Below, piece by piece: positions 1 to 64,000 of a stretch of DNA of 64,000 nt. The DNA comes from a virus: IMG/VR virus record IMGVR_UViG_3300005289_000016, positions 1-64,000 of that record; one strand, given 5' to 3'. Position 1 is the stretch's first letter; each line of letters starts with the position of its first letter. The notes beneath the pieces were generated by a model. That model did no database searches, was not told where the DNA came from, and worked only from the letters and a program-made list of their open reading frames with translations. The translations under genes were made by a program, and so were the position numbers.

Positions 1-1090
1 TCTGCGATTCAGACTTGAAGGCGCTTTTGGTACGAGCCCAGAGGCCTTCGTCCATCCGACCTGTCTTCTCCACGACCGCTTCGTTCTTGGTGTCAGCCTC
101 AGAGATCTGACCCATCATCTCCGAGTTCTTCCAGATGTCCACGTAGGCTTCGTAACTGGTGTCGATCTTGTTGACGATGGCGTACACGTCACCCATGTCT
201 TCGCCGTACAAACGCTTCTTGAACACCTCACGCATTTCTGCTTTGTTGGTGATCTTGTTGAGCTGTTTGTCCAGCAACTGACGACGGTGATTGACCAGCT
301 TCTGTCCACGTTGCGCCACAGCGAACACGTCGATACCCCCGTTTGCGCGGTAGATAGACGGGATCAACTTGTGGTACGCATCGACGTCCAACTGATCCAT
401 CCCGTTCTCCTTCTCGTAGAGCGCCTTAGCGCCCTCGTAGATAGGTCGAGGGATGATGCCCATGTTCGCGGCAATGGCGTTCACCATCGAACTTACAGCG
501 CCCCAGTAAGGGAGCATTGACGGCTTGAGGTAATAGTACTTGGACGCAGGTCGACGCAAGAAGAACTTGATCGCCTTACCTGCCATGATGAACGGCAGCA
601 GACCGATGGTCGCTACGGAACCCACTGCCCAGCCCAATGAGTAGAAGAACCCAGGAGCACGACCCGAACGAGCCATGGAGGCCGCAGGGATCGAGTAGTA
701 GTTGGCGTAGAACGACGTCAGACTGTTGAACTGCGGATAGCCACACCGGAAGTGCACCACCTGCATGTTGTCATCGAACTTCTCACTGTAGACTCGACCC
801 ATGCCGTTGGTCGAGTTGGCACTGGTCCCGTTGGTCCGACTGACCTTAGGGAGCAGGGTGTCTTTACCACGCCCAGTAGGCTTGGTGAGGATGTTGTGCT
901 TCAGGTCACAGTAGCGAGTGAACTGAGGCAGCGGGTTAATGACGAAGTTACCGCCCAGGGTTGTGTCTGTGGCCTTTTGCATCGACGTGGAGTAGATGCG
1001 ATTGATGGCCGCCTGGTTACCACCCATGATCTGATCGGAGGGCAGCAGGAACGCTGATTTGACCCAGCTGTCATCCAGAATGTTTTCCAT
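1..1090 (-). CDS. Virion structural protein with membrane segment, C-terminus cut off by window edge
   Basis: A long open frame runs from the ATG at 1090 to the window edge, giving about 363 residues without a stop. It starts with MENILDDSWVKSAFLLPSD. The ATG has an AGAGG ribosome site 7 nt upstream. Around residues 145-180 there is a hydrophobic stretch (GFFYSLGWAVGSVATIGLLP...) that could be a membrane helix, followed by basic residues. The C-terminal part is charged and helical. It lies downstream of the giant lytic structural protein on the same strand, as the gene beyond gp181 does in phiKZ, which suggests a virion protein. I do not recognise the family and the specific role is unknown. 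Confidence 0.7.
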   Translation of the reverse strand, partial: MENILDDSWVKSAFLLPSDQIMGGNQAAINRIYSTSMQKATDTTLGGNFVINPLPQFTRYCDLKHNILTKPTGRGKDTLLPKVSRTNGTSANSTNGMGRVYSEKFDDNMQVVHFRCGYPQFNSLTSFYANYYSIPAASMARSGRAPGFFYSLGWAVGSVATIGLLPFIMAGKAIKFFLRRPASKYYYLKPSMLPYWGAVSSMVNAIAANMGIIPRPIYEGAKALYEKENGMDQLDVDAYHKLIPSIYRANGGIDVFAVAQRGQKLVNHRRQLLDKQLNKITNKAEMREVFKKRLYGEDMGDVYAIVNKIDTSYEAYVDIWKNSEMMGQISEADTKNEAVVEKTGRMDEGLWARTKSAFKSESQ

Positions 1091-1114
1091 GTCTAGACCT
1101 CTGAAAAAAGGAAA

Positions 1115-1142
1115 GGGTGAGCAGGGTTTCCCCCACTCACCC
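1115..1142 (-). terminator. Hairpin with T-run between two minus-strand genes
   Basis: GGGTGAG and CTCACCC form a 7-bp stem read on the minus strand, followed by TTTCCTTTTTTC. It sits just after the stop of the 2113-residue gene and before the next minus-strand gene, so it looks like an intrinsic terminator that could be partly leaky. Confidence 0.55.
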
Positions 1143-1148
1143 CCGTAG

Positions 1149-4100
1149 TTACGTCCGACCTACAGAGACCGTCCCCTTTTGTGCAGCTCTCGGGGTGTTG
1201 ATCAGTGGGTTCTGCGTTGTCTGAGCAACCTGCGGTGCCGGGGCACTTTGAGCTGCATTCGGCATTACAGTCCCACCGTTCTTGACCAACTCAACCAGTT
1301 CCAGCAGCTTATCAAGCTGCCCTTGGTTGATGTCGACCAAACGGCTCATGTTGTCTGCGCCACCATACGTGTTGGTGTTCGCAGCGGCCTGAGTAGAACT
1401 TTGCACTTCAGCCGTTTTAGCCGCCATCGCCAAGCCCGCAGTGGTGTTCTGCGTTTGACGAGCGTCCGCCTTCTCGGCCAGACCGGCCGTGTCAGCGCTG
1501 GCTGGAGCTTCCGCCACAGTATTAGGCGTAGCACTTCCGCCCCCACCCGCAGGTTTCACCATGGACGGTGCTTCTGGTCCAGTGGCGGCTACGGTGGATT
1601 GGCCTTGTGCTTGCTCATCTGCGGCAGTCTGAGGTCCAGAGGCAGCTGTACTCACGCCCCCCTCACCCGGTGCCACCAATGCCTTCCCACCTTTCAGTGT
1701 CGAAGCAATCTGCATGGCATCAGGTTTACGGTGCTTCTGCAACTTCCCATCGAAGTCGTTATACACCGCTGCTACAGTCCGTGGCCGTTTGTTACTATCG
1801 TAGAAGATAGACGGGTTGGCTGCGGCTTGTTCAGGACCCACATGGTTGATCGCCGGATCGCCAGGAGGAGCTTTCAGGAAGCGCTTGGCTCCGTACGGCC
1901 CCAAGAAGTGAGCGAGGTATACGTCAGTGTCAGTGACGTTGCTCTTCACTCCTTTGATGACGTCGATGTTCTCTTTGATGTACTCCAAACCAAGCAAAGC
2001 GTTGGCCCGAGGGTCATGCTGAGTGGTGCCGGGGTTGATGCCGTACTTCGAAGCGTACTTGCCCATCAGCGACTTCCAAGTGCCTTTAATCACCTGGTAG
2101 AACGACGCTGCCGAGGAGAGAACCCCTGCGGAAGGATTGCGCGGATTCTTGTACGGGATGGCATTTGGCTTGAAGTTCGATTCTACACCAGCAATCGAAG
2201 CCGCCAAGCTAGGGTCAACCCCTACCATGTTAGCCGCCGCCATCAGCGTGCCTTTCGTAGCATCCCAACCGTCGCCAGTCGGAGCAGGCACGTCATTGAT
2301 GTTACCACCAGAACCACCACCCGGATGGGTGAGAGGTGTACCCGGTGTAATGGTAGTCGGACCCGATGCCTGCGGTTGACCAGAAGCACTGACATTACCC
2401 TGTTGAGGGGCTTTGCTTTCGTCGCCACCACCGAAGACGGATTTGATCCCGCTCCACATGCTGGAGAACATGCCCTGTTCTTCCTTAGGTCCGCCTGCTC
2501 CGCCAGAGCCAGCCGCCTGACTACCTTGTCCATCCGCCGAAGCAGGACGATTGACTTGGTTGCCATCTTGCTCGATGATCTTGCCATCCTTGTCGCGGAC
2601 TTGACCAGCTACTGCTGCGGAGTTCTCCGTCAGGGTCTTGTCTTTGATTTTGGTGGAGAGCATGTAAAGGGGTTCCTTCACAGTCTCATCATCATCGTTG
2701 AGGTAGTAGCCTGGCCATGGCGATTCCGAAATATCCCACACGGAGATACCGGCGTTGTCACGGGTGTTGGCTGTTTCCCTCAAGACTTCCAACAGGTCTT
2801 GCGGTTTGAGGCGCTCTGCTGCGTCCTTAGCGTCGATGTTGGCACGCGCACGAACAGACGAGCAGTACTGGAGGAACGTAGGCATGAACCGACGGTAGAA
2901 CCAGACATACACGGCATCGGCTTCTGCACCAATCGGGGAGAACAGAGCCTCCGCAATGGCGTACGCCTGAGCTTCATCCTTGAAGAATGCCCGCTTCTCA
3001 TTGTCGTAGTTGACCATTGGGTACAGCGCGCCCTCCAACCGGTCCAACTGGCCGACTTTGATCATGAGCATCTCAGTCAGACCGTAGACACGGTACCGCA
3101 CTGGTTTGCCATCGTCGATTTCACCATCACGATTACTGCCTGCCATGATTGCAGCCGTTGCCGCAGCAGCCATGCCGCCGTTACCTGCCCACGATACGGT
3201 TTGAGCCGCCGTCAGGTTAGCACCAGTGGTTTTGCTGCTTGCCTCTACACCAGTACCAGCTCCGGATGGTTTCGAGGCAGCCGTACTTGCGCTGGATTGC
3301 TTATCAGCATTGGCTGCGGTCTTAGCAACAGCAGCAGCACTGATCCCACCAGCAGCGGCCACAGCATCGACCATGTTCTGGTTGGTTTTGTCTTCGCCTT
3401 TCTTTTCATTTTCATTGATGTATTCCTGGATCTCTCCTTTGACCTCAGCAATGACGTCCTTGACATCCCCAGAGTCCATGTCCAGTTCCTCGTCCTCGAA
3501 AGGCGAGACCATGGCATTGAACACTTCAGGGCGATCAAGCATTGCCGCCTTGTCAACGAAGCCCATGGCAACCTTACCGGTCACCTTAGCGTCGATCTGA
3601 CTGAGGTCCATGGATTTGGTGAGTGCGTGCATGTTGGAAACATGAGCGAGGTAGACAGCGGAGAAACGACCAGTCAGGAACTTGATGAGACGTCCGTAGG
3701 TTTCGTTCTCTTCTGCTGGAATGCTCGTGTCGATCTTGAACAACTGCATGATCTTGTCTTGAGGCAGGCCTTGGCTGTTCACCGTGGCTTTGCCTTCAGA
3801 GTCGACCGCGGTCTGGGAAGTAAAGATCTTCTCCAGCTCGAGCAGTGTCTTCAGTTCGTCACTGTCAGTCTTGGGTTTGATCCCGTACTGAACCATGCGC
3901 ATCCGTGTCAGAGGAGGCAGCTTGTCTTTGTTGCGACTATAGATGTACGCACCTACAGCGACCGCACCACCAACAACTGCGATACCGGCCAGTACAGGCG
4001 CCGATACCAGACCAGCAGCACCCAACAGGGCACCCATGGCCATCCGACCTGCGAAGCCTGCTGCCATCCGTGTCAGAGGGTTGGTCAGGATACTGCCGCC

Positions 4101-7100
4101 CATCCGCAACGCACCCATCCCCAAACGGCCAGCGGTTTTAGCGCCCCACCATCCGAGTTTGGCTGTGTTCTTGGTAAGCCAAGCACCACCTTTCAAACCG
4201 CCCTTCAGGATCTTGCCAGCAGTCCCCATCTTGTCCAAAGCACGACCGCCCCAGTTGGCGATCTTGCCCAGCTTGCCGGTACGGCCTGCACGACGCCGGG
4301 TCTTGCGACTACCGCGTTCGTTACCATCACCGCCACCGAAGAGATCAGTCAGACCGCCAAGGCTGTCCATGATCCCGCCGCCTTCACCTTCTTCTTCCCC
4401 TTCGCCCTTCTTGCCGCCCAGCATGGCCATGAGGCCGGCGAGTCCTCCCGCCTTACCGAACAGTCCCTGCACCGCTTGACCTTTGTCTTTCGCCATCTCC
4501 TTGGCTTTGTTGAGCATCTCGTCACGTTTGGAGTTGATGTCTTTGAAGTTCCCTTTGCGCACCTTTTCCTTGGTGACCTCTTTCAAGGTTTCGTACTGCA
4601 ACTGCACAGAACGAAGCGACAGGGTCAGCATGTCTTGATCGTGATCGCCAGTCAGTTCGCTCGACACGTCAGCGCCAGCTTTACCGCCTGTGAACCGCGA
4701 CATCATCCGCTTCAGCCGAGGCCGGAACTTACGACGCTGCTGTTGCAACTCTTTGGACACCATGGCGCCCTTGTCTGCCAACATCGGCGACAGGTACGCG
4801 CTTGCCTTGTTGAGCTGATTGCGACCAGCCACAGCGGCTTGGTTGGTCAACTCGCCAGCACGGGTACCTTTGAAACGACCCATCATGTCAGAGACGCGTT
4901 TGATGACCTTTCCTTTATAGTCAGCAACCACACCGCTTTCCACGAACTCGTTGTAACGCATGACGGTTTTACCCTTCGCGTCAACGATGTCACCTTGGAT
5001 GTCTTCCCACTTCTTGATCACCTGGTTGGTGGCCTTGTCGCGGTACTCCCCTGCTTGGAGTTTGATCTCTTGCAGACGAGGGTGATCTTCACCCTGAATC
5101 CAGATGTCCTTGGCCATTTGTTTGGCGTTACCGTACTTCTCCTGGCCGAGCTTGAACTTCTCTTGACCCCATGCCTGAGCCTTGGTGCCCTTGCTGCGCA
5201 TGGCAGCAGAGACCTTGCTCCAATCGACCTTACCGCCCTTGGTCATCTCCCGCATACCGCCGCTCTCACCATGGCAACTACAGGCTGCCAGTTTCTTGAG
5301 CAGTTCCACCGTTTCCGAATGGAAGTCACGGGATTGGGTGATGAGGGTGATAAGGGTGGACTTGTCGCCCAGGTAATGTTCTAGGCCGGAGGTTCCTTGT
5401 TGGGCACGACGGCCTTTACCGCCCATGAGATCAGCTCGATCAGCACGGCGGGTAAGATCACCAGAACCGTTAGCAGGCCCATTACCACTATCAGAACGCT
5501 TACCACCGCGATCATCAGCATTCGGCCCACCTTTCGGAGCTCCATCTGCGCTTGCTTCGTCATCTTCATCGAGTACTGATCCCCAGATCTTGTCGTAGTT
5601 GATCCGGTCGTCACGTCCCTGGCGTTCGATGTACCCCAGCTTCCGCAGGGAATCCTTACCAAGCACGTCGCCCAAGATACGAATACGATCGCCCGCTGCG
5701 GGGATCATGCTCGCCATGCTCAGGAACTTGTCACGGATGTCGTTGAAGCGCCCTACCCCGGCAGCCGACTGATCCATCTGTTCCCCGTTGTAGTCGAGGT
5801 TGAAGGCGTCAGCAATCAGGGAAGTGATCTCATCCACAATCCCAACGTCGGTGTTGGGGTATTGAGCAGGATCAACCAAGCGCTTTGGAACAAGGTCACG
5901 ACCGTTCGCCAACTCATCGAGCAACTTCTGCTTGAGAGTGCGTTGGGCCTTCGAGGACATGGTGTCCCCGCCAATCTGCTTGATGAAATCGTCAGCAGCA
6001 GTCCGAAGAGAATCACGTTCCGAACGACTCATGATCTGACGGCCCACATCTTTCAGGCTTTCGCCTTGAGACGTGAATCCACCACGCACTACGTTGTAGA
6101 CCTGCTTCTCAGAGTCCTTCTCGCCGGTGACTGCCACCTTGGACCAGTGTGCAATCTCCGACAGGTACCCGGGGATGATCTCAATCAGAGAACGGCGGGC
6201 AATCTTGTCGAACGTGCCGATCTCATCCAGCTTGTCGACGCTCTCACCACCCGGTCGCGAGTCCAAGGAGAACTGCGGCAGGAAGGTTTTGAACATCTGC
6301 GTCATGACAGACTTGAAGCCGGTGCCTTGGGTTTCGGACTGCGCGTATTCGTTGACCTTCTGAGGAAGACCAGTGAACGTCTTACGCAGCTTCTCGCCAC
6401 CTTTGGCAATGTGCTTGTTACCGTACAGCCATGGAGCAATGTGCATCGAAGCCTGATCGCGGATCGTAGAACCGATCATCGAGCCTACGACTCGACCACC
6501 CAGCTCATGCTTATCGATGTCCATGCCCTCGGTCATGCCTTGGGCTTCGGTAAGCGGACTGATCGCACCCTGGACCATGCCAGAGACGTTGTCCATGATT
6601 TGCTTGGTGTAGTTCTGCGACCAGTTGGAGATCGTGTTCAGACCCTGACCCATCAGTCGCTGATGAGCCATCTGCTTGAACATCTCACTGCCACGGATTT
6701 TCACTGCCTCAGGGAGCGCGGTGTTGTGGCGAATGGCTTCAAGGATCTGGGCCTGTTTCTGTGTTGCTTCTGCCATCACATCCAGCAGTTGCTTTTGAGT
6801 CGCAAACTGGCGGTAGTTGAGTTCCAGCATCTTCTGCTGGTACTTGGCAGTGATCTTGTCCTGATAGCCAACCATCCGCGCCATGGAGCGGTTGATGGCA
6901 GTCAGTACCTGAACAGTGGACTTGAACCGCACCTGATCGAGGGCTTTGTCTTCCAGCTTGTCGGCAGCGTCTTGTTTAGCACGCTCCTCATCTGCGCCTG
7001 TCTTGGCCTTGAAGATTTCCGCCAACTGGGCGATGTCATTGTCTTCTTGTTCTTTCTTGTACTGTGCAGCAGATTTGACTGGTGAATCGTCGGTATCTTC

Positions 7101-7490
7101 CAGTGCATTGTTGAGGCGGTCAGAGGCCTTCTTGGTCAGAAGCTTGTTGCCCACCAGCTGCATGGCTTTACGACCGAACGCTTTACTGCCACGAACAAGC
7201 TGAGGCGAGTCGCCAGTCACCTTATCGTATAGCGATCGTGCGTCGGTTGCGACGTTCTCAATGGTGTCTGCGGCCAAGCCATAGCCCGCTGGCAAAGCCA
7301 AAGTCAAGGCTTTGCGCAAAGCGGCCGTGCTGGCCAGTTCGTCTTTTGCTCCGGACAGAGCGCCCTTGGCAACTCGTTCTACGGGCTTTCTCGAACTGTC
7401 GTCGACGTCGGAATCGGACTTCCACTCAGGGATGTCAAAGTCGAAATCGTCGAGGTCGAGATTGTCCAAATCGACATCTTTCTTTGCCAT
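1149..7490 (-). CDS. Giant virion structural protein with lytic transglycosylase domain (phiKZ gp181-like)
   Basis: A 2113-residue protein. The ATG at 7490 has GGAG 8 nt upstream. The N-terminus is strongly acidic (MAKKDVDLDNLDLDDFDFD). The middle is long, helical and rich in charged repeats. A hydrophobic, glycine/alanine-rich segment of about 50 residues lies near 1160-1200 and could be a membrane or pore segment. Residues about 1740-1900 form a soluble lytic transglycosylase-like domain. The catalytic glutamate sits in GVESNF (about 1768), followed by SFYQVIKGTW in the place of the usual GLMQ stretch, then YLAHFLGPYGAKRFL. Alanine/threonine/glutamine-rich linkers flank it. Its size, position and orientation next to virion RNA polymerase genes match phiKZ gp181, a structural peptidoglycan hydrolase. 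It would help the tail penetrate the cell wall. It could also act as the tape measure, which I cannot show. Confidence 0.82.
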   Translation of the reverse strand: MAKKDVDLDNLDLDDFDFDIPEWKSDSDVDDSSRKPVERVAKGALSGAKDELASTAALRKALTLALPAGYGLAADTIENVATDARSLYDKVTGDSPQLVRGSKAFGRKAMQLVGNKLLTKKASDRLNNALEDTDDSPVKSAAQYKKEQEDNDIAQLAEIFKAKTGADEERAKQDAADKLEDKALDQVRFKSTVQVLTAINRSMARMVGYQDKITAKYQQKMLELNYRQFATQKQLLDVMAEATQKQAQILEAIRHNTALPEAVKIRGSEMFKQMAHQRLMGQGLNTISNWSQNYTKQIMDNVSGMVQGAISPLTEAQGMTEGMDIDKHELGGRVVGSMIGSTIRDQASMHIAPWLYGNKHIAKGGEKLRKTFTGLPQKVNEYAQSETQGTGFKSVMTQMFKTFLPQFSLDSRPGGESVDKLDEIGTFDKIARRSLIEIIPGYLSEIAHWSKVAVTGEKDSEKQVYNVVRGGFTSQGESLKDVGRQIMSRSERDSLRTAADDFIKQIGGDTMSSKAQRTLKQKLLDELANGRDLVPKRLVDPAQYPNTDVGIVDEITSLIADAFNLDYNGEQMDQSAAGVGRFNDIRDKFLSMASMIPAAGDRIRILGDVLGKDSLRKLGYIERQGRDDRINYDKIWGSVLDEDDEASADGAPKGGPNADDRGGKRSDSGNGPANGSGDLTRRADRADLMGGKGRRAQQGTSGLEHYLGDKSTLITLITQSRDFHSETVELLKKLAACSCHGESGGMREMTKGGKVDWSKVSAAMRSKGTKAQAWGQEKFKLGQEKYGNAKQMAKDIWIQGEDHPRLQEIKLQAGEYRDKATNQVIKKWEDIQGDIVDAKGKTVMRYNEFVESGVVADYKGKVIKRVSDMMGRFKGTRAGELTNQAAVAGRNQLNKASAYLSPMLADKGAMVSKELQQQRRKFRPRLKRMMSRFTGGKAGADVSSELTGDHDQDMLTLSLRSVQLQYETLKEVTKEKVRKGNFKDINSKRDEMLNKAKEMAKDKGQAVQGLFGKAGGLAGLMAMLGGKKGEGEEEGEGGGIMDSLGGLTDLFGGGDGNERGSRKTRRRAGRTGKLGKIANWGGRALDKMGTAGKILKGGLKGGAWLTKNTAKLGWWGAKTAGRLGMGALRMGGSILTNPLTRMAAGFAGRMAMGALLGAAGLVSAPVLAGIAVVGGAVAVGAYIYSRNKDKLPPLTRMRMVQYGIKPKTDSDELKTLLELEKIFTSQTAVDSEGKATVNSQGLPQDKIMQLFKIDTSIPAEENETYGRLIKFLTGRFSAVYLAHVSNMHALTKSMDLSQIDAKVTGKVAMGFVDKAAMLDRPEVFNAMVSPFEDEELDMDSGDVKDVIAEVKGEIQEYINENEKKGEDKTNQNMVDAVAAAGGISAAAVAKTAANADKQSSASTAASKPSGAGTGVEASSKTTGANLTAAQTVSWAGNGGMAAAATAAIMAGSNRDGEIDDGKPVRYRVYGLTEMLMIKVGQLDRLEGALYPMVNYDNEKRAFFKDEAQAYAIAEALFSPIGAEADAVYVWFYRRFMPTFLQYCSSVRARANIDAKDAAERLKPQDLLEVLRETANTRDNAGISVWDISESPWPGYYLNDDDETVKEPLYMLSTKIKDKTLTENSAAVAGQVRDKDGKIIEQDGNQVNRPASADGQGSQAAGSGGAGGPKEEQGMFSSMWSGIKSVFGGGDESKAPQQGNVSASGQPQASGPTTITPGTPLTHPGGGSGGNINDVPAPTGDGWDATKGTLMAAANMVGVDPSLAASIAGVESNFKPNAIPYKNPRNPSAGVLSSAASFYQVIKGTWKSLMGKYASKYGINPGTTQHDPRANALLGLEYIKENIDVIKGVKSNVTDTDVYLAHFLGPYGAKRFLKAPPGDPAINHVGPEQAAANPSIFYDSNKRPRTVAAVYNDFDGKLQKHRKPDAMQIASTLKGGKALVAPGEGGVSTAASGPQTAADEQAQGQSTVAATGPEAPSMVKPAGGGGSATPNTVAEAPASADTAGLAEKADARQTQNTTAGLAMAAKTAEVQSSTQAAANTNTYGGADNMSRLVDINQGQLDKLLELVELVKNGGTVMPNAAQSAPAPQVAQTTQNPLINTPRAAQKGTVSVGRT

Positions 7491-7598
7491 CGAAAATTCT
7501 CCAAATTGGCTTATTATACTAAGCCTCCTTCATACCAACTGTCGAAATGACTCCGAAAATTACGGGAAGCCTTTATGACCACTGAAGCAAGGAGTCTA

Positions 7599-9272
7599 AT
7601 GTCTGACTCTGGCTCGGGCATTAGATACGCCCAGACTCCCGCCAAGGTCTGGCCTATGGTGCTGACTCGGGAACGGGTCGCCCGCATGACTCCGGTCACC
7701 AGTCTCGACATCTATGACGGGGCCAGTGCCGAGTTCCACGACCAAGGTCTGTATTCGACCACCATCTTTGGCCGGGTGGGTTCTGATGAACGAGACGGCA
7801 ACTTCTCTTACATCGATTTGAAGGTCCAAGTCTTCCATCCGAAGATCTTCCGTGACCTCATGAGCCTCAAGTCCATCTACCGTGCTATTGTGTCCGGTCG
7901 TGAGACGGCTATCTTTGACCCGGTGGCCAAGGACTTCATCGCTGACAGTTCTGAGAAGGCCGAAACCGGCTACAGCTTCTTCGTGAAGCACTTCCCACAA
8001 CTGGAACTGCGTAACACCTCCAAGTCACCGACCCGTCGGATCAAGGTGGAGTTCATCCAGAAGTGGCGTGAGTTCGCCTTGACCCGATACATCCCGGTCC
8101 TGCCCGCAGGTATCCGTGACATCGAAGTCGATGACAACGGCGTGACGACCAAGAACGAGATCCACGACCTGTACTACCGTGCACTGTCGATCTCCAACAC
8201 GATTCCCGTGACCAGCAACATGGAATCGCCGGCGCTGAACATTGCCCGGAACGCATTGACCAACTGCCTCTCTGAGATCTATGACCTCATTGAAGGCATG
8301 CTGGCAGGCAAGAACGGTTTCATCCTGGACAAGTGGGCTTCTCGTAAAGTGGTCTACGGTACACGGAACGTGTTGACGGTGATGGATACGTCCATTGCCA
8401 ACCTCAACGACAGTAACGCCCCAGGCTTTGACAGCACGACCCTCGGTCTGTTCCAAGTCATCAAAGGTCTGACCCCGTTGACCATCCACCACCTGCGTCG
8501 TACCTTCGGGCACCTGATTCAGAGCGGCGAAGGTCAAGCGCAGTTGATCGATCCGAAGACCCTGCGTCCTACGTGGGTGGCTTTGAGCCCGGACACCCGT
8601 GACCAATGGTCGACCCGAGACGGTCTGACCAGCGTGATCGACAAGTATCAAATGGTGGAGATGCGTACGCGTCCTGTGGAGATCGAAGGTCATTACTTGG
8701 CCCTCATCTACAAAGGCCCTGACAACACGTTCAAGGTGTTCTTTGACATCCATGAGATGCCTGCTCACCTGAACCGTGATCACGTCTCTCCGATCAACCT
8801 GGTCGAGCTGCTGTACCTCTGTGGTTACCAGTACTGGAACCGCTACTACGCGCAGATCTGTCGTTACCCGATTTCCGGCTTGGGTTCCATCTACCCATCC
8901 CGCGTTTATGTCAAGACCACTGTGGTCGGTGAACGCCGTGTGGAACTGGATGATAACTGGCAGCCGTTCGATGATGCCGAACATGTGGCGCAGGAGTTCC
9001 CTAAAACGGGTTCGACTTCCTTTATGGACACTCAGTCCCCACACTCGACCAAATTGGTTGGGTTGGCAGCGGACTTCGATGGTGACACTGGCTCAGCAAC
9101 ACTGGTAATGTCTCAAGAGGCTCTGGTTGAGAATGACCGTATCCTCAGGTCACGTAACCACTGGATCGATGCAGGGGGTAACCTTACATCCTCCTACGAC
9201 TACGACACCATCAAGTACGTCGTAACCAACCTGACAGGACGATTCAAACATGGCCGTAATGTTTCTGTATGA
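7599..9272 (+). CDS. Virion RNA polymerase beta'-like subunit, N-terminal part (phiKZ gp180-like)
   Basis: About 557 residues. The start at 7599 is preferred because AAGGAG lies 4 nt upstream. An in-frame ATG at 7575 has only a weak site. The N-terminal region keeps the bacterial beta' pattern around GLYSTTIFGRVG and YIDLKVQVFHPKIF, but the four zinc-binding cysteines are missing and the loop between is only a few residues. Near residue 492 is AADFDGDTGSATLVMS, the absolutely conserved DFDGD catalytic motif whose aspartates bind the active-site magnesium. The protein stops about 60 residues after it, so the rest of beta' must be encoded elsewhere, as in phiKZ. It overlaps the beta gene by 23 nt, implying coupled translation and joint assembly. 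It lies among virion genes, hence assigned to the injected virion polymerase. Confidence 0.85.
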   Translation: MSDSGSGIRYAQTPAKVWPMVLTRERVARMTPVTSLDIYDGASAEFHDQGLYSTTIFGRVGSDERDGNFSYIDLKVQVFHPKIFRDLMSLKSIYRAIVSGRETAIFDPVAKDFIADSSEKAETGYSFFVKHFPQLELRNTSKSPTRRIKVEFIQKWREFALTRYIPVLPAGIRDIEVDDNGVTTKNEIHDLYYRALSISNTIPVTSNMESPALNIARNALTNCLSEIYDLIEGMLAGKNGFILDKWASRKVVYGTRNVLTVMDTSIANLNDSNAPGFDSTTLGLFQVIKGLTPLTIHHLRRTFGHLIQSGEGQAQLIDPKTLRPTWVALSPDTRDQWSTRDGLTSVIDKYQMVEMRTRPVEIEGHYLALIYKGPDNTFKVFFDIHEMPAHLNRDHVSPINLVELLYLCGYQYWNRYYAQICRYPISGLGSIYPSRVYVKTTVVGERRVELDDNWQPFDDAEHVAQEFPKTGSTSFMDTQSPHSTKLVGLAADFDGDTGSATLVMSQEALVENDRILRSRNHWIDAGGNLTSSYDYDTIKYVVTNLTGRFKHGRNVSV

Positions 9273-12200
9273 CCGCTACATGAAACTGTTCGGCATCCGC
9301 AGGCTGGGTGAGTTGGAGAATCCACGAGTACGACCAATCGCACGATTCGGTTTGCCTCGTGGGTCCAACGTCCACTACATGCCTGTGAATGAAACCGAAC
9401 TGGGTCCGGCTGCTTCCAGCCAGATCATTCAGGCAGCGCAACGTCTGGTCTTCATCGACCATGTTCCTGACCTGCTCTCGAAGGAGGGTAACCCCCGCCC
9501 CACGTTCAAGCTCATCGCACCGATGATGCAGCAGTACCGTCGCGAGAACATGACCATCCGCCCAATGCGGGATTATGAAGCAGCGGCAAAAGAACCCCTG
9601 AACATGCTCGTAGTCAACTACGCCATGGTCGCGCAGATGTACAAGTACCAACGGTCGGCTCTGAGTCGCTGGTGGAACTGGCGTAACCTCAGGACCACTC
9701 AGTGGGAACGCTTCAACCAGCTCAAGACTGAACACGAGCGCCATCACATCATCCTGTTTGATGTGCCTCAGACTCTGCCTTCATTGTCTGATCTGCGTAA
9801 AGCTGAACGGGGCATGACTCCGACGCTGATGCAGGTGTTCAACAGTCGTGAGCGTCTGGATTTGCTCGACCTGTTTATCTGGTTGGGTGAGAACCGCCAG
9901 CGCACGCCGATGGGTCGTCTGGATGAGAACCGTCTGAGTGAGATCGAGCTGGTTATCCGTAAGGACACTGGTTGGATCAGCCTGAACCTCGGCCTGCTCA
10001 ACGGCTGGCGTAAGGCTGTCACTGGTGTGTCGATGGAATCGTTCGTCGAACAACCAGTGAGTGAGGACTTCGATTTCGAGGATACCTACCAGCGTTATGT
10101 TTCCATGGAAGCGGCAGGGGATGACACCCTTGATCCTGACATGGGCGTGTCGATGGAAGCTGGGCAAGGTCTCGATCCTAAGATCATGCAGGTGCGGTTC
10201 CTGAAGTTGCTCACCAAGGTCATTGACCAGACCAACCCAGTGCAAGTGATCTCTGCTCAAGAAGTCGAAGCCCAGCAACAAGTCAGGGCTGACGACGATG
10301 CAGAAGAGAAAGCTGAAGAGCAACAGCAGCAACAGCAATCGCTGAAAGAGAACGGTGCTGAAGATCTGCTCGTTGAAGAAGAGGAAGAACTGGCTGAGTC
10401 CTTGGACGCTCCAGCTACCTCCAGCAACGACGCAGAACTGACCGACGAAGACGGCGAGCTGATCGTTGAGACCGGTAACCAGCCTACCACTGAACCGATT
10501 TCACAGATCGTGGCTGATGGCGCTACCGAACACACCCTGACCAGTTCGATCCAGAACAAGATTGACGAGTTGGTGGAGAAGGACGTCCTGACGGCTGCGC
10601 AGTATCGCCGCATGCAGCGTTTGGCTGAATCGTACAAGACGATGCCAGACCCGTGGGACAAGACCAAGACTGTCGAGACCTCCTTGGAGATCAAGCAGGA
10701 AGATCTGGTCCTTCAGGAATCTGAACCGTATCCAGAAATGGAATCGGTGCGTGACAAATCGATGTTGCAGTCTACCGTCGAGAAGATGGACAGTCAGTAC
10801 ATCGAGAAGGTCATGAAGAGTGACATCTTGAACGCCGTTATGTCCGTGCAGAAAGCAGGCATTGCTGTAACGGGGTACGAGATCGAAACCGTGCAAGATG
10901 CGGTCAGTCACTACGAGATCCACAAGGTCCAACTGACTCCAGTCACCGGCAAACCTTCGACCATCTCGTTCCGTGTGCCGGTGGTTGACAAGCGGGGGTC
11001 GTACACCTCCAACGGTCAGAAGTATCGCATGCGGACTCAGAAAGCTGACGTGCCGATCCGTAAGGTCTCGCCAATCCGCGTTGCCCTGACATCGTACTAC
11101 AGCAAGCTGTTCATCGAGCGCTCGCAGCGTGCTGTGTTCAACTACGACAACTGGATCGCCAAGCAGATCATCGCTAAAGGCATGGATCTGGCTGACACCT
11201 CCATCACCAACGTGAAGATCGCTAACGTAGCGAACTTTGAACTCGACCTGCCGACAGTCTACACGATCATCGGTACCCGAGTGATGAGCTTCGAGGCTAA
11301 CGGCCATTACTGGTTCGACTACAAGAACCGGGAGCGCAGTCGCCTGTTCGACATGAAGCTGGTGGAATCCCTTGAAGCTGAACACAAGGGAATGATCGTC
11401 GTAGGTCGTCGTGCTCAACGTTACATCATGGTGGATCGTGAGAACGCGTTCTATTTGATCGACAACAAGAACGGCCAAGTCAGTGAGTTGGGTCAGATCG
11501 AAGACATCCTTGGTTTGAACAAGGACAAGTCGCCGGTCTCCATGGCCGAGATCAGTATCTTCGGCAAGACCATGCCTGTCGGTATCGCCTTGGCGTACTT
11601 GGTAGGTTTGGATAACCTGCTGACCATGACCGGTGTCAAGTTCCGTGCTGTGCCTCTGGGTACACGGGTGCAGATGTCGGACGATGAGTACGCGATCAAG
11701 TTCCTCGATGAAACCTTGGTCATGGACAAGTCGGATGTGAAGAACAGCATGATCTTTGCTGGCTTCCTCCACTACCATAAAGCGATCCGTCAGTTCTCGC
11801 GTCACAGTTTCAACGGCAAGGACGTGTACTTCAACATCCTTGAAGCCAACGGCATCGGTTTGCGCTACCTGCGTGAACTCGACCTCATGAATGCCATGTG
11901 GGTCGACCCGATCACCAAAGGCGTCCTGGAATGGATGAAAGAGCCAACGGAATTCATCCCACTGTTGCAACGTGCGGTGGAAATGTTGGTAACTCGCCAT
12001 GTGCCCAATAAGGTTGAGGGTGCTGATGGGTTGGTGGAAGGTCAAGAACGTGCGAAGGGCTACGAACGTATCCCAGGCGCTATCTACGCCGAGATGGTCC
12101 GGTCTATCCGGGTCTACAACTCGCGTCAAGGTGGTCCGACCTCGCAAGTGACCATGAAGCCTCACGAAGTCTGGACCAACATCGTACAAGACCCGGCCTC

Positions 12201-13641
12201 GGCGATTGTCGATGACATCAACCCGATCCAAAACCTCAAGCAGAAAGAGATCATCACTTACGGTGGCCGTGGTGGCCGCAGTGGGCGGTCGATGACTGCT
12301 GAGGCGCGTCTGTATAAGGAATCCGACATCGGGTTCATCTCGGAATCCACCGTGGACTCCGGGGACGTGGCGGTCATTACCTACATGTCTCCAAACGCGA
12401 ACATCACCAGTGTGCGCGGTACGGTGCGGGCTTACGATAAAGAGAAGGACGGTGCAGCTAACATCGTATCGACCTCCGCCCTGATCAGTCCGTTTGCAGA
12501 CCGAGACGACCCTAAGCGGGTGAACTTCATTGGTATCCAGCAATCTCACGTAATCTCCGCTGACGGTTATCGTGAGTCTCCAATCTCCACCGGCTATGAC
12601 CACGTGTTGGCCCACCGTGTTGATGAGATCTTTGCTGTCCCGGCTACCAAAGCGGGTGAAGTCATTGAACGCACTGACAACCACATTGTGATTGCGTACG
12701 AAGACGGTACCTTCGAGCATCTGGATCTGACCACCCAGTACGGCATCTCCGCTGGTTCGGTCTACCCGCAGAAGCAAGACTCCACCTTCCAGTTGGGTGA
12801 CAAAGTCAAGCCAGGCGACATCTTGAAATTCAACTCGGGCTTCTTTAAGCCGAGCCGGTTCGAACCACGTCAAGTGCAGTGGAAGGCTGGGGTGATTGCG
12901 CGTACGGCTCTGATGGAAGCGTCCTACACGCTGGAAGACTCCTCGGCAATCGATGATTGGTTGGCGGGTCAGCTGGGTTCGGAAGTCACCAAAGTCAAGA
13001 CCATCGTCGTGCAATTCGGGCAGCACCTGCGTAACCTGGTAAAACCGGGCGACCACACGGACATCTCGAGTATTCTATGCACGATTGAAGATGCTGTAAC
13101 GGCGGAAGCTGGACTGTTCTCGGACGAAGACCTTGAAACCCTTCGCAAGATGGGCTCGGCGGCACCACTGGCTGGTGCGGTTGGCGAAGTCTCGAAGATC
13201 GAGGTGTTCTACCACGGTGACCCGGACGACATGTCGGACTCGCTGTTGGAGCTGGTTACTGCCCACGACAAAGAACGTCGTAAGGTGGCCAAACGTCTCG
13301 GCAAACCGGTTGTCACAGGTCAGGTCGACCAATCCCTTCGTATCGACGGGAACGGTCTGGAACTCGATCACGTTGCGATCAAAGTCTACATCACTCACCG
13401 TGAAGGCATGGGTGTCGGTGACAAGGCAGTGTTCTGTAACCAGATGAAGACAGTAGTTGGTCATCGCTTGAGCGGTGTCAATGAAACCAAGTCGGGTTCT
13501 CGGATCAATGCCGTCTTCGGCGCCAAGTCGGTAATGGACCGGATTGTATCCTCGGCCCTGCTGATTGGCATGTCCATCTCTGTCCAACGCGCCATCGGCG
13601 AGAAGGCAGCAGAGATGTGGATGAGCAACGATACCAAGTAG
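9250..13641 (+). CDS. Virion RNA polymerase beta-like subunit (phiKZ gp178-like)
   Basis: A 1463-residue protein. Near residues 1389-1400 it has VGDKAVFCNQMK, matching the bacterial beta segment GDK...NK whose two lysines contact the nascent RNA end. Both lysines are kept. Downstream SGSRINAVFGAKSVMDRI matches the region that joins beta to beta'. The protein ends about 60 residues later, so the C-terminal beta clamp segment is absent and probably separately encoded. Residues about 255-420 form a low-complexity acidic linker with a glutamine run and three SME tripeptides (261, 285, 301). These fit the S/A-x-E rule for phiKZ-type prohead protease sites. A start ATG at 9250 has AGGA 10 nt upstream. 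Four genes downstream is the protease itself. Confidence 0.87.
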   Translation: MAVMFLYDRYMKLFGIRRLGELENPRVRPIARFGLPRGSNVHYMPVNETELGPAASSQIIQAAQRLVFIDHVPDLLSKEGNPRPTFKLIAPMMQQYRRENMTIRPMRDYEAAAKEPLNMLVVNYAMVAQMYKYQRSALSRWWNWRNLRTTQWERFNQLKTEHERHHIILFDVPQTLPSLSDLRKAERGMTPTLMQVFNSRERLDLLDLFIWLGENRQRTPMGRLDENRLSEIELVIRKDTGWISLNLGLLNGWRKAVTGVSMESFVEQPVSEDFDFEDTYQRYVSMEAAGDDTLDPDMGVSMEAGQGLDPKIMQVRFLKLLTKVIDQTNPVQVISAQEVEAQQQVRADDDAEEKAEEQQQQQQSLKENGAEDLLVEEEEELAESLDAPATSSNDAELTDEDGELIVETGNQPTTEPISQIVADGATEHTLTSSIQNKIDELVEKDVLTAAQYRRMQRLAESYKTMPDPWDKTKTVETSLEIKQEDLVLQESEPYPEMESVRDKSMLQSTVEKMDSQYIEKVMKSDILNAVMSVQKAGIAVTGYEIETVQDAVSHYEIHKVQLTPVTGKPSTISFRVPVVDKRGSYTSNGQKYRMRTQKADVPIRKVSPIRVALTSYYSKLFIERSQRAVFNYDNWIAKQIIAKGMDLADTSITNVKIANVANFELDLPTVYTIIGTRVMSFEANGHYWFDYKNRERSRLFDMKLVESLEAEHKGMIVVGRRAQRYIMVDRENAFYLIDNKNGQVSELGQIEDILGLNKDKSPVSMAEISIFGKTMPVGIALAYLVGLDNLLTMTGVKFRAVPLGTRVQMSDDEYAIKFLDETLVMDKSDVKNSMIFAGFLHYHKAIRQFSRHSFNGKDVYFNILEANGIGLRYLRELDLMNAMWVDPITKGVLEWMKEPTEFIPLLQRAVEMLVTRHVPNKVEGADGLVEGQERAKGYERIPGAIYAEMVRSIRVYNSRQGGPTSQVTMKPHEVWTNIVQDPASAIVDDINPIQNLKQKEIITYGGRGGRSGRSMTAEARLYKESDIGFISESTVDSGDVAVITYMSPNANITSVRGTVRAYDKEKDGAANIVSTSALISPFADRDDPKRVNFIGIQQSHVISADGYRESPISTGYDHVLAHRVDEIFAVPATKAGEVIERTDNHIVIAYEDGTFEHLDLTTQYGISAGSVYPQKQDSTFQLGDKVKPGDILKFNSGFFKPSRFEPRQVQWKAGVIARTALMEASYTLEDSSAIDDWLAGQLGSEVTKVKTIVVQFGQHLRNLVKPGDHTDISSILCTIEDAVTAEAGLFSDEDLETLRKMGSAAPLAGAVGEVSKIEVFYHGDPDDMSDSLLELVTAHDKERRKVAKRLGKPVVTGQVDQSLRIDGNGLELDHVAIKVYITHREGMGVGDKAVFCNQMKTVVGHRLSGVNETKSGSRINAVFGAKSVMDRIVSSALLIGMSISVQRAIGEKAAEMWMSNDTK

Positions 13642-13646
13642 TCGAA

Positions 13647-13672
13647 GTCCGGGGGCTCTAGGGCTCCCGGAC
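13647..13672 (+). terminator. Hairpin after virion RNA polymerase beta gene
   Basis: GTCCGGGGGC and GCTCCCGGAC pair over 10 bp with a 6-nt loop, 5 nt after the beta stop codon, followed by CTTCCTTT. A terminator or mRNA 3'-end stabiliser. Confidence 0.5.
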
Positions 13673-13712
13673 CTTCCTTTACAGCGCGTCAGAAATTTAC
13701 AGGAACTTGCTC

Positions 13713-13901
13713 ATGAGCACTACTTTCGACAACCTCGCGCTTGTCGCGAATGCCATCGACCTCTCGGTTGAGATCGTGGCCAACGTGGCGGGAAACCAGA
13801 TCTCCAGTTATCTGGAAGGCGCCCCGCTGAACGACCGTACCATCGCGGCCATCGCGGCTGCCGACATCAACAACGTCATCGAGGGTCGCGAGAATGCTTA
13901 A
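13713..13901 (+). CDS. Small protein of unknown function in virion gene cluster
   Basis: Encodes 62 residues starting MSTTFDNLALVANAIDLSVEI. The ATG at 13713 has AGGA 8 nt upstream, and the stop overlaps the start of the next gene by 8 nt, so the two are probably translationally coupled. It is predominantly helical with alternating hydrophobic residues and ends DINNVIEGRENA. It occupies the place of a small gene near gp178-gp177 in the phiKZ order. No motif is recognised. A chaperone or assembly partner of the 450-residue protein is possible but unproven. Confidence 0.65.
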   Translation: MSTTFDNLALVANAIDLSVEIVANVAGNQISSYLEGAPLNDRTIAAIAAADINNVIEGRENA

Positions 13902-15246
13902 CCGGATCGCCATCGATGCAGCATTCCCAGTCGCACAGCGTCTGGAAGAGCGCGGGCTCCGTCTGCTGCCGGCCCAGAACAGCCCCCTGATGTCGTTGAC
14001 CTTGTCGGTCGACAACACACTGGTGGACAACAGCCTGGCTGAAAACACCGACATCGTCAGCGTGCTGCAATCGCGTGCTGGTGGTGATGCTCACCGCGTT
14101 GCCAAGGCCGACATCATCCGTCTGGCCTCTGCTTCCGTTTCTCGTCTGCATGACATCTCCCGCAACCAAGTCCTGCCTGCTATTAAAGAGCTGGCTGGCA
14201 AGGTGCAAGAGTACGTCAACGCACGTCGTCTCGAAGCTTCCCTGCCTTACTCCGTAGTGATGAAAGAAATCCCTGCGGTGTTCAGCAACCCTGCCCTGCG
14301 TCAACTGGCAGAACGTTACCCGAACCCGTCGCAGATGGATTACATCGCCCGTAACTTGGCGCCTGTTACTCTGGAGCGCGTCAAGGAACTCGTCAAGACC
14401 GGCATGGCTGGTTTCGACAGTGAACTGGACCTGTGCCTCAGCCTGCGTAACGATGAAGGCTACGCTGCGGTCATGGACGTGCTGTCGGCCAAGGCCAACG
14501 TGAACGGCATCAATCAGGATTACCTCCCGGGTGTTCTGGTTGCCGCTCAAGCGATCTACGACGAACCAGAGCCGGGTGTGAACCTGACCTTGGTCGAGTA
14601 CAACGACAATGTGAACCGCCTGCTGGGCCGTACTGCTCAACTGCTGCGCGGTGCCATGCTGCGTTATGCTGAGACTGAAAAGCTCGGCATCCTGTACAGC
14701 GCTGACGGTCGTAACTCCCTGACCCAGATCGTGGTCATGGGCAAGACCTACCGCGCCATGCTGGAAAAGGGTTTGACCCCTGAGGCCTTGATCGGTAACG
14801 AAATGGCTGCACGCCGTTTCACTCAAGGTCAACTGATCGAGAACAAAACCATTCTCGAAACCATCTACAACCGCGAAATGAACATGCAAGCTGTCAAGGT
14901 GCAAACCCAGATGGCCAGCATCGTTCGTGATGCACTGCGCGGTGTGATTGGTACCGAGTTGGCTGCTCGTGACATGGGCGAAGAAGCTGTCGATGCCAAC
15001 AAGCGTCTGGTCGAGCTGACTGGCAAAGTCAATGCGGCGAACTGCGATGACCTGAACACTCTGGTCACCGAGATCGTGTGCGAAGTGTTCTACCCACGTA
15101 CCGATGCTCTGACGTTCATTCGTCTGATGAACCGCGTTGGCAGCACTCTGGCAGCGGACACCGATCCGCGCGAAGTGGCGCTGATGGCGACCATCAAGTA
15201 CGTGAACTTCTGGCTGTGCCGTCAACTCGGCTTGGCCCAGGCCTAA
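13894..15246 (+). CDS. Virion structural protein (phiKZ gp177 position)
   Basis: A 450-residue protein starting MLNRIAIDAAFPVAQRLEER. It is largely helical with regular heptad-like leucines and alternating charges and has no signal peptide or membrane segment. The ATG lies within the end of the preceding 62-codon gene. Context is the string vRNAP beta, small gene, this gene, a 243-residue gene, prohead protease, which is the phiKZ gp178-gp175 order. It is therefore likely part of the head or inner virion. No enzymatic motif is visible. Virion protein is an inference from synteny. Confidence 0.65.
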   Translation: MLNRIAIDAAFPVAQRLEERGLRLLPAQNSPLMSLTLSVDNTLVDNSLAENTDIVSVLQSRAGGDAHRVAKADIIRLASASVSRLHDISRNQVLPAIKELAGKVQEYVNARRLEASLPYSVVMKEIPAVFSNPALRQLAERYPNPSQMDYIARNLAPVTLERVKELVKTGMAGFDSELDLCLSLRNDEGYAAVMDVLSAKANVNGINQDYLPGVLVAAQAIYDEPEPGVNLTLVEYNDNVNRLLGRTAQLLRGAMLRYAETEKLGILYSADGRNSLTQIVVMGKTYRAMLEKGLTPEALIGNEMAARRFTQGQLIENKTILETIYNREMNMQAVKVQTQMASIVRDALRGVIGTELAARDMGEEAVDANKRLVELTGKVNAANCDDLNTLVTEIVCEVFYPRTDALTFIRLMNRVGSTLAADTDPREVALMATIKYVNFWLCRQLGLAQA

Positions 15247-15258
15247 CACCATCATCTG

Positions 15259-15278
15259 CTGGAGGGGTGACCCTCCAG
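15259..15278 (+). terminator. GNRA-loop hairpin between virion genes
   Basis: CTGGAGGG and CCCTCCAG pair perfectly over 8 bp around a GTGA tetraloop. There is no T-run, so it may be an RNA stabiliser or processing signal as much as a terminator. Confidence 0.4.
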
Positions 15279-15297
15279 CTATCATCGAGAGTTCGCT

Positions 15298-16029
15298 ATG
15301 AGTATCAAATCGAGTAAGTTCACCCGAGACGCAGCCCGTGTCCACAAAGCCTGGGAGAAGACCGCCGATGGTGCAATGGTGGCGCTCAAGCCGTTGAAGG
15401 TGTACATTCCCTCTCGGTTCCCTCAGCGCGATCTGGCCACGTTCGAAGATGAGATCACGTTCGTTGGTATCTGTGCAGTTGTGCTGGACGATCAGTACTA
15501 CATGGCGTCCCGTATCTGCGCACCCATCCGTTCCGAACCCACGCTAGTGAACACCGCCGTCATCGACGATGTCGAGTACATCGAAATGCACTATGAACCC
15601 GGTGATCGGGTGATCGTGACTGATGAACTGGTGATGATCGACAACCTGCTTTATCGGATCTACGACGAGATCATTGCAAAGGGACGCGTGCCTTGGTACG
15701 TCCTTTACCCTGAACTCGGTGGGATCTTCCAAACCTCGCTGAAACATGCGGGCGTTCGGGTAGGTAAGACCCCGACGGTGATGGAAATCATTGCCAGCGT
15801 TATCTGCCGTGATACTGGCGACCTGCGTCGCTACTATCGTCAAATGGTAGAAACCTACGAAGACATCCGGTATACACCGCCGACCATCATCCCGCTTCGT
15901 AACGTGAGTTACGGTGCGACCAACACCATCGCAAAGTTAACCGGTTCCCGCTTCGACGAAGGCATGACCTCCGCCATCGTCAACCCTGGCGATCGCGTAG
16001 AGCGGACCGAGATGGTACTCCGAACGTAA
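15298..16029 (+). CDS. Virion structural protein (phiKZ gp176 position)
   Basis: A 243-residue protein starting MSIKSSKFTRDAARVHKAWE, with GAGAG 6 nt before the ATG. The N-terminal 30 residues are basic. The rest has mixed beta-strand and helix character, with a segment DDQYYMASRICAPIRSEP that looks like a compact beta fold. It ends 10 nt before the prohead protease gene. The neighbourhood makes a head or neck component likely, for instance a head-tail connector part. No family is recognised and the function is inferred only from gene order. Confidence 0.6.
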   Translation: MSIKSSKFTRDAARVHKAWEKTADGAMVALKPLKVYIPSRFPQRDLATFEDEITFVGICAVVLDDQYYMASRICAPIRSEPTLVNTAVIDDVEYIEMHYEPGDRVIVTDELVMIDNLLYRIYDEIIAKGRVPWYVLYPELGGIFQTSLKHAGVRVGKTPTVMEIIASVICRDTGDLRRYYRQMVETYEDIRYTPPTIIPLRNVSYGATNTIAKLTGSRFDEGMTSAIVNPGDRVERTEMVLRT

Positions 16030-16039
16030 GGATTCCGCC

Positions 16040-16840
16040 ATGGATCAAAGAATCATTTATCAATGTAACGTGTTGAAGGGCATCAATAAGGTTGGGGACC
16101 TGAAGAAGCTCGACAACGGTTACTACGAAGTGCGCCTTGGTGCACTCGGTGCGTACAACGAAGCTGGTTGGCTCTACAATGAGCGCGAAGGTCGTCAACT
16201 GATGGAAGGCTCTGCCGGCCTGATGCGGATGATCAACCAGAACAACGCCCTGCGTGGCGAGAACGGTCACCCGCGCTTCCAAGCCGGTATGAACCAGCTC
16301 CAGTGGTTCGGTCGTGTGAACGATATCTTCGAACCTAACGTCTGCTTCCACATGCGTCGTCTGATGCTCGATCCTGCCAAGGACGAACGTGGTCGCAGCA
16401 TCTCCATGGTGCTCGGTGAAGTCCGTGCATCGGGTAAAGAGAGCGCTTGGTTTGACCGTCAGTTGGAGAACCGTGACGAAAACGTCTGCTTCTCCATCCG
16501 GTCATTTACCGAAGACAAGATCGTCGGTGGCGTCAAGACCAAGTTCCTGAAGAAGATCGTGACGTGGGACACTGTGAACGAGCCGGGCATCCGTAACTCG
16601 TCCAAGTACGCCACGCCGTCGCTGGAATCGGCTCCTGAAGCTGGCAGCGGCTTGATCGCCCTGCCTGAAGCTGAACTGGAAACCGTCTTCTACGCCGATG
16701 CCCTGCGTAAAGAAGCCATGGCCAACCCAGTTGGTGTTGGTGCAGGCGTGGGCTTTGAGTCCGGCGCGAACATGATGTCGCTCATTGCTGAAATCGAACG
16801 ACCAATCAAGGTCTACGTGCCCAGCTCCTGGAGGTGGTAA
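16040..16840 (+). CDS. Prohead (head maturation) protease, phiKZ gp175-like
   Basis: A 266-residue protein with AAGGA 7 nt before the ATG. The pattern of phage prohead proteases (T4 gp21/herpesvirus assemblin-like fold) is visible. A histidine lies in RGENGHPRF (H77) after a helical YNEREGRQLMEG segment, and a serine in CFSIRSF (S153) is the likely nucleophile. The C-terminal third is loose and contains SLES and ALPEAELE, candidate self-cleavage points for the S/A-x-E specificity known for phiKZ gp175. The enzyme cuts capsid, internal and probably virion RNA polymerase proteins during head assembly. It is followed without a gap by two proteins carrying N-terminal S/A-x-E sites, its likely substrates. 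Confidence 0.8.
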   Translation: MDQRIIYQCNVLKGINKVGDLKKLDNGYYEVRLGALGAYNEAGWLYNEREGRQLMEGSAGLMRMINQNNALRGENGHPRFQAGMNQLQWFGRVNDIFEPNVCFHMRRLMLDPAKDERGRSISMVLGEVRASGKESAWFDRQLENRDENVCFSIRSFTEDKIVGGVKTKFLKKIVTWDTVNEPGIRNSSKYATPSLESAPEAGSGLIALPEAELETVFYADALRKEAMANPVGVGAGVGFESGANMMSLIAEIERPIKVYVPSSWRW

Positions 16841-18133
16841 ATGCAAGACACCATCAACGAAGCGTTGGTGGGGGCTGTTGAGCGGATGGAGTCAGAAGCA
16901 TCTCTGGCTCCAGCGCTTTCGGTTATTTCCGACATGGCAGACGTTGCCGACAGTCGCATGGTGCTTGAGCAATGCGTAGAGCAGCTCACCATGGCAGACG
17001 GCTCGGTGGTGGATGTCTTGGAGGCTGAACAGTCCTACTTGGACTGGCGTGCTACTCACCACGATGTGGTCCGTGGCCGTGCTCAGACTGGCGATGCGCT
17101 GGTTGATGAGATTCGTGTCACCATGGAAATGCTGAACAACCCCTCCATGGAATCCGATTTGGTGCAACAGCTCAAGCGCACCTTTGGTTCCATGACGCTG
17201 ACCCTGAAGACCTTTGGTAAGGATCTGATCGACATCAAGTCGAAGATCAGCCAGAACAAGGACACCATTGCAGCTTCGCCTGTCTTGCTCGATTCGGCAG
17301 CGGCTTACGCATTCTTGACCCGGGACAACAAACCGGTCAAGTTGGTAGGTTCGATTGACGAGGACCTCAAGTTCATCGACGCAGCGATGGCGCACTATCA
17401 GCGTCTGTTCAACACGTCCACTGACCTGTCCAAGCGTTTCCGTGAAGCGTGCAGTCAGGACGATGACGGTGCAATCCGGGAAGCTGTCGACTATTTCGAC
17501 GAGCACCTGATTGACCGCACTGAGTTCGAAGACCTGACAGGTTTCCATCTGCTGGGCAATCGTACCGTTTACTTGGACAAACGTGGCTTCCCACAGTTCA
17601 AGAAAGACGGCAGTCCTTGGAAGTTCACCAACAAGGACACTGACGAGAATGGTCTCAAAACCAAACTCGCCAAGAAACAGATCCATGGCTTCACCATTGG
17701 CGGGCCTTTGAAGGCAGTCACCGGTGTGGTCGGTATGAACGACGTTGCTGCTAAGCGGCAAGTGTTGGCCCAAGTCAAGTCGACTGGCGGTGAGACGGAT
17801 GTGAGTGGCTTCCTTGGTGTGGTTGACAAGGCGATCAACCTCAACAATCAGACCGTCAAGTTTGCACAGATGGCGGCAACCATGTCCGAGCGTATTGAAC
17901 GCTTGATGGGCGACATGGACGATTCGTACCGTTTCGTGAATACCGAGAAATCCGTCGACGATAACGTCGTCCGATTGAGGACTCTGCGTGCCCTTTACCG
18001 CTCGGCTCGCCGTAGCGTGTCGCAGTACATGTTCCTGGGCAAAGCCATCGCTACGGTGATGGAGGACCATGCGTCCTACGTGTACCGCAACATCACCATC
18101 ATCTCCAACGAAGTCCTCAAGAAATCCAAGTAA
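16841..18133 (+). CDS. Probable internal head (inner body) protein
   Basis: A 430-residue protein starting MQDTINEALVGAVERMESEA. The ATG follows directly after the protease gene with GGAGG upstream. The first 110 residues are acidic and helical and contain MESEAS and PSMESD, which fit prohead protease cleavage sites, so this part may be a propeptide. The remainder is helical and enriched in lysine near the end. The next gene has the same plan, so the pair may be paralogues like the processed inner-body proteins of phiKZ (gp162/gp163 type). The assignment rests on layout, length and cleavage motifs, not on an enzyme signature. Confidence 0.6.
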   Translation: MQDTINEALVGAVERMESEASLAPALSVISDMADVADSRMVLEQCVEQLTMADGSVVDVLEAEQSYLDWRATHHDVVRGRAQTGDALVDEIRVTMEMLNNPSMESDLVQQLKRTFGSMTLTLKTFGKDLIDIKSKISQNKDTIAASPVLLDSAAAYAFLTRDNKPVKLVGSIDEDLKFIDAAMAHYQRLFNTSTDLSKRFREACSQDDDGAIREAVDYFDEHLIDRTEFEDLTGFHLLGNRTVYLDKRGFPQFKKDGSPWKFTNKDTDENGLKTKLAKKQIHGFTIGGPLKAVTGVVGMNDVAAKRQVLAQVKSTGGETDVSGFLGVVDKAINLNNQTVKFAQMAATMSERIERLMGDMDDSYRFVNTEKSVDDNVVRLRTLRALYRSARRSVSQYMFLGKAIATVMEDHASYVYRNITIISNEVLKKSK

Positions 18134-18143
18134 GGAAAGTCCC

Positions 18144-19394
18144 ATGAAGAACTCGGTTCTTACCGCTGCCCTGAAAGTGTCTCAGGAAAGCGCCGAAGAC
18201 GGCGAAGCGTTGCTGGATCAGCTGCGCAGTGAAAGCACCCCGGTCAACGCCGACAACTACGTCGAAGACCGTCTGGAAATCGAACAGGACATGTCGACCC
18301 TGGAAGAAACCGTCGTTCAGCTCGAAGGTGGCGATGAAACCGTCAGCCAAGAAGCCCTGGACAGCGCTGCTCAACTGGTTTCGGCTGTCATGGGTCGCTA
18401 CGGCATTACCGTCAACACCGCGTCGCTGGAATCGGCTGACAACAGCGGCCGTGCCAAAGAACTGGCTACCCAGATCCGTGGCATCAATGCTTCCCTGGAA
18501 GGTCACCTGACCGTCGCAATGGAAAGCTACTCCATTACCGACCTGTGGGACAAGATCGGCCTGCTGAACCGTGAAGTCCCAGACCTGAAGGACAACGTCG
18601 CTGTCCTGAAGAACTACGCGTCCCAGAATGCCAAGTTGGCCATCACTCCAGCCTTCGGTCGTTCGCTGATCTACGCCTTCCGCGTCGATGGTTCCGTGCC
18701 GGACAACATTCCGAAAGCTGCCGACGACACTGCGGGCATCATCGGTGATCTGATCAAGTTCGGTACCAAGCTGGTTGACGACAGCAAGAAAGCTGCTGAC
18801 ATCGCCATGCGTGTTGACTGGAAAGATCAGGATGCTGCTGATAAAGCCATCAGCCAAATCAACGGTATCAACCCAGGTATCAACGAAGTGTACCGTCGTT
18901 TCGACGAAACCTTCACCATGGGTAACCGTCGTCTGAACGTGAAGAAGTTCGACATCAAGAACGCACCTCAAGGCCTGGGCAACTGGTCCACTGGTGGCTC
19001 GCTGAACGTGAGCTGGCCGAAAGCTGCCCTGCTGGACTTCGTCTTCGACCCAAGCGTCGTGACGGTGGTTCAGGGCGGTCGTAAGCGTGTCGTCAAGGTA
19101 GAAGAGCTGATCGGCGCTCTGGACAAGTTCCTGGCTGCTGCAACCGCTACCCAGCAAATGCGTTCCAACTCGCCGAAGAAGTGGACCGAGCACAAGCAGC
19201 TGGCAGTGCGCATGAAGAAAGACGTGTCGGGTTCTGCTGATGCTAAAGGCGTACAACGCGCTATCATCGAGACCTCCCGTCTGGGCTGGCAGTGCCTGAA
19301 CGGCGCTGTGACTGTTCTGTACTACATCATCCGTGAGATCAACCTCGCGGCTGAGCGCGTTGCTAAAGACGCGAAGAAGAACAACCGTTCGTAA
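18144..19394 (+). CDS. Probable internal head (inner body) protein, paralogue of preceding gene
   Basis: A 416-residue protein starting MKNSVLTAALKVSQESAEDG. The start at 18144 has AAGGAAAG 4 nt upstream. The N-terminal 120 residues are acidic with TASLESAD and VAMESYS, S/A-x-E tripeptides expected to be cut by the phage protease. The mature part has GIIGDLIKFGTKLVDDSKKA, then a basic C-terminus (RVAKDAKKNNRS) suited to contact packaged DNA. It is the last gene of the virion block and is followed by a perfect hairpin. Inner body protein is an inference from organisation and resemblance to the preceding gene. Confidence 0.6.
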   Translation: MKNSVLTAALKVSQESAEDGEALLDQLRSESTPVNADNYVEDRLEIEQDMSTLEETVVQLEGGDETVSQEALDSAAQLVSAVMGRYGITVNTASLESADNSGRAKELATQIRGINASLEGHLTVAMESYSITDLWDKIGLLNREVPDLKDNVAVLKNYASQNAKLAITPAFGRSLIYAFRVDGSVPDNIPKAADDTAGIIGDLIKFGTKLVDDSKKAADIAMRVDWKDQDAADKAISQINGINPGINEVYRRFDETFTMGNRRLNVKKFDIKNAPQGLGNWSTGGSLNVSWPKAALLDFVFDPSVVTVVQGGRKRVVKVEELIGALDKFLAAATATQQMRSNSPKKWTEHKQLAVRMKKDVSGSADAKGVQRAIIETSRLGWQCLNGAVTVLYYIIREINLAAERVAKDAKKNNRS

Positions 19395-19401
19395 CGGCTG
19401 A

Positions 19402-19435
19402 GCATAGAGAGGAGCCCTAGGGCTCCTCTCTATGC
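19402..19435 (+). terminator. Perfect 16-bp palindromic hairpin ending the virion block
   Basis: GCATAGAGAGGAGCCC and its exact complement flank TA. There is no T-run. The outer CATA...TATG ends recur in other intergenic hairpins of the window. Confidence 0.75.
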
Positions 19436-19449
19436 CGTATGTAAATGCG

Positions 19450-19477
19450 ATTCGAATATTTTTCAACCACACATGAT
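19450..19477 (+). promoter_or_regulatory. Candidate early phage promoter
   Basis: ATTCGAAT at 19450, ACATGAT starting at 19471. The start-to-start distance of 21 nt is shared by seven sites in the window. It is 62 nt upstream of the first early gene at 19533 and directly downstream of a terminator. Confidence 0.6.
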
Positions 19478-19532
19478 TCAGGTGAGATCCAAGCAATAAC
19501 CTTACCTTACCCAGTCCTTAGGAGGACACACC

Positions 19533-19814
19533 ATGCAACATGACATCGTTGAGTTGCTGGACTTCATCAAATACGCCAAAGAGAACTTTGGTAGTGATGA
19601 AAGCGCCAAGCATTACTTCGTCCGTACGGAACGGGTAGATGCGTTCGGCAAACCTTATCGTGAAGATAAGGTGAAGTTCGAGTGTGTCTTGATTCTCGGC
19701 TGGGTCACTGGGACCAAGATCGAGATCAAGGTCGTCGGCCTTAATGACGACGTCCAGTTCCAGCGAGAGTTCATCGCCGGGGTAATTGACGCTCACAAGA
19801 AAGAGAGTGCATAA
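19533..19814 (+). CDS. Early protein of unknown function, 93 aa
   Basis: Starts MQHDIVELLDFIKYAKENFG with a strong AGGAGG site upstream. It has mixed character: an N-terminal helix, then strands around VKFECVLILGWVTGTKIEIKV, then a C-terminal helix. It is the first gene after the candidate early promoter at 19450 and the head of a run of very small genes, so it is likely expressed early in infection. No family is recognised. Confidence 0.7.
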   Translation: MQHDIVELLDFIKYAKENFGSDESAKHYFVRTERVDAFGKPYREDKVKFECVLILGWVTGTKIEIKVVGLNDDVQFQREFIAGVIDAHKKESA

Positions 19815-19851
19815 CGCTCTCTTTCACCTAACCTTACTCTTGGAGAGTACG

Positions 19852-19995
19852 ATGGAAACCAAAGACTACCTGGGCTGCATGGCACTTGGCATCGCCCTGT
19901 TCGCTGCTATCGAGATCGTCTCGAGCATCACCAAACGCAATGAAGCGGTTGCCAACCGCAACAACGCAATCGCTGACCGTATCCGGAGAAAGTAA
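19852..19995 (+). CDS. Small single-pass membrane protein, 47 aa
   Basis: Starts METKDYLGCMALGIALFAAIEI. The ATG at 19852 follows TTGGAGAG. One hydrophobic helix (residues about 6-24) is followed by a basic, asparagine-rich tail ending ADRIRRK. It sits 2 nt before the next small membrane gene. Its position in an early operon suggests an inner-membrane effector acting on the host. The function is unknown. Confidence 0.65.
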   Translation: METKDYLGCMALGIALFAAIEIVSSITKRNEAVANRNNAIADRIRRK

Positions 19996-19997
19996 TC

Positions 19998-20150
19998 ATG
20001 AAAGACATTTTCCTTGTAGCACTGGGCATCGCTGTAGGCTTCTGGGCACGCGGTTGCTCGAACAAGCGTAAACAGCTGGAAGAAGACAACGCCATCCTGA
20101 TGGCTAAACTGCGTGAAGAAGAAAATCGTAAGAAAGGAGATAACCAATGA
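19998..20150 (+). CDS. Small membrane protein with coiled tail, 50 aa
   Basis: Starts MKDIFLVALGIAVGFWARGC. The hydrophobic N-terminus with a cysteine at residue 20 could be a membrane anchor. A lipoprotein signal is not convincing. The tail (KRKQLEEDNAILMAKLREEE) is a short coiled coil. The stop overlaps the next start (ATGA). Its arrangement resembles small spanin- or toxin-like membrane proteins, but no function can be assigned. Confidence 0.6.
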   Translation: MKDIFLVALGIAVGFWARGCSNKRKQLEEDNAILMAKLREEENRKKGDNQ

Positions 20151-20281
20151 CCGGCTTTAACCCATGGATCGACGTCGCAGTAGTTCTCGGTGCCATGGCG
20201 GCATTGGGCTTCATCTGCTTCATCGGTCACAAGTACGACAAGCACCAGCAGTCCAAACTGCGCGGTGCTACCCGCTGCTAA
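20147..20281 (+). CDS. Small single-pass membrane protein, 44 aa
   Basis: Starts MTGFNPWIDVAVVLGAMAAL and has one hydrophobic helix (about residues 8-26) followed by a short basic tail ending RGATRC. The start overlaps the previous stop as ATGA, and AAAGGAG lies upstream. It is third in a run of consecutive membrane microproteins. Not recognised. Confidence 0.6.
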   Translation: MTGFNPWIDVAVVLGAMAALGFICFIGHKYDKHQQSKLRGATRC

Positions 20282-20347
20282 TTGAAACACCCGCGTAACC
20301 GTAAAACCCAAACCCTCATTTGCAACACCTGATACTGGAGATACACC

Positions 20348-20662
20348 ATGTCCTTCCTCGACACTCTGAAAGAAATCGCTGGCACCGTTGTTGAAGCTGT
20401 TAAAGAGAATCCAATCGCCGCAGTCGCCATCGGCGGTGGTGCTCTGGTGGTTGGCGGTGGCGGCATCTACGCCAAGCGTCGCTACGCTGCCCACAAGGCT
20501 GCCAAGGCAGCCGCTCCTGCCGTAGCTGCCCCAGTGGCAGCAGTTGAAGGGATCGCGCCTGTAGCGGCTGCTGAAGAGGCCCCTGCCGCTCCAGCTGAAG
20601 ACACCCTGCTGCGCCAGGAGTTCCAACACCCTGACCGTCCTTCGTTGACGGCCAAGGGTTAA
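20348..20662 (+). CDS. Membrane protein with glycine-rich helix and Ala/Pro-rich tail, 104 aa
   Basis: Starts MSFLDTLKEIAGTVVEAVKE. After an amphipathic helix comes a glycine-rich hydrophobic segment (AVAIGGGALVVGGGGIYA), a basic stop-transfer stretch and a long alanine/proline-rich low-complexity tail. The glycine pattern is compatible with a membrane segment. It is the last gene of the small early operon and is followed by a terminator. Function unknown. Confidence 0.65.
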   Translation: MSFLDTLKEIAGTVVEAVKENPIAAVAIGGGALVVGGGGIYAKRRYAAHKAAKAAAPAVAAPVAAVEGIAPVAAAEEAPAAPAEDTLLRQEFQHPDRPSLTAKG

Positions 20663-20668
20663 GCATCA

Positions 20669-20697
20669 AAAGAAAAGGCCCTAGTGGCTTTTTCTTT
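20669..20697 (+). terminator. Rho-independent terminator
   Basis: AAAGAAAAGGCC pairs with GGCTTTTTCTTT (12 bp, one G-T pair) around a 5-nt loop, with the T-rich arm downstream. It starts 7 nt after the stop at 20662. Confidence 0.75.
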
Positions 20698-20712
20698 GTT
20701 TGGTTTGATTCC

Positions 20713-20740
20713 ATTCAAGGGATCTTCGATAATACATTAT
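20713..20740 (+). promoter_or_regulatory. Candidate early phage promoter
   Basis: ATTCAAGG at 20713 and ACATTAT starting at 20734 give the same 21-nt start-to-start spacing as the other sites. It lies just after a terminator and 108 nt before the gene at 20842. Confidence 0.6.
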
Positions 20741-20841
20741 CAAGGTGTACAATGAACCACTTGCGTAAATAAAAACGTAGGCGGCGCTTACTGTGCGACA
20801 ACACGTCGAATCAATTTCTCAACACCATCAGGAGTTACACC

Positions 20842-21321
20842 ATGAGCGATGCTCTCAACAAAGTTAGCCAGTCCATCAAAGATCTGGGCGCAGCGTACGA
20901 AGCAGCAATCTCCTTTGACGACGACGGCGCTGCTGTAGTCCCTGAGACCTTCGTCAAAGACAACCTGGCGGCGGCTTCGGGCAACGAAGAACTGACCATG
21001 GAAACCGTGAAACTGGTTCAACAAACCGAAGCAGTCTTCGCCGGCGGTCTGGCGCTGGGTCTGGGTAATGCCGGCCTGAAGCGCATGGAAGCCAACAAAG
21101 ACGTCGAGCGCGTCACTTCCTCCCTGGACTTCGGCAACAACACCATCCGCGCCTCCGTCGATCGCAAGATCATGGTTCGCGCTCCTGGCTCGTCCGAAGA
21201 AAAGCCGAAGTACGGCAACGTCTCTGTCAAACTGGATTCCGGTGCTGCTGCCAAGCGTGGCGACCTGAAGCGTATCGTGACCCACGTGTCCGACAGCTTC
21301 GCCGCCGCGTTCAACAAGTAA
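20842..21321 (+). CDS. Early protein of unknown function, 159 aa
   Basis: Starts MSDALNKVSQSIKDLGAAYE and has AGGAG 8 nt before the ATG. The N-terminal half is helical and acidic. The C-terminal half contains DFGNNTIRASVDRKIMVRAP and KYGNVSVKLDSGAA, which look like beta strands. It forms its own unit between a candidate early promoter and a terminator, so it is probably strongly expressed early. Not recognised. Confidence 0.7.
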   Translation: MSDALNKVSQSIKDLGAAYEAAISFDDDGAAVVPETFVKDNLAAASGNEELTMETVKLVQQTEAVFAGGLALGLGNAGLKRMEANKDVERVTSSLDFGNNTIRASVDRKIMVRAPGSSEEKPKYGNVSVKLDSGAAAKRGDLKRIVTHVSDSFAAAFNK

Positions 21322-21337
21322 CACTGCGCCCCGGCCT

Positions 21338-21367
21338 ACACCCAGTCGTCTAGCGGCGACTGGGTGT
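21338..21367 (+). terminator. Hairpin terminator
   Basis: ACACCCAGTCG and CGACTGGGTGT pair perfectly over 11 bp with an 8-nt loop. A T-rich stretch (TTTTTTCTCT) follows about 13 nt later. Confidence 0.6.
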
Positions 21368-21411
21368 TTATGTTGATGATTTTTTCTCTGCACAAATACC
21401 AAGGAGTGACC

Positions 21412-21942
21412 ATGAGCAAGCTGCAACAATTGAAAGATGAACTGGATGCTATCGGCACTGGCCTGCGCAACGATGGTGTTTACTTCCGCTTGATCATGAC
21501 CGACGACATCGACAACATGGCGGACATCCGTGAGCGTGCCAAAGCCGGACTGAACTGGCTTGGTAAAGTCGACAAGGAGAACGGGTTCTTTTATGGCCAG
21601 TGCATCCGTCAGAGTCTGCAAGACCGCATCGACAATCTGGTGCGAGACTTCAAGCCACAACTGCTCGAAGTGATCAACGGCGGTGAACCCAACTGGGCTG
21701 AGTTCGGCATCGACGTTATTGACGACAAGGCACAGAAAGCCTACCTGATTCTGTTTAACCAATGCTGCGCCGGTTTCTACCTGAGCGTACGCATTCATAC
21801 GCCGCGCCACGAGCGCCGCCAGCGCACGTCTCTGCAAGACGTGACCCATCGGGTGCTGATGGCTCCAAAGCCCGCTCCAAGCCATGAGAAGGCCTCTGGA
21901 CGCCGCAAGAAGTTCACCACCATCCGCCATCACGTCAACTGA
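21412..21942 (+). CDS. Protein of unknown function, 176 aa
   Basis: Starts MSKLQQLKDELDAIGTGLRN. AAGGAG is 5 nt upstream of the ATG at 21412. An N-terminal helix is followed by a mixed domain with VIDDKAQKAYLILFNQC. The last 40 residues are strongly basic (HERRQRTSL, GRRKKFTTIRHH), suggesting nucleic-acid or membrane contact. The next gene starts 8 nt after its stop. No known domain seen. Confidence 0.65.
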   Translation: MSKLQQLKDELDAIGTGLRNDGVYFRLIMTDDIDNMADIRERAKAGLNWLGKVDKENGFFYGQCIRQSLQDRIDNLVRDFKPQLLEVINGGEPNWAEFGIDVIDDKAQKAYLILFNQCCAGFYLSVRIHTPRHERRQRTSLQDVTHRVLMAPKPAPSHEKASGRRKKFTTIRHHVN

Positions 21943-21949
21943 GGTGTCT

Positions 21950-22447
21950 ATGGATTACCTGGCCCCAATGGCCGGTGCGTTGGTCGGGATTCTCCGCACC
22001 ATGTCCGACCGCATCGAGATCGCGATCAACAAAAAGGAAACCTGGACCTACCAGTTCGGGAACTTCCCTGCGTACCAAGGTAACAACACTATCCGTGACA
22101 CAGTGGACTTCGACAACGACTTTATCAAGTTGTCGTTTCATCCATCGGCTACGGAAGGGTTCAACCTCACCATCATCGTGGGTTTCGATGCAGCGGAAGG
22201 TGAAGAGGTCGGTGGCCTGATCCTGAACATCAACACGGTCTCAGGCGATTGCCTGTTGACTCACCCGTGCGAATGCCCTCATCCGCCCTTCAGTGACCTC
22301 ATGGACGTCGGCAGCGTGATCAATGCCATCGCGGTGTTTGACCTGTGCATGAAGCTGGAGCAGGAACATGCTGCTGAGTTGACCAAGGCTCAAGAAGCCC
22401 TCGATGAGCGCAACCGGCGGAAGTCGCAGTTCCGTGTGGTGCAGTGA
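21950..22447 (+). CDS. Protein of unknown function, 165 aa
   Basis: Starts MDYLAPMAGALVGILRTMSD, with GAGGTG upstream of the ATG at 21950. The central part is beta-rich (DFIKLSFHP, FNLTIIVGFDA, LILNINTVSGDCLL) and includes a CECPHPP turn. The C-terminus is a charged helix. The stop overlaps the start of the next gene by one base, implying coupled translation. Function unknown. Confidence 0.65.
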   Translation: MDYLAPMAGALVGILRTMSDRIEIAINKKETWTYQFGNFPAYQGNNTIRDTVDFDNDFIKLSFHPSATEGFNLTIIVGFDAAEGEEVGGLILNINTVSGDCLLTHPCECPHPPFSDLMDVGSVINAIAVFDLCMKLEQEHAAELTKAQEALDERNRRKSQFRVVQ

Positions 22448-22815
22448 TGGATGTCATTGATGCCTACATTGACCCTAACCCTAGTTTAGAGTCAGGGTTC
22501 AACCACGTTCTGCTAGAAGCCGCTATAAGGGCCATAGAGGACGATAGCGACGTACCGGTATACTCGGTTGACCAGAACGTCGATATACGCGCCATGGCAC
22601 ACGTGAAGAGCATTGAGGCCCTGCGTGACCTGATCCGCGATCCTGGATTCGAACTTGACCTCAATAAGTTCCCAGGAAAGCCGATCGAATACACCACACC
22701 GTATCAGCGTGACGTCAAACGTGGTTGGCAAACCAATCACTTCAAGATCTCTTCCAGTAAGGGATGGCTGATCCTTGATTACAGTGTTGAGCCCCAGATG
22801 GACCTGCGTAAATAG
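22447..22815 (+). CDS. Protein of unknown function, 122 aa
   Basis: Starts MDVIDAYIDPNPSLESGFNH at an ATG sharing its A with the previous stop codon. There is an N-terminal helix, a middle acidic region and a C-terminal strand pair (NHFKISSSKGWLILDYSVEP). The general plan, helix first then an amphipathic strand near the end, recalls the small-gene array at 47466-51838, but I see no convincing identity. A terminator follows immediately. Confidence 0.6.
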   Translation: MDVIDAYIDPNPSLESGFNHVLLEAAIRAIEDDSDVPVYSVDQNVDIRAMAHVKSIEALRDLIRDPGFELDLNKFPGKPIEYTTPYQRDVKRGWQTNHFKISSSKGWLILDYSVEPQMDLRK

Positions 22816-22817
22816 AT

Positions 22818-22834
22818 GGAGGGCCTAGCCCTCC
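22818..22834 (+). terminator. Hairpin terminator
   Basis: GGAGGGC and GCCCTCC pair around CTA, followed by CTTTATGCCC. It starts 2 nt after the preceding stop codon. Confidence 0.6.
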
Positions 22835-22849
22835 CTTTATGCCCAGTCG

Positions 22850-22877
22850 ATTGAAACTTTCTGTAGCGATACATGAT
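22850..22877 (+). promoter_or_regulatory. Candidate early phage promoter
   Basis: ATTGAAAC at 22850 and ACATGAT starting at 22871, 21 nt apart as in the other copies. It is 43 nt upstream of the start at 22914. Confidence 0.6.
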
Positions 22878-22913
22878 ACTGCTGAGTAACCCATCCCACC
22901 AAGGAGTGACACA

Positions 22914-24473
22914 ATGCAACCTAAAGCTGAAGTGAAGATTACCCACGGTAAGGAAAGCATGACCAAGTCTGGCAAGATCTTCTCGATCTTCCAGTTGCTG
23001 CAAACCGTTGAAGGCTGGATCAACGTCGAAGGCACGCTGGTCCAGTTCCAACCTCTCGAACTGTTCCGTGTGCGTCGTGGGCAACGTGGTGCCATGAGCG
23101 TCGAACTGGAGCTGGGCGAAGATCGTTTCGTACCGCTGGGCATCGGCGAGGACAAGCAGTCCCTCGTGGTAGTCGAACCCATCACCGGCAGTACGCTGCT
23201 GATGAACTGGTCGCGCACCAGCCTCGAAGAACAAGCCAAGGGTCTGGGCAGTGCAGCAGATGGCGAAGATCGTCTGCTCAATACCCTGCTCGGCGATGGT
23301 CCGGTAGAATCGAAGTGGGGTAATGGCAAACTCAATGCCGTGCTGCATTTCCAGAACCCTACCGATCTTCAAACCCTGAGCGAGTTCCGCAAGGAAGAAA
23401 ACTTCGCCACTCGAGTCTTCGCCTGCATCGCGCACAACGTCGAATCCCTGCGTGAGCCTAACTCGTTCGCACTGGAGTTTGATGTGCTGTTGGATCAGAC
23501 CAACGCATACCCTCACGTTATCGTGATCGGTGATCCGTGCACGGTCTTCCGCCTCGACCTGGATGTCAACGACATGTTTGCTGTGTCGCGCTTCCCGGCC
23601 GGTAGCGAAGAAATGCCAGACGGCTCGAAGATCCGCGTTCGCATGTCCGAAGTCACTCGCCTGACCCACGACAAGCAAGTGGAACCAACCCGCATCGAAA
23701 CCAAGATAGCCTCGGCTGATTACATCCCTCACTCCAAACAGGAAGGGGCTGAAATCGAAGAGCTGCTCGGCGAAAGCGGACTGTCGAACATCATCGGCAA
23801 TATCCTGGCCAACGATGTATCCCCACTGGCCCGTAAATGGCTCAATGGCTACATCGTACGCGTGATCACTGCGCCTGCCCACTACGCCGACAAGGTACTG
23901 GTGGAACGGCTCAATGCCCGTGAAGAAGCTGAAGGACGTGGTGACATCTACCATGTTGGCAGCCGTGGCGAGATCTCGCTGGATCGTCACCGTGTGCGCT
24001 TCGAAGAGTTCCAGGGGCCGATGTTCAGCCTCGAGAACATTACCTTCTCCGAAGCCGCTGGTGAAGGCCGTGTGTTCGGTGGTCGTCAAGGCTATGACAC
24101 TCGTGGCATTGTTCGCCGCCACGTGGGCGCTGGGCTGTCTCGTGAGGAAGAGCGTTCGGATACTCCGAAACGTGCTGACCTTGAAGTTGGGCTGCATCGT
24201 GAAGAGCGTCCATCGAAGATCCCCACTCGCGAGTGGATTCCTCAAATGAACCAGTGCGTCTTCATCGAAGATGATCCGAAGCAGGAGATGTACTACATCG
24301 CCGACTACGATCAAGCTGAGCACAAGTTCCTGCTGATCCCGGCTGATAGCCTGCGTCGTGAACGCATGGCCCGTCAGATGCCGTCGGGTTCGAAGGATCA
24401 TTCCCTCCACAACCTCAATGGCCAGATCCCCGTAGAGCCGGGTCGTCTGCGTCCATTCGTGTTGTTCCACTAA
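22914..24473 (+). CDS. Large early protein of unknown function, 519 aa
   Basis: Starts MQPKAEVKITHGKESMTKSG with AAGGAG 6 nt upstream. It is beta-rich in the first 270 residues (SVELELGEDRFVPLG, VFRLDLDVNDMFAVSRFP). A central helical segment includes LLGESGLSNIIGNILANDVS. An arginine/glutamate-rich linker near residues 400-440 (RREE...HREERPS) is followed by a final beta domain. It is the only gene of a unit bounded by a candidate early promoter and a strong bidirectional hairpin, and it is the largest protein of the early clusters outside replication and transcription. No motif is recognised. Confidence 0.72.
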   Translation: MQPKAEVKITHGKESMTKSGKIFSIFQLLQTVEGWINVEGTLVQFQPLELFRVRRGQRGAMSVELELGEDRFVPLGIGEDKQSLVVVEPITGSTLLMNWSRTSLEEQAKGLGSAADGEDRLLNTLLGDGPVESKWGNGKLNAVLHFQNPTDLQTLSEFRKEENFATRVFACIAHNVESLREPNSFALEFDVLLDQTNAYPHVIVIGDPCTVFRLDLDVNDMFAVSRFPAGSEEMPDGSKIRVRMSEVTRLTHDKQVEPTRIETKIASADYIPHSKQEGAEIEELLGESGLSNIIGNILANDVSPLARKWLNGYIVRVITAPAHYADKVLVERLNAREEAEGRGDIYHVGSRGEISLDRHRVRFEEFQGPMFSLENITFSEAAGEGRVFGGRQGYDTRGIVRRHVGAGLSREEERSDTPKRADLEVGLHREERPSKIPTREWIPQMNQCVFIEDDPKQEMYYIADYDQAEHKFLLIPADSLRRERMARQMPSGSKDHSLHNLNGQIPVEPGRLRPFVLFH

Positions 24474-24483
24474 GCCGACACGG

Positions 24484-24517
24484 CATACAGGGCGGGCCAT
24501 TTGGCCCGCCCTGTATG
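24484..24517. terminator. Bidirectional hairpin between convergent genes
   Basis: CATACAGGGCGGGCCA and its perfect complement flank TT, followed on the plus strand by TTCTTTCTTTTTTC. It separates the early gene ending at 24473 from the tail tube gene ending at 24545 on the other strand. Confidence 0.8.
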
Positions 24518-24544
24518 TTCTTTCTTTTTTCTTTGCACCAAGCC

Positions 24545-25411
24545 TTACAGCTTGATGTAAGTGCGGTTGAAGTCCGCTACCTGCTCGGTGAAACCAACGT
24601 TGTGTTTGGCAACATCGGCTTCCACGCCCGTCGCGAACGACGGCTTCAGGTTTGGAGAGGTACCGGTCTTCGGCATCGCGTCCAGCAGTTGCTGAGCGAA
24701 ACGGTCGACTGCGACACCTACCTGCTGCATGCCGGTCCAAGGGATCGACAGCACCAGCTCTTCACCATCAGCCGTCTTGTCACGGCGGCCAGTGAAATCA
24801 CCGGCAGTGGTTGGGTACATGTTGGTCATCAGCCATGCCGAGTTGACCTTGGTGAAGGACGGGTCCGGCTCGAAAGCAATGATGCTCATCGAGTAGATGT
24901 CCGGCAGCAAGTCGGTAGGCTTGTTGACACGGGTGGAGATCCCAGGCACCTTCGAGTCAGGGTCCATGATCAGCTCGGTGATCCAGCTCTCGAAGAAGCG
25001 CTGAACTGGACGGCCGTACTTCTCACGGATGGTCATCGATGGGTCGGAACGCTGACGCGTCACGTTGCTTGGGGTCTGTTGCATTTCGCCAGCACCCGAC
25101 ACCGGAGCTTCGACGCTGTTCACAGTCAGGGTACGGTTGAAGCCGTCCCAGGTCTGTGCGTGCATCTCAACAATGCCTTTGAGGGCCTTGTAGTAGCTGT
25201 CCGGGTTGTCCAGGTATTGGAAACCACGTGGCGCTTGCAGAACCTTGATGATCAGGTTGCGGCGCACGTAGTCGGTGTTGGCGTGGAAGTAACGGAGGTC
25301 AGACTGGTAGGCGTTCTGCCCACCAATCGCCAGGTTGACCATCGGCGAGTTGTTGAACTCGCCGTAGCCCAAGCCGTTACCGAGCAGGGTGTCGCGATGA
25401 CGGACGGTCAT
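24545..25411 (-). CDS. Tail tube protein (phiKZ gp30-like)
   Basis: A 288-residue protein starting MTVRHRDTLLGNGLGYGEFN, whose start overlaps the stop of the sheath gene by one base. It contains DLLPDIYSMSIIAFEPDPSF and the region ELVLSIPWTGMQQVGVAVDR, giving a beta-rich core with an N-terminal flexible arm. The sheath-then-tube order is the rule in contractile phages, and length and position match phiKZ gp30. It would polymerise into the rigid inner tube through which DNA and the virion RNA polymerase pass. Confidence 0.78.
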   Translation of the reverse strand: MTVRHRDTLLGNGLGYGEFNNSPMVNLAIGGQNAYQSDLRYFHANTDYVRRNLIIKVLQAPRGFQYLDNPDSYYKALKGIVEMHAQTWDGFNRTLTVNSVEAPVSGAGEMQQTPSNVTRQRSDPSMTIREKYGRPVQRFFESWITELIMDPDSKVPGISTRVNKPTDLLPDIYSMSIIAFEPDPSFTKVNSAWLMTNMYPTTAGDFTGRRDKTADGEELVLSIPWTGMQQVGVAVDRFAQQLLDAMPKTGTSPNLKPSFATGVEADVAKHNVGFTEQVADFNRTYIKL

Positions 25412-27468
25412 TACTCAGTCTCCGTACCAGGACGACGGCCAGCAACAACGGTCAGAACCTCAACCGTCTTCATGCCGTCGAAAAGACCTTCGATGTCCGT
25501 GTGCCAGCTGTAGCCGCGCTGGGTGTCAGCCGCGGTGTAGTAGGAACTCGGGGTGATGTCCGCACGACCGTCGTAGCGATCCTTGATCTCTTCTTCGATG
25601 AAGCGGTCCACGTTCGTGGCGTATTCAGCAGCAGTCATGCGGCTGTCACCAGTGAACATGCGCCAGGCCAACTCACCGATACGGTTGAGGTGGCAGCAGA
25701 TCGCCATCGGGAAGAACGAGTTGAGGACCGACGTGTTGTCGTGGTAGACGGTCTGGATACCAGGGAAGAACACTTGACCGCGGTGGTCGAAGGGCTCTGC
25801 CGAGCTGATACCAGCTTGCCAGTCGGTGTTGCGTGGCTTGACCGGACGGAACTTGGCGTTGTGGTCGACGAAGCGAGTCACAATGCGGCCAGCCTGGCCA
25901 TCAGGCGCGTAGCCTGCTTTCATGCGAGCGCCACCCATGTAGGTAGCGACCTTCACCGCGAAGTCCACAGTGAACGGCAGGATGCCGTCGTACTCGGAAT
26001 CGAGGTAGGTACCAGCGTGCTTCATTACGATAGCACGGCAGGCGCCGGTGTTGTAGAACTCGGATTCAGGAACCAAGCTCAGCGCGTTACGCAGGGTAGC
26101 GCCGATGCTCGAATCTTCTTCCGGAGTGTTCAACGGCTCCAGGACGTCCTGAGTGGAAGCCAGTACCCATGCGTCGGGACGCACGGCCATGACGTTCGAC
26201 ATCAGACGCTTGGTCGGCAGGGTGTAACCGGTGTCGATGAAGCTCGACATCGGGAAGCTGGCACGGTCAGCGTAAGGCACATCGCCTTCACCGAACACGT
26301 TCAGCTCGCCGTTCACCGCTTCGTCGTAAGACTCAGGGGTCACGGTACCGTCTTCACCGCCTTGCAGCCAGTGAGTAGCGGTCTCGCCGAACAGCACACC
26401 ACCGGCCGATGGACCTTCGATCTTCACAGCGTAATAAGGCACGCCGTTGACGTTGGTACCGCCGAACAGGTTGATCGAGTGCTCTGGAGTGACTTCGCTT
26501 TCGATCAGACCGAAGTCTTTCTCGACGGCGTAGATCGCGTCCAGGACGGTTTTCAGGTGAGCGTTGTAGACGTAGAACGTCTTCAGCGGACCATAACCGG
26601 AGAACACTTCAGGGTCGTTGTTCTCGAACGCCTTCAGCACGCGCTTGTCGTAGCTGTAGTTCAGGTTGGACTTCGGATCGACCACACCTTGCTTGAGGGA
26701 GAACTCGACGAACGGGTTGCCGTCCAGGTTCATGCGGACTTGGCCGGTGCTGTTCACACTGGCACGTTCCAGGATCGACAGGCGGTACACGTACGCACCT
26801 TGGCTTTCGATCAGCTCGGCGTTAGCCGGAGTCGACGAAGCGGTAGTCGGAGCAACCAGACGCAGACCGAAGTTGGAACCCTTGGCACCGTCGAAACGGG
26901 CTTCCACGTCCATCAGCGGATACATGGTCGATGGCTTGCCATCCCAGTTGGTCATGGTGCCAGTGGTAGGCGATGCTTTACGCACGCCGTCTTCACCGTC
27001 GATCTTCTCGACAACGAAGCGCAGGCGAACACCTTCAACCGGCTCACCAGTAATGACCAGCGCGCCATTGGTACGTTTGAAGGTACCGTCTGGATTACGC
27101 TCGTATTGATCGATCTTGTCATCGACCATGTCAACCCAGATACGCAGGTTGGCAGTTGCAGCGCCGATCGCTTTCAGACGACGAACCAGAGCCATTGCAC
27201 CGGTCTGCATGACCTTCTGCAACATGGCGCCTTGGTGGCTCAGGAATGCCGAACCAGCGTAGAAGTTGTCGGCACCGTAGATGGTGCTGAAGCCAGCTCC
27301 GCTCACCAGCATAGCGGTGTCAGAGGGACCCCAAGATGTGAACAGCGGGGTCCACGGCAGAAAGATCGGCAGATCGACGATCTCCAGCGGTTGACCCTGA
27401 CCGCTCACATCTTTAAAACCAAGAACTTCCGTTCTCGGCAAAGACGAAGCCATCGAAACAGACGACAT
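25411..27468 (-). CDS. Contractile tail sheath protein (phiKZ gp29-like)
   Basis: About 685 residues. The start at 27468 (MSSVSMASSLPRTEV) is chosen because GGGAGA lies 7 nt upstream. ATGs at 27474 and 27483 and a TTG at 27498 are further upstream in frame. The protein has an N-terminal beta region, a large variable surface domain, and a C-terminal sheath core with FVDHNAKFRPVKPRNTDWQAGI and LNRIGELAWRMFTGD. The last part includes FIEEEIKDRY and an exposed C-terminal tail that would insert into neighbouring subunits. Length (phiKZ gp29 is about 695) and pairing with the tube gene support the call. It forms the outer tail layer that contracts on infection. Confidence 0.85.
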   Translation of the reverse strand: MSSVSMASSLPRTEVLGFKDVSGQGQPLEIVDLPIFLPWTPLFTSWGPSDTAMLVSGAGFSTIYGADNFYAGSAFLSHQGAMLQKVMQTGAMALVRRLKAIGAATANLRIWVDMVDDKIDQYERNPDGTFKRTNGALVITGEPVEGVRLRFVVEKIDGEDGVRKASPTTGTMTNWDGKPSTMYPLMDVEARFDGAKGSNFGLRLVAPTTASSTPANAELIESQGAYVYRLSILERASVNSTGQVRMNLDGNPFVEFSLKQGVVDPKSNLNYSYDKRVLKAFENNDPEVFSGYGPLKTFYVYNAHLKTVLDAIYAVEKDFGLIESEVTPEHSINLFGGTNVNGVPYYAVKIEGPSAGGVLFGETATHWLQGGEDGTVTPESYDEAVNGELNVFGEGDVPYADRASFPMSSFIDTGYTLPTKRLMSNVMAVRPDAWVLASTQDVLEPLNTPEEDSSIGATLRNALSLVPESEFYNTGACRAIVMKHAGTYLDSEYDGILPFTVDFAVKVATYMGGARMKAGYAPDGQAGRIVTRFVDHNAKFRPVKPRNTDWQAGISSAEPFDHRGQVFFPGIQTVYHDNTSVLNSFFPMAICCHLNRIGELAWRMFTGDSRMTAAEYATNVDRFIEEEIKDRYDGRADITPSSYYTAADTQRGYSWHTDIEGLFDGMKTVEVLTVVAGRRPGTETE

Positions 27469-27634
27469 GTTCATGTCTCCCATGGGAAAGAATTTCAACT
27501 TCGCGCGTGAAGTTACGAATGGTATGGCCCTTGCCTACATTTAAAAACCGTAGGATTCGGTACTCGATGTATTCGATACCATCACCACATACTATTTTGT
27601 TATTTTTTACTGGTTGCGACAGAAGAGGTCGAAG

Positions 27635-28945
27635 ATGATCACCAGCCCCTGGAACTCCACCGTGCTTCGCCAACACAGAACTGGCGAAATTATCAGCGAA
27701 CTCGCCGTGGCAAAAGCCATGGGTGGGTTGGTCGCTGACGGTCCCGCTGTTGTTCTGGTTACCCCGGCAGCTGAGAAGATTGACACCTTCATTCTGCCGA
27801 TCACATCCGAAGAATACGGCAGCCGTAAGCTCAACGAAAACGGTGTCGTGTTTATGGACGGTCGTTCGTTCATGCGCAAGGAACAGCGCTCGGCTACAGG
27901 CTTTATTGTCGCCAACCAAACCCAAGCAGACTTTGTGGTCCGTCTGGGAGAGCTGACCGCGTTGTGGGTTAAAGACCTTTCTGTACGTGATGACTTCCTG
28001 CGGGTGGGCGATTTGGCTCCCCAGACTTTCATCGCATGGATCGCTGGACTCATCACAGGGCAGCTCGGCGTAGACGAAGTAGCCTCGCGCGAGATTCAGA
28101 TCATTACGGGACTTTTTTACATCCATCAGTTTTATGGCGCAGATGTAGCGCTGTCGACTCATGGTAAAGAGACCGCGATGAAACTGATCCAGCGTTGGAC
28201 TCGCGCTCCGATTCAATTGATTCAAGGGATCGTGGCAGTGGCTGAATACATGCCGTTGCTGGAAAACTACGTGGCTGAAGTGCGCAAGCAATTCGCTTCC
28301 AACACCCGCATCATCCGTATCAACGTGGGTTTCATTACCATGTCCTTGGGTCGTTCGTGGTTTGGCTGGGGTGCGCAAGAACTTTGCGGCGTAGCGCTCG
28401 AATACCCGCCTGCTTTCTTGGCTCTGGTAGAAGCTGCGTCGAACACCAAGGTATGGCGTAAGAACCACCTCGGTGGTCTCGTCCAGCGCTTGGCTGTTAA
28501 TGAAGCAGGCATGCAGGCGTTCGGCAAGTCCATGGAGATCCTGGCTGGTAAAGTCCGTCAGATGTCCGTGTCCATGGAATCGTTCGAAGCAGGTGCTCCG
28601 GCAATCCAAGCCGACATCGACAAAGCCCAGAAAGACTTGGGCGTGAAGTTCGCTCCAGACTACATCGTCTTCCTCAAGAAGTTCGGTGTGCTGAGCGTTG
28701 GCAGTCACGAGATCTACGGTCTCGGTCCTAAAGCTGGCCACCTCAATGTGGTTGCCGGTACTCAGGAAATCGCCAAGTACTTCAAGACCAAAGGCCTGTA
28801 CGTGATCGAAAGCGTGGGCGTGGATTCGGTGTTCATTGCAGCCGACTCCAAGGGCAACCTGTACGAGGTAAGCCCGGCTGGCGAAACGCCAATGAAGACC
28901 ACCTTCAGCAAGTACCTGGATGAAGTCATCGCAGGTAATGACTGA
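27635..28945 (+). CDS. Virion/tail protein with C-terminal SMI1/KNR4 (SUKH-like) domain
   Basis: About 436 residues. The ATG at 27635 (MITSPWNSTVLRQHRTGEII) has AAGAGG 6 nt upstream. Residues about 1-320 are a mixed structural region. Residues about 327-436 match the SUKH pattern: DIDKAQKDLGVKFAPDYIVF, LKKFGVL, EIYGLGP and a final helix. In bacteria SUKH domains often bind toxins as immunity proteins. Here the domain is fused to a protein in the tail block at the phiKZ gp28 position, divergent from the sheath gene and 21 nt before the next structural gene. It may serve as a protein-binding module in the virion. The SUKH call is from pattern only. Confidence 0.65.
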   Translation: MITSPWNSTVLRQHRTGEIISELAVAKAMGGLVADGPAVVLVTPAAEKIDTFILPITSEEYGSRKLNENGVVFMDGRSFMRKEQRSATGFIVANQTQADFVVRLGELTALWVKDLSVRDDFLRVGDLAPQTFIAWIAGLITGQLGVDEVASREIQIITGLFYIHQFYGADVALSTHGKETAMKLIQRWTRAPIQLIQGIVAVAEYMPLLENYVAEVRKQFASNTRIIRINVGFITMSLGRSWFGWGAQELCGVALEYPPAFLALVEAASNTKVWRKNHLGGLVQRLAVNEAGMQAFGKSMEILAGKVRQMSVSMESFEAGAPAIQADIDKAQKDLGVKFAPDYIVFLKKFGVLSVGSHEIYGLGPKAGHLNVVAGTQEIAKYFKTKGLYVIESVGVDSVFIAADSKGNLYEVSPAGETPMKTTFSKYLDEVIAGND

Positions 28946-28966
28946 TTACTCAAAAGGGCGAGTGTC

Positions 28967-31537
28967 ATGACCTCCGATGATTTTCTGATCAACCATGCGT
29001 ACAAGAACGTGTGGTGTGCGCCGGAGCAGGACCGGCAGCACATCTTGCGTCCTGCACGCATCAGCCCTAAAGTCGGGGCTCGGGGAAGTGTTGAGGTGCT
29101 GTGGACGCGCTTTAACCTCCCAACCGCCAAAGAACGCTACCACGTGTTCCAATTCGGTAACATCGCCCTGAGCAATCTGGACCTTGACCTGAAGCGGAAT
29201 ACCTGGACAGCCGTCAGCAGCCAGATGGTTGACTCCGTCTTGCTGATCGACATCTACACCGAGAAGGGTCTGATGGTCCCTCGGCGTCTGGCGTACTTCC
29301 TTTATACGAACGACGGCAACCTCGTGATCGCCATCGAGAACCTGCTCACCATCGGTGATTTCGGTCAAGAGAACGTCTACGTTCGGTTCTACAGCAACGC
29401 CTTCTTCGATCGGGACGACATGAACGATCCGAACGAGGGCATCGAGTACCACTTCGCTAATCCACTGACCGGCTCGCAGATCAACGCCTTGACGTTCAAG
29501 CTGCGGGACCTGCGACTGAAGTCGGGCTATTGCTTTGCTTTCGTCAATGGCTGGCGTGTCAACGAACTCAACGTGAGCACCGTCGCTAAAGGCGACTTGG
29601 TCGAGATCGTACGTGACAGTTCGGTGGTGCGGGTCGAGGAATGGGACGTTAAGGACCTTCCGGTGTTCTTGTCGGAACTGGACCAGAAACAGAAGTACCT
29701 CCTGCACCCCGCGGTGAATGAGGACGACTTGATCTGGTACCGGGATGACCAAGAGATCTTCTTGATGTATAAGAAGACCCCGTACGTGCACAAGGGCGTC
29801 TACTACCACAAGAACGTCGAGGACTCGGTGCGCATGGTGACTCACCGTGACTATTCGATCCCGACAGCTCAAGTGGACCGCTTCCTCAACCAGAACCCTA
29901 ATTGGGCAGTGAATAATCAACTCACGGTGCAGATGTTCATTCGTCGCTCCGGGATTGACCGTTCCCTGATGAGCGAGGCCCATCACATCAAAGAGCTGTA
30001 CAAGCTTGAAGGTGCTGCTTGGCAAGCAGCCGTGATGGGTACTGAGGCCGTGGTGGACGTGTGGCGGATTGAGGAACTGGAGAAATCCCAGTACACCGCT
30101 TTGATGCGTGCACCTTCAGCGACCATCACTCGTCAAATGGTGGAAGCCGCTTACGGCTACAACACCATCACCCGGATCGTGGCGGATACGCCGCAGAAGA
30201 TCGCGACACCCAAGGCTTGGACGGAGTTGCCGTTCGGTCTGCGTGGTGAAAGCACGGTGTACGAGTACGATGTAGCTGGACGCCTGCTGGGCTGGTATCT
30301 CAACCAGAATGTGCAGAACTACGTGCCACGGTCTGCGGCAACGCGGTACATCGAAGGCATTGTGGGACGTGGCACTGATGTCCTGACCACGGTCTACGCC
30401 AAGAACGCCAAGATCAAAGCTGGTCTGGCGTATCGCTGCTACGTCTGCCCGATCGAGAACGCGCTGCCCACTGGCGAATGGATCGATGTCACCGACAAGA
30501 CCACGCATTACGACCTCATTGATGGGGAAGTGGTGTGGAAGGTCAACCCGCAGATGTTCTACACCGCGGTGAAGTTCGACGACTCCTTCCTGACGTACAA
30601 CCTTGAGTTGGACTACGCCGATGGATTGCTACGTTTCAGTCTGAACGTGAAGGAGATCCGGATTGACGGTGTTCTTTACGAAGGCTTGGTGGAAATCCCA
30701 GCGGGGCTGCTGGAGATCTGGTTGAACGGCTGTCCGTTGATCGAAGGTCTTGACTGGTTCATGGTCGGTAAAGAGATCGTGATCGTCAACAAGCAGTACC
30801 GCAACCAAGTGGACACGAAGAACATCATCACCATCCGTCACACTGGCTTCTGCACCCCGGACATGAAACGGGTCAAGGAGTCGGAGTACGGGTTCGTGGA
30901 GAATGGTCTGCTGTCTCGTAACAACCGCTGGAACCTGCGTGATGACAAAGTGGTCCGTGTCATTGCTGATGGTCGGATCTGGAGCCGGGAAGAATTGAGC
31001 TGGGCAGAAGACCGCCCAGGAGTAATTCTGGAAAACGTGCGTAATGGCGCGCCATATCAGGTTACTGAACCCTTGATTCCGCTGCGGGGCCTGACGTATC
31101 AGGACGCGTACGACATGCGTGAAGTGGCCGAGGCTACTGACAAGCAGATCGAAGACTACATGACTGTGAAGGTGGGTGAGGTGCCTCCACAAGAGGTCAA
31201 CCTTATCCCGCATCGCCACACGCTGTACAGTCCATTCGTGGGCAAGCTGATGCATGATCTGATCAGCGGGTACTTCGACCAGATTCCTCTGACCGAGTAC
31301 TACAGTGACGTGGATGTGCGCAAGTGGTGTGAAGGATACGTGTGGTTGCTCAAGTACGAGCCGACCTCCAAAGGCTTTGATGAGCGTTACGTGAGCATCA
31401 GTGCCCATGAGCGTAATGAAGTCTTCCGTCTCCCGATCTACCAGTACAACTTCTTGGCTCGTGCGATCCGTGTGATGCTTGACGACAAAATCGACATCAC
31501 CAACGCCATCGTCATTGACCACCTGCCCATCGATTAA
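28967..31537 (+). CDS. Virion structural protein, 856 aa (phiKZ gp27 position)
   Basis: Starts MTSDDFLINHAYKNVWCAPE. It is beta-rich throughout with aromatic residues in repeated strands (TYNLELDYADGLLRFSLNV, KEIVIVNKQYRNQV), the look of a tail or baseplate protein. It has no membrane segment or catalytic motif. It lies in a co-directional run of SUKH protein, this gene, a 558-residue protein and the terminase, which is the phiKZ gp28-gp25 order. A baseplate or tail-fibre-like role is plausible but unproven. Confidence 0.7.
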   Translation: MTSDDFLINHAYKNVWCAPEQDRQHILRPARISPKVGARGSVEVLWTRFNLPTAKERYHVFQFGNIALSNLDLDLKRNTWTAVSSQMVDSVLLIDIYTEKGLMVPRRLAYFLYTNDGNLVIAIENLLTIGDFGQENVYVRFYSNAFFDRDDMNDPNEGIEYHFANPLTGSQINALTFKLRDLRLKSGYCFAFVNGWRVNELNVSTVAKGDLVEIVRDSSVVRVEEWDVKDLPVFLSELDQKQKYLLHPAVNEDDLIWYRDDQEIFLMYKKTPYVHKGVYYHKNVEDSVRMVTHRDYSIPTAQVDRFLNQNPNWAVNNQLTVQMFIRRSGIDRSLMSEAHHIKELYKLEGAAWQAAVMGTEAVVDVWRIEELEKSQYTALMRAPSATITRQMVEAAYGYNTITRIVADTPQKIATPKAWTELPFGLRGESTVYEYDVAGRLLGWYLNQNVQNYVPRSAATRYIEGIVGRGTDVLTTVYAKNAKIKAGLAYRCYVCPIENALPTGEWIDVTDKTTHYDLIDGEVVWKVNPQMFYTAVKFDDSFLTYNLELDYADGLLRFSLNVKEIRIDGVLYEGLVEIPAGLLEIWLNGCPLIEGLDWFMVGKEIVIVNKQYRNQVDTKNIITIRHTGFCTPDMKRVKESEYGFVENGLLSRNNRWNLRDDKVVRVIADGRIWSREELSWAEDRPGVILENVRNGAPYQVTEPLIPLRGLTYQDAYDMREVAEATDKQIEDYMTVKVGEVPPQEVNLIPHRHTLYSPFVGKLMHDLISGYFDQIPLTEYYSDVDVRKWCEGYVWLLKYEPTSKGFDERYVSISAHERNEVFRLPIYQYNFLARAIRVMLDDKIDITNAIVIDHLPID

Positions 31538-31540
31538 TCT

Positions 31541-31578
31541 CAGGAGCACGGGGACTCGGTCCCCGTGATGAATACATG
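31541..31578 (+). promoter_or_regulatory. Ribosome site separated from start codon by a hairpin
   Basis: CAGGAG at 31541-31546 is directly followed by a 9-bp perfect hairpin (CACGGGGAC, loop TCG, GTCCCCGTG, 31547-31567), then 8 nt and the ATG at 31576. There is no other good ribosome site. If the hairpin folds, the effective spacing becomes about 8 nt. Hairpin-bridged initiation is known in phage T4 (for example gene 38). Confidence 0.55.
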
Positions 31579-33252
31579 AGTACTGTTGAAGACATTCCTC
31601 TGGTAGGTATTGTCGATCTGGAGCGTGAGCCACGAATCTGGTTCATGCGTCAGATCTTCACGGGCAAGCCAGGCACTGGTTTGTATTGCCCGAACGTTGA
31701 TGACCTGATCATTGACCTGACCTCGGGTTGGTACCTCGTTACCACCATCGACATCACCACCGGCAAGTGCACTTTCATTCCGTGGAAACTGCCAATGGTG
31801 AGCGAGAACAACGTCGTCGTCGACCAGTTGCTGGGCGTCGGTACCGGTTCTCAAAGCGAGACCTGGCGTGTGTACATCGACACCCGTCAAATGCCGTACT
31901 CGATGCAGATCGACGGGCGTCTCCACCTGTACCGTTCTGATGCGGACCACTACAAGGTCTTCCTCGGTACGGACTTGACCGACAACGGCATCCTGATCTC
32001 AGCCTCCTATTCTCCTTCGGGCGAGTATGAAAACGAGAACATCGGCCTTGAGCATGTGGGTCACGATGACATCAACAACTGGGCGATCTGGGCGCCGAAA
32101 GCCGGTAACACCAACCGCAAGCTGAACAACGGCGAAGTGGTCACGGTGGTGCTGTACAACGCTGTCGGTAACGCCCTGAGCCATTCGACCATGTTGGTGG
32201 AGAACACCACTCTGGTGCGTCGTACGGCGGCTGGCCGCAAGCAGATCCGTTCTGTGGGCCTGCGTTCTCCGTACCTGTCGGAATCCGATCCAAGCCAACT
32301 CGTGGTACCTATCAACGTCGACCTGCGTACTGTGGTCATGACGGGTGTGGTGCGCTACAACACTGGCGAAGAAATGGAAATCCCAGTGGTACTGGACGGC
32401 ACCGGCAAGATGTCGTTGCATGGTCTGCGTTGGTACTCGCCGACTATCCAGACTTACGCTCACAAGCTGACTCTGGCGTACAAGTTGGCCGATGATGAGT
32501 TCTCTCTGGAGCACGGTATCACGGAAAACGGGTTCATCACCGAGCCGTTCACCATCAAGGCCGTGGCGGCAGACAACGCTTATAGTGTGCGTCTGTACGC
32601 ATTCCCGACCTGGAACGATCCAGCGTCGCGTTATGACCTCGATTTCTGGCTCTTCAATATCGACCGCGATCAGTACTACCGTGTACCGCGTTCGGTGGTG
32701 GAGACCCCAGACAACGAAGTGGCCTTCGACGGTAAGGACTTTGTGTCCCGTCAGCGCCTGAAGTTCGGCGTGTTGCTCAGCAACGTCGACCCGATCTTCC
32801 CTGAACACAAGTTCGTCCAATCTGCCGAGTTCTCGTTGATGAAGCCCGGTTCGGAGAAAGGCGACAAGTGGCAGGTCAAGTGCGACCCGTCGCAAGAGAA
32901 GTTCTTCGGTGCAGGCGTTGTTGCTAAGAACCGCTTCGTCAACGTCAACCTGTCGTACCTGGATCTGAAAGCGGGGGCTACTGATCTGGACGGCTGGTTC
33001 AACAAGGTCTACTACCCACTCAACCACCTGTTCGATGACACCAGTGAAGTCCAAGCGCTGGAGCCTACGCACTTCGTTATCCACACGAAGACGCGTGAGT
33101 ATCCGTTCGCCGTGACTCAATGGAATCAGGAATTCCCGATCCTCAACGACGTCAAAGTCGGTGAAGCCATCTACATCCGATGGATTCGGGAGACCTCTAA
33201 CGCCCAGCTTCAATTGGGCGTCACTGGCTTGGCCGTCGAGCAAAGCAACTGA
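31576..33252 (+). CDS. Virion structural protein, 558 aa (phiKZ gp26 position)
   Basis: Starts MSTVEDIPLVGIVDLEREPR. It is a beta-rich protein with many strand-turn segments (GWYLVTTIDITTGKCTFIPW, VVTVVLYNAVGNALSHS) and aromatic clusters. It has no recognised catalytic motif. It lies between the 856-residue structural gene and the large terminase gene, as in phiKZ, so it is probably a tail, neck or baseplate component. Translation start is unusual: the ribosome site lies behind a hairpin. Confidence 0.68.
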   Translation: MSTVEDIPLVGIVDLEREPRIWFMRQIFTGKPGTGLYCPNVDDLIIDLTSGWYLVTTIDITTGKCTFIPWKLPMVSENNVVVDQLLGVGTGSQSETWRVYIDTRQMPYSMQIDGRLHLYRSDADHYKVFLGTDLTDNGILISASYSPSGEYENENIGLEHVGHDDINNWAIWAPKAGNTNRKLNNGEVVTVVLYNAVGNALSHSTMLVENTTLVRRTAAGRKQIRSVGLRSPYLSESDPSQLVVPINVDLRTVVMTGVVRYNTGEEMEIPVVLDGTGKMSLHGLRWYSPTIQTYAHKLTLAYKLADDEFSLEHGITENGFITEPFTIKAVAADNAYSVRLYAFPTWNDPASRYDLDFWLFNIDRDQYYRVPRSVVETPDNEVAFDGKDFVSRQRLKFGVLLSNVDPIFPEHKFVQSAEFSLMKPGSEKGDKWQVKCDPSQEKFFGAGVVAKNRFVNVNLSYLDLKAGATDLDGWFNKVYYPLNHLFDDTSEVQALEPTHFVIHTKTREYPFAVTQWNQEFPILNDVKVGEAIYIRWIRETSNAQLQLGVTGLAVEQSN

Positions 33253-33265
33253 TTGGTGCATGGGG

Positions 33266-33285
33266 CTGCTGGGGAAACCCGGCAG
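33266..33285 (+). terminator. GAAA-tetraloop hairpin upstream of terminase gene
   Basis: CTGCTGGG and CCCGGCAG pair (one G-T) around GAAA, 14 nt after the preceding stop. There is no T-run, so it is a weak terminator or an RNA stabilising/processing element. Confidence 0.4.
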
Positions 33286-33322
33286 TCCTGTGTTCCGTAT
33301 GTTGTCCTGTCAAGGAACAGTC

Positions 33323-35539
33323 ATGGAAACGATCCTCTTTAAACAAGACTGGGACCGATACCCTACGGCCATCTGGGATACCCAAACTACAAACACCTCG
33401 TTCCTCGAGTTCTCCTCTCTGCTGAAACACATGGGGGTGCAGAACCACTTGTTCATGCTGGCTCTCATGCAGCCAGACCTGCAAGGCGTCGATCCGTACG
33501 ATCCGTTCTTGACGGACGAGATGAAACTCAAGATCAAAATTGAGTGCACGTTCAACCCGTGGTACTTCATTCGTGAAGTCATGCGCGTGCCACCTGCTGC
33601 TGGTGATACGCCGGTTGTCCTCCAGGCTAACCGAGGTAACATCTCACTGTGGTGGAGCTTCCTGAACCACATCGACTACTTCCTGGTGCAAATTCGTCAG
33701 ACCGGTAAGTCGCTGAACTCCGACGGCATCTCGGTATGGTACCAGATGTTCGGGGCACGGAACTCCCGTTCCAACTTGTTCACCAAGGGTGACTTGTTTA
33801 AAGAACACATCGCCCGTCTCAAGAAGCTGCGGGGCTTGCTGCCGAAGTATCTGGTCAACATTGTCAAGAAGGACACGGACAACCAGAAAGAATTCACCAA
33901 CATGTCTCAGGGTAACCGCATGGTGGTGTACATTCCTCAGAAGGACGAGGAAGCGGCACGTAACCTGGGTCGTGGTCTGACCACCCCACACTCCCACACG
34001 GACGAAATCGCGTTCCTGAAGAACGTGCACATCTCCCTCGGCGTTATGCTGGCGGGTGGTGGTGCTGCACGTGAAGAAGCAGCGCGCAACGGCTTGCCGT
34101 ACGGTAACATCTTCACCACTACTGCTGGCGAACTGGATACGGACGAAGGCGCTTACGCTTACGACCTGATGACAGGCGGGGCAGAGTGGAACGATCACTT
34201 CTACGACTGCGAAAACACCGAGCATCTGTACGATGTGGTGCGTAAGCAGTGCCGGAACAAAGACGCGATCCTCATCAACGGTACCTTCAACCACAAACAG
34301 CTCGGTAAGACCGATGCCTGGCTGCGGCAGAAGATCGCTGAATCCCGTCAGACCGGTGACAACGTCCGTCGAGATTACCTCAACGAATGGACGTCGGGTA
34401 ACGCCCGAAACCCATTGTCGAAAGACACCCTGCGTAAGATCCACGCCAGTGTCACCAAGCCGATGTACTTGGAGATCGACAAGCAGGAGAACTATTCCAT
34501 CCGGTGGTACATCCCGGAATGGGAAGTACATCAAGGCATTCTCAATCGCGAACTCACCATGGGCATGGATACCTCCAACGCCGTGGGCCGAGACAACATC
34601 ACTGGTGTCATTGTCGACAACAGTACACTCGAAGTAGTGGGTGCATGGACAGTCAACGACTCTAACCTCACGGCCTTTGCCATGTGGGTGGGTAAGATTC
34701 TCGTCCGGTTCCCGAAACTCACCATGGTACCTGAATCCAAATCCACCTGGATCGGTATCTTGGACACCTTGCTTCTCACCATGCCTACGTTCAAGATCGA
34801 CCCGGCTAAGCGTATCTACTCGACTCTCGTGGATGCCAAAGACTCGTCGCCAGAAGACCGTAAGCGGTACCACGAATACATCGGTGACCGAGACAACTAC
34901 CGGTCGTACCGGAAGTACTTCGGCTTCCCCACCAACTCCCAGTTGCGCGAGATCATCTACGGTCCTGTGCTGCAAGAAGCAGCCAAGAAGACCGGTGCGG
35001 TGGTACGCGACGCTAAACTCCAGAGTGAGTTGTCTCGCCTTGTAGAGCGGAACGGTCGTATCGACCACGATGCTTCGGGCCACGATGACCACGTTATCAG
35101 CTGGTTGCTCTGCCACTGGTTCCTGACCTATGGGCGTAACCTTGAACACTACGGCATTACCCTGAGTGAAGTGAAGCGTCGTATCTACGAAGCCGAACAC
35201 AAACTCTCGTGGGAAGAACAACGCCGGTATGACCAACAGCAGAGCGTCCGTGATGAGATCACTCAATTGGGTGACCGCATCGGCCAAGAACGCAACACGT
35301 TCGAGCGGATGAAACTGCAACATCGGTTGGAACTGCTGTTGCTGCAAGTCAGTGACGAGTTTGAAATGGAAGGCACGATGTCCCTTGACCAGATCAGGGA
35401 AAGCAGCCGCGAGAAACTCAACATTGCTAACCGGAGCTTTGGCCCTGGTCGCACGCTTGATGTGGACCGTCCACTCAACCTCAACATTGGACAGCGCAAG
35501 CAGTTCAGAATGCCTAGCCAGAACTACGTGATCCGGTGA
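33323..35539 (+). CDS. Terminase large subunit (phiKZ gp25-like)
   Basis: 738 residues. The ATG at 33323 (METILFKQDWDRYP) has AAGGA 7 nt upstream. The ATPase half has a Walker A-like loop RQTGKS near residue 125 and a Walker B-like SHTDEIAFL near 225. The nuclease half has an RNase H-like first acidic strand MGMDTSNAVGRDN near 413 and a final acidic cluster in RIDHDASGHDDHV near 582. The last 100 residues are a helical tail. The protein pumps genome DNA into the prohead and cuts concatemers. It is far diverged from T4 or lambda terminases but the motif order is right, and the position beside phiKZ gp26-like genes fits. Confidence 0.85.
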   Translation: METILFKQDWDRYPTAIWDTQTTNTSFLEFSSLLKHMGVQNHLFMLALMQPDLQGVDPYDPFLTDEMKLKIKIECTFNPWYFIREVMRVPPAAGDTPVVLQANRGNISLWWSFLNHIDYFLVQIRQTGKSLNSDGISVWYQMFGARNSRSNLFTKGDLFKEHIARLKKLRGLLPKYLVNIVKKDTDNQKEFTNMSQGNRMVVYIPQKDEEAARNLGRGLTTPHSHTDEIAFLKNVHISLGVMLAGGGAAREEAARNGLPYGNIFTTTAGELDTDEGAYAYDLMTGGAEWNDHFYDCENTEHLYDVVRKQCRNKDAILINGTFNHKQLGKTDAWLRQKIAESRQTGDNVRRDYLNEWTSGNARNPLSKDTLRKIHASVTKPMYLEIDKQENYSIRWYIPEWEVHQGILNRELTMGMDTSNAVGRDNITGVIVDNSTLEVVGAWTVNDSNLTAFAMWVGKILVRFPKLTMVPESKSTWIGILDTLLLTMPTFKIDPAKRIYSTLVDAKDSSPEDRKRYHEYIGDRDNYRSYRKYFGFPTNSQLREIIYGPVLQEAAKKTGAVVRDAKLQSELSRLVERNGRIDHDASGHDDHVISWLLCHWFLTYGRNLEHYGITLSEVKRRIYEAEHKLSWEEQRRYDQQQSVRDEITQLGDRIGQERNTFERMKLQHRLELLLLQVSDEFEMEGTMSLDQIRESSREKLNIANRSFGPGRTLDVDRPLNLNIGQRKQFRMPSQNYVIR

Positions 35540-35542
35540 TGC

Positions 35543-35578
35543 AGCATACAGGGCGGGGATTACCCCGCCCTGTATGCT
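35543..35578. terminator. Bidirectional hairpin between convergent genes
   Basis: AGCATACAGGGCGGGG pairs perfectly over 16 bp around ATTA. It lies between the terminase stop (35539) and the stop of the minus-strand gene (35582). Its outer half is nearly identical to the hairpin at 24484. Confidence 0.8.
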
Positions 35579-35581
35579 GTC

Positions 35582-36844
35582 TTAGCTTTTCCGGTAGTAG
35601 TTCATGGTGATAGTGCGAGCCACCAAGTACAGGATAGCGCCAGTACGGATCGACGACACCAAGTTATCGTTCTTGGTCTTCACGGCCTTACGCACCACTT
35701 TCTCACCGACTTCCCGCATGCCCAGTAACAGGTCATTGTTAGCCCGGGAGGCTTTGTACAGATTGCACAGTTTGGTGAGCAGTCCAGGAATGTCCCGAAC
35801 GTTGATGGTATTGCGATTGGTCGCGATGTAATCGAACAAGTGCTCCAGTGTCAGGTCAACCAACTTGGTCACCTGTGGATCACCTTTCAACTTCGACGAG
35901 TGACGGGTCATGTATTCGAGGCACTGCATCATGTTGTGCAATGGCAACTTCGGCATGCAGCCAGCCACGATCTCGGTCAGTTCCGGGATGATGAAGCTGT
36001 TGCGGTCCGTCATGACTTCGTCAATGTAACGACGATAGATCGAGTAGACGTTCTTGGTGTTCTTGACCACCACTTCACCGTCCATGTTCACCGTGGTGTT
36101 GCTGTTGGTGCGGATCAGAGCAGTGGGGTCTTTACGAACGATCTCGAACACGTCACGAATGTTCTTCAGGTAGCCTTTGATCCGGCCCTGAATGTCGTTG
36201 ACCATGTAGATGATGTCGAAGTCGTCATCGAACTTCTGGAACGTCTTGTTCTTGAAGTGTGGGGATTGGCTGTCCACGGTGGCTTCTGCACGGTAGACGA
36301 GCAGCGCACCCCATGAGCCCAGTTCCTTGAGCTTGAACTTCTTCGGCAGCTTAGCGTAGGTCGCTGTGGCTACCGCCTCGTCAGCCCGGTTTGGAAACCA
36401 GTAAGCCAAGATCGAGGTGATGAACTTGTACTCCAGCACGAGCAAGGCGTCGATCATGCCTTGGTGCTTTTCCTTGTCAGTCAGGGAAGTGGAGGTGTAG
36501 ATGGCATGGACCAACCACAAGCACGACAGGTTCATGACGTCCGTGGAAACGAAGCGCACCTTGTTCGGATCGGGTACGAGCGTACTCAGGGTCAGCAGGT
36601 CTTCCTGCAACGTGACGTCGTCGATGTCCAAGATACCGCTGAGCCATTCCAAACGATCGGACTTGGTAAAGCGCACATCTTGTACGCCCATCAAGTGACC
36701 ACCAAAGAATGCCACGTGGTCATCGTTCTTGTTGGCAAAGGTCTGACGGTAGGCCTGTAGCTTGTGGAGGAACTTGCGGTCGATGGTCAAGTGCTTAGTA
36801 GCCTCCTCGAACAACGACTTCACATTAGGAGCAGGGGTTGACAT
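35582..36844 (-). CDS. Protein of unknown function in packaging/tail block, 420 aa
   Basis: Starts MSTPAPNVKSLFEEATKHLT, with AGGAT upstream of the ATG. It is largely helical with scattered hydrophobic helices. The C-terminal 60 residues contain an amphipathic to hydrophobic stretch (SIRTGAILYLVARTITMNYY) that could contact a membrane. It converges on the terminase gene and is divergent from the early gene at 36989. Gene context suggests a virion or packaging-related protein. The family is not recognised. Confidence 0.65.
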   Translation of the reverse strand: MSTPAPNVKSLFEEATKHLTIDRKFLHKLQAYRQTFANKNDDHVAFFGGHLMGVQDVRFTKSDRLEWLSGILDIDDVTLQEDLLTLSTLVPDPNKVRFVSTDVMNLSCLWLVHAIYTSTSLTDKEKHQGMIDALLVLEYKFITSILAYWFPNRADEAVATATYAKLPKKFKLKELGSWGALLVYRAEATVDSQSPHFKNKTFQKFDDDFDIIYMVNDIQGRIKGYLKNIRDVFEIVRKDPTALIRTNSNTTVNMDGEVVVKNTKNVYSIYRRYIDEVMTDRNSFIIPELTEIVAGCMPKLPLHNMMQCLEYMTRHSSKLKGDPQVTKLVDLTLEHLFDYIATNRNTINVRDIPGLLTKLCNLYKASRANNDLLLGMREVGEKVVRKAVKTKNDNLVSSIRTGAILYLVARTITMNYYRKS

Positions 36845-36907
36845 AACTGGTATCCTGTTGGGACGAGTAGTCGAAGATTCATAGCGATACGCCGTCCACA
36901 GGGGTCG

Positions 36908-36935
36908 ATTCGAATTTATTTCAAGGATACATTAA
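36908..36935 (+). promoter_or_regulatory. Candidate early phage promoter
   Basis: ATTCGAAT at 36908 and ACATTAA starting at 36929, with the shared 21-nt spacing. It is 60 nt upstream of the gene at 36989, in the divergent intergenic region after 36844. Confidence 0.62.
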
Positions 36936-36988
36936 AATGGTGAGCTAGGAACACTAACCAATTGACTTACCCCATTAGGAGTCACCCA

Positions 36989-37591
36989 ATGAACGCATTG
37001 ACCCGTCATCCAATCTTCAAGAACCTGATGGATCACGAAGCGGATGCACATCCAGTACACATTGACGAAGCCGCTCTGGAGGAACTGATGAGCAAGGAAG
37101 ATGGCACCTTCACAGGGACCGTGGGCACTGTTCGCATCGTGGGACGCAACAGCGTCGGCATCGGCCAACACAAACCCGCTGAAGGTAATCTCACCAGCCG
37201 CATCTTCTCGCTGGTAGAAGCCACTCGTTGGTGCAAGCTGCAAGCCGAGTTCCAGGACATCGTTACTGATCACCCGGCCTTCGCCTTGATCCGTGATGAG
37301 CTGCGCACCGCCAATAAAGAAGGCACCCTGAACCAGAAGTTCGACGTCATCGAAGCGACCGGCGCTACCGTGACCTTCGACAAGTTCAAGGGTCTGGTGA
37401 GCATCGGGTTGAACGAACCACAAATGCGTGGCGCGATCAAGGAATACACCAAGCTGGTGGATCTGAGCAACAAGCGCCTGATCAACCACCTGAACGGTGT
37501 GACCCACCTCGACATCTTCAAAGAGCCGCGTGACACCCCAGTTGAGAAAGTCGAGATGACTACCTCGTACTTCGTCAGCTTTGCGGTTTAA
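36989..37591 (+). CDS. Early protein of unknown function, 200 aa
   Basis: Starts MNALTRHPIFKNLMDHEADA, with TTAGGAG before the ATG at 36989. The protein has a possible small beta domain (GTFTGTVGTVRIVGRNSVGI) followed by helices, and ends VEMTTSYFVSFAV. It is led by a candidate early promoter. Not recognised. Confidence 0.68.
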   Translation: MNALTRHPIFKNLMDHEADAHPVHIDEAALEELMSKEDGTFTGTVGTVRIVGRNSVGIGQHKPAEGNLTSRIFSLVEATRWCKLQAEFQDIVTDHPAFALIRDELRTANKEGTLNQKFDVIEATGATVTFDKFKGLVSIGLNEPQMRGAIKEYTKLVDLSNKRLINHLNGVTHLDIFKEPRDTPVEKVEMTTSYFVSFAV

Positions 37592-37696
37592 CCATTCATC
37601 CCATTGATTCTTACCACGTCCCCCAACCGGCCGTGCGCACACCCCTTCGACTTGAGCGGTCGGTGTGGTAAGGATCTTTTTTTGCAGGAATCCCAA
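37592..37696 (+). other. Structured intergenic segment
   Basis: 105 nt between two genes. CTTACCAC (37610-37617) pairs with GTGGTAAG (37665-37672) and is followed by a run of seven T within TCTTTTTTTGC. The 47-nt interior is GC-rich with smaller inverted repeats (GTGCGCAC palindrome at 37633; CGAC/GTCG at 37649-37663). It may be a large terminator or a structured leader of the next gene. Confidence 0.4.
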
Positions 37697-38113
37697 ATGG
37701 AACAAACGTTCGACCAACTGGTCCGCGAGTTCAAAGCCTTGGTTGCCTTCCAGCTGTCCGGGAAAGGTGAGACCATGAGCCCTATTGAGAAACAAGAGAT
37801 ACGGAGGCAGATTGGTAAGCTGGTGGATGCAGTCGCTACACTGGTGGTGGGTATTCCTTGCAAGGGCATGAATCGTCTCAGCATGATGGAGACTGTCGTG
37901 ATGATGTCATCTGTACGTCAAGACATCTTCGACAAGCTCGATAACGTAGGGATCAAGTACTCGCAGTATGCCAGTGAAGGTGCTATCGCTGTACAGTTGA
38001 CTGACAAAGAAAGTGGTGTCTGCATTTACCGCAGTGTCACTGATACATGGAACGATACTGAAATGCGGAACCTGATGGCTACCGTTGTCATGGAGCGCGC
38101 ATCGCTTCATTGA
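37697..38113 (+). CDS. Protein of unknown function, 138 aa
   Basis: Starts MEQTFDQLVREFKALVAFQL, with CAGGAA upstream of the ATG at 37697. An N-terminal helical half (about 80 residues) is followed by strands around KYSQYASEGAIAVQLTDKES and a C-terminal helix ending VVMERASLH. The helix-then-hairpin plan recalls the small-gene array further on. Not recognised. Confidence 0.62.
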   Translation: MEQTFDQLVREFKALVAFQLSGKGETMSPIEKQEIRRQIGKLVDAVATLVVGIPCKGMNRLSMMETVVMMSSVRQDIFDKLDNVGIKYSQYASEGAIAVQLTDKESGVCIYRSVTDTWNDTEMRNLMATVVMERASLH

Positions 38114-38120
38114 CGGACAT

Positions 38121-38153
38121 AGGAGCAGGGACTATCCCCTGCTCCTTTTCTTT
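38121..38153 (+). terminator. Rho-independent terminator
   Basis: AGGAGCAGGG pairs perfectly with CCCTGCTCCT over 10 bp (6-nt loop), followed by TTTCTTTT. It starts 7 nt after the stop at 38113. Confidence 0.8.
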
Positions 38154-38475
38154 TCTAAAACGGGGGTCTGTATAGTATGCAAGGCTTGTCAACTTCTTGG
38201 GAAGGAAAGGGAAGGGGGCAAGACTAATGACGAACGGAGTGAGGAATTAGTCTGGGGGTTGGGATAGGAAGGGAATGGTCTGCCGTGTGGTGGCTGTCTG
38301 GAGGGAAGGTTACTGACCGGAGGATAGACGACACATGAGCTGTTCTAGTGAGGCGAAGCCTCACCTATACTAGAGACCGGGAAAACGTACTCACTCTATA
38401 TGTCTGATTTCGTAGTAAAAAACTTAAAACAACTAAGCTGACCTAAGGTCAGCGTCTATGTCTGAAGGTCTGGTC
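38154..38475 (+). other. Noncoding region with several hairpins
   Basis: About 320 nt without a convincing gene, partly purine-rich (38195-38300). It contains AGACTAAT/ATTAGTCT (38221-38253, 17-nt loop), GTGAGGC-GAA-GCCTCAC near 38350, and GCTGACC-TAA-GGTCAGC (38437-38453) shortly before the next gene. TGTATAGTATGC at about 38169 resembles an extended -10 element. It may encode a small RNA or a long leader. A tRNA is not visible. Confidence 0.4.
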
Positions 38476-39138
38476 ATGAAACTCTACCATTACTCTAAGA
38501 CGCGATTTCCTGAGTTACTGACCAAACGTCTATCGGGGGCCAGTGCAGAGGAGATCCGTAAAGCTGAGAAGCAACGTGACCGTTATGGGTTCGTCGGAGC
38601 CTATGTGGACCATCTCTCTTTCTTCTTTGACCCGATACCATCCAAGACTGTTGCTGACATCTTTAAGAACGATCATCACACATGGTACAAGGGGAGTGTC
38701 CTGTTTGAGTACGTGATTGATGTCAATCAGTTTGAAGCAGACGTTGGTTATGCGGTCACTGAAAGTCGTCGAAAGACAGCCTTCATGGATAAGTTCGTTG
38801 AGGAGCACAATTGGGTCGATGACGATCCAGTACTCTTGGCGAGATACCTGAAGGAGTTGGACGTCCTTGAAAAGCAATGGGGTGAAGTCGGACGTAGTCT
38901 TCCCGGACTCAAGGAGCAGATCGCTCTGAACGTCGGCGGTACCAAACAAGCTTACATCGATGCCTCCAAACGCCCTGATTTCGAAGAAGGTCGCCAACGG
39001 TATGCGACCAATGTGCCACATGTGATGGTCTACCCGAAATCAGGGAAAGCGCAATACACGGAACTCAATAAGCTCACTATCGGGTCAGATGCACGTCAAG
39101 CCATTGTGCGTGCTCAATCCGCTAGTTTTAAATGGTAG
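38476..39138 (+). CDS. Protein of unknown function, 220 aa, ending in FKW
   Basis: Starts MKLYHYSKTRFPELLTKRLS. The ATG at 38476 is chosen for GAAGG 7 nt upstream. The ATG at 38458 has no ribosome site and follows a hairpin. The N-terminus (LYHYSKTRF) and the segment YVDHLSFFFDP recall ART-like or 'LYH'-starting phage proteins, but I see no complete catalytic signature. The C-terminus SASFKW shares the terminal FKW with the next protein. Followed 8 nt later by the next gene. Confidence 0.62.
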   Translation: MKLYHYSKTRFPELLTKRLSGASAEEIRKAEKQRDRYGFVGAYVDHLSFFFDPIPSKTVADIFKNDHHTWYKGSVLFEYVIDVNQFEADVGYAVTESRRKTAFMDKFVEEHNWVDDDPVLLARYLKELDVLEKQWGEVGRSLPGLKEQIALNVGGTKQAYIDASKRPDFEEGRQRYATNVPHVMVYPKSGKAQYTELNKLTIGSDARQAIVRAQSASFKW

Positions 39139-39146
39139 GACGCAAG

Positions 39147-39863
39147 ATGAGCGCAGAGGCTATCAAGCAATGGTTGGACTTACAGCCCACCAATATCCGT
39201 AAGGGTGTGGAGTTCGTATCGGCTGAAGAGGCTGGTCCGATGTTCCACATGAGTCTGGATGGGGAGATCAAGAAGTTCACCCCGTACGTGACTCGTCGTG
39301 CTGCACAGAAAGAGAACATCTCGGTTCCTCGTGTCTCTGTGGCTCCCAGTATCATGGGGTGCTTCGTTGGGTACGTGGCTGCTTGGGGTGACATCGTGTG
39401 GCCGGACTATGGCGGTAAGCGGCACAAGAACGGATGGTACCTCTACGAGATCCCGTACGAGTACGCCATCAAGCCGAACAAGAAACAACTGTTCGACGTA
39501 GAGCAGAGCAATGAGCACTGGCTGGTGACCTACTCTCCCACCACTCGGGAGTACAAGGGTAACATCGTCGCCAAGATGTTCTACGCTGAGCTGAAGATGC
39601 TGCCTCAGACAGGGAAAGATCCTCAGTACATGGTCAAACTACTGATTGACGTCCAGCGTGAAGGCGGGGTGTTGTTCGGGGGTGATCAGGTGCTGGAGAA
39701 AGGCTACTGGATGATCGATGGTCCGTCACCTGAAGTCCATGGCCAATGGGCTGACATCAAACCGTATACGATCAACAAGATCGGCTATGGCGAATACGCC
39801 AAACTCAAAGGCCTGTCTGCGGACATGCTTTCGTTGAACCCTCCTCCTGCATTCAAGTGGTGA
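39147..39863 (+). CDS. Protein of unknown function, 238 aa, ending in FKW
   Basis: Starts MSAEAIKQWLDLQPTNIRKG, with TAGGA before the ATG at 39147. It has FTPYVTRRAAQKENISVPRV followed by VSVAPSIMGCFVGY and GWYLYEIPYEYAIKP, an N-terminal beta domain. The end PPPAFKW matches the FKW end of the preceding protein. The two genes are adjacent and may be diverged partners or carry a common C-terminal targeting tag. Function not recognised. Confidence 0.62.
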   Translation: MSAEAIKQWLDLQPTNIRKGVEFVSAEEAGPMFHMSLDGEIKKFTPYVTRRAAQKENISVPRVSVAPSIMGCFVGYVAAWGDIVWPDYGGKRHKNGWYLYEIPYEYAIKPNKKQLFDVEQSNEHWLVTYSPTTREYKGNIVAKMFYAELKMLPQTGKDPQYMVKLLIDVQREGGVLFGGDQVLEKGYWMIDGPSPEVHGQWADIKPYTINKIGYGEYAKLKGLSADMLSLNPPPAFKW

Positions 39864-39867
39864 GTCC

Positions 39868-40275
39868 ATGAACATCTTTGCATCACTCGAAGAAACCCTG
39901 TCACCCGTCGGTGAACCCAAAGCCCCAGTGATCGGCATGATGGTCGAAGACTGGGATGAGAACGTCCAAGACACGGCAGGCAAGTTGGTCAACATGGGCT
40001 ACGCTGTCCAGACCATCCCTAAAGGGGTCTCGTACTCCGGCGAAGCAGCAGCCAACGGCATAGTCACCCCAGACCCTGTTCCACACGGTCAAGAACCACA
40101 GGTCCTGTTTTACTACAAGGGCAAACCAGAAGACGCTTCCGAAGGGATTCCGATCCTTGTCGTTGAAGATGGCAACGTGAAAGTCAGTGTCGAAGGCAAG
40201 ATGAAAGAACTGGCTGAATACCTAGGCATGATTAAGGACGCTGACGATGATACATCTGATCACGAATATCGCTGA
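39868..40275 (+). CDS. Acidic protein of unknown function, 135 aa
   Basis: Starts MNIFASLEETLSPVGEPKAP. It is acidic, with strands GIPILVVEDGNVKVSVEG and a C-terminal tail DADDDTSDHEYR. The ribosome site is weak, so it may be coupled to the preceding gene 4 nt upstream. Its 3' end overlaps the next gene by 29 nt. Not recognised. Confidence 0.58.
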   Translation: MNIFASLEETLSPVGEPKAPVIGMMVEDWDENVQDTAGKLVNMGYAVQTIPKGVSYSGEAAANGIVTPDPVPHGQEPQVLFYYKGKPEDASEGIPILVVEDGNVKVSVEGKMKELAEYLGMIKDADDDTSDHEYR

Positions 40276-40579
40276 GTGGGCGTTTGTCGCAGGCGTGGTC
40301 CTGTTGATGCTCTACCCCTACCTGTCGTACTACGCTCACCACAGGACGCTCAAGGGCATCCTCGTGGAAAACGGTATCGGTTATTGCGTAGCGTTGCAGA
40401 TCGCTGCCAGAGACCGCTTACACGAGCTCGTAGGCATGCTCTGCATCCTGTTCTTCCTAGCGGCAGTGTCCACCAAGGTCGGTTGTGCCTTGGCGATCTA
40501 CTTCTTCCAACTTTTGTACGTCATCCATCTCGCCATGAGTGCTGGGCATAAGCTCGGTACGATGCCATCCCGTCGTTAA
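40247..40579 (+). CDS. Small multi-pass membrane protein, 110 aa
   Basis: Starts MIHLITNIAEWAFVAGVVLL. Hydrophobic helices are visible at about residues 8-27, 60-78 and 80-97, and it ends with basic residues (GTMPSRR). AAGGA lies upstream within the preceding gene. It is likely an inner-membrane protein. Its role is unknown. Confidence 0.6.
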   Translation: MIHLITNIAEWAFVAGVVLLMLYPYLSYYAHHRTLKGILVENGIGYCVALQIAARDRLHELVGMLCILFFLAAVSTKVGCALAIYFFQLLYVIHLAMSAGHKLGTMPSRR

Positions 40580-40590
40580 CAGGTAATCCG

Positions 40591-41067
40591 ATGATCCTCG
40601 CCACTCCGCTGAACCATCACATCGTCACTCTCTGCACTATCTTGGAACCGGTAGCCAAAGACCCCAATTGGCACCATGATAACATCTGCTGGCTCGGGGT
40701 GGCTGTCTCGTTCATTGCCGGTCGTCAAGGCGATAACGCCGAAGCAGCTTACCCGGTCACGGTCAGAAAGATCATCGGGATTACCAGTGAGGCTCTCTTC
40801 AATGAAATCCTCACTACCCCGTCCCATCCAGCGTTCGTGACTGACAAAGAACGTCGGTTAGTTGCAGAGAAGGTGTTCGGTGAGATTGTGGCGCAGGCGC
40901 ATGAGTTGGTATTGTCGGCTGAATCCGAATGGCACGAGAGTAGTTTGATCTGTGAGCAGTTGCGCGACTTGATGGCCGGGATGTATTACGCCGTTCGTTG
41001 TGTGGCACTGTCTGCTGACATGACCGTGGAAGCAGCGTTGCAGTCCGCTGAGCTTTACAACACGTGA
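40591..41067 (+). CDS. Protein of unknown function, 158 aa
   Basis: Starts MILATPLNHHIVTLCTILEP. It is mostly helical, with conserved-looking histidine and tryptophan residues at the N-terminus (DPNWHHDNICWLG). The C-terminal half is a helical bundle. The ribosome site is weak (CAGGTAATCCG). It is the last gene before a hairpin terminator. Not recognised. Confidence 0.62.
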   Translation: MILATPLNHHIVTLCTILEPVAKDPNWHHDNICWLGVAVSFIAGRQGDNAEAAYPVTVRKIIGITSEALFNEILTTPSHPAFVTDKERRLVAEKVFGEIVAQAHELVLSAESEWHESSLICEQLRDLMAGMYYAVRCVALSADMTVEAALQSAELYNT

Positions 41068-41072
41068 CATAG

Positions 41073-41092
41073 GGGAGGGTTCAGGCCCTCCC
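41073..41092 (+). terminator. Hairpin terminator
   Basis: GGGAGGG and CCCTCCC pair with a 6-nt loop, followed by TTTATGCC. It starts 5 nt after the stop at 41067. Confidence 0.6.
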
Positions 41093-41112
41093 TTTATGCC
41101 GTCTCGAATCTG

Positions 41113-41140
41113 ATTCGAATATTTTTCAACAATACATTGT
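41113..41140 (+). promoter_or_regulatory. Candidate early phage promoter
   Basis: ATTCGAAT at 41113 and ACATTGT starting at 41134, with the shared 21-nt spacing. It is 61 nt before the ATG at 41195 and directly after a terminator. Confidence 0.62.
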
Positions 41141-41194
41141 AGCAGTGAGTAAGGAGAACAATCTACTTACCAATAACCTTTCAGGAGCTACACC

Positions 41195-41551
41195 ATGACT
41201 ACTAAAGCCACCCCAGCACAAATCATCGAAGCCGTTAAAGCAGCCGGTTTCAAAATCATCGACAACCACGATCCAAAGCGTGGCCTCGAAACCATCTGCG
41301 CTGTGGGTGTCCACAAGGCAGGCGGCAAAGAAGAAGTCGTGGCCCTCTACGGTCGCGTCTCTCACTTCAGCGTCAACTCGATCTACTTGGATGACGAAGG
41401 TCGCCCTCATCTGTCCACTTGGTCGGTGGGTGGGTTGATCAAACCGTACGGTGACGTCATGACTGGCGTTGAAGATTACAACGAAGGCCAGAAGCGCAAT
41501 CCGTTGTGCCCTGGCTTTATTGACCGCGTAGAACTGCGTAAAGCAGCCTAA
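41195..41551 (+). CDS. Early protein of unknown function, 118 aa
   Basis: Starts MTTKATPAQIIEAVKAAGFK, with CAGGAG 8 nt before the ATG. It has an N-terminal helix, then strands (LETICAVGVHK, EVVALYGRVSHFSVNSIYLD) and a basic C-terminus. A highly expressed early gene is suggested by the candidate promoter and strong ribosome site. Not recognised. Confidence 0.68.
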   Translation: MTTKATPAQIIEAVKAAGFKIIDNHDPKRGLETICAVGVHKAGGKEEVVALYGRVSHFSVNSIYLDDEGRPHLSTWSVGGLIKPYGDVMTGVEDYNEGQKRNPLCPGFIDRVELRKAA

Positions 41552-41581
41552 GCACCCACCACCCGCAAGAAGGAAATAACC

Positions 41582-41704
41582 ATGCGCTTTCTCCTAGGCT
41601 TCATCACCGGCGTTGCAGTCTGCTGCTACCTCGGTGTCAAGGAACAAGAAAAGAAAACTCCTCCAGTGCAGTCAGCTCCGTCTGAACCTGCGCCGAAGGA
41701 GTAA
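41582..41704 (+). CDS. Small membrane-anchored protein, 40 aa
   Basis: Starts MRFLLGFITGVAVCCYLGVK. One hydrophobic helix with CC near its end is followed by a short Pro/Glu/Ser-rich tail. AAGGA is upstream of the ATG at 41582. Co-transcribed with the preceding gene and followed by a terminator. Could be an anchored effector. No function assigned. Confidence 0.55.
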   Translation: MRFLLGFITGVAVCCYLGVKEQEKKTPPVQSAPSEPAPKE

Positions 41705-41712
41705 CGGCAAAA

Positions 41713-41736
41713 GAGAGGAGCCTACGGGCTCCTCTC
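41713..41736 (+). terminator. Rho-independent terminator (TACG loop)
   Basis: GAGAGGAGCC and GGCTCCTCTC pair over 10 bp around TACG. A T-rich stretch (CTTCTTTTTCTTTG) follows. Confidence 0.75.
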
Positions 41737-41768
41737 CCCCACTTCTTTTTCTTTGTTTCTTGTCTTTC

Positions 41769-42596
41769 TTAACGGCGGCTGCCTACTGTATACCGGAGTA
41801 GCCGTTGATGCTGTGCCCGGTTTGCCATCACGCCCGACTTACGCCAGTTGTCACGCAGGTACTCCTTGTACATCTGGTTGGCATCGGCGAACGAGTCAAC
41901 GATCTCACGAATCCTGCCCAGCGACGCACCACCTCGGATAGCACCTTCGTCAAGTGGGATGATAGTCCGGGTGTAGATGTACGCCTTCACAGCAAGGATC
42001 ACCAGCTCGGTGAACTTGTCGTAATAGTGCGGTGGGATGTTGGCGAGGTTTGGCTCATGACTGACCAAGCAGCGCAAGTAGGCAATCCCCGGCACGCGGT
42101 TCATGTTGGTGATCTCGACGACGTTGTCAGCGACCAGTTGGCAGTACGCGGTCTGGACTTGGGTCCATGCGGCGTTAGACTGCATCAGGCCAGCAGCCGC
42201 CTCGAGCACCATCGAACGGTCTTCGGAGAATGTACCGACACCGCCCATGTTGTTACCTTGACCGTAGCTCAGTCCGTAAGGGACAGTGATCGAGCGGCCT
42301 TGGGTCAATTCCTTGGGGATGGTGTAGACGTACGTCCAGCGATCGACCATCTCGTTCGGAACGTTGTTCAGCGGGATGAAGATCTCCACACCAGAACACA
42401 GGTTGATGTCCACCATTACGCGGGCATCGATCACTTGACGACGGATCACGGTGTCATTGCTGATACCGGTACTGTAGTCACGGATCAGTCCATTCTTGGA
42501 CGGGTCGTAGCGGGTGGGTGAGAAGGTATAGCGGAGCACCTCCTGCGGGATTTCGAAACCTACCCTGTCAAGGGCAATTGTGATAAGGTCCATCAT
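41769..42596 (-). CDS. Putative virion protein, 275 aa
   Basis: Starts MMDLITIALDRVGFEIPQEV. The ATG at 42596 is supported by GAGG 9 nt upstream on that strand. It has strand-rich N-terminal half (MVDINLCSGVEIFIPL), an alanine-rich helix and a C-terminal long helical region. It resembles structural rather than early proteins in composition. It is the only minus-strand gene among early units and divergent from 42658. A virion or neck component is possible. The family is not recognised. Confidence 0.58.
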   Translation of the reverse strand: MMDLITIALDRVGFEIPQEVLRYTFSPTRYDPSKNGLIRDYSTGISNDTVIRRQVIDARVMVDINLCSGVEIFIPLNNVPNEMVDRWTYVYTIPKELTQGRSITVPYGLSYGQGNNMGGVGTFSEDRSMVLEAAAGLMQSNAAWTQVQTAYCQLVADNVVEITNMNRVPGIAYLRCLVSHEPNLANIPPHYYDKFTELVILAVKAYIYTRTIIPLDEGAIRGGASLGRIREIVDSFADANQMYKEYLRDNWRKSGVMANRAQHQRLLRYTVGSRR

Positions 42597-42657
42597 GGTG
42601 ACTTGCCTCGATAAGACGAAGGTACACATGATTGGGTAATACGAAAAGGAGCATAGC

Positions 42658-43326
42658 GTGAATAACGACATCGGTGGTTTGTGGGATGAGGTGCAGTTTC
42701 GTCAAGAGCTGCATGATCGCTTGTTTCATGGCGACATCTACAACCTGACCAAGCCACACCGTTTAACGCATTTGGTCCTGCACCACTGCAAGTACACTTC
42801 CAAGATTTACGGCCTGCACAACCTGTACATCCGTCAGGAATTCTACAAGTCGAATCGCCCGTTGTTCGAGGGCGACGAAGACGGGAAGAATCTTATCCAA
42901 GCCCTGTGCGTGGATGGGATGATCGTCGGGCTGTCCATGTTGAACGTCGCCAACAAACGTTACAGTGACCTCAGATCACGCGATGAACACTGGCCGTTTG
43001 ACTGCTGCGTTGGATTGCTTGTCACCCATACCGGGAAGATGGCCAAGACAATCGAAGACATCGACCACATGGCCCAGACGAACCCCATCGGTGACATCGT
43101 CAGCGTACTGAAAGAAATGATGCGCTGCTACACCGACGTCTACACGTACTTTGGCGATAGCGAACGTGACATGGTCGAGAAGATCTATGCACGCCTGAAC
43201 TTCATCGAAGAGAAGAACATGTTCGGTGAGCGGTTGCAGGCACAGATGCTCATGATCATCAACGAAGCCCGCGAGCGCAAGGGCCTTCGCAAACTGACAG
43301 CCGCAGCAGCCCGAGTGGGTAGCTAG
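42658..43326 (+). CDS. Protein of unknown function, 222 aa (GTG start)
   Basis: Starts MNNDIGGLWDEVQFRQELHD from GTG at 42658 with AAAAGGAG 6 nt upstream. It is largely helical with several histidines and cysteines (HHCKYTSK, DCCVGLLVTHTGK). The C-terminal part is basic (ERKGLRKLTAAAARVG). It is divergent from the preceding minus-strand gene. An ACATGATT at 42626 upstream resembles the early motif half, but the distal element is missing. Not recognised. Confidence 0.65.
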   Translation: MNNDIGGLWDEVQFRQELHDRLFHGDIYNLTKPHRLTHLVLHHCKYTSKIYGLHNLYIRQEFYKSNRPLFEGDEDGKNLIQALCVDGMIVGLSMLNVANKRYSDLRSRDEHWPFDCCVGLLVTHTGKMAKTIEDIDHMAQTNPIGDIVSVLKEMMRCYTDVYTYFGDSERDMVEKIYARLNFIEEKNMFGERLQAQMLMIINEARERKGLRKLTAAAARVGS

Positions 43327-43352
43327 TCAAACATTTAATGAAGATACATTAT
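43325..43352 (+). promoter_or_regulatory. Candidate early phage promoter upstream of PhuZ gene
   Basis: AGTCAAAC at 43325 and ACATTAT starting at 43346, with the shared 21-nt spacing. It is a looser fit to ATTCRA than the others. It is 54 nt upstream of the ATG at 43400. Confidence 0.5.
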
Positions 43353-43399
43353 CATTGTGTGCAACTCCCAAAACCATCAACCTCAATGAGGAAGTCATA

Positions 43400-44389
43400 A
43401 TGAGTCACGGTCTCTCTTCTCGTCCAGTCGGCACCATGCGTATCTACGGCTGTGGTGGCGGTGGTGTAAACATCGGTAAGGAATACCTCGAAGCCGGTCA
43501 CAGCGCTGACATCGCGAATATCGAAACCTGCTTCGTCGACACCTCCGACTCCAACCTCGAAGATCGCCTGCTCGACAAGACCTGGCTGTTCGACGGCCTC
43601 GACGGTTCTGGTGCTATCCGTCAGGAAAACGCTGACGCCATTGCCAAGGCAGTGCCGGACATCATCCGCAAGTTCCCACCTGCTGAAATGAACGTCGTGG
43701 TCTTCACCCTGGCTGGCGGTACTGGTTCGGTATCGGGTCCCCTGATCCTGAAGAAGTTGCTGGACGACGGCCACATGGCTATCGGCATCGTGGTCTGGGC
43801 TCAACAGGCCATCAAGAACGCCGAGAACACCATCGGCGGCGTGAAGACCCTGGACAACATCTCGCGTTCCTGCGGCATGCCGGGCATCATTCACCTGGGC
43901 TTCAACAAGGCAGGCGTCGTATCCGACAAGTCCGTCGACAACGAAGCTCACCTGATGATCACTGCCCTGGCTGCACTGTGCTCGCGTCGTAACCACGGCC
44001 TGGACACCGCAGACTTGAAGTCGCTGTTCAACTTCACCAAGTCGACCAAGGCTCCTGCTCAGCTGTGCCGTATCCACGTCTCCGACAACATCGAAGACTT
44101 CACCAAGCTCATGCGTTCCGGTGCTCTGGCCTCGGCGTACCTGCTGCGTGAAGCCACCGACCCGATCCCGGAAATCTTCGTACCGTACAACACCTTCGGC
44201 GTGATGCCTGCAATCGCACAAGCCAAAGGCAGTCTGTTCTTCGGTATCGAGAACGGCAGCATGGGCGAACTGCGCAAGCGCGTCTCCGAGCTGGAAACTG
44301 AAATCGCTGACCAGCAAAATGCCGCTACTGAAGCAGTGGCGTTCGCTGGCGAAAAGGACAAGCCAACGGCCTCCGGCCTGGTTTGGTAA
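43400..44389 (+). CDS. phuZ: Tubulin/FtsZ-like GTPase PhuZ (phiKZ gp39-like)
   Basis: 329 residues. The ATG at 43400 has GAGGAAG upstream. An N-terminal Rossmann-like start (MRIYGCGGGGVNIGKEYLEA, residues 13-32) is followed by a tubulin signature loop GGTGSVSGP at 106-114, a variant of the GGTGSG G-box that contacts GTP phosphates. A helix and the T5/T7-type region follow. The C-terminus has a coiled-coil-like segment (MGELRKRVSELETEI) and ends ASGLVW, with no obvious acidic tail. PhuZ filaments form a bipolar spindle that centres the phage nucleus in Pseudomonas and carries capsids. The presence of PhuZ is strong evidence for the nucleus-forming phage group. Confidence 0.87.
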   Translation: MSHGLSSRPVGTMRIYGCGGGGVNIGKEYLEAGHSADIANIETCFVDTSDSNLEDRLLDKTWLFDGLDGSGAIRQENADAIAKAVPDIIRKFPPAEMNVVVFTLAGGTGSVSGPLILKKLLDDGHMAIGIVVWAQQAIKNAENTIGGVKTLDNISRSCGMPGIIHLGFNKAGVVSDKSVDNEAHLMITALAALCSRRNHGLDTADLKSLFNFTKSTKAPAQLCRIHVSDNIEDFTKLMRSGALASAYLLREATDPIPEIFVPYNTFGVMPAIAQAKGSLFFGIENGSMGELRKRVSELETEIADQQNAATEAVAFAGEKDKPTASGLVW

Positions 44390-44395
44390 ACACAT

Positions 44396-44421
44396 GGACC
44401 GTGGAGGAAACTCCACGGTCC
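44396..44421 (+). terminator. GAAA-tetraloop hairpin after PhuZ
   Basis: GGACCGTGGAG and CTCCACGGTCC pair perfectly over 11 bp around GAAA, followed by TATGCC. It starts 6 nt after the PhuZ stop. Confidence 0.65.
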
Positions 44422-44458
44422 TATGCCGCCTCACCCTTATTCTAACTGGAGAATCACC

Positions 44459-45169
44459 ATGTCGCAGAAGAAAGAAGTCATCCTCGGCCTTGACGGTAAG
44501 CCAATGTACGAGCTGATCACCAAACCTCATGCCGAACAGGCGTTCATCTGGAAGCCGATCTACGGCAGCGTTCCTCTGTTCCGCGTAGGTTTCCTCTCGC
44601 CGGTGCCTCCTCGCCATCTGGACAACCCGGAGTACATCCACGACTCCCGCCCAATCGCTTGGCCGTTGTACCACCCGTACTGGATCGTGCGCATGTCCCA
44701 CGATGCCAACATGATGATGGCCTACGTCGAAAGCGTCGACGACATCACCACCTTCTGGCCTGAAGCCACCGAGATCACGGTGTTCGAAAACAACGCCATG
44801 CGCTACGGGTTCAATGCCAACTTCCAAGAGCCAAGCTGGCTCAAAGAAGTGCATGATGTGGACTTCAAGGTAGCGCCACGCAAGATCGGTGCGTTCCGTA
44901 TCTTCGACGACGAAGACGACACCTTCAACATCCTGGGCTACAGCGACGATCTGGACTACGCCATCCAGCTCAACAACCACAAGCTGGAATACGGCGTGCA
45001 CCCGAGCAACGAGTTCCAGGCTGAATACAAGACCTGGGAAACCCTGACCATCGAGATCTACCCGGCCAACAACATGGACGAAGCCAAAGCTCGTTACGAA
45101 GAGCTGGTCAAGTTCCATACCCCGGCAGACCTCGCAGAAGGTGGCCTCCCGACGAACTTTAAGTTCTAA
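44459..45169 (+). CDS. Protein of unknown function, 236 aa, ending in FKF
   Basis: Starts MSQKKEVILGLDGKPMYELI. The ATG at 44459 has CTGGAG upstream. It has many aromatic and proline residues in the first half (WPLYHPYWIVRMSHD), an acidic central domain (DDEDDTFNILGYSDD) and ends GLPTNFKF. The terminal FKF resembles the FKW of the two proteins at 38476-39863. A longer similarity to those proteins is not evident. Function unknown. Confidence 0.65.
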   Translation: MSQKKEVILGLDGKPMYELITKPHAEQAFIWKPIYGSVPLFRVGFLSPVPPRHLDNPEYIHDSRPIAWPLYHPYWIVRMSHDANMMMAYVESVDDITTFWPEATEITVFENNAMRYGFNANFQEPSWLKEVHDVDFKVAPRKIGAFRIFDDEDDTFNILGYSDDLDYAIQLNNHKLEYGVHPSNEFQAEYKTWETLTIEIYPANNMDEAKARYEELVKFHTPADLAEGGLPTNFKF

Positions 45170-45178
45170 GAGGCATGT

Positions 45179-45484
45179 ATGCACAGACAAACCACCGTAG
45201 TAATTGGGGCAGCGGACAAAGGCAATCTGGATGAAGACTTCGGTAACATCCATGATTGGCTGCGGGATACCGACATTGAAGATTGTCGCCCGCTGTTCAA
45301 ATGTCTTGCCGACCACTATGACGACGGTCTTAAAGCGGCTGTTGTCTTGCGCCACGTGGACGGTGATGACGTGTCCCATGAGCTGGTGATCCTCCATGAC
45401 GAGCTGCTCAAACGCTACTCGTCACCGATCATCAGCGAAGAACCATCGTGGAATGAATTCCTTTACAGGGCCGGTGCCAAGTAA
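45179..45484 (+). CDS. Protein of unknown function, 101 aa
   Basis: Starts MHRQTTVVIGAADKGNLDED with AGAGG 5 nt before the ATG. It is acidic, with VLRHVDGDDVSHELVILHDEL as a central strand-helix unit. The stop overlaps the next start by one base. Not recognised. Confidence 0.6.
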   Translation: MHRQTTVVIGAADKGNLDEDFGNIHDWLRDTDIEDCRPLFKCLADHYDDGLKAAVVLRHVDGDDVSHELVILHDELLKRYSSPIISEEPSWNEFLYRAGAK

Positions 45485-46335
45485 TGGACTTCCACTCTAA
45501 CCTCTCTATTGGCGCTGATGGGGTCGTGCTTCGAAACAAGCACGGCCTCAGCGGCTTCTCCATCAAGGAACCTCGCACCATGAATTATCTGGAATTGGTA
45601 GAGCTGTATCGTCGTCAACTGTGGCGCGGTACATTGCGTCAAGGTATCGAATACGGCCATCGTCAGAAACGCTCGAAGGCTGAGTTCCAGCAGAAGTTGA
45701 TGAAGTACGCTCGTCGTGCTGGTCACAACTACCTGTCTGCGTTCGAAGACCGTAGTGTGCTGAAAGACCAGGACCTGCTGATCGGCTGGGCTGGCAAGAA
45801 ACTCAAGGCCAAGATGCGGGAACTGAATCGCGTGCACATCGGTCGTAAGCGTCAGAAGGTCGCGCGCAAGGTCTTCAAGGGTGACATGTTCTACTTCACC
45901 CTGCGTGATACCGTCCTGACCCGCAAGATGATGCCGGTGACTGATCTGGTAGCCGATGACTTCATGATCGGTGAGCTGGCTGAAATCATCCTGTGCCGCA
46001 ATGGCAAGCAAGGCACCATGAAGCTGCTGGACGCTGAAGGCGTGTGGCGTAACGTTCAGTGGCAAGAACAACCAAGCGTATCCGATGCCGACGTATTGCT
46101 GGCCTGGGCTCCGCTCACTGTTGTCCGCACTTGGTCAGGTAGCACTAACATCCTTCCTAGACCACTCTTCCGCGGTCCTCGTCTCCGCTCGAAGACCCCT
46201 CCCTTCTTCTGTGGAAGCAATATCCCACCTGAAGAAGATCGTGGCTTAGGGATCATCTCAGAATCCACGATCGAGAGTTCTCCGAGCCAGTTCAGCCCGA
46301 CCTACACGACTCCACCGGTTGAGAAATCCGAATGA
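45484..46335 (+). CDS. Basic protein of unknown function, 283 aa
   Basis: Starts MDFHSNLSIGADGVVLRNKH. The first 130 residues are very basic and helical (RQKRSKAEFQQKLMKYARRA, KKLKAKMRELNRVHIGRKRQ), consistent with nucleic-acid binding. The centre is beta-rich, and the last 80 residues are Pro/Ser/Thr-rich and probably disordered. No helicase, nuclease or polymerase motif is visible. It overlaps both neighbours by 1-4 nt, so it belongs to a coupled operon. Confidence 0.62.
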   Translation: MDFHSNLSIGADGVVLRNKHGLSGFSIKEPRTMNYLELVELYRRQLWRGTLRQGIEYGHRQKRSKAEFQQKLMKYARRAGHNYLSAFEDRSVLKDQDLLIGWAGKKLKAKMRELNRVHIGRKRQKVARKVFKGDMFYFTLRDTVLTRKMMPVTDLVADDFMIGELAEIILCRNGKQGTMKLLDAEGVWRNVQWQEQPSVSDADVLLAWAPLTVVRTWSGSTNILPRPLFRGPRLRSKTPPFFCGSNIPPEEDRGLGIISESTIESSPSQFSPTYTTPPVEKSE

Positions 46336-46778
46336 TCAAACTGACGACCGTCCTGCACGCAGCAGACACCACGTCGTCTTTGGCCGATCTGCTGATCCTC
46401 CTGTCCAACAGTGAGGACCAGCAGATCCATGCCTTGCTTGAGCCGTTCAACGAACTGATCTGGAAGCAAGATGGCGCTCCTTCCTGCGCCATCCTGGTCC
46501 GTAACGAGATGGAAGACGGTTCATTCAACTACAACATCGGGATGAGCTTCAAAGGCGTGGACTACATGATCCATGATTATGACCTCACCCCGAACCGTTC
46601 CGTTGAAAAGCTCAAGACGTGGTTTCCTCACATCAACCCACAATACTACCGCGAGCTCAAGCTAAAGGAAGCGAATGCTAACCTCGGTCTTGAACGAGGT
46701 GCTGAGTATTTCATCGACCTGTTCGGCGAAGGCATCAAGCCGTTACCGCCTATACCTGACCGAAGGAAAAGAAAATGA
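46332..46778 (+). CDS. Protein of unknown function, 148 aa
   Basis: Starts MIKLTTVLHAADTTSSLADL at ATGA overlapping the previous stop. It has an N-terminal helix and a strand pair (SCAILVRNEMEDGSFNYNIG), with a basic C-terminus (PIPDRRKRK). Also overlaps the next gene by 4 nt. Not recognised. Confidence 0.6.
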   Translation: MIKLTTVLHAADTTSSLADLLILLSNSEDQQIHALLEPFNELIWKQDGAPSCAILVRNEMEDGSFNYNIGMSFKGVDYMIHDYDLTPNRSVEKLKTWFPHINPQYYRELKLKEANANLGLERGAEYFIDLFGEGIKPLPPIPDRRKRK

Positions 46779-47110
46779 CCAAGCCGTTGCTGAGCCCTCT
46801 GGAAGCCTATCGTCAGGATCTGGAACAACGAGCCGCTATCGACAACAAAGCTCGGGAAGACAAGGAACGCAAGGACAAGGAATACGTGGCTCAGCATTCG
46901 GCCAAGCGTCTCCTGCAAACCAGTCCTCCTTACCCTTCCACTGTAGAAGCCCTGGAAGCCTGCGCAGCTAATCGCCAGCTCCCTGGTTGTGACTATGCCT
47001 ATGTGACAGAAGACAACCGCGTAGTGGGCATCTACGAGTACTACGACGTGACGCCAGAGCAAGCTGTCATGCGCGGACAGCGTCGCGTAATTACCCCTGT
47101 AAATCTTTGA
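46775..47110 (+). CDS. Protein of unknown function, 111 aa
   Basis: Starts MTKPLLSPLEAYRQDLEQRA. A charged helix (NKAREDKERKDKEYVAQH) is followed by a compact C-terminal domain (YAYVTEDNRVVGIYEYYDV). The start lies 4 nt inside the previous gene. It ends the operon started at 45179. Not recognised. Confidence 0.58.
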   Translation: MTKPLLSPLEAYRQDLEQRAAIDNKAREDKERKDKEYVAQHSAKRLLQTSPPYPSTVEALEACAANRQLPGCDYAYVTEDNRVVGIYEYYDVTPEQAVMRGQRRVITPVNL

Positions 47111-47162
47111 GACCATACATAATGAAGTTGATATTGACACCATCAGCTTTGGAGAGTTGACC

Positions 47163-47372
47163 ATGACCACCGTCTTTGAATGTGAAACCTGCGGCAACGT
47201 TGACGACATCCACGCAACCCAGCAGACCACTGTCGGCTATGAGTGCGGTCGTTGCAAGCACGGCGAATGGCACCACCAGTTCCCGGAAGAGCGCTACGAC
47301 TTCAACAAGCACGGCCCTGCCTTGAACAAGTCCGATCCGATTGGCAGCGAAGGCTGGCCGAGTCTGGGCTAA
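47163..47372 (+). CDS. Small zinc-ribbon protein, 69 aa
   Basis: Starts MTTVFECETCGNVDDIHATQ. CETC and CGRC form a CxxC...CxxC pair typical of a zinc ribbon, followed by KHGEWHHQFP. The ATG at 47163 has TTGGAG upstream. It stands alone between an ACATAATG-like sequence (47117) and a terminator, so it may be separately transcribed. Zinc ribbon proteins of this size often bind nucleic acid or RNA polymerase. No specific role can be given. Confidence 0.68.
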   Translation: MTTVFECETCGNVDDIHATQQTTVGYECGRCKHGEWHHQFPEERYDFNKHGPALNKSDPIGSEGWPSLG

Positions 47373-47380
47373 CATTCCAA

Positions 47381-47409
47381 ATAGACGGCGGGGTCTTCCC
47401 GCCGTCTAT
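47381..47409 (+). terminator. Rho-independent terminator
   Basis: ATAGACGGCGGG and CCCGCCGTCTAT pair over 12 bp with a 5-nt loop, followed by GGGTTATTTTTTAGG. It starts 9 nt after the zinc-ribbon gene. Confidence 0.8.
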
Positions 47410-47465
47410 GGGTTATTTTTTAGGTCTTTAAATACCAACACCGGGTATCCTTTGAGGGGGAGACT

Positions 47466-47810
47466 ATGAACATCAAATACAAGGGGCCTACAGCGCTCGT
47501 GTTCGATGTTTCGTCCCTAATTGGTACCCTAGATGAGGGTGGAGAGTTATCGTTGCTTGCATGGCAGTTTGTGATCGAAAGAGAGCTGGTTGAGAAAGCC
47601 GGATTGACGTTGGTCTCATCTACCCCACGGTGCAAATCGTTGGAGAAGCAGTACCGAAAGATCCACGCTCTACAGGACCGGTTTGGAATGACGTTCATCG
47701 ATCAGCTGGATAGACATGTAGTCGCGCATCTGCAAGGTTACGTGGTAGCGATCGAAATGACTAATGAGATACTGGTCATGGTCAAAAGAAAAAGACTTAG
47801 CTTGGAGTGA
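47466..47810 (+). CDS. Small-gene array member 1, unknown function, 114 aa
   Basis: Starts MNIKYKGPTALVFDVSSLIG, with GAGGGGGAG upstream. An N-terminal helical region ends in a strand pair HLQGYVVAIEMTNEILVMVK. The final 'strand, acidic turn, hydrophobic strand' motif recurs at the ends of the following nine array members. It is the first gene of the array after a terminator. Not recognised. Confidence 0.6.
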   Translation: MNIKYKGPTALVFDVSSLIGTLDEGGELSLLAWQFVIERELVEKAGLTLVSSTPRCKSLEKQYRKIHALQDRFGMTFIDQLDRHVVAHLQGYVVAIEMTNEILVMVKRKRLSLE

Positions 47811-47814
47811 AGCC

Positions 47815-48423
47815 GTGCAGAACATCTCAGTACCGATTTCCGAGGTAGTATCTTACCTCGACGATACACTGGACTTGTGGCCTCGTGGTCACAATGTGGA
47901 GAGCAGTGGTCCGGCCCGGAATGAGGCGCTGGTAAACGCAGCAGCAGCTTTCGCGAAAGCCTACATCCGCATGTCGATGAGGCATCTTCGCAGGAAGCCT
48001 GACCCGCTCGAGGAATTGGTTGTAGCACTGGGTTACCCAGTGAAAGCGATGTCTGAGGTAGATGTCGACGAACTGTGTAACGAATGTGACGAACATTACT
48101 TGGCCATCATGTTGACCATGGACCCAATGATCGACACGATCCTGCGGGCTGTTGGTAACCGTGCCGTCGAGTTCCGTCATGTCAAGTTCACCGAAGACCT
48201 GATCATTGAAGTAAAAAGTGACCAGCTCGTAGAACGGTATAAGGACTTGCTCCGTCAAGTCAAACGCATGGCCCCGCCGAAGATGGTGCAGGAAATTGAT
48301 GATCTGGATGAAGTGGCCGAGTACATCGACTACTGCATCAATGAAGTGTTCTCGAACATCAATAACCCGGTCATCAAGGACGAGGTCAAGCGGATGTACA
48401 TGGAGCAGCTCAGCCGTCAGTAA
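47815..48423 (+). CDS. Small-gene array member 2, unknown function, 202 aa (GTG start)
   Basis: Begins MQNISVPISEVVSYLDDTLD from GTG at 47815, supported by TTGGAG 7 nt upstream. An in-frame ATG at 47764 would overlap the preceding gene. It is mainly helical with VEFRHVKFTEDLIIEVKSDQ as a strand, acidic turn, strand segment near residue 125, then a further helical part. It is the longest member and appears to have an extra C-terminal helical domain. Not recognised. Confidence 0.6.
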   Translation: MQNISVPISEVVSYLDDTLDLWPRGHNVESSGPARNEALVNAAAAFAKAYIRMSMRHLRRKPDPLEELVVALGYPVKAMSEVDVDELCNECDEHYLAIMLTMDPMIDTILRAVGNRAVEFRHVKFTEDLIIEVKSDQLVERYKDLLRQVKRMAPPKMVQEIDDLDEVAEYIDYCINEVFSNINNPVIKDEVKRMYMEQLSRQ

Positions 48424-48435
48424 GCAGGTGCTCAG

Positions 48436-48879
48436 ATGACAACGTTCCTAGTCTCCACTGGGGAAATCGAAACGATGTTCAGGGAGATGTTCCTTGAACA
48501 GCACGGTTCGTGCTTCTCCTCCACTGTAACCAAGGCGATGATTGCCATGGTGAACTCTTACAACCGGACTGAATCGACCTTCTTGGTCGATGATGTGATT
48601 GAGTGTGTAAAGGGCAACCTTTCAGACTACTCCCCCGTGGATGACATCATAGCTCAGTTCCTCCGGTTAGTAGAGACGGGGGTTGATCTAAAGGTGTGCA
48701 TCGTTGAGCTTGAGTACCACCCACAGGACGAAACCCTGTTTGTGACTCAGGCTCAGCGCCCGGTGCCGAAACCTACCCACCGCATAAAGGAAGACTATCA
48801 CCATGCCAAAGAGCAGGGAGATTTCTATCCTGAACGGTTACGTCGAGCGCTCGAAGAACTTATATCCTCGGGCCTATGA
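48436..48879 (+). CDS. Small-gene array member 3, unknown function, 147 aa
   Basis: Starts MTTFLVSTGEIETMFREMFL. A helical N-terminus is followed by CIVELEYHPQDETLFVTQAQ, the array's strand, acidic turn, strand motif. A further helical tail overlaps the next gene by 77 nt, more than coupled translation needs. Not recognised. Confidence 0.58.
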   Translation: MTTFLVSTGEIETMFREMFLEQHGSCFSSTVTKAMIAMVNSYNRTESTFLVDDVIECVKGNLSDYSPVDDIIAQFLRLVETGVDLKVCIVELEYHPQDETLFVTQAQRPVPKPTHRIKEDYHHAKEQGDFYPERLRRALEELISSGL

Positions 48880-49294
48880 GCCATACACGGTAAGCCGGGT
48901 GACTATTGGTGCTCCTGCCAAAGCCACCCGGTACGTATTGGTCGAGTCACCCATGGAACATGATGAGTTCAAGCGTCATTACAGACGGTTGGGCAAGATA
49001 GGCATCATGGTCCCCATGGTTGAGATGATCAACTGCGCTATCATAGCTCGCGACGTTCTCGACACCAGAGCCGGCCGTTCATGGATCAACCGGACACGCG
49101 AATCGGTGCAAGTTGCCGAACGCATGAACATCACTGCCGTCAACAAGATCATGCAGGCCTGCTTCCAAGGCTTGCTCAGGAATGCCTGCTCCGACTGCCG
49201 GGTTCTTGAATACTGTGACGGCGTAATGGTAATAGAGGTGAGACGAGTTGTCAACTGGAATAAGCTCAATCGCTTTGAACCTACCGTACAATGA
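48803..49294 (+). CDS. Small-gene array member 4, unknown function, 163 aa
   Basis: Starts MPKSREISILNGYVERSKNL, with AAGGA well upstream in the preceding gene. The central part is helical. Near the C-terminus RVLEYCDGVMVIEVRRVVNW repeats the array's strand-turn-strand pattern. It overlaps member 3 by 77 nt. Not recognised. Confidence 0.58.
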   Translation: MPKSREISILNGYVERSKNLYPRAYEPYTVSRVTIGAPAKATRYVLVESPMEHDEFKRHYRRLGKIGIMVPMVEMINCAIIARDVLDTRAGRSWINRTRESVQVAERMNITAVNKIMQACFQGLLRNACSDCRVLEYCDGVMVIEVRRVVNWNKLNRFEPTVQ

Positions 49295-49304
49295 GGCATT
49301 CGAT

Positions 49305-49763
49305 ATGCTCGGCAAGAAATTAGCCGACCACATTGGTGCCTCTGCTTTACTCTATGCCGCTATAGCGTATTTTGTCTTCGACGACTCCTTCTACTTAGAG
49401 GACATCAACGACAACAACCCAGATTTGGAAGAGGAGATGAGATGGTGGCTTGATGACATCTATTCCACCTTTTACACCCTCTTTGATAACCTCAGGACCT
49501 TTTATGAGACGACCGATAAATCTTCTGGACCAGCTCAGAATTGGCGCACTCGGAAGCCATTCAGCCTCCTCAAGGTTGTCTACTCCGAGGACGATGAAGA
49601 CCTCTACATCCAAGCCTCCAGAGACAAAGGTGATTATTACCTTGGAAACCAGTGGCGAGTTCTTACAGAATGTTGCCCGAGTCCTGGACGCTACCGGCCT
49701 AACTCTCGAGCAACTTTTCGAATACCTCTCCGTCGCCGCTGGAAGGCTCCATCGCACTTCTGA
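49305..49763 (+). CDS. Small-gene array member 5, unknown function, 152 aa
   Basis: The ATG at 49305 (MLGKKLADHIGASALLYAAI) has GAGG 8 nt upstream. A TTG at 49248 would extend it back into member 4. It is helical and acidic, with LLKVVYSEDDEDLYIQASRD near residue 105 as the array motif. After that the sequence becomes arginine/proline-rich and unlike the rest. This tail overlaps member 6 over 134 nt in another frame, so its C-terminus may be an overprinted extension. Not recognised. Confidence 0.5.
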   Translation: MLGKKLADHIGASALLYAAIAYFVFDDSFYLEDINDNNPDLEEEMRWWLDDIYSTFYTLFDNLRTFYETTDKSSGPAQNWRTRKPFSLLKVVYSEDDEDLYIQASRDKGDYYLGNQWRVLTECCPSPGRYRPNSRATFRIPLRRRWKAPSHF

Positions 49764-50073
49764 CATGATGATCGAGCCTATGATGAACGATCGACTTCCA
49801 GAGTCGATTCAGGCGGAGTTGTCCAGCATTCTCACTAACGTCGTCGAAGACTTGTCCCATTCAACCAGCCACTTCGTCGACCAGCTCGGCGATTTCCATT
49901 TAGTGGAGGTGCTTGATGATGATCTTGCCGTCGTTGAAATCACTCCCGCAGGAGGAGATACGATCGTTGATCCCGCTAGTGTTGTGCATCCCCGTCGAAG
50001 GAGAATGGTTGTCCGGCATAAACCGAAAACTCTTGGCGGTGACGGTGGCAGCGGTCCTGAGGGGTGTCATTAA
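49630..50073 (+). CDS. Small-gene array member 6, unknown function, 147 aa (GTG start)
   Basis: Likely start is the GTG at 49630 (MIITLETSGEFLQNVARVLD if initiated there). The ribosome site is weak, and the frame upstream looks noncoding. The main part is helical. VEVLDDDLAVVEITPAGGD near residue 100 is the array motif. The final 40 residues are Arg/Gly-rich, unlike the rest, and overlap member 7 by 158 nt. The tail may be overprinted. The start is uncertain. Confidence 0.5.
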   Translation: MIITLETSGEFLQNVARVLDATGLTLEQLFEYLSVAAGRLHRTSDMMIEPMMNDRLPESIQAELSSILTNVVEDLSHSTSHFVDQLGDFHLVEVLDDDLAVVEITPAGGDTIVDPASVVHPRRRRMVVRHKPKTLGGDGGSGPEGCH

Positions 50074-50317
50074 GAACACCCTTTCGTTGGAATATGGTCA
50101 AGTACTCAGTTATTGGATGAGAGAGTCTGCGGTTCGGAACGTTCTTCGGGATCGACTGATGGTGGAAGTCGACGAAGCTTACGAGCTAGTCGTTCCGGTC
50201 TTCGCGGGCTTTGCAGACAAACTGAGCCGCTTCAGAACACTCGACCATTTGCTGACCGAACTGGTCATGTACAGTCCTTCTGACGGCTCAATCGTTGTGA
50301 GAATATCCAATGGCTGA
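49916..50317 (+). CDS. Small-gene array member 7, unknown function, 133 aa
   Basis: ATG at 49916 with a strong GGAGG site 6 nt upstream, located inside member 6. A helical region (INRKLLAVTVAAVLRGVIKN) is followed by VMYSPSDGSIVVRISNG at the C-terminus, the array motif. The good ribosome site supports real expression in spite of the long overlap. It overlaps member 8 by 8 nt. Not recognised. Confidence 0.55.
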   Translation: MMILPSLKSLPQEEIRSLIPLVLCIPVEGEWLSGINRKLLAVTVAAVLRGVIKNTLSLEYGQVLSYWMRESAVRNVLRDRLMVEVDEAYELVVPVFAGFADKLSRFRTLDHLLTELVMYSPSDGSIVVRISNG

Positions 50318-50666
50318 GCGAAACATGATCTTCAATGGAGGCGATATACATGAAGCCTTCCTAACCGATTTGTCCCAAGTCATGGACCACTCGTATGTCA
50401 TTGACGAGATGTATTCGTTCTATGCTGACTGGTGTCGCCGTGGCGAGGTAGCAGTGGACAACTACTGCAAGCCGCTGTATCCCGTTTACCCGGGATCGGC
50501 ACGTGAAGAGCAGGAAGAAGCCGAAGACAATTTCATAGCGCTGAGAAATGCTATGATCAACCTCTACTGTACGATAGACCGTGCAACTCCAGGGCTAGAC
50601 CGCCGCAGCGTCATCCATGCCGCGTACTACCCCGAGGATGAGGCCCTGATCATCGTTGTGCGTTAA
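50310..50666 (+). CDS. Small-gene array member 8, unknown function, 118 aa
   Basis: Starts MAERNMIFNGGDIHEAFLTD within the end of member 7. An acidic helical middle (REEQEEAEDNFIALRNAMIN) is followed by VIHAAYYPEDEALIIVVR at the very end, a clear example of the array motif. Ribosome site weak, so translation may be coupled to member 7. Not recognised. Confidence 0.58.
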   Translation: MAERNMIFNGGDIHEAFLTDLSQVMDHSYVIDEMYSFYADWCRRGEVAVDNYCKPLYPVYPGSAREEQEEAEDNFIALRNAMINLYCTIDRATPGLDRRSVIHAAYYPEDEALIIVVR

Positions 50667-50675
50667 GGACCACCC

Positions 50676-50996
50676 ATGATCGTTATCAATACTTCAGAGG
50701 TTCTGGCTGACCTCCTGCCTGAGGTCCGCTACTCTCTCGACCCAGACATGCCACACGACGATGAACTGCCAGCAGCAGTGCGTCGTTACGTGAGGGACTT
50801 GATCCTTCATGCATTCTTCATCGCGCTCAGGGAAGACCTGCGCCATCATGGGGAATGGCTGGCACGAATCCGCCAAGACCGCTCGTTCAGCGCTATCTCA
50901 CACAGGCAGTGGCTGGATGTTGAGGTGGTCGACACAGAAGGGACATTCGTTTTACTCATTGAGGAACCCATGCATGATCACCGATTACAAAGGTAA
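50676..50996 (+). CDS. Small-gene array member 9, unknown function, 106 aa
   Basis: Starts MIVINTSEVLADLLPEVRYS with AAGGA 6 nt upstream. A histidine-rich helical segment precedes WLDVEVVDTEGTFVLLIEEP near the end, the array motif. Its last 23 nt overlap the next gene in another frame. Not recognised. Confidence 0.58.
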   Translation: MIVINTSEVLADLLPEVRYSLDPDMPHDDELPAAVRRYVRDLILHAFFIALREDLRHHGEWLARIRQDRSFSAISHRQWLDVEVVDTEGTFVLLIEEPMHDHRLQR

Positions 50997-51366
50997 GACG
51001 GTCCGCTTCAACACCTTGGCGCCTAACGTACTGGGTGCCAATCGGGACAACGTCACCATCGTGGCCGCTGACTTGGACCTTGACACCGCCGTGCTCATCT
51101 CGGACGTCAAGGCCAAGCACAATCAGGTCAAGAACTACCTCACCAGCCTGCCTCAGTCGGCTGGTTCGTACAGTTACGTGAAGTTGCGTTATGGCAACGG
51201 CAAAGTTGAGGTCCTCGGCGTGCCTTGGATCGACATCAATAGCATCGAAGTAATCACCGACCGCAAGCTGGTGGTAACAGTTGGCAGTGTGAGTGATACT
51301 ACCGAACAACTCGTGCGGCAGGCACTACTCCAAAATGGGATCACGGATTTCAAGATCGACTACTAA
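50974..51366 (+). CDS. Protein of unknown function, 130 aa, beta-rich
   Basis: Starts MITDYKGKTVRFNTLAPNVL. GAGGAA lies upstream of the ATG at 50974. Unlike the surrounding array members it is beta-rich throughout (NVTIVAADLDLDTAVLISDV, SYVKLRYGNGKVEVLGVPWI), with an SH3-like look, and lacks the array's C-terminal motif. It interrupts the array and may have a separate function. Not recognised. Confidence 0.6.
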   Translation: MITDYKGKTVRFNTLAPNVLGANRDNVTIVAADLDLDTAVLISDVKAKHNQVKNYLTSLPQSAGSYSYVKLRYGNGKVEVLGVPWIDINSIEVITDRKLVVTVGSVSDTTEQLVRQALLQNGITDFKIDY

Positions 51367-51838
51367 CTGGCCTCCAAAGCCACGCAGAAGATCGACACCT
51401 TTTAAGCTGGATTACTCAGGAGGGGCAGAGAATCATCTGATCCTCCCGTATGACGGTGAGTTCTTCGCGGTGTACGGAGATTTCCTCGCCGAGGTCGACA
51501 AGGTTGCGAATCGATTCAATCTAAGCGAGGAAGAGCGCAATGGCCTGTTTTCCCTGACCAACCTCGCCACCCATATCAACATCATGGTCTTGGAAGAAAG
51601 TGGCGTCATGGAGGACACAGAGGCCTTCATGGACGACTGTGCAGCAACTCTCGATGAGAATGCAGCGGCAGCGTTCATTGAAGCTGTGTCCAATTTCCAT
51701 AACGCCGGCATCCGTCCTTATGGCTTTGAGATACTCCGTCAGTTAGAAGCGGAGGTCGAGGGGTTCATGGTAATGGAAGTGGTACCGCTGCGTGAAGAAG
51801 ACAGCATGGTCATCACTGTCGTGAATCTCAGTGAATAA
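51335..51838 (+). CDS. Small-gene array member 10, unknown function, up to 167 aa
   Basis: The coding pattern is clear from about 51400 (acidic, helical; MEDTEAFMDDCAATLDENAA). The first in-frame ATG is at 51335, whose translation runs over the end of the preceding gene and looks unlike the rest. An AGGAGG at 51418 has no ATG/GTG/TTG at the normal distance in frame, so the true start is uncertain. VMEVVPLREEDSMVITVVNL near the C-terminus is the array motif. Confidence 0.5.
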   Translation: MGSRISRSTTNWPPKPRRRSTPFKLDYSGGAENHLILPYDGEFFAVYGDFLAEVDKVANRFNLSEEERNGLFSLTNLATHINIMVLEESGVMEDTEAFMDDCAATLDENAAAAFIEAVSNFHNAGIRPYGFEILRQLEAEVEGFMVMEVVPLREEDSMVITVVNLSE

Positions 51839-51842
51839 AAAC

Positions 51843-51872
51843 GGAGGAGGGCTCTATTATGAGCCACTCCTC
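51843..51872 (+). terminator. Terminator ending the small-gene array
   Basis: GGAGGAGGGCTC pairs imperfectly with GAGCCACTCCTC around TATTAT, followed by TTTCTTTTTC. It begins 5 nt after the stop at 51838 and 36 nt before the DNA polymerase gene. Confidence 0.65.
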
Positions 51873-51907
51873 TTTCTTTTTCTTTTGCCGTATCAAGGGC
51901 CCAACTG

Positions 51908-54199
51908 ATGGAAAATCCGTTTGTACTTCCGAAGGAAGCCTATACCCGTGACCTCGACTTGCTGAAGGGGTACTTTGAACAAAATACCCACTATCTGCAT
52001 CGGATGACCGGGCAGCCGGAAGACAAGTGCTTGGCGTTCCTGAAGCGTACACTCTCCCGAGGTGGGAAGTACCCGCTTCGTGATCCAAACATGCTGGTCT
52101 TGAAACAAGAATCACCGGGCAACCGGGTCAAAACTGAAATGACCCTGCTCAGCTACGTCAAAACCGTGACCGACAGCAACCGAATCATCAGTCCATCGAT
52201 GGTTTGCTACGAGAACCCGAAGGTGTTGAAGTCCCCTTCGGCCAAGTTCGTTGAATCGGGCATCGCAGGCCGTAAGAAAGCCAAGAACGAGATGTTCCTT
52301 GCTCAGGTAGCAGGGGACGAGACCCTTGAGAAGATCAAAGACGCCGAGCAGAACGCCAAGAAGATCGCGATTAACTCGCTGTCAGGTATGCACGGCTTCA
52401 CCGGCAACATCCTGTACGTGAAATCGGGTCACTCCAGCCTGACTTCCATGTGCCGTTCGGCTACCGGCTACGGTAACGCCAGTAACGAGAAGCTCTTGGC
52501 AGGGTCAAGACACTATTGGTCACCCAAGATAACGATTGCGAACATCCTCGCGCTGGTCAAGAGCCAACCGCACGAGGAATTCCGTCAGGTGATGGACGAT
52601 TGTGGCTTCGTGTACCCGTCGACTGAGCAAACCGCTGCCTGTATCAAACGTTCGACCGACCTGTACTGGCGCAATGAGGCTAACTTCCAGAAGATCGTTG
52701 ATCTGATCGAGAAGCTGACTCCGCTAGAGCGTGCAATCGTGATGTACACGGGTGACCTGTACCACATTGCCAAGCTCAACGATGGTTTTGTCCGTGGGTT
52801 CATGGACCGGATCATCAAGCATGAGCCTCGTAACGACCAGACTCAAATCGACGACCCGTTTGATGTGCTGCGCAGCAAGAAGTTCGACGACGACACCAAG
52901 ATGCTGGCTACTTACCTGAACGCCGACGTGACTCGAGGTGAAGACTTCGATTCCATGAAGGAAAAGGGCATGGTTGCGGAGCTGGCATTGGTCGCCAAGT
53001 CTTCGGCCAACATCCAGAACACCTTGCAGGATTACTTCCAGTTCATCCGGGTGTTCCTGACTCCGGTATTGCTAGCACCGACCGTAGCGAACATCAAGGG
53101 CATCCTCCGCCGCGTGGTACTGGCGTCTGACACAGACTCCACGATCTTCACCACGCAAGAATGGGTGACTTGGTACACCGGTAGCGACGTGCGTAGCCGT
53201 GAAGGTGACGGTATCTGGTACACCACGACGTACGTGGCTTGCCAGTGTATCGTGCACGTACTGGCGAAGCTCTCGGCGAACATGGGCGTGATTCAGGAAG
53301 ACCTGCACCGCCTCACCATGAAGAACGAGTACGCCTTCCCGGTCTTTACCTTGACCAGTCGGGCAAAGCACTACTACGCGTTCATGAGTGCTCGTGAAGG
53401 TCGCGTGTACCGTGACTACGAGATGGAGATCAAAGGCGTAGCCCTGCGTTCCTCCACTGTACCGGTGGCAATCATCAAGCAGGCCAAGGCGTTCATGAAG
53501 GAAGTCATGACCCGTGCGGATGAGAACCGTCAGTTCACGCTGGAAGAGCTGTACCTGCTGGTCTGGCGTTTGGAGCAAGACATCTACACCTCGATCAAGT
53601 CCGGGGAACACCGTTACCTGAAGTCAGCACAGATTCAGGAATCGTACCCGAACATGAACAAGGAAGACCCGTTCCGTGAGAAGACGAACTACCGTCACTA
53701 TCACTTCTGGGAAACCGTCTTTGCGCCGAAGTATGGCCACGTAGAGTCTCCACCGTTCTCTGTGATTAAGGTTCCTCTGGCGATCAATAACAAGACCGAC
53801 ATGCAGAGCTGGTTCACTCACGTAGACAACACTGACCCGGACATGGGCGTACGCCTGCGTGACTACTGTGCACGGGCTGGTAAGGACAAGATGGGCACGC
53901 TGATGCTGCCCCTGTCGATCCTGTCGGGCATCGGGATGCCAGATGAGGTCATGGCCATGATCGACGTCCGTCGTCTCACCTACGAGATCCTGGAGTCGTT
54001 CTACATGATCCTCGAGACGCTGGGGATCTTCCAAGTGGACAGCAACTACGTCCGCTTGATCAGCGACATCTATACCCCATCGGGCGAAGTCAACCTACAG
54101 CCCGATCCAACTGACGCTAACAGCATCATCCTCAAAATCGACGAGGGTGAGGAAGAGGAGTACGAGGAAGATGACGGAGAAGACTGGCTTGCCGACTGA
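51908..54199 (+). CDS. Family B DNA polymerase, palm-thumb part lacking an obvious motif A
   Basis: 763 residues. AAGGG lies upstream of the ATG. Motif B is present at about 145-160 (DAEQNAKKIAINSLSGMHGF), with the K and NSxxG pattern that binds incoming nucleotide, followed by SLTSMCRSATGYG. Motif C is ASDTDSTIF at 406-414, with D408 and D410 as catalytic aspartates. The DxxSLYPS motif A expected before motif B is not visible in the first 145 residues, and no exonuclease domain is present. The N-terminal exonuclease and motif A may be encoded by another gene. The C-terminus is acidic (EEEEYEEDDGEDWLAD). It replicates phage DNA, probably inside the phage nucleus. Confidence 0.8.
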   Translation: MENPFVLPKEAYTRDLDLLKGYFEQNTHYLHRMTGQPEDKCLAFLKRTLSRGGKYPLRDPNMLVLKQESPGNRVKTEMTLLSYVKTVTDSNRIISPSMVCYENPKVLKSPSAKFVESGIAGRKKAKNEMFLAQVAGDETLEKIKDAEQNAKKIAINSLSGMHGFTGNILYVKSGHSSLTSMCRSATGYGNASNEKLLAGSRHYWSPKITIANILALVKSQPHEEFRQVMDDCGFVYPSTEQTAACIKRSTDLYWRNEANFQKIVDLIEKLTPLERAIVMYTGDLYHIAKLNDGFVRGFMDRIIKHEPRNDQTQIDDPFDVLRSKKFDDDTKMLATYLNADVTRGEDFDSMKEKGMVAELALVAKSSANIQNTLQDYFQFIRVFLTPVLLAPTVANIKGILRRVVLASDTDSTIFTTQEWVTWYTGSDVRSREGDGIWYTTTYVACQCIVHVLAKLSANMGVIQEDLHRLTMKNEYAFPVFTLTSRAKHYYAFMSAREGRVYRDYEMEIKGVALRSSTVPVAIIKQAKAFMKEVMTRADENRQFTLEELYLLVWRLEQDIYTSIKSGEHRYLKSAQIQESYPNMNKEDPFREKTNYRHYHFWETVFAPKYGHVESPPFSVIKVPLAINNKTDMQSWFTHVDNTDPDMGVRLRDYCARAGKDKMGTLMLPLSILSGIGMPDEVMAMIDVRRLTYEILESFYMILETLGIFQVDSNYVRLISDIYTPSGEVNLQPDPTDANSIILKIDEGEEEEYEEDDGEDWLAD

Positions 54200-54524
54200 G
54201 TGCAAGGTTTTCCAGTTTCCGGATAGAACGCCCCAAGCATTAACCACTTGGGGTGATCTCTCTAGCAACACCATCGCGCACAACGTCACTGCATCGCTCA
54301 TTGCTGAACCATTCAAGCCTCGATGCGTGGCTGAGGTATTCGCTGAGTTGATGGATGAGGCGGTTACACAGTCCACTATCAGCGGCGTGTCGGTGTACGT
54401 GCTGGCAGAGACGGGTATCCGTCGTCACCGTGGACTCACTGTCCCTGTGGCAAAGTTGCTGACCGAAACCCTAAGAGCATTGAGGAAGGCCGATGAAGCC
54501 CAACGAGAGCGTCTCAACCCTTAG
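54171..54524 (+). CDS. Protein of unknown function, 117 aa
   Basis: Starts MTEKTGLPTECKVFQFPDRT within the end of the polymerase gene (29-nt overlap), so probably coupled to it. A small N-terminal beta segment is followed by helices ending KADEAQRERLNP. Its coupling suggests a role with DNA replication, but no motif is recognised. Confidence 0.58.
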   Translation: MTEKTGLPTECKVFQFPDRTPQALTTWGDLSSNTIAHNVTASLIAEPFKPRCVAEVFAELMDEAVTQSTISGVSVYVLAETGIRRHRGLTVPVAKLLTETLRALRKADEAQRERLNP

Positions 54525-55074
54525 AATCACGCCGTGGTCCAAGGTGCATGCTTTCCAGATTCAGCGGGTCGACCGCACGGACTGGATGTTTCATGATGAC
54601 CCATCCTACACCGCTTACGGGTTCAATCCCAAAGAGGTCATGCAGATCGATCCTGATTTCATGCAGCTCTTTAAGCCTGAGGCTGGGCATTGGTTGATCG
54701 TCTGGCCTCATGGGCTGGTGACCTTCCGTGACGACATTACCTTCAAGCAGGACTTCACTCACCGCAGTGGTACGGTGTATGAGACTCCGCTGATGGCGTT
54801 GTTCCAGAAAGGCATGATGGACCCGGAAGCACAAGCCCAGCGTAAGGTGGACGATGTCGCTCGACGGGAACGTCTGCGGGTGCAGGCAGCAGAGTGGGCC
54901 AAAGAGCGTGAGTCACGGCCTACGACGACTATCACACCTGATGGGGTGATGATCCGTCGTGTGATTCCAGGGCTTGTGCCGATGCCTGAGGGCTTCGCAG
55001 TCCAGCCACGGAGTCCACACATCGCTTCACTGCCCATCATGAGCAGTATCTCGATTGATCGTTTGTTTGAGTGA
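54493..55074 (+). CDS. Protein of unknown function, 193 aa
   Basis: Starts MKPNESVSTLRITPWSKVHA and overlaps the preceding gene by 32 nt. GAGGAAGG lies upstream. It has a beta-rich N-terminal half (HWLIVWPHGLVTFRDDITFK), a charged helix (RKVDDVARRERLRVQAAEWA) and a C-terminal beta part. Followed by a perfect palindrome. Not recognised. Confidence 0.6.
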   Translation: MKPNESVSTLRITPWSKVHAFQIQRVDRTDWMFHDDPSYTAYGFNPKEVMQIDPDFMQLFKPEAGHWLIVWPHGLVTFRDDITFKQDFTHRSGTVYETPLMALFQKGMMDPEAQAQRKVDDVARRERLRVQAAEWAKERESRPTTTITPDGVMIRRVIPGLVPMPEGFAVQPRSPHIASLPIMSSISIDRLFE

Positions 55075-55079
55075 CACGG

Positions 55080-55109
55080 CATAGAGAGGAGCCTAGGCTC
55101 CTCTCTATG
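55080..55109. terminator. Perfect 30-nt palindrome between convergent genes
   Basis: CATAGAGAGGAGCCT is followed immediately by its exact complement, giving a 15-bp arm with minimal loop. It lies between convergent genes (stops at 55074 and 55111). Its core is the same as the hairpin at 19402. No T-run. Confidence 0.75.
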
Positions 55110-55110
55110 T

Positions 55111-56346
55111 TTACAGGGGCTGCTGTGCTGCTTGAGGCGAGGTGTTCAGCAGAGGCAGGACGTTCTTGGCAATGAACGCGTTGATCCCGATCGAAACGTC
55201 CGAGGGCAACTGGTTCACCAAGTACTTACCGCTCTCTGCTTCCGTCAAGCTACGACGGATACGGTTACGGTCAGCGTCGTTCTTCATGTTCTTGGCCAGT
55301 TGGTCGAACTTGAGGAGCATCGCAATCACCGGGAGCCGCGCCATGGTCAAGGCCCAGATGGCTTGGTTGGTGTAGGCAATGTCCGGCATCCGCACTGTCT
55401 GGATCAAGGTATCGCTACCAAACACCGGGATGTTCGACAGGATGTCCTTGTAGTACAGTGTCTGGTTAATGAACCGGGTAGCCAGCTCATTGAGACCCTT
55501 CTCCAGTTTCGGGTAAAGGTCAGCCGTGTAGAACGGCATGGCGCTGTCCACCTTGACGTACCCATCTCCCCCGATGAGGTGGTGCAAGGTGTTCCCAACC
55601 GCCACGTCCAGATGACTGGGCAGGATGTTAGGAATGATGATCTGCGTGAGGAAGTGCGCCACAGGGAAGACAAAGCCCTCAGGGGCCATGCTCGCTGTAG
55701 CCATCCGCCACAGGTGATACTGACAGGCCAGCAGTGGGATGTTGACTTCAAGGACCGCGGTAGCGCCCACGGGCAATCCCTTGATGTCATTCGTCCCGTC
55801 CAGTTCAATAATCCCACAACCCATAATAGGATGTGAGAGTACCCTCACCGGGCTCATATTCCGCCAGTTGAACCAGATCTGGCCTGGAGTGACTTCATCG
55901 TCAGCAATAGCGATGATGACTTCATTCACGCCCTTGCCGTAGAAATGGCTGTGGTTCCTGACCCGCCCGTGGTGGCCGGCGGTGCAGAAGCCCATCTGAC
56001 CAGCGAGTCTGTCGACAATGCTGGAGACACGGAGATAGTAGTCGGGTAGGTCGCCATCGAAAGGGATGTCGACCATGCCCAGGATCTTCTGTAGCACGTG
56101 GTCGCTCTTCAGGTACCCGGGGTTTGATGCCCGTAACTGTTTATAGCGGCCCACCTGTGTGCTCATCAGTTCGCGCTTAACGTAGTCGAGACCGAAGGTG
56201 GCAATGTTAGTCTGCCGGAGCCTCGACTCAGTGTTGAACAGTTGGTACATGGCGATGGTCCATTGGCGGGTAAGTCTCAAAGGATAGCCGGATCTTCTTA
56301 CTAAGGTGGTGCGAGTGGAATCGTAAAAAATAACCTGAGACTGCAT
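55111..56346 (-). CDS. Putative virion protein, 411 aa
   Basis: Starts MQSQVIFYDSTRTTLVRRSG at ATG 56346. The ribosome site is poor, so the ATG at 56250 (MYQLFNTESRLRQ) cannot be excluded. It is mixed alpha/beta with GVNEVIIAIADDEVTPGQIW, HPIMGCGIIELDG and a helical C-terminal half ending LNTSPQAAQQPL. Composition and strand (minus, opposite to the flanking early genes) suggest a late gene. The function is unknown. Confidence 0.6.
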   Translation of the reverse strand: MQSQVIFYDSTRTTLVRRSGYPLRLTRQWTIAMYQLFNTESRLRQTNIATFGLDYVKRELMSTQVGRYKQLRASNPGYLKSDHVLQKILGMVDIPFDGDLPDYYLRVSSIVDRLAGQMGFCTAGHHGRVRNHSHFYGKGVNEVIIAIADDEVTPGQIWFNWRNMSPVRVLSHPIMGCGIIELDGTNDIKGLPVGATAVLEVNIPLLACQYHLWRMATASMAPEGFVFPVAHFLTQIIIPNILPSHLDVAVGNTLHHLIGGDGYVKVDSAMPFYTADLYPKLEKGLNELATRFINQTLYYKDILSNIPVFGSDTLIQTVRMPDIAYTNQAIWALTMARLPVIAMLLKFDQLAKNMKNDADRNRIRRSLTEAESGKYLVNQLPSDVSIGINAFIAKNVLPLLNTSPQAAQQPL

Positions 56347-56478
56347 ATGCTATAGGAGATCTGCTCCGGCTGAGTTTATCGCTCAGCACAAGAGGAGGGT
56401 ATTTCCTTTTCCTGGAAAGATCGCACGTATTTTTAAACCCCCTGGTCGAATCATAATGAGGCTCTCTGCACGAATTCC

Positions 56479-56506
56479 ATTCGAACTTCGTACGGTGCTA
56501 CATTAT
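56479..56506 (+). promoter_or_regulatory. Candidate early phage promoter upstream of nucleus shell gene
   Basis: ATTCGAAC at 56479 and ACATTAT starting at 56500, with the shared 21-nt spacing, 77 nt before the ATG at 56577. The leader between them contains GAAGC-AAA-GCTTC and ACTAGGCCTAGT palindromes. The remainder of the 230-nt gap (56347-56576) holds nothing else I can name. Confidence 0.62.
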
Positions 56507-56576
56507 AAAGTTGAATACAGAAGCAAAGCTTCGAGTTCACTAGGCCTAGTAACGTTATTATCCAAGGAGTCACACC

Positions 56577-58487
56577 ATGGCTGTACAAGACGACATCGAC
56601 AACACCTCCTCGAGCAACGAGCGTCCAACTCGCGAAGCTCCACGTCAAGAGCGCACCGAGCGCACTGCCCGTGAAGCCCAGCCGACTACCGCTGGCCTGC
56701 TGGACATCAACCGCCTGCTCGGCGCCCCGATGTCCCGTCGCATCAGCGGCGAAGTGCTGGTCAACGCTGTTAAGTCGGTTAAGCACTGGTTCGATCCAGA
56801 GCGTCAGGTTGCAGGCGCCGGCCTGATCGACCTGTCCAAGATCCAAGTCCTGGGTCTGGAAGCTTCCGAGCACAACGTCAGCATCTCCTCGGTGATCCTG
56901 GCTTACCCAGTAGAAGACAACGGCACCGTCAAGGTTCTGGTGTCGGCTCTGGCCCTGTCCTCGAGCATGACCGACGACGCCACCGTGCGTAACGTCGAAA
57001 TCAACCACCGCACCTACCCGCTGCCGATCATCGCTTCCGACTACATCACCGAGAGCTACCTGGCTCTGGTTGACGAAATCGCGAAGAAGGCGTTCGAAGG
57101 TCAGCGCCGTAACGTGGAAATCGTGCGTGCCGGCTGGCGCGTAGTGAGCCACAAGGTCGACTTCAGCGAACCAGAAAACACCGAAGTGCGTCAGGTCGTG
57201 TTCTACGCCCAGGCCGCTCTGGCGTCGATCTACGCGAACCTGTTCCAGCCTGACCTGTACTTCTCGCTGGACTGGCTGAGCAAGCAGTCGACTCTGGAAA
57301 TCAACGTTGACCTGTCTGGCCGTGAAGCCCAGACCGCTGACGGTCTGCCACGTCGTTCCGACCTGGCCGTTACCGTTGCCGGCATCGTGCGCAAAGGCGA
57401 CCAGAACATCCCTGTTGGCCTGGCCAACCTGGGCGGTTACGTCAGCATCATGTACACCCCGCCGGTAGAACAGGATCGTTGGTCCCGTACCCAGCGCCGT
57501 GATCAGCCGTACTTCACTCCGATGTACGTGATCAACCGCATGGACACCAATGCCAACGGTATCACCCCTGAACTGCTGCTGCTGGCTCTGGCCGGTGCGT
57601 CGGTGATCTCCAAAGACCAGGCGTGGGCTCAGACCTACCTGCCAGGCGACATCGCTCGCGGTGATGTTGACTACCGTGACGCTGGCCTGCTGAACATCCT
57701 GGGCCCGGATCAGGACAAGACTCCGGTCGAGTTCGACAACCGTGCATCGCTGGACACCCACAAGTGGGCGCAGTACTTCTTCAGCCTGGTTGACGACCAA
57801 CTGGCCTGGGCAATCGAGCTGGAAGAAGGCGGCGACAACAGCTGGATCACCTCCCTGCTGTCCGACGCTGCAACTGACGACAGCGCCAACAAGGACGCCA
57901 TCGGCCGTCTGTACGACTACGCCGACCGTCTGACCAACGGCAACTTCACCCGTCGTGCCCGTGAACTGGGCGTCGAAGTCCCGCTGCAAATGTCCGGTGC
58001 TCGTTACCTGACTGGCACCTGGATCGACGAGAAGGGCAACGAGCGCGATCTGCGTGACTGGGACCTGCTGCGCTGGATGGCCACCAACCCGAATGACGAG
58101 GGCGAATCCGCTCTGCGTTACCAGGACGTGATCGACCGCACTGACCTGGACGTTGAAATCCGCGTCAGCGAGCAGTACGACCAACTGACCGGCGCCCTCG
58201 GCGCGAGCAACGTGAAGTTCGCTCGTTACGTGGACCTGGCCTTCATCAACCCGCAGTTCATCGAAGCGCTGGCAATGGCCGTTGCTGATTGCAAAATCAA
58301 CATCGACCAGCGTTCCGCTCACTACACCTTCGGCAACCGTCGCCTGCGTGGTAACACTCGCATCCGTGACTTCGTCGGCGGTGACCTCACTCACGGCATG
58401 CTGTCTGGCCGTCGTGTGACCGGTGACGGCGCTCGTTCGCTGCGTGGCAACGTCGGTAACGGCTACGGCTTCGGCAATAGCTTCTAA
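56577..58487 (+). CDS. chmA: Probable phage nucleus shell protein, chimallin (phiKZ gp54-like)
   Basis: 636 residues with AAGGAG 7 nt before the ATG. The first 40 residues are Ser/Arg/Glu-rich and probably disordered. A globular region follows, and the last 45 residues are Gly/Arg-rich (RRLRGNTRIRD, GARSLRGNVGNGYGFGN). Disordered N- and C-terminal segments around a lattice-forming core, and length near 600-630, are what is known of chimallin. The gene directly precedes the N-terminal beta' part of the non-virion RNA polymerase, as phiKZ gp54 precedes gp55. Its strong ribosome site and early-type promoter fit the abundant early shell protein. The identity rests on context, size and layout, not on a recalled alignment. 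Confidence 0.7.
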   Translation: MAVQDDIDNTSSSNERPTREAPRQERTERTAREAQPTTAGLLDINRLLGAPMSRRISGEVLVNAVKSVKHWFDPERQVAGAGLIDLSKIQVLGLEASEHNVSISSVILAYPVEDNGTVKVLVSALALSSSMTDDATVRNVEINHRTYPLPIIASDYITESYLALVDEIAKKAFEGQRRNVEIVRAGWRVVSHKVDFSEPENTEVRQVVFYAQAALASIYANLFQPDLYFSLDWLSKQSTLEINVDLSGREAQTADGLPRRSDLAVTVAGIVRKGDQNIPVGLANLGGYVSIMYTPPVEQDRWSRTQRRDQPYFTPMYVINRMDTNANGITPELLLLALAGASVISKDQAWAQTYLPGDIARGDVDYRDAGLLNILGPDQDKTPVEFDNRASLDTHKWAQYFFSLVDDQLAWAIELEEGGDNSWITSLLSDAATDDSANKDAIGRLYDYADRLTNGNFTRRARELGVEVPLQMSGARYLTGTWIDEKGNERDLRDWDLLRWMATNPNDEGESALRYQDVIDRTDLDVEIRVSEQYDQLTGALGASNVKFARYVDLAFINPQFIEALAMAVADCKINIDQRSAHYTFGNRRLRGNTRIRDFVGGDLTHGMLSGRRVTGDGARSLRGNVGNGYGFGNSF

Positions 58488-58502
58488 CTGACGTCATAGC
58501 TT

Positions 58503-58522
58503 GGGGGAGCCTGTGCTCCCCC
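58503..58522 (+). terminator. Terminator after nucleus shell gene
   Basis: GGGGGAGC and GCTCCCCC pair over 8 bp around CTGT, followed by TTGTTATGCCTTTTTATTTT. It starts 15 nt after the stop at 58487. Confidence 0.75.
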
Positions 58523-58565
58523 TTGTTATGCCTTTTTATTTTCACCGAGCATCTAGGGGAGGTCA

Positions 58566-60029
58566 ATGAAAAAGCGTAATGGCATTTACTTACGCGTGGT
58601 GGGTTACGACACCATGTTCATGCATCAGTCGCATCCTGCGATCCTGATGAACGACTTCAACATCGATCTTGAGGCCGACCGTCTCAAGCTGAACAACCTG
58701 ATTTATGCCAGCCTCGACGGGGACTCGCTGAACAACACGGCGAGCTGTGACTGTGGACTCATCCACGGCATGGACAATTACGGCATCCGCTGTAATGACT
58801 GTCTGAGCTTGGTAATGCCGATCACTGAGAAGCCATTGGAGACTCTCCTGTGGATCAAGTGCCCGGCAGGTATTAAGAAATTCATCAACCTTACAGTGTG
58901 GCGGATTCTCTCGAAGAACCTGACACACTCGAACTTCAATATCCTGGAGTATCTTTGTAACCCGCGCTACACGGCTGCCTCTCCCCTGGCGCCGGACAAG
59001 ATGCGCAAGCTGGATAAGCTGGAAATCCCCCGTGGCTACAACCACTTTGTTGAGAACTACGAGTCCATCCTGGTAGCGCTGTTTAAGGCTGGCTTGATTG
59101 GTCCATCGGCATCTGCCCGTAAGCGTAGAAAGATCATGCGCTTCTTGCAGGAGAACTTCGACCGGACGTTCTCGGATTACCTGCCATTCCCTACGCGTCT
59201 TGGGTTCATCAAAGAGAACTCCAACAACCGCATCACGGCCGACCCCAAGATGGTGTCTGCGGTTAACGCCGCGCACATCCTGATCGGGATCGACAACCGT
59301 GAGACTGCCGAGAACCAGCCCAAGCTGGCCCAGGCGGTCAAGGAAGGTCGCGTTGTCAGCGCACTCCAGCACTTCAACGATTACTACAAGACCTTCGAGT
59401 CTGAGGTGATCTTCAAGAAGCCTGGCGTAGCGCGGAAGCTGATCTACGGCACACGTCCGTACTTCGGCTACCGTGCGGTGATCACGTCGCGTCAGAAGCC
59501 TCACCGGCAGGACGGTATGGAGATGCCGTGGTCTGCGAGTACCTTGCTGTTTAAGGTCCACTTGCAGAACAAGCTGCTGACTCAGGGGTACATCCCCAAC
59601 GAGATGCAGGCCCTGATCTACGAGAACACTTTGCGTTGGCACCCTGAGCTGGACCGGCTGTTCAAGGAGCTACTAGCCGAAGCTCCGAACGGTACCATTC
59701 CAACCACCTTCGGTCGTAACCCAACCCTGACCCGTGGCTCTATCGGCTATAACCAGATTGACACGATCAAGTCTGACCCAACCGACAACACCATCAGCAT
59801 CTCGCCGCTCAACCTGATCGACAAGAACGCTGACTTCGATGGTGACGCACTGTGGGGCGAATTGCCGCTCGATCAGAAGAATGCGAAAGTCATGAGTCGT
59901 CTTGATCCAGTCACCGGCGTCATGGACCTCGACAAACCGTTCACGGTGTCCCGTAACACAACGCTTCCACCACCGTTGATCGCGACCATTACCAGTTGGA
60001 TCGTCGAGGGCGACCAGATTTCACGATGA
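58566..60029 (+). CDS. Non-virion RNA polymerase beta'-like subunit, N-terminal part (phiKZ gp55-like)
   Basis: 487 residues. GGGGAGG lies upstream of the ATG. Cysteines C61, C63, C76 and C79 (CDCG...CNDC) form a zinc-binding site like the beta' N-terminal zinc ribbon. Near 380-425 are RNPTLTRGSIGYNQ and NADFDGDALWGELPLD, matching the bacterial beta' active-site region with the magnesium-binding DFDGD. The protein ends about 60 residues later, so the rest of beta' is elsewhere. It shares the split point and catalytic motif with the virion beta' at 7599 but keeps the zinc site that one has lost. It follows the shell gene as gp55 follows gp54 in phiKZ. It transcribes late phage genes. Confidence 0.85.
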   Translation: MKKRNGIYLRVVGYDTMFMHQSHPAILMNDFNIDLEADRLKLNNLIYASLDGDSLNNTASCDCGLIHGMDNYGIRCNDCLSLVMPITEKPLETLLWIKCPAGIKKFINLTVWRILSKNLTHSNFNILEYLCNPRYTAASPLAPDKMRKLDKLEIPRGYNHFVENYESILVALFKAGLIGPSASARKRRKIMRFLQENFDRTFSDYLPFPTRLGFIKENSNNRITADPKMVSAVNAAHILIGIDNRETAENQPKLAQAVKEGRVVSALQHFNDYYKTFESEVIFKKPGVARKLIYGTRPYFGYRAVITSRQKPHRQDGMEMPWSASTLLFKVHLQNKLLTQGYIPNEMQALIYENTLRWHPELDRLFKELLAEAPNGTIPTTFGRNPTLTRGSIGYNQIDTIKSDPTDNTISISPLNLIDKNADFDGDALWGELPLDQKNAKVMSRLDPVTGVMDLDKPFTVSRNTTLPPPLIATITSWIVEGDQISR

Positions 60030-60039
60030 GGAGTTCACC

Positions 60040-60663
60040 ATGGCGATAGCTATCTACGCTGATGATCAGGAGTTCGGTGTCATGCACTACGGACTTCCGC
60101 GATCGGAGGACCGTGCGGCTATCCGACAGCGTATGGAAAACACTGCACGGTCATTTGGTTTGGCAGGCAGTGAAGTGTTCAACCGAGCAGTCCAACGGTT
60201 CGAGTCATTTGACTTTGATCGACTGGAACGCAAGATGGACGCATTGAAACGGAAGGTCAGCCACCTCTTTGACCGGGACGAGATCCGGCCAATGTGGAAG
60301 ATCGGCCAGTTCCAGCAGGCAGGTCCTGAGCAACAGCGTTGGCTGATGGCCAACCCGCGTGCCCAGCGTCTGTTTGAGAAGGACATGATGAATGGCTGGC
60401 GTGATTCCTTTGTCAACTACTTCCAAGGAAAGGTTGGCGAAGAGAACCCCGACTACCAGGCAGTCATGGACGGTATGGTGGTGTTTAACGAAGAAGGTGG
60501 TGCTGTGGCAACTCAGTACCTCACGATCCGTGACGCCGACAACCGTGGTCCGCTGCGCTTTGCCGAGCAAACCTTGGTGAAAGACAGCATGTGGGCCAAC
60601 TTCAACGCCTACCTCGATGAGGGCTTGGACGATCCAAGCGATTCGAACAACGGGTCGCTGTAA
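60040..60663 (+). CDS. Protein of unknown function downstream of RNA polymerase, 207 aa
   Basis: Starts MAIAIYADDQEFGVMHYGLP, with GAGGAG 7 nt before the ATG. A helical, charged middle (LERKMDALKRKVSHLFDRDE) lies before an acidic C-terminus (DEGLDDPSDSNNGSL). Only 10 nt separates it from the RNA polymerase gene, so it is co-expressed and may be an accessory of transcription, though no motif is recognised. Confidence 0.62.
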   Translation: MAIAIYADDQEFGVMHYGLPRSEDRAAIRQRMENTARSFGLAGSEVFNRAVQRFESFDFDRLERKMDALKRKVSHLFDRDEIRPMWKIGQFQQAGPEQQRWLMANPRAQRLFEKDMMNGWRDSFVNYFQGKVGEENPDYQAVMDGMVVFNEEGGAVATQYLTIRDADNRGPLRFAEQTLVKDSMWANFNAYLDEGLDDPSDSNNGSL

Positions 60664-60669
60664 AGGAGC

Positions 60670-60718
60670 GAGGCCTAGTGGAGCACTGCCCTATGGGTAT
60701 GTGCTCCGCAACCGCCTC
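60670..60718 (+). terminator. Extended hairpin terminator
   Basis: Outer GAGGC/GCCTC and inner GGAGCAC/GTGCTCC stems, with a 14-nt loop, followed by ACCCCTTTTCTTTTTC. It starts 7 nt after the stop at 60663. Confidence 0.6.
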
Positions 60719-60748
60719 ACCCCTTTTCTTTTTCGTCTGGAGTGTCCT

Positions 60749-61174
60749 ATGGCACGTGTCATCCCGGTCTTGGGTAGTGCTGGTTTTGCTACTGACTTGA
60801 CCATCAAGGCCGATGAAGCCCTGACCAATTTCTACACCTCCCAGCGCTCTCAGTCTGACATGTACCGCGGTCAGATCGCCAGTCTGGGGGACATCATCAG
60901 TCGCTTTGGCAACAGCCCCATGGAACTCGAGAATGAGGTCCGGGATGTGCTCGAAGACTACTTCGGTCGTCAGTTCGATGAAGTGACTCTTGATGTAACT
61001 ACTGTGGTGAAAGGACCCAGTATTGATTTACAAATCGGTGCTATCTTACGAGACGGTACGAAGACGATTGACATTCAGCACGTAGTCACGTCTACCGATT
61101 CCAAAATTCGCAGCATCATTGATCTGCAAAATGACGGTAAGCCATTCATTCTGGCTGACCTTCTTACTACCTAG
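60749..61174 (+). CDS. Protein of unknown function, 141 aa
   Basis: Starts MARVIPVLGSAGFATDLTIK. The ATG at 60749 has CTGGAG upstream. It is mixed: a helix with YFGRQFDEVTLDVTTVVKGP and a final strand-helix. The next gene starts 10 nt after its stop, so they probably form one operon. Not recognised. Confidence 0.62.
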   Translation: MARVIPVLGSAGFATDLTIKADEALTNFYTSQRSQSDMYRGQIASLGDIISRFGNSPMELENEVRDVLEDYFGRQFDEVTLDVTTVVKGPSIDLQIGAILRDGTKTIDIQHVVTSTDSKIRSIIDLQNDGKPFILADLLTT

Positions 61175-61183
61175 GAGTGATCC

Positions 61184-62008
61184 ATGTCCCAAGTTGTTAA
61201 GCTCGTTACCTCCAACGGCCCGATCCTTGTTCTGGCCAGCCTGCTCCTGAACCGTGCTGACGGCAGCGAAGTCCGCGCAGGCGAACTGGTTGCGGGTGAT
61301 GGCTACACCGTGACTCGTGGTGGCGCTCAGTTCAGCGAAACCGTTACCGAAGTGCTGGTTCCGACCGCTGAAGAAGCGCGTGAGTTCCTGCAAGAAGCTC
61401 GCATTGCCAAGCTGGAAGATCTGGTGGAAGACCAAGGCTCCCGCCTGGAAACCACCGAGAAAGCACTGGAAAGCGCCAACAACGCCCTGCTCGGCCTGCA
61501 ACGCACCATCGTTGAGCTGACCGCTTCGCACATCGACCGCATCTTCACCGATCAGGTCATGGTCGACAGCCTGGCTCAGCGCTTCTTCATCGCCGGCGCT
61601 AACGCCATCGCTCACAAAGCCCGTCAGTCCAAGGAGCGTACTCCTGAGCTGATCGTGATCGAGCAAGCGATCCCAGGCGCTATCCGTGCGACCCTGAAAG
61701 AAGAAGGCGGCGTGCTGGTCGAAGAACAGCTGAAAGAAACCGGTGAGTGGGTTACCGGCGAGCAGCTGTCCGAAGCCATGCAGGCTGACGTGATTCAGGA
61801 AGTGTTCGGCAACCTGCTGGCCAGCTCCGGCTGCACCATCGGTCGTCCGTACTTCATCGTTGAAGACGTGCACCTGGAAGAGTTCCGCAAGCAAGCCGCT
61901 GCTGGCGCTCGTGAAGCCCTGAGCCAAGTGGCCGGCGCTGCTGCACCTGTGACTGAAGAAGCTCAGGCACCTGTCGAAGCTGAGCCTGAAGCTCCGGTCG
62001 TTCACTAA
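61184..62008 (+). CDS. Protein of unknown function, 274 aa, with coiled coil
   Basis: Starts MSQVVKLVTSNGPILVLASL, with AGGAG before the ATG. The N-terminal 60 residues are beta-rich (ADGSEVRAGELVAGDGYTVT). Residues about 70-115 form a predicted coiled coil (KLEDLVEDQGSRLETTEKAL...). A globular helical part follows and the last 40 residues are Ala/Glu/Pro-rich and disordered. Strong codon bias similar to the abundant shell gene suggests high expression. Not recognised. Confidence 0.65.
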   Translation: MSQVVKLVTSNGPILVLASLLLNRADGSEVRAGELVAGDGYTVTRGGAQFSETVTEVLVPTAEEAREFLQEARIAKLEDLVEDQGSRLETTEKALESANNALLGLQRTIVELTASHIDRIFTDQVMVDSLAQRFFIAGANAIAHKARQSKERTPELIVIEQAIPGAIRATLKEEGGVLVEEQLKETGEWVTGEQLSEAMQADVIQEVFGNLLASSGCTIGRPYFIVEDVHLEEFRKQAAAGAREALSQVAGAAAPVTEEAQAPVEAEPEAPVVH

Positions 62009-62020
62009 GACCTGCACTGG

Positions 62021-62040
62021 GGGAGAGCTTCGGCTCTCCC
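62021..62040 (+). terminator. UUCG-tetraloop terminator
   Basis: GGGAGAGC and GCTCTCCC pair perfectly around TTCG, followed by TCTTTTA. The UUCG tetraloop gives high stability. It starts 13 nt after the stop at 62008. Confidence 0.78.
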
Positions 62041-62060
62041 TCTTTTACGGAGAGACTCCC

Positions 62061-62657
62061 ATGCAGCTTACCGACGATGATTTCAAACGGCTCGATGAAA
62101 TGGATAAAGAAGCCAATGCTCGCATGTCCGAGCGTGACTTCACCCAGCGTCTCCTGCCGCACCTTGTGCCGAATGGTCGGGGTGAAAACGTCCGTGTTGA
62201 CATTTATGTAGCCGCTGCTGGTCATGCCAACCGCATGATCGACGTCTTCGAGAATGGCAACCCAGGCAAGATCCTGTTCACCGTTCCACCGCTGATCTCC
62301 CCGACTCCGATGACCATCCGCTCAATCCATGCGCGGCCTGAAACGGACATCGGTGAACTCAGCGCAGAGTACGACGCCCAAGTGACCACCAACGCCCCAG
62401 GCATGGTGATTGACGGTTTCGTGCAGCGCCTCATGGCTTTGAACTACACTCCGGCTGACGCGATCTCCGCTGTCTACGGGTTGATGTGGGCCAAGATCTA
62501 CCGTCGTTACAACATCCCACTGGAATTGATGTTCGGTGAAGCCGCTCCTGAAGTCGCCAAGCAATTGGGTCAGATCAGCGGTGAAGCGGATGTCGATACC
62601 GGCCAGGCCAGGAAGACCCTCGATGACATTGCTGAAGACGACATCGAACCGCTCTGA
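62061..62657 (+). CDS. Protein of unknown function, 198 aa
   Basis: Starts MQLTDDDFKRLDEMDKEANA with CGGAGAG upstream. Helical N-terminus, a beta region (KILFTVPPLISPTPMTIRSI), then helices and an acidic C-terminus (DDIAEDDIEPL). Seven nt lie between its stop and the start of the phosphoesterase gene, so it may act with that nuclease. Not recognised. Confidence 0.62.
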   Translation: MQLTDDDFKRLDEMDKEANARMSERDFTQRLLPHLVPNGRGENVRVDIYVAAAGHANRMIDVFENGNPGKILFTVPPLISPTPMTIRSIHARPETDIGELSAEYDAQVTTNAPGMVIDGFVQRLMALNYTPADAISAVYGLMWAKIYRRYNIPLELMFGEAAPEVAKQLGQISGEADVDTGQARKTLDDIAEDDIEPL

Positions 62658-62664
62658 AAGACTC

Positions 62665-63777
62665 ATGGCGTTCATCTCGGACATCCACTTAGCCCATCCA
62701 CGTACCAACACGTACCACATCATCCAGAACCTCCGCAAGGCGTTTCCCGATGATGAGCAGACGGGCAAGCTCGATGTCATTTTCTTTGCAGGCGACGTCT
62801 TTGACCGCCTGATGAGTTTGCCTCAGGATGAGGTGGACGCCATCCAAGAGTGGATCGGTGATCTTCTTCGCATCTGCGCGAAACGCAACATCCTCGTGCG
62901 GGTTCTCGAAGGTACACCAAGCCATGACTGGCGCCAGTCGAAACAGTTCGTCAACGTCAACAACACGCTGGACAATCCCGCTAACCTGCGCTACGTCGAT
63001 ACATTGAGTATTGAGGTGATACAGGAGCTGGACAACCTGAGCGTGCTGTACGTGCCGGACGAGTGGAACGCTGACGCCAGTGTTACCTGGGCTCAGGTCC
63101 AAGAACTCCTTTCGATCCATGGGTTGGAAAAGGTTGACGTGGGCTGTATGCACGGCTCCTTCGACTATCAGTTGCCCATTGAGTCGAGCAAGAACCACAA
63201 CAGCGACGCGTACATGTCCATCGTTCGCCATTACATCGGCATCGGGCACGTACACATCCGCACAGAGCGAAACGGCAAGATCTTGGCCCAAGGGTCCTTT
63301 GATCGCCTGTCGCACGGTGAGGAAGCCGCTAAGGGTCATTACAGGGCATGCATCTCGCCTGCCGGTAATTACCACTGGTTCGTTGAAAACACCGGTGCCC
63401 GCATCTATAAGACGCTGGACTGCCGGGATCAGGTCATTGAGGAAACCATTGACCTGTTAGCGCAATACGAGAACGAACCCGATCAGTCGAACTTCCGACT
63501 GATGATCCAACGGGGCGGTACGGTGCACCACGGCTTGAAGGATTTGCGTAAGCGCTTCCCTCAGTTCCGGTTGACCACACAGCTTGATGATCTGAAGACC
63601 CAGGAAGAAGTCCAACTGGCTCAACAGCAGGCTCCGGTGGTGAAACCGATCAGCATCACGCCTACCAACATCACGCACCTTGTGGCTGAGCGAATGGCCC
63701 GTCAGGGAACTGACGTGACAGATCCTCGGGCATTGAAGGTCCTGGCTGTCTTGGACAAATATAAAGAGGCAGCATAG
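62665..63777 (+). CDS. SbcD/Mre11-like metallophosphoesterase (recombination nuclease)
   Basis: 370 residues from ATG 62665 (MAFISDIHLAHPRTN). It keeps the calcineurin-like phosphoesterase motifs: FISDIHLAH at the start (motif I, D and H), FFAGDVFDR near 35 (motif II), GTPSHDW near 83 (in place of GNHD), CMHGSFDY near 165 (motif IV) and GIGHVHIR near 190 (GHxH, motif V). These histidines and aspartates bind two metal ions. After about 210 comes a C-terminal domain that would pair with an SbcC/Rad50-like partner. The enzyme would trim DNA ends in replication and recombination. The ribosome site is weak (GAAAG). Confidence 0.8.
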   Translation: MAFISDIHLAHPRTNTYHIIQNLRKAFPDDEQTGKLDVIFFAGDVFDRLMSLPQDEVDAIQEWIGDLLRICAKRNILVRVLEGTPSHDWRQSKQFVNVNNTLDNPANLRYVDTLSIEVIQELDNLSVLYVPDEWNADASVTWAQVQELLSIHGLEKVDVGCMHGSFDYQLPIESSKNHNSDAYMSIVRHYIGIGHVHIRTERNGKILAQGSFDRLSHGEEAAKGHYRACISPAGNYHWFVENTGARIYKTLDCRDQVIEETIDLLAQYENEPDQSNFRLMIQRGGTVHHGLKDLRKRFPQFRLTTQLDDLKTQEEVQLAQQQAPVVKPISITPTNITHLVAERMARQGTDVTDPRALKVLAVLDKYKEAA

Positions 63778-63785
63778 GAGGTTGC

Positions 63786-64000
63786 ATGATTACTGATCCC
63801 AGCGCCCAAGCGGCGCTGTCGAGCCGTGAGCTGGGGCAGATCCCCATCTCCATCGGTACCAGTCTGGCCCTTGAGGGTGCCTTCGGCATCCTTGAGGACA
63901 ACCACAACCCAAAGCCAATCATCCATAATGTTGACGTCTTGTATGTCAACATCCGGACGTTGATCCGGAACATGGTGGGGGCAATCGACAACGAGCAACT
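63786..64000 (+). CDS. Protein of unknown function, cut off by right window edge
   Basis: ATG at 63786 with a strong AGGAGG site 5 nt upstream. The first 71 residues read MITDPSAQAALSSRELGQIP then ISIGTSLALEGAFGILED and LYVNIRTLIRNMVGAIDNEQ, with no stop before the edge. It begins 8 nt after the phosphoesterase stop and is probably co-transcribed with it. An SbcC/Rad50-like N-terminal P-loop is not visible. Family not recognised. Confidence 0.65.
   Translation, partial: MITDPSAQAALSSRELGQIPISIGTSLALEGAFGILEDNHNPKPIIHNVDVLYVNIRTLIRNMVGAIDNEQ

Follow-up and report, generated by a model that had tools for sequence, protein, structure and literature searches.

The open reading frame of 636 codons on the plus strand at positions 56577-58487 of the window, i.e. 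the stretch of 64,000 nucleotides analysed here (positions 1 to 64,000 of the 276,032-base virus record IMGVR_UViG_3300005289_000016), is predicted, with a probability of about 95%, to encode the chimallin of a nucleus-forming phage that belongs to the lineage of Pseudomonas phage pPa_SNUABM_DT01 (DT01). The identification, which is based on sequence profiles, gene order and a structure model, is ordinary in kind: it adds a divergent member to a known family at its usual location. The behaviour of both chimallin and the non-virion RNA polymerase (nvRNAP), whose N-terminal beta' gene lies downstream, has been published (PMC9365700, PMC12908238, PMC8287921, PMC13282480). As judged against the open-access literature, the palindromic leader of the chimallin gene is the only potentially novel element of the locus. 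Beyond the window, the analysis drew on one neighbouring stretch of 20 kb and on targeted searches. The features discussed are collected in Table 1.

Table 1. Positions of the chimallin locus and related genes (window coordinates unless indicated otherwise).
Feature	Position	Strand	Basis or remark
Virion RNA polymerase subunit, gp178 orthologue	10444-13632		
PhuZ tubulin	43400-44389	+	phrog_4733, E 3.4e-68; PF00091, E 9.5e-10; promoter motif at 43345-43359
Divergent family B DNA polymerase (phiKZ gp50 orthologue)	51908-54199	+	PF20286, E 1.5e-220
Divergent phiKZ gp52 orthologue	55111-56250	-	phrog_3938; kz052, E 3.8e-16
Candidate early (virion RNA polymerase) promoter, TACATTATAAAGTTG	56499-56513	+	Motif 78 nt upstream of the chimallin gene
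Candidate 5'-terminal RNA stem of the chimallin leader	56513-56538	+	Predicted fold; weak in the window itself
Perfect palindrome, ACTAGGCCTAGT	56539-56550	+	Between promoter and ribosome-binding site
Ribosome-binding site, AAGGAG	56564-56569	+	Sequence; conserved throughout the aligned clade leaders
Predicted chimallin (ChmA), phage nucleus shell protein, 636 aa	56577-58487	+	Profiles, homologues, model, fold search
Predicted intrinsic terminator hairpin	58503-58522	+	GGGGGAGC-CTGT-GCTCCCCC, then T-rich tail
N-terminal beta' of nvRNAP (phiKZ gp55 orthologue), 487 aa, uninterrupted	58566-60029	+	phrog_2987, gp55
DFDGD catalytic motif, beta' residues 423-427	59832-59846	+	Sequence
nvRNAP subunit, gp123 orthologue	218271-219806 (record coordinates)		

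Identity and predicted fold of the shell protein

The product of the reading frame matches the curated Pfam profile Chimallin_Phikzvirus (PF25677) with E 6.4e-33 and 114 bits, compared with a cut-off of 27, and aligns over its whole length with PHROG 4795, 'nuclear shell protein' (E 1.5e-59). In addition, sequence matches to the solved chimallins of PhiPA3, 201phi2-1 and Goslar range from E 2.5e-21 to 2.7e-16. The profiles thus assign the 636-residue protein to the chimallin family, as the sequence-only reading had proposed. Identity to the chimallins of other lineages amounts to ~18-27%. A long antisense open reading frame (56451-58394) runs opposite to the gene; since homology is confined to the plus-strand frame, this antisense frame is most readily understood as a side effect of codon bias.

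With 15 close relatives as input, AlphaFold gave a poor first model of pLDDT 43.7, and a cross-lineage alignment of 26 sequences was needed, for which relatives from further lineages were taken from IMG/VR. The second model obtained in this way reached a pLDDT of 74.6 and a pTM of 0.76. When it was compared with the PDB by Foldseek, the top nine matches were chimallin chains from 201phi2-1, Goslar and PhiPA3 (E 2.5e-31 to 2.6e-26; TM normalised by target 0.77-0.84), the tenth match had an E value of 0.1 and was followed by weak matches to GNAT acetyltransferases, and no capsid protein was found among the PDB matches. The structural alignment by which the earlier reading proposed to distinguish chimallin from a capsid fold hence places the solved chimallins first. 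The GNAT matches agree with the published GNAT-like C-terminal domain of chimallin (PMC9365700), and the predicted model displays the corresponding two-domain fold. In a viral structure library, the first 17 matches to the model were full-length, several of them from jumbo phages.

The disordered ends noticed in the sequence are borne out by the model, in which residues 1-56 and 587-636 have a pLDDT below 50. The tails are of suitable length, and segments of them at residues ~42-51, 588-608 and 622-632, which are disordered in the model, align loosely to the segments that link protomers (CTS1 and CTS2 in the case of the C-terminal ones). With the known chimallins (ChmA/PhuN) of 201phi2-1 (gp105), Goslar, PhiPA3 (gp53) and phiKZ (gp54), the protein shares both domain folds, disordered tails and length, and its gene shares neighbours as well as promoter pattern and promoter distance. 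In the chimallins of the window's clade, unlike in these, the part of the C-terminal tail that separates the CTS1-like from the CTS2-like segment is longer.

Gene order, polymerase genes and phage lineage

The gene order is collinear with phiKZ and comprises DNA polymerase, gp52, chimallin, gp55, gp59, gp62, SbcD, gp66 and gp67, continuing with gp68, gp69, gp70, gp71-73, gp74 and gp75. The claim that chimallin precedes beta' in the way gp54 precedes gp55 in phiKZ is corroborated by the neighbouring gene, which matches phrog_2987 with E 1.1e-130 and phiKZ gp55 with E 2.6e-60. Likewise, the proposed conserved core is supported, as the succession of DNA polymerase, gp52, chimallin and N-terminal beta' is that of phiKZ and is found again in chimalliviruses that have diverged widely. 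The nvRNAP beta' gene follows chimallin in the 21 named phages examined, either directly or past one or two small genes, as predicted by published core blocks (PMC10299810). Upstream of chimallin, the phrog_3938 alignment of the gp52 orthologue begins at residue 33 of the listed open reading frame, the upstream ATG of which is missing in the relatives L016-L018. The gp52 orthologue thus probably starts at codon 33, and the non-coding region before chimallin would therefore span ~326 nt.

Besides the DFDGD motif, which sits near the end of the 487-residue frame, the beta' gene encodes a zinc-binding-type CxCG...CxxC motif at residues 61-79. The frame carries DxDGD and the subunit is split after this domain, as is characteristic of an N-terminal beta'; the C-terminal beta' is a separate gene (the gp74 orthologue). 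The gene is orthologous to phiKZ gp55 across its length and resembles it in position and in DFDGD, the role of which has been published for gp55 (PMC8287921). In phiKZ, however, the part containing DFDGD is encoded further downstream, in a frame of its own past an HNH gene, consistent with an intron, whereas a single frame is present in the window. The other four nvRNAP subunits are represented in the genome by orthologues of gp68, gp71-73, gp74 and gp123.

PhuZ, which the sequence-only reading had placed in the same window, is indeed encoded there (Table 1), and orthologues of PicA and ChmC are present in the phage; PhiPA3 gp61 is presumably ChmC, and gp69 presumably PicA. The roles of ChmC and PicA have been described (PMC12908238), and phiKZ gp67 is a homologue of PhiPA3 gp61 (PMC10643120). 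The phage combines chimallin with the core gene order conserved in Chimalliviridae and is collinear with phiKZ gp50-gp75 where these genes are adjacent. Taken together, chimallin family, fold, gene order and PhuZ argue for a nucleus-forming phage.

Of 50,697 phage records, DT01 alone matched closely at the DNA level, with 79% identity across 86% of the 12 kb compared. Its chimallin (QTH80347.1), which was deposited as a hypothetical protein, is 85.8% identical to that of the window, and the DT01 locus has the same neighbours, promoter and type of palindrome, except that DT01 carries a small gene, PA10_00146, between gp52 and chimallin, which the window lacks. The DT01 paper proposed a new genus, and the words nucleus, shell and tubulin are absent from it (PMC8541153). 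IMG/VR yielded 15 loci with chimallins of the DT01 lineage (69-100% identity), while scans of IMG/VR with the chimallins of LucasX and Eowyn found no relatives of these.

Candidate early promoter and palindromic leader

Among 52 genes examined, chimallin has the strongest codon bias, with an effective number of codons of 30.9 (mean 44.3, sd 5.8). Together with the early-promoter-like motif at -78, from which a transcript start at 56513 is predicted, this bias is consistent with the strong early expression signature that had been claimed for the gene. In 80 kb, TACATTAT occurs five times on the plus strand and never on the minus strand; the sites precede chimallin, PhuZ, the gp68 and gp71-73 orthologues and a gene of 159 aa. 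Throughout the 276-kb record, TACATTAT-N5-TG was found nine times in the forward direction and in no case in the reverse direction or for the reversed control, and DT01 has the motif at four orthologous places. It hence represents an AT-rich, strand-specific motif upstream of early genes. In phiKZ, TATATTAC-N5-TG lies 80 nt before gp54 and also before gp68, and TATATTAC is the consensus of the phiKZ early promoters. Both motifs feature a short AT-rich core with TG five bases later, on a single strand and before early genes, but the core of the candidate promoter in the window differs, being TACATTAT. Published early promoters of jumbo phages are AT-rich, lie at -10 and vary from phage to phage (PMC7598289). 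At the 26 chimallin loci compared, the promoter pattern has its best match mostly 71-91 nt ahead of the start codon (outliers in four loci: 97, 127, 137 and 158 nt), and the pattern beats shuffled sequence (p <= 0.023) in 23 of the 26, the exceptions being D6, Moabite and LucasX, the last of which has no credible match at its chimallin locus. Sigma-70-like promoters matched about as often as chance would predict (4 sites against 3.7).

In most chimallin lineages, a long perfect palindrome is located ~18-38 nt past the predicted transcript start, and its sequence is lineage-specific: TTCTTGATCAAGAA in phiKZ, TACTTGATCAAGTA in PhiPA3, TGTTCGCGCGAACA in LucasX, ACACACTCGAGTGTGT in FLC9, ACATTAGCTAATGT in RAY, CAATCGCGATTG in SNUABM_37, AATGACGTCATT in Goslar, TTTCATTGCAATGAAA in Moabite, CAAAGCGCTTTG in PCH45 and TTTATAAAAGCGCTTTTATAAA in SPLA10. 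Over 14 representative lineages, the combined p was 7e-10 against dinucleotide shuffles and 2e-11 against windows of the same locus; these tests were run after the pattern had been noticed, on lineages that are not fully independent and with the LucasX leader start set by hand. When the test was repeated on other leaders, p was 0.97 for 12 from phiKZ and 0.98 for 10 early ones from this phage and DT01. The palindrome is absent in the leaders of Noxifer and Eowyn, and those of EaH1 and KpLz contain short ones only. When the best hairpin with a four-base loop was chosen by scoring its stem only, the loop was self-complementary in 8 of 13 lineages (the window's left out; expectation 1/16, p 2e-7), a pattern more in keeping with a dimeric interaction than with a plain hairpin. 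The 5'-terminal stem has a combined p of 1.5e-5 over the 14 lineages and a p of 0.75 in the window alone, and the folding energy of chimallin leaders lies mildly below that of shuffled sequences (z -0.4 to -2.1). For the window's clade, RNAalifold returned the invariant palindrome only, with no 5' stem and no compensatory change, so covariation within the clade gives the structure no support. An Rfam search of the window revealed no known RNA.

Alternative readings and proposed course of events

Large size, the strongest codon bias in the region and the annotation of the neighbouring gp52 in phiKZ as a head structural protein are what might be expected if the 636-residue protein were a capsid or other virion structural protein with a superficial likeness to chimallin. 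Both sequence and fold nevertheless refute this reading, since the Pfam score far above its cut-off, the full-length PHROG match and the restriction of significant structural matches to the nine solved chimallin chains all oppose it, and its probability is negligible. Less remote, albeit rather unlikely, is the view that chimallin and beta' form one operon, a co-expressed module for nucleus and transcription, as might be concluded from their common strand, the gap of 78 nt, the order kept across the family and the absence of an early-type promoter motif between them. This gap contains, however, the predicted terminator hairpin, and comparable hairpins occur at the same gap in many lineages, with annotated terminators in LucasX and Moabite. 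Because terminator-like sites in the region are not enriched overall (8 found, 6.1 expected), the case for the terminator rests on position and recurrence. Moreover, codon bias is unequal, beta' ranking outside the 15 most biased of the 52 genes, and extra genes separate the pair in several phages. In view of the terminator, chimallin and beta' are probably separate transcription units, perhaps with read-through. The earlier statement that chimallin is immediately followed by a beta'-like gene with DFDGD therefore holds for gene order and motif, whereas a transcriptional linkage is doubtful.

As regards the leader, we tentatively propose that across the nucleus-forming phages it is specific to chimallin and consists of a candidate 5' stem with, immediately after it, a perfect lineage-specific palindrome with a self-complementary centre. 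Its symmetry, not its sequence, would be under selection, and it would act via a dimeric interaction; our confidence in this proposal is limited. Also short of even odds is a plain hairpin that stabilises the message by shielding its 5' end from RNase and has no dimeric partner. Such a hairpin would suit the need for high early expression, and the predicted 5'-terminal stem includes G-U pairs in several lineages, but the loop that should then be free is self-complementary far more often than expected, and the leader folding energies are just mildly below those of shuffled sequences. It is improbable, finally, that the palindromes are a functionless product of chance, post-hoc selection or shared ancestry. 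The late testing, the relatedness of the lineages, the four phages with missing or short palindromes and the lack of covariation in the window's clade would agree with this explanation; the combined p values under two nulls and the 22 other early leaders that show nothing speak against it. In addition, the palindrome sequences are unrelated between lineages, which descent from a single ancestral sequence would not account for.

For the chimallin gene as identified here, we infer a course of events that would begin with injection of the virion RNA polymerase along with the DNA. This polymerase would transcribe the chimallin gene from its TAYATTAY-N5-TG promoter, 78 nt ahead of the start codon. 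The resulting mRNA, with its palindromic leader and strongly biased codons, would be translated heavily, and chimallin would assemble via its N- and C-terminal tails into a square lattice enclosing the phage DNA. If the leader acts as a dimer, either pairing between two chimallin messages might cluster translation at the site where the shell begins, or the leader or its DNA might be bound by a dimeric protein that thereby sets the supply of shell protein. Transcription would mostly end at the terminator behind chimallin, and the product of the next gene would contribute the N-terminal beta' half of the non-virion polymerase, which would transcribe later genes inside the nucleus. Counting against this course are the low identity of ~18-27% to chimallins of other lineages and the predicted disorder and loose alignment of the lattice-forming tails, as well as the nature of the promoter as a sequence motif and the 8 terminator-like hairpins against 6.1 expected.

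The gene pair widens the known chimallin family and puts a name on a hypothetical protein of the closest isolated phage. The candidate early promoter fronts the shell gene, the tubulin gene and two polymerase genes, and its motif makes the claim of early expression testable. The palindromic leader is proposed for one gene, the early and heavy expression of which would start the phage nucleus, and it may offer a small, testable handle on how shell assembly starts at the right place and dose.

Organization around the chimallin gene

In phiKZ, two genes of the non-virion RNA polymerase (nvRNAP) are interrupted, namely gp55, with its break before DFDGD, and gp71/gp73, whereas the counterparts of both constitute single uninterrupted frames in the window's phage. 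A further difference concerns the interval between the gp52 orthologue and chimallin: this position is occupied by a small gene in phiKZ (gp53) as well as in DT01 (PA10_00146), while 56251-56576 of the window contains no homologue of either. Ahead of the chimallin promoter, the non-coding sequence contains several blocks that are conserved across all relatives of the clade. A GATTCCATTCAA-like stretch is also found upstream of the promoter motif at 20733.

Features (L008 and L049, sequence stretches with their own coordinates)
Feature	Location	Remarks
nvRNAP gene, gp55 orthologue	58566-60029	
nvRNAP gene, gp71/gp73 counterpart	L008 10632-12866	
Conserved blocks, examples	56251-56498	GTAAAAAATAAC, GGTATTTCCTTTTC, AATTCCATTCGAA; comparison of clade relatives
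Macro-domain-like gene	L049 1501-1993 (record position 87723)	promoter motif upstream; PF01661, phrog_335
274-aa protein	61184-62008	no confident family match
Terminator-like hairpin	62019-62040	

Further genes with putative expression signals

Elsewhere in the record, the promoter motif precedes three further genes without assigned function and the macro-domain-like gene, which matches phrog_335 (E 2e-21) and falls just below the PF01661 cut-off (E 3e-4). The gene of the 274-aa protein, which is followed by the hairpin, displays the second-strongest codon bias among the genes examined (effective number of codons 31.7); its product is probably another highly expressed protein.
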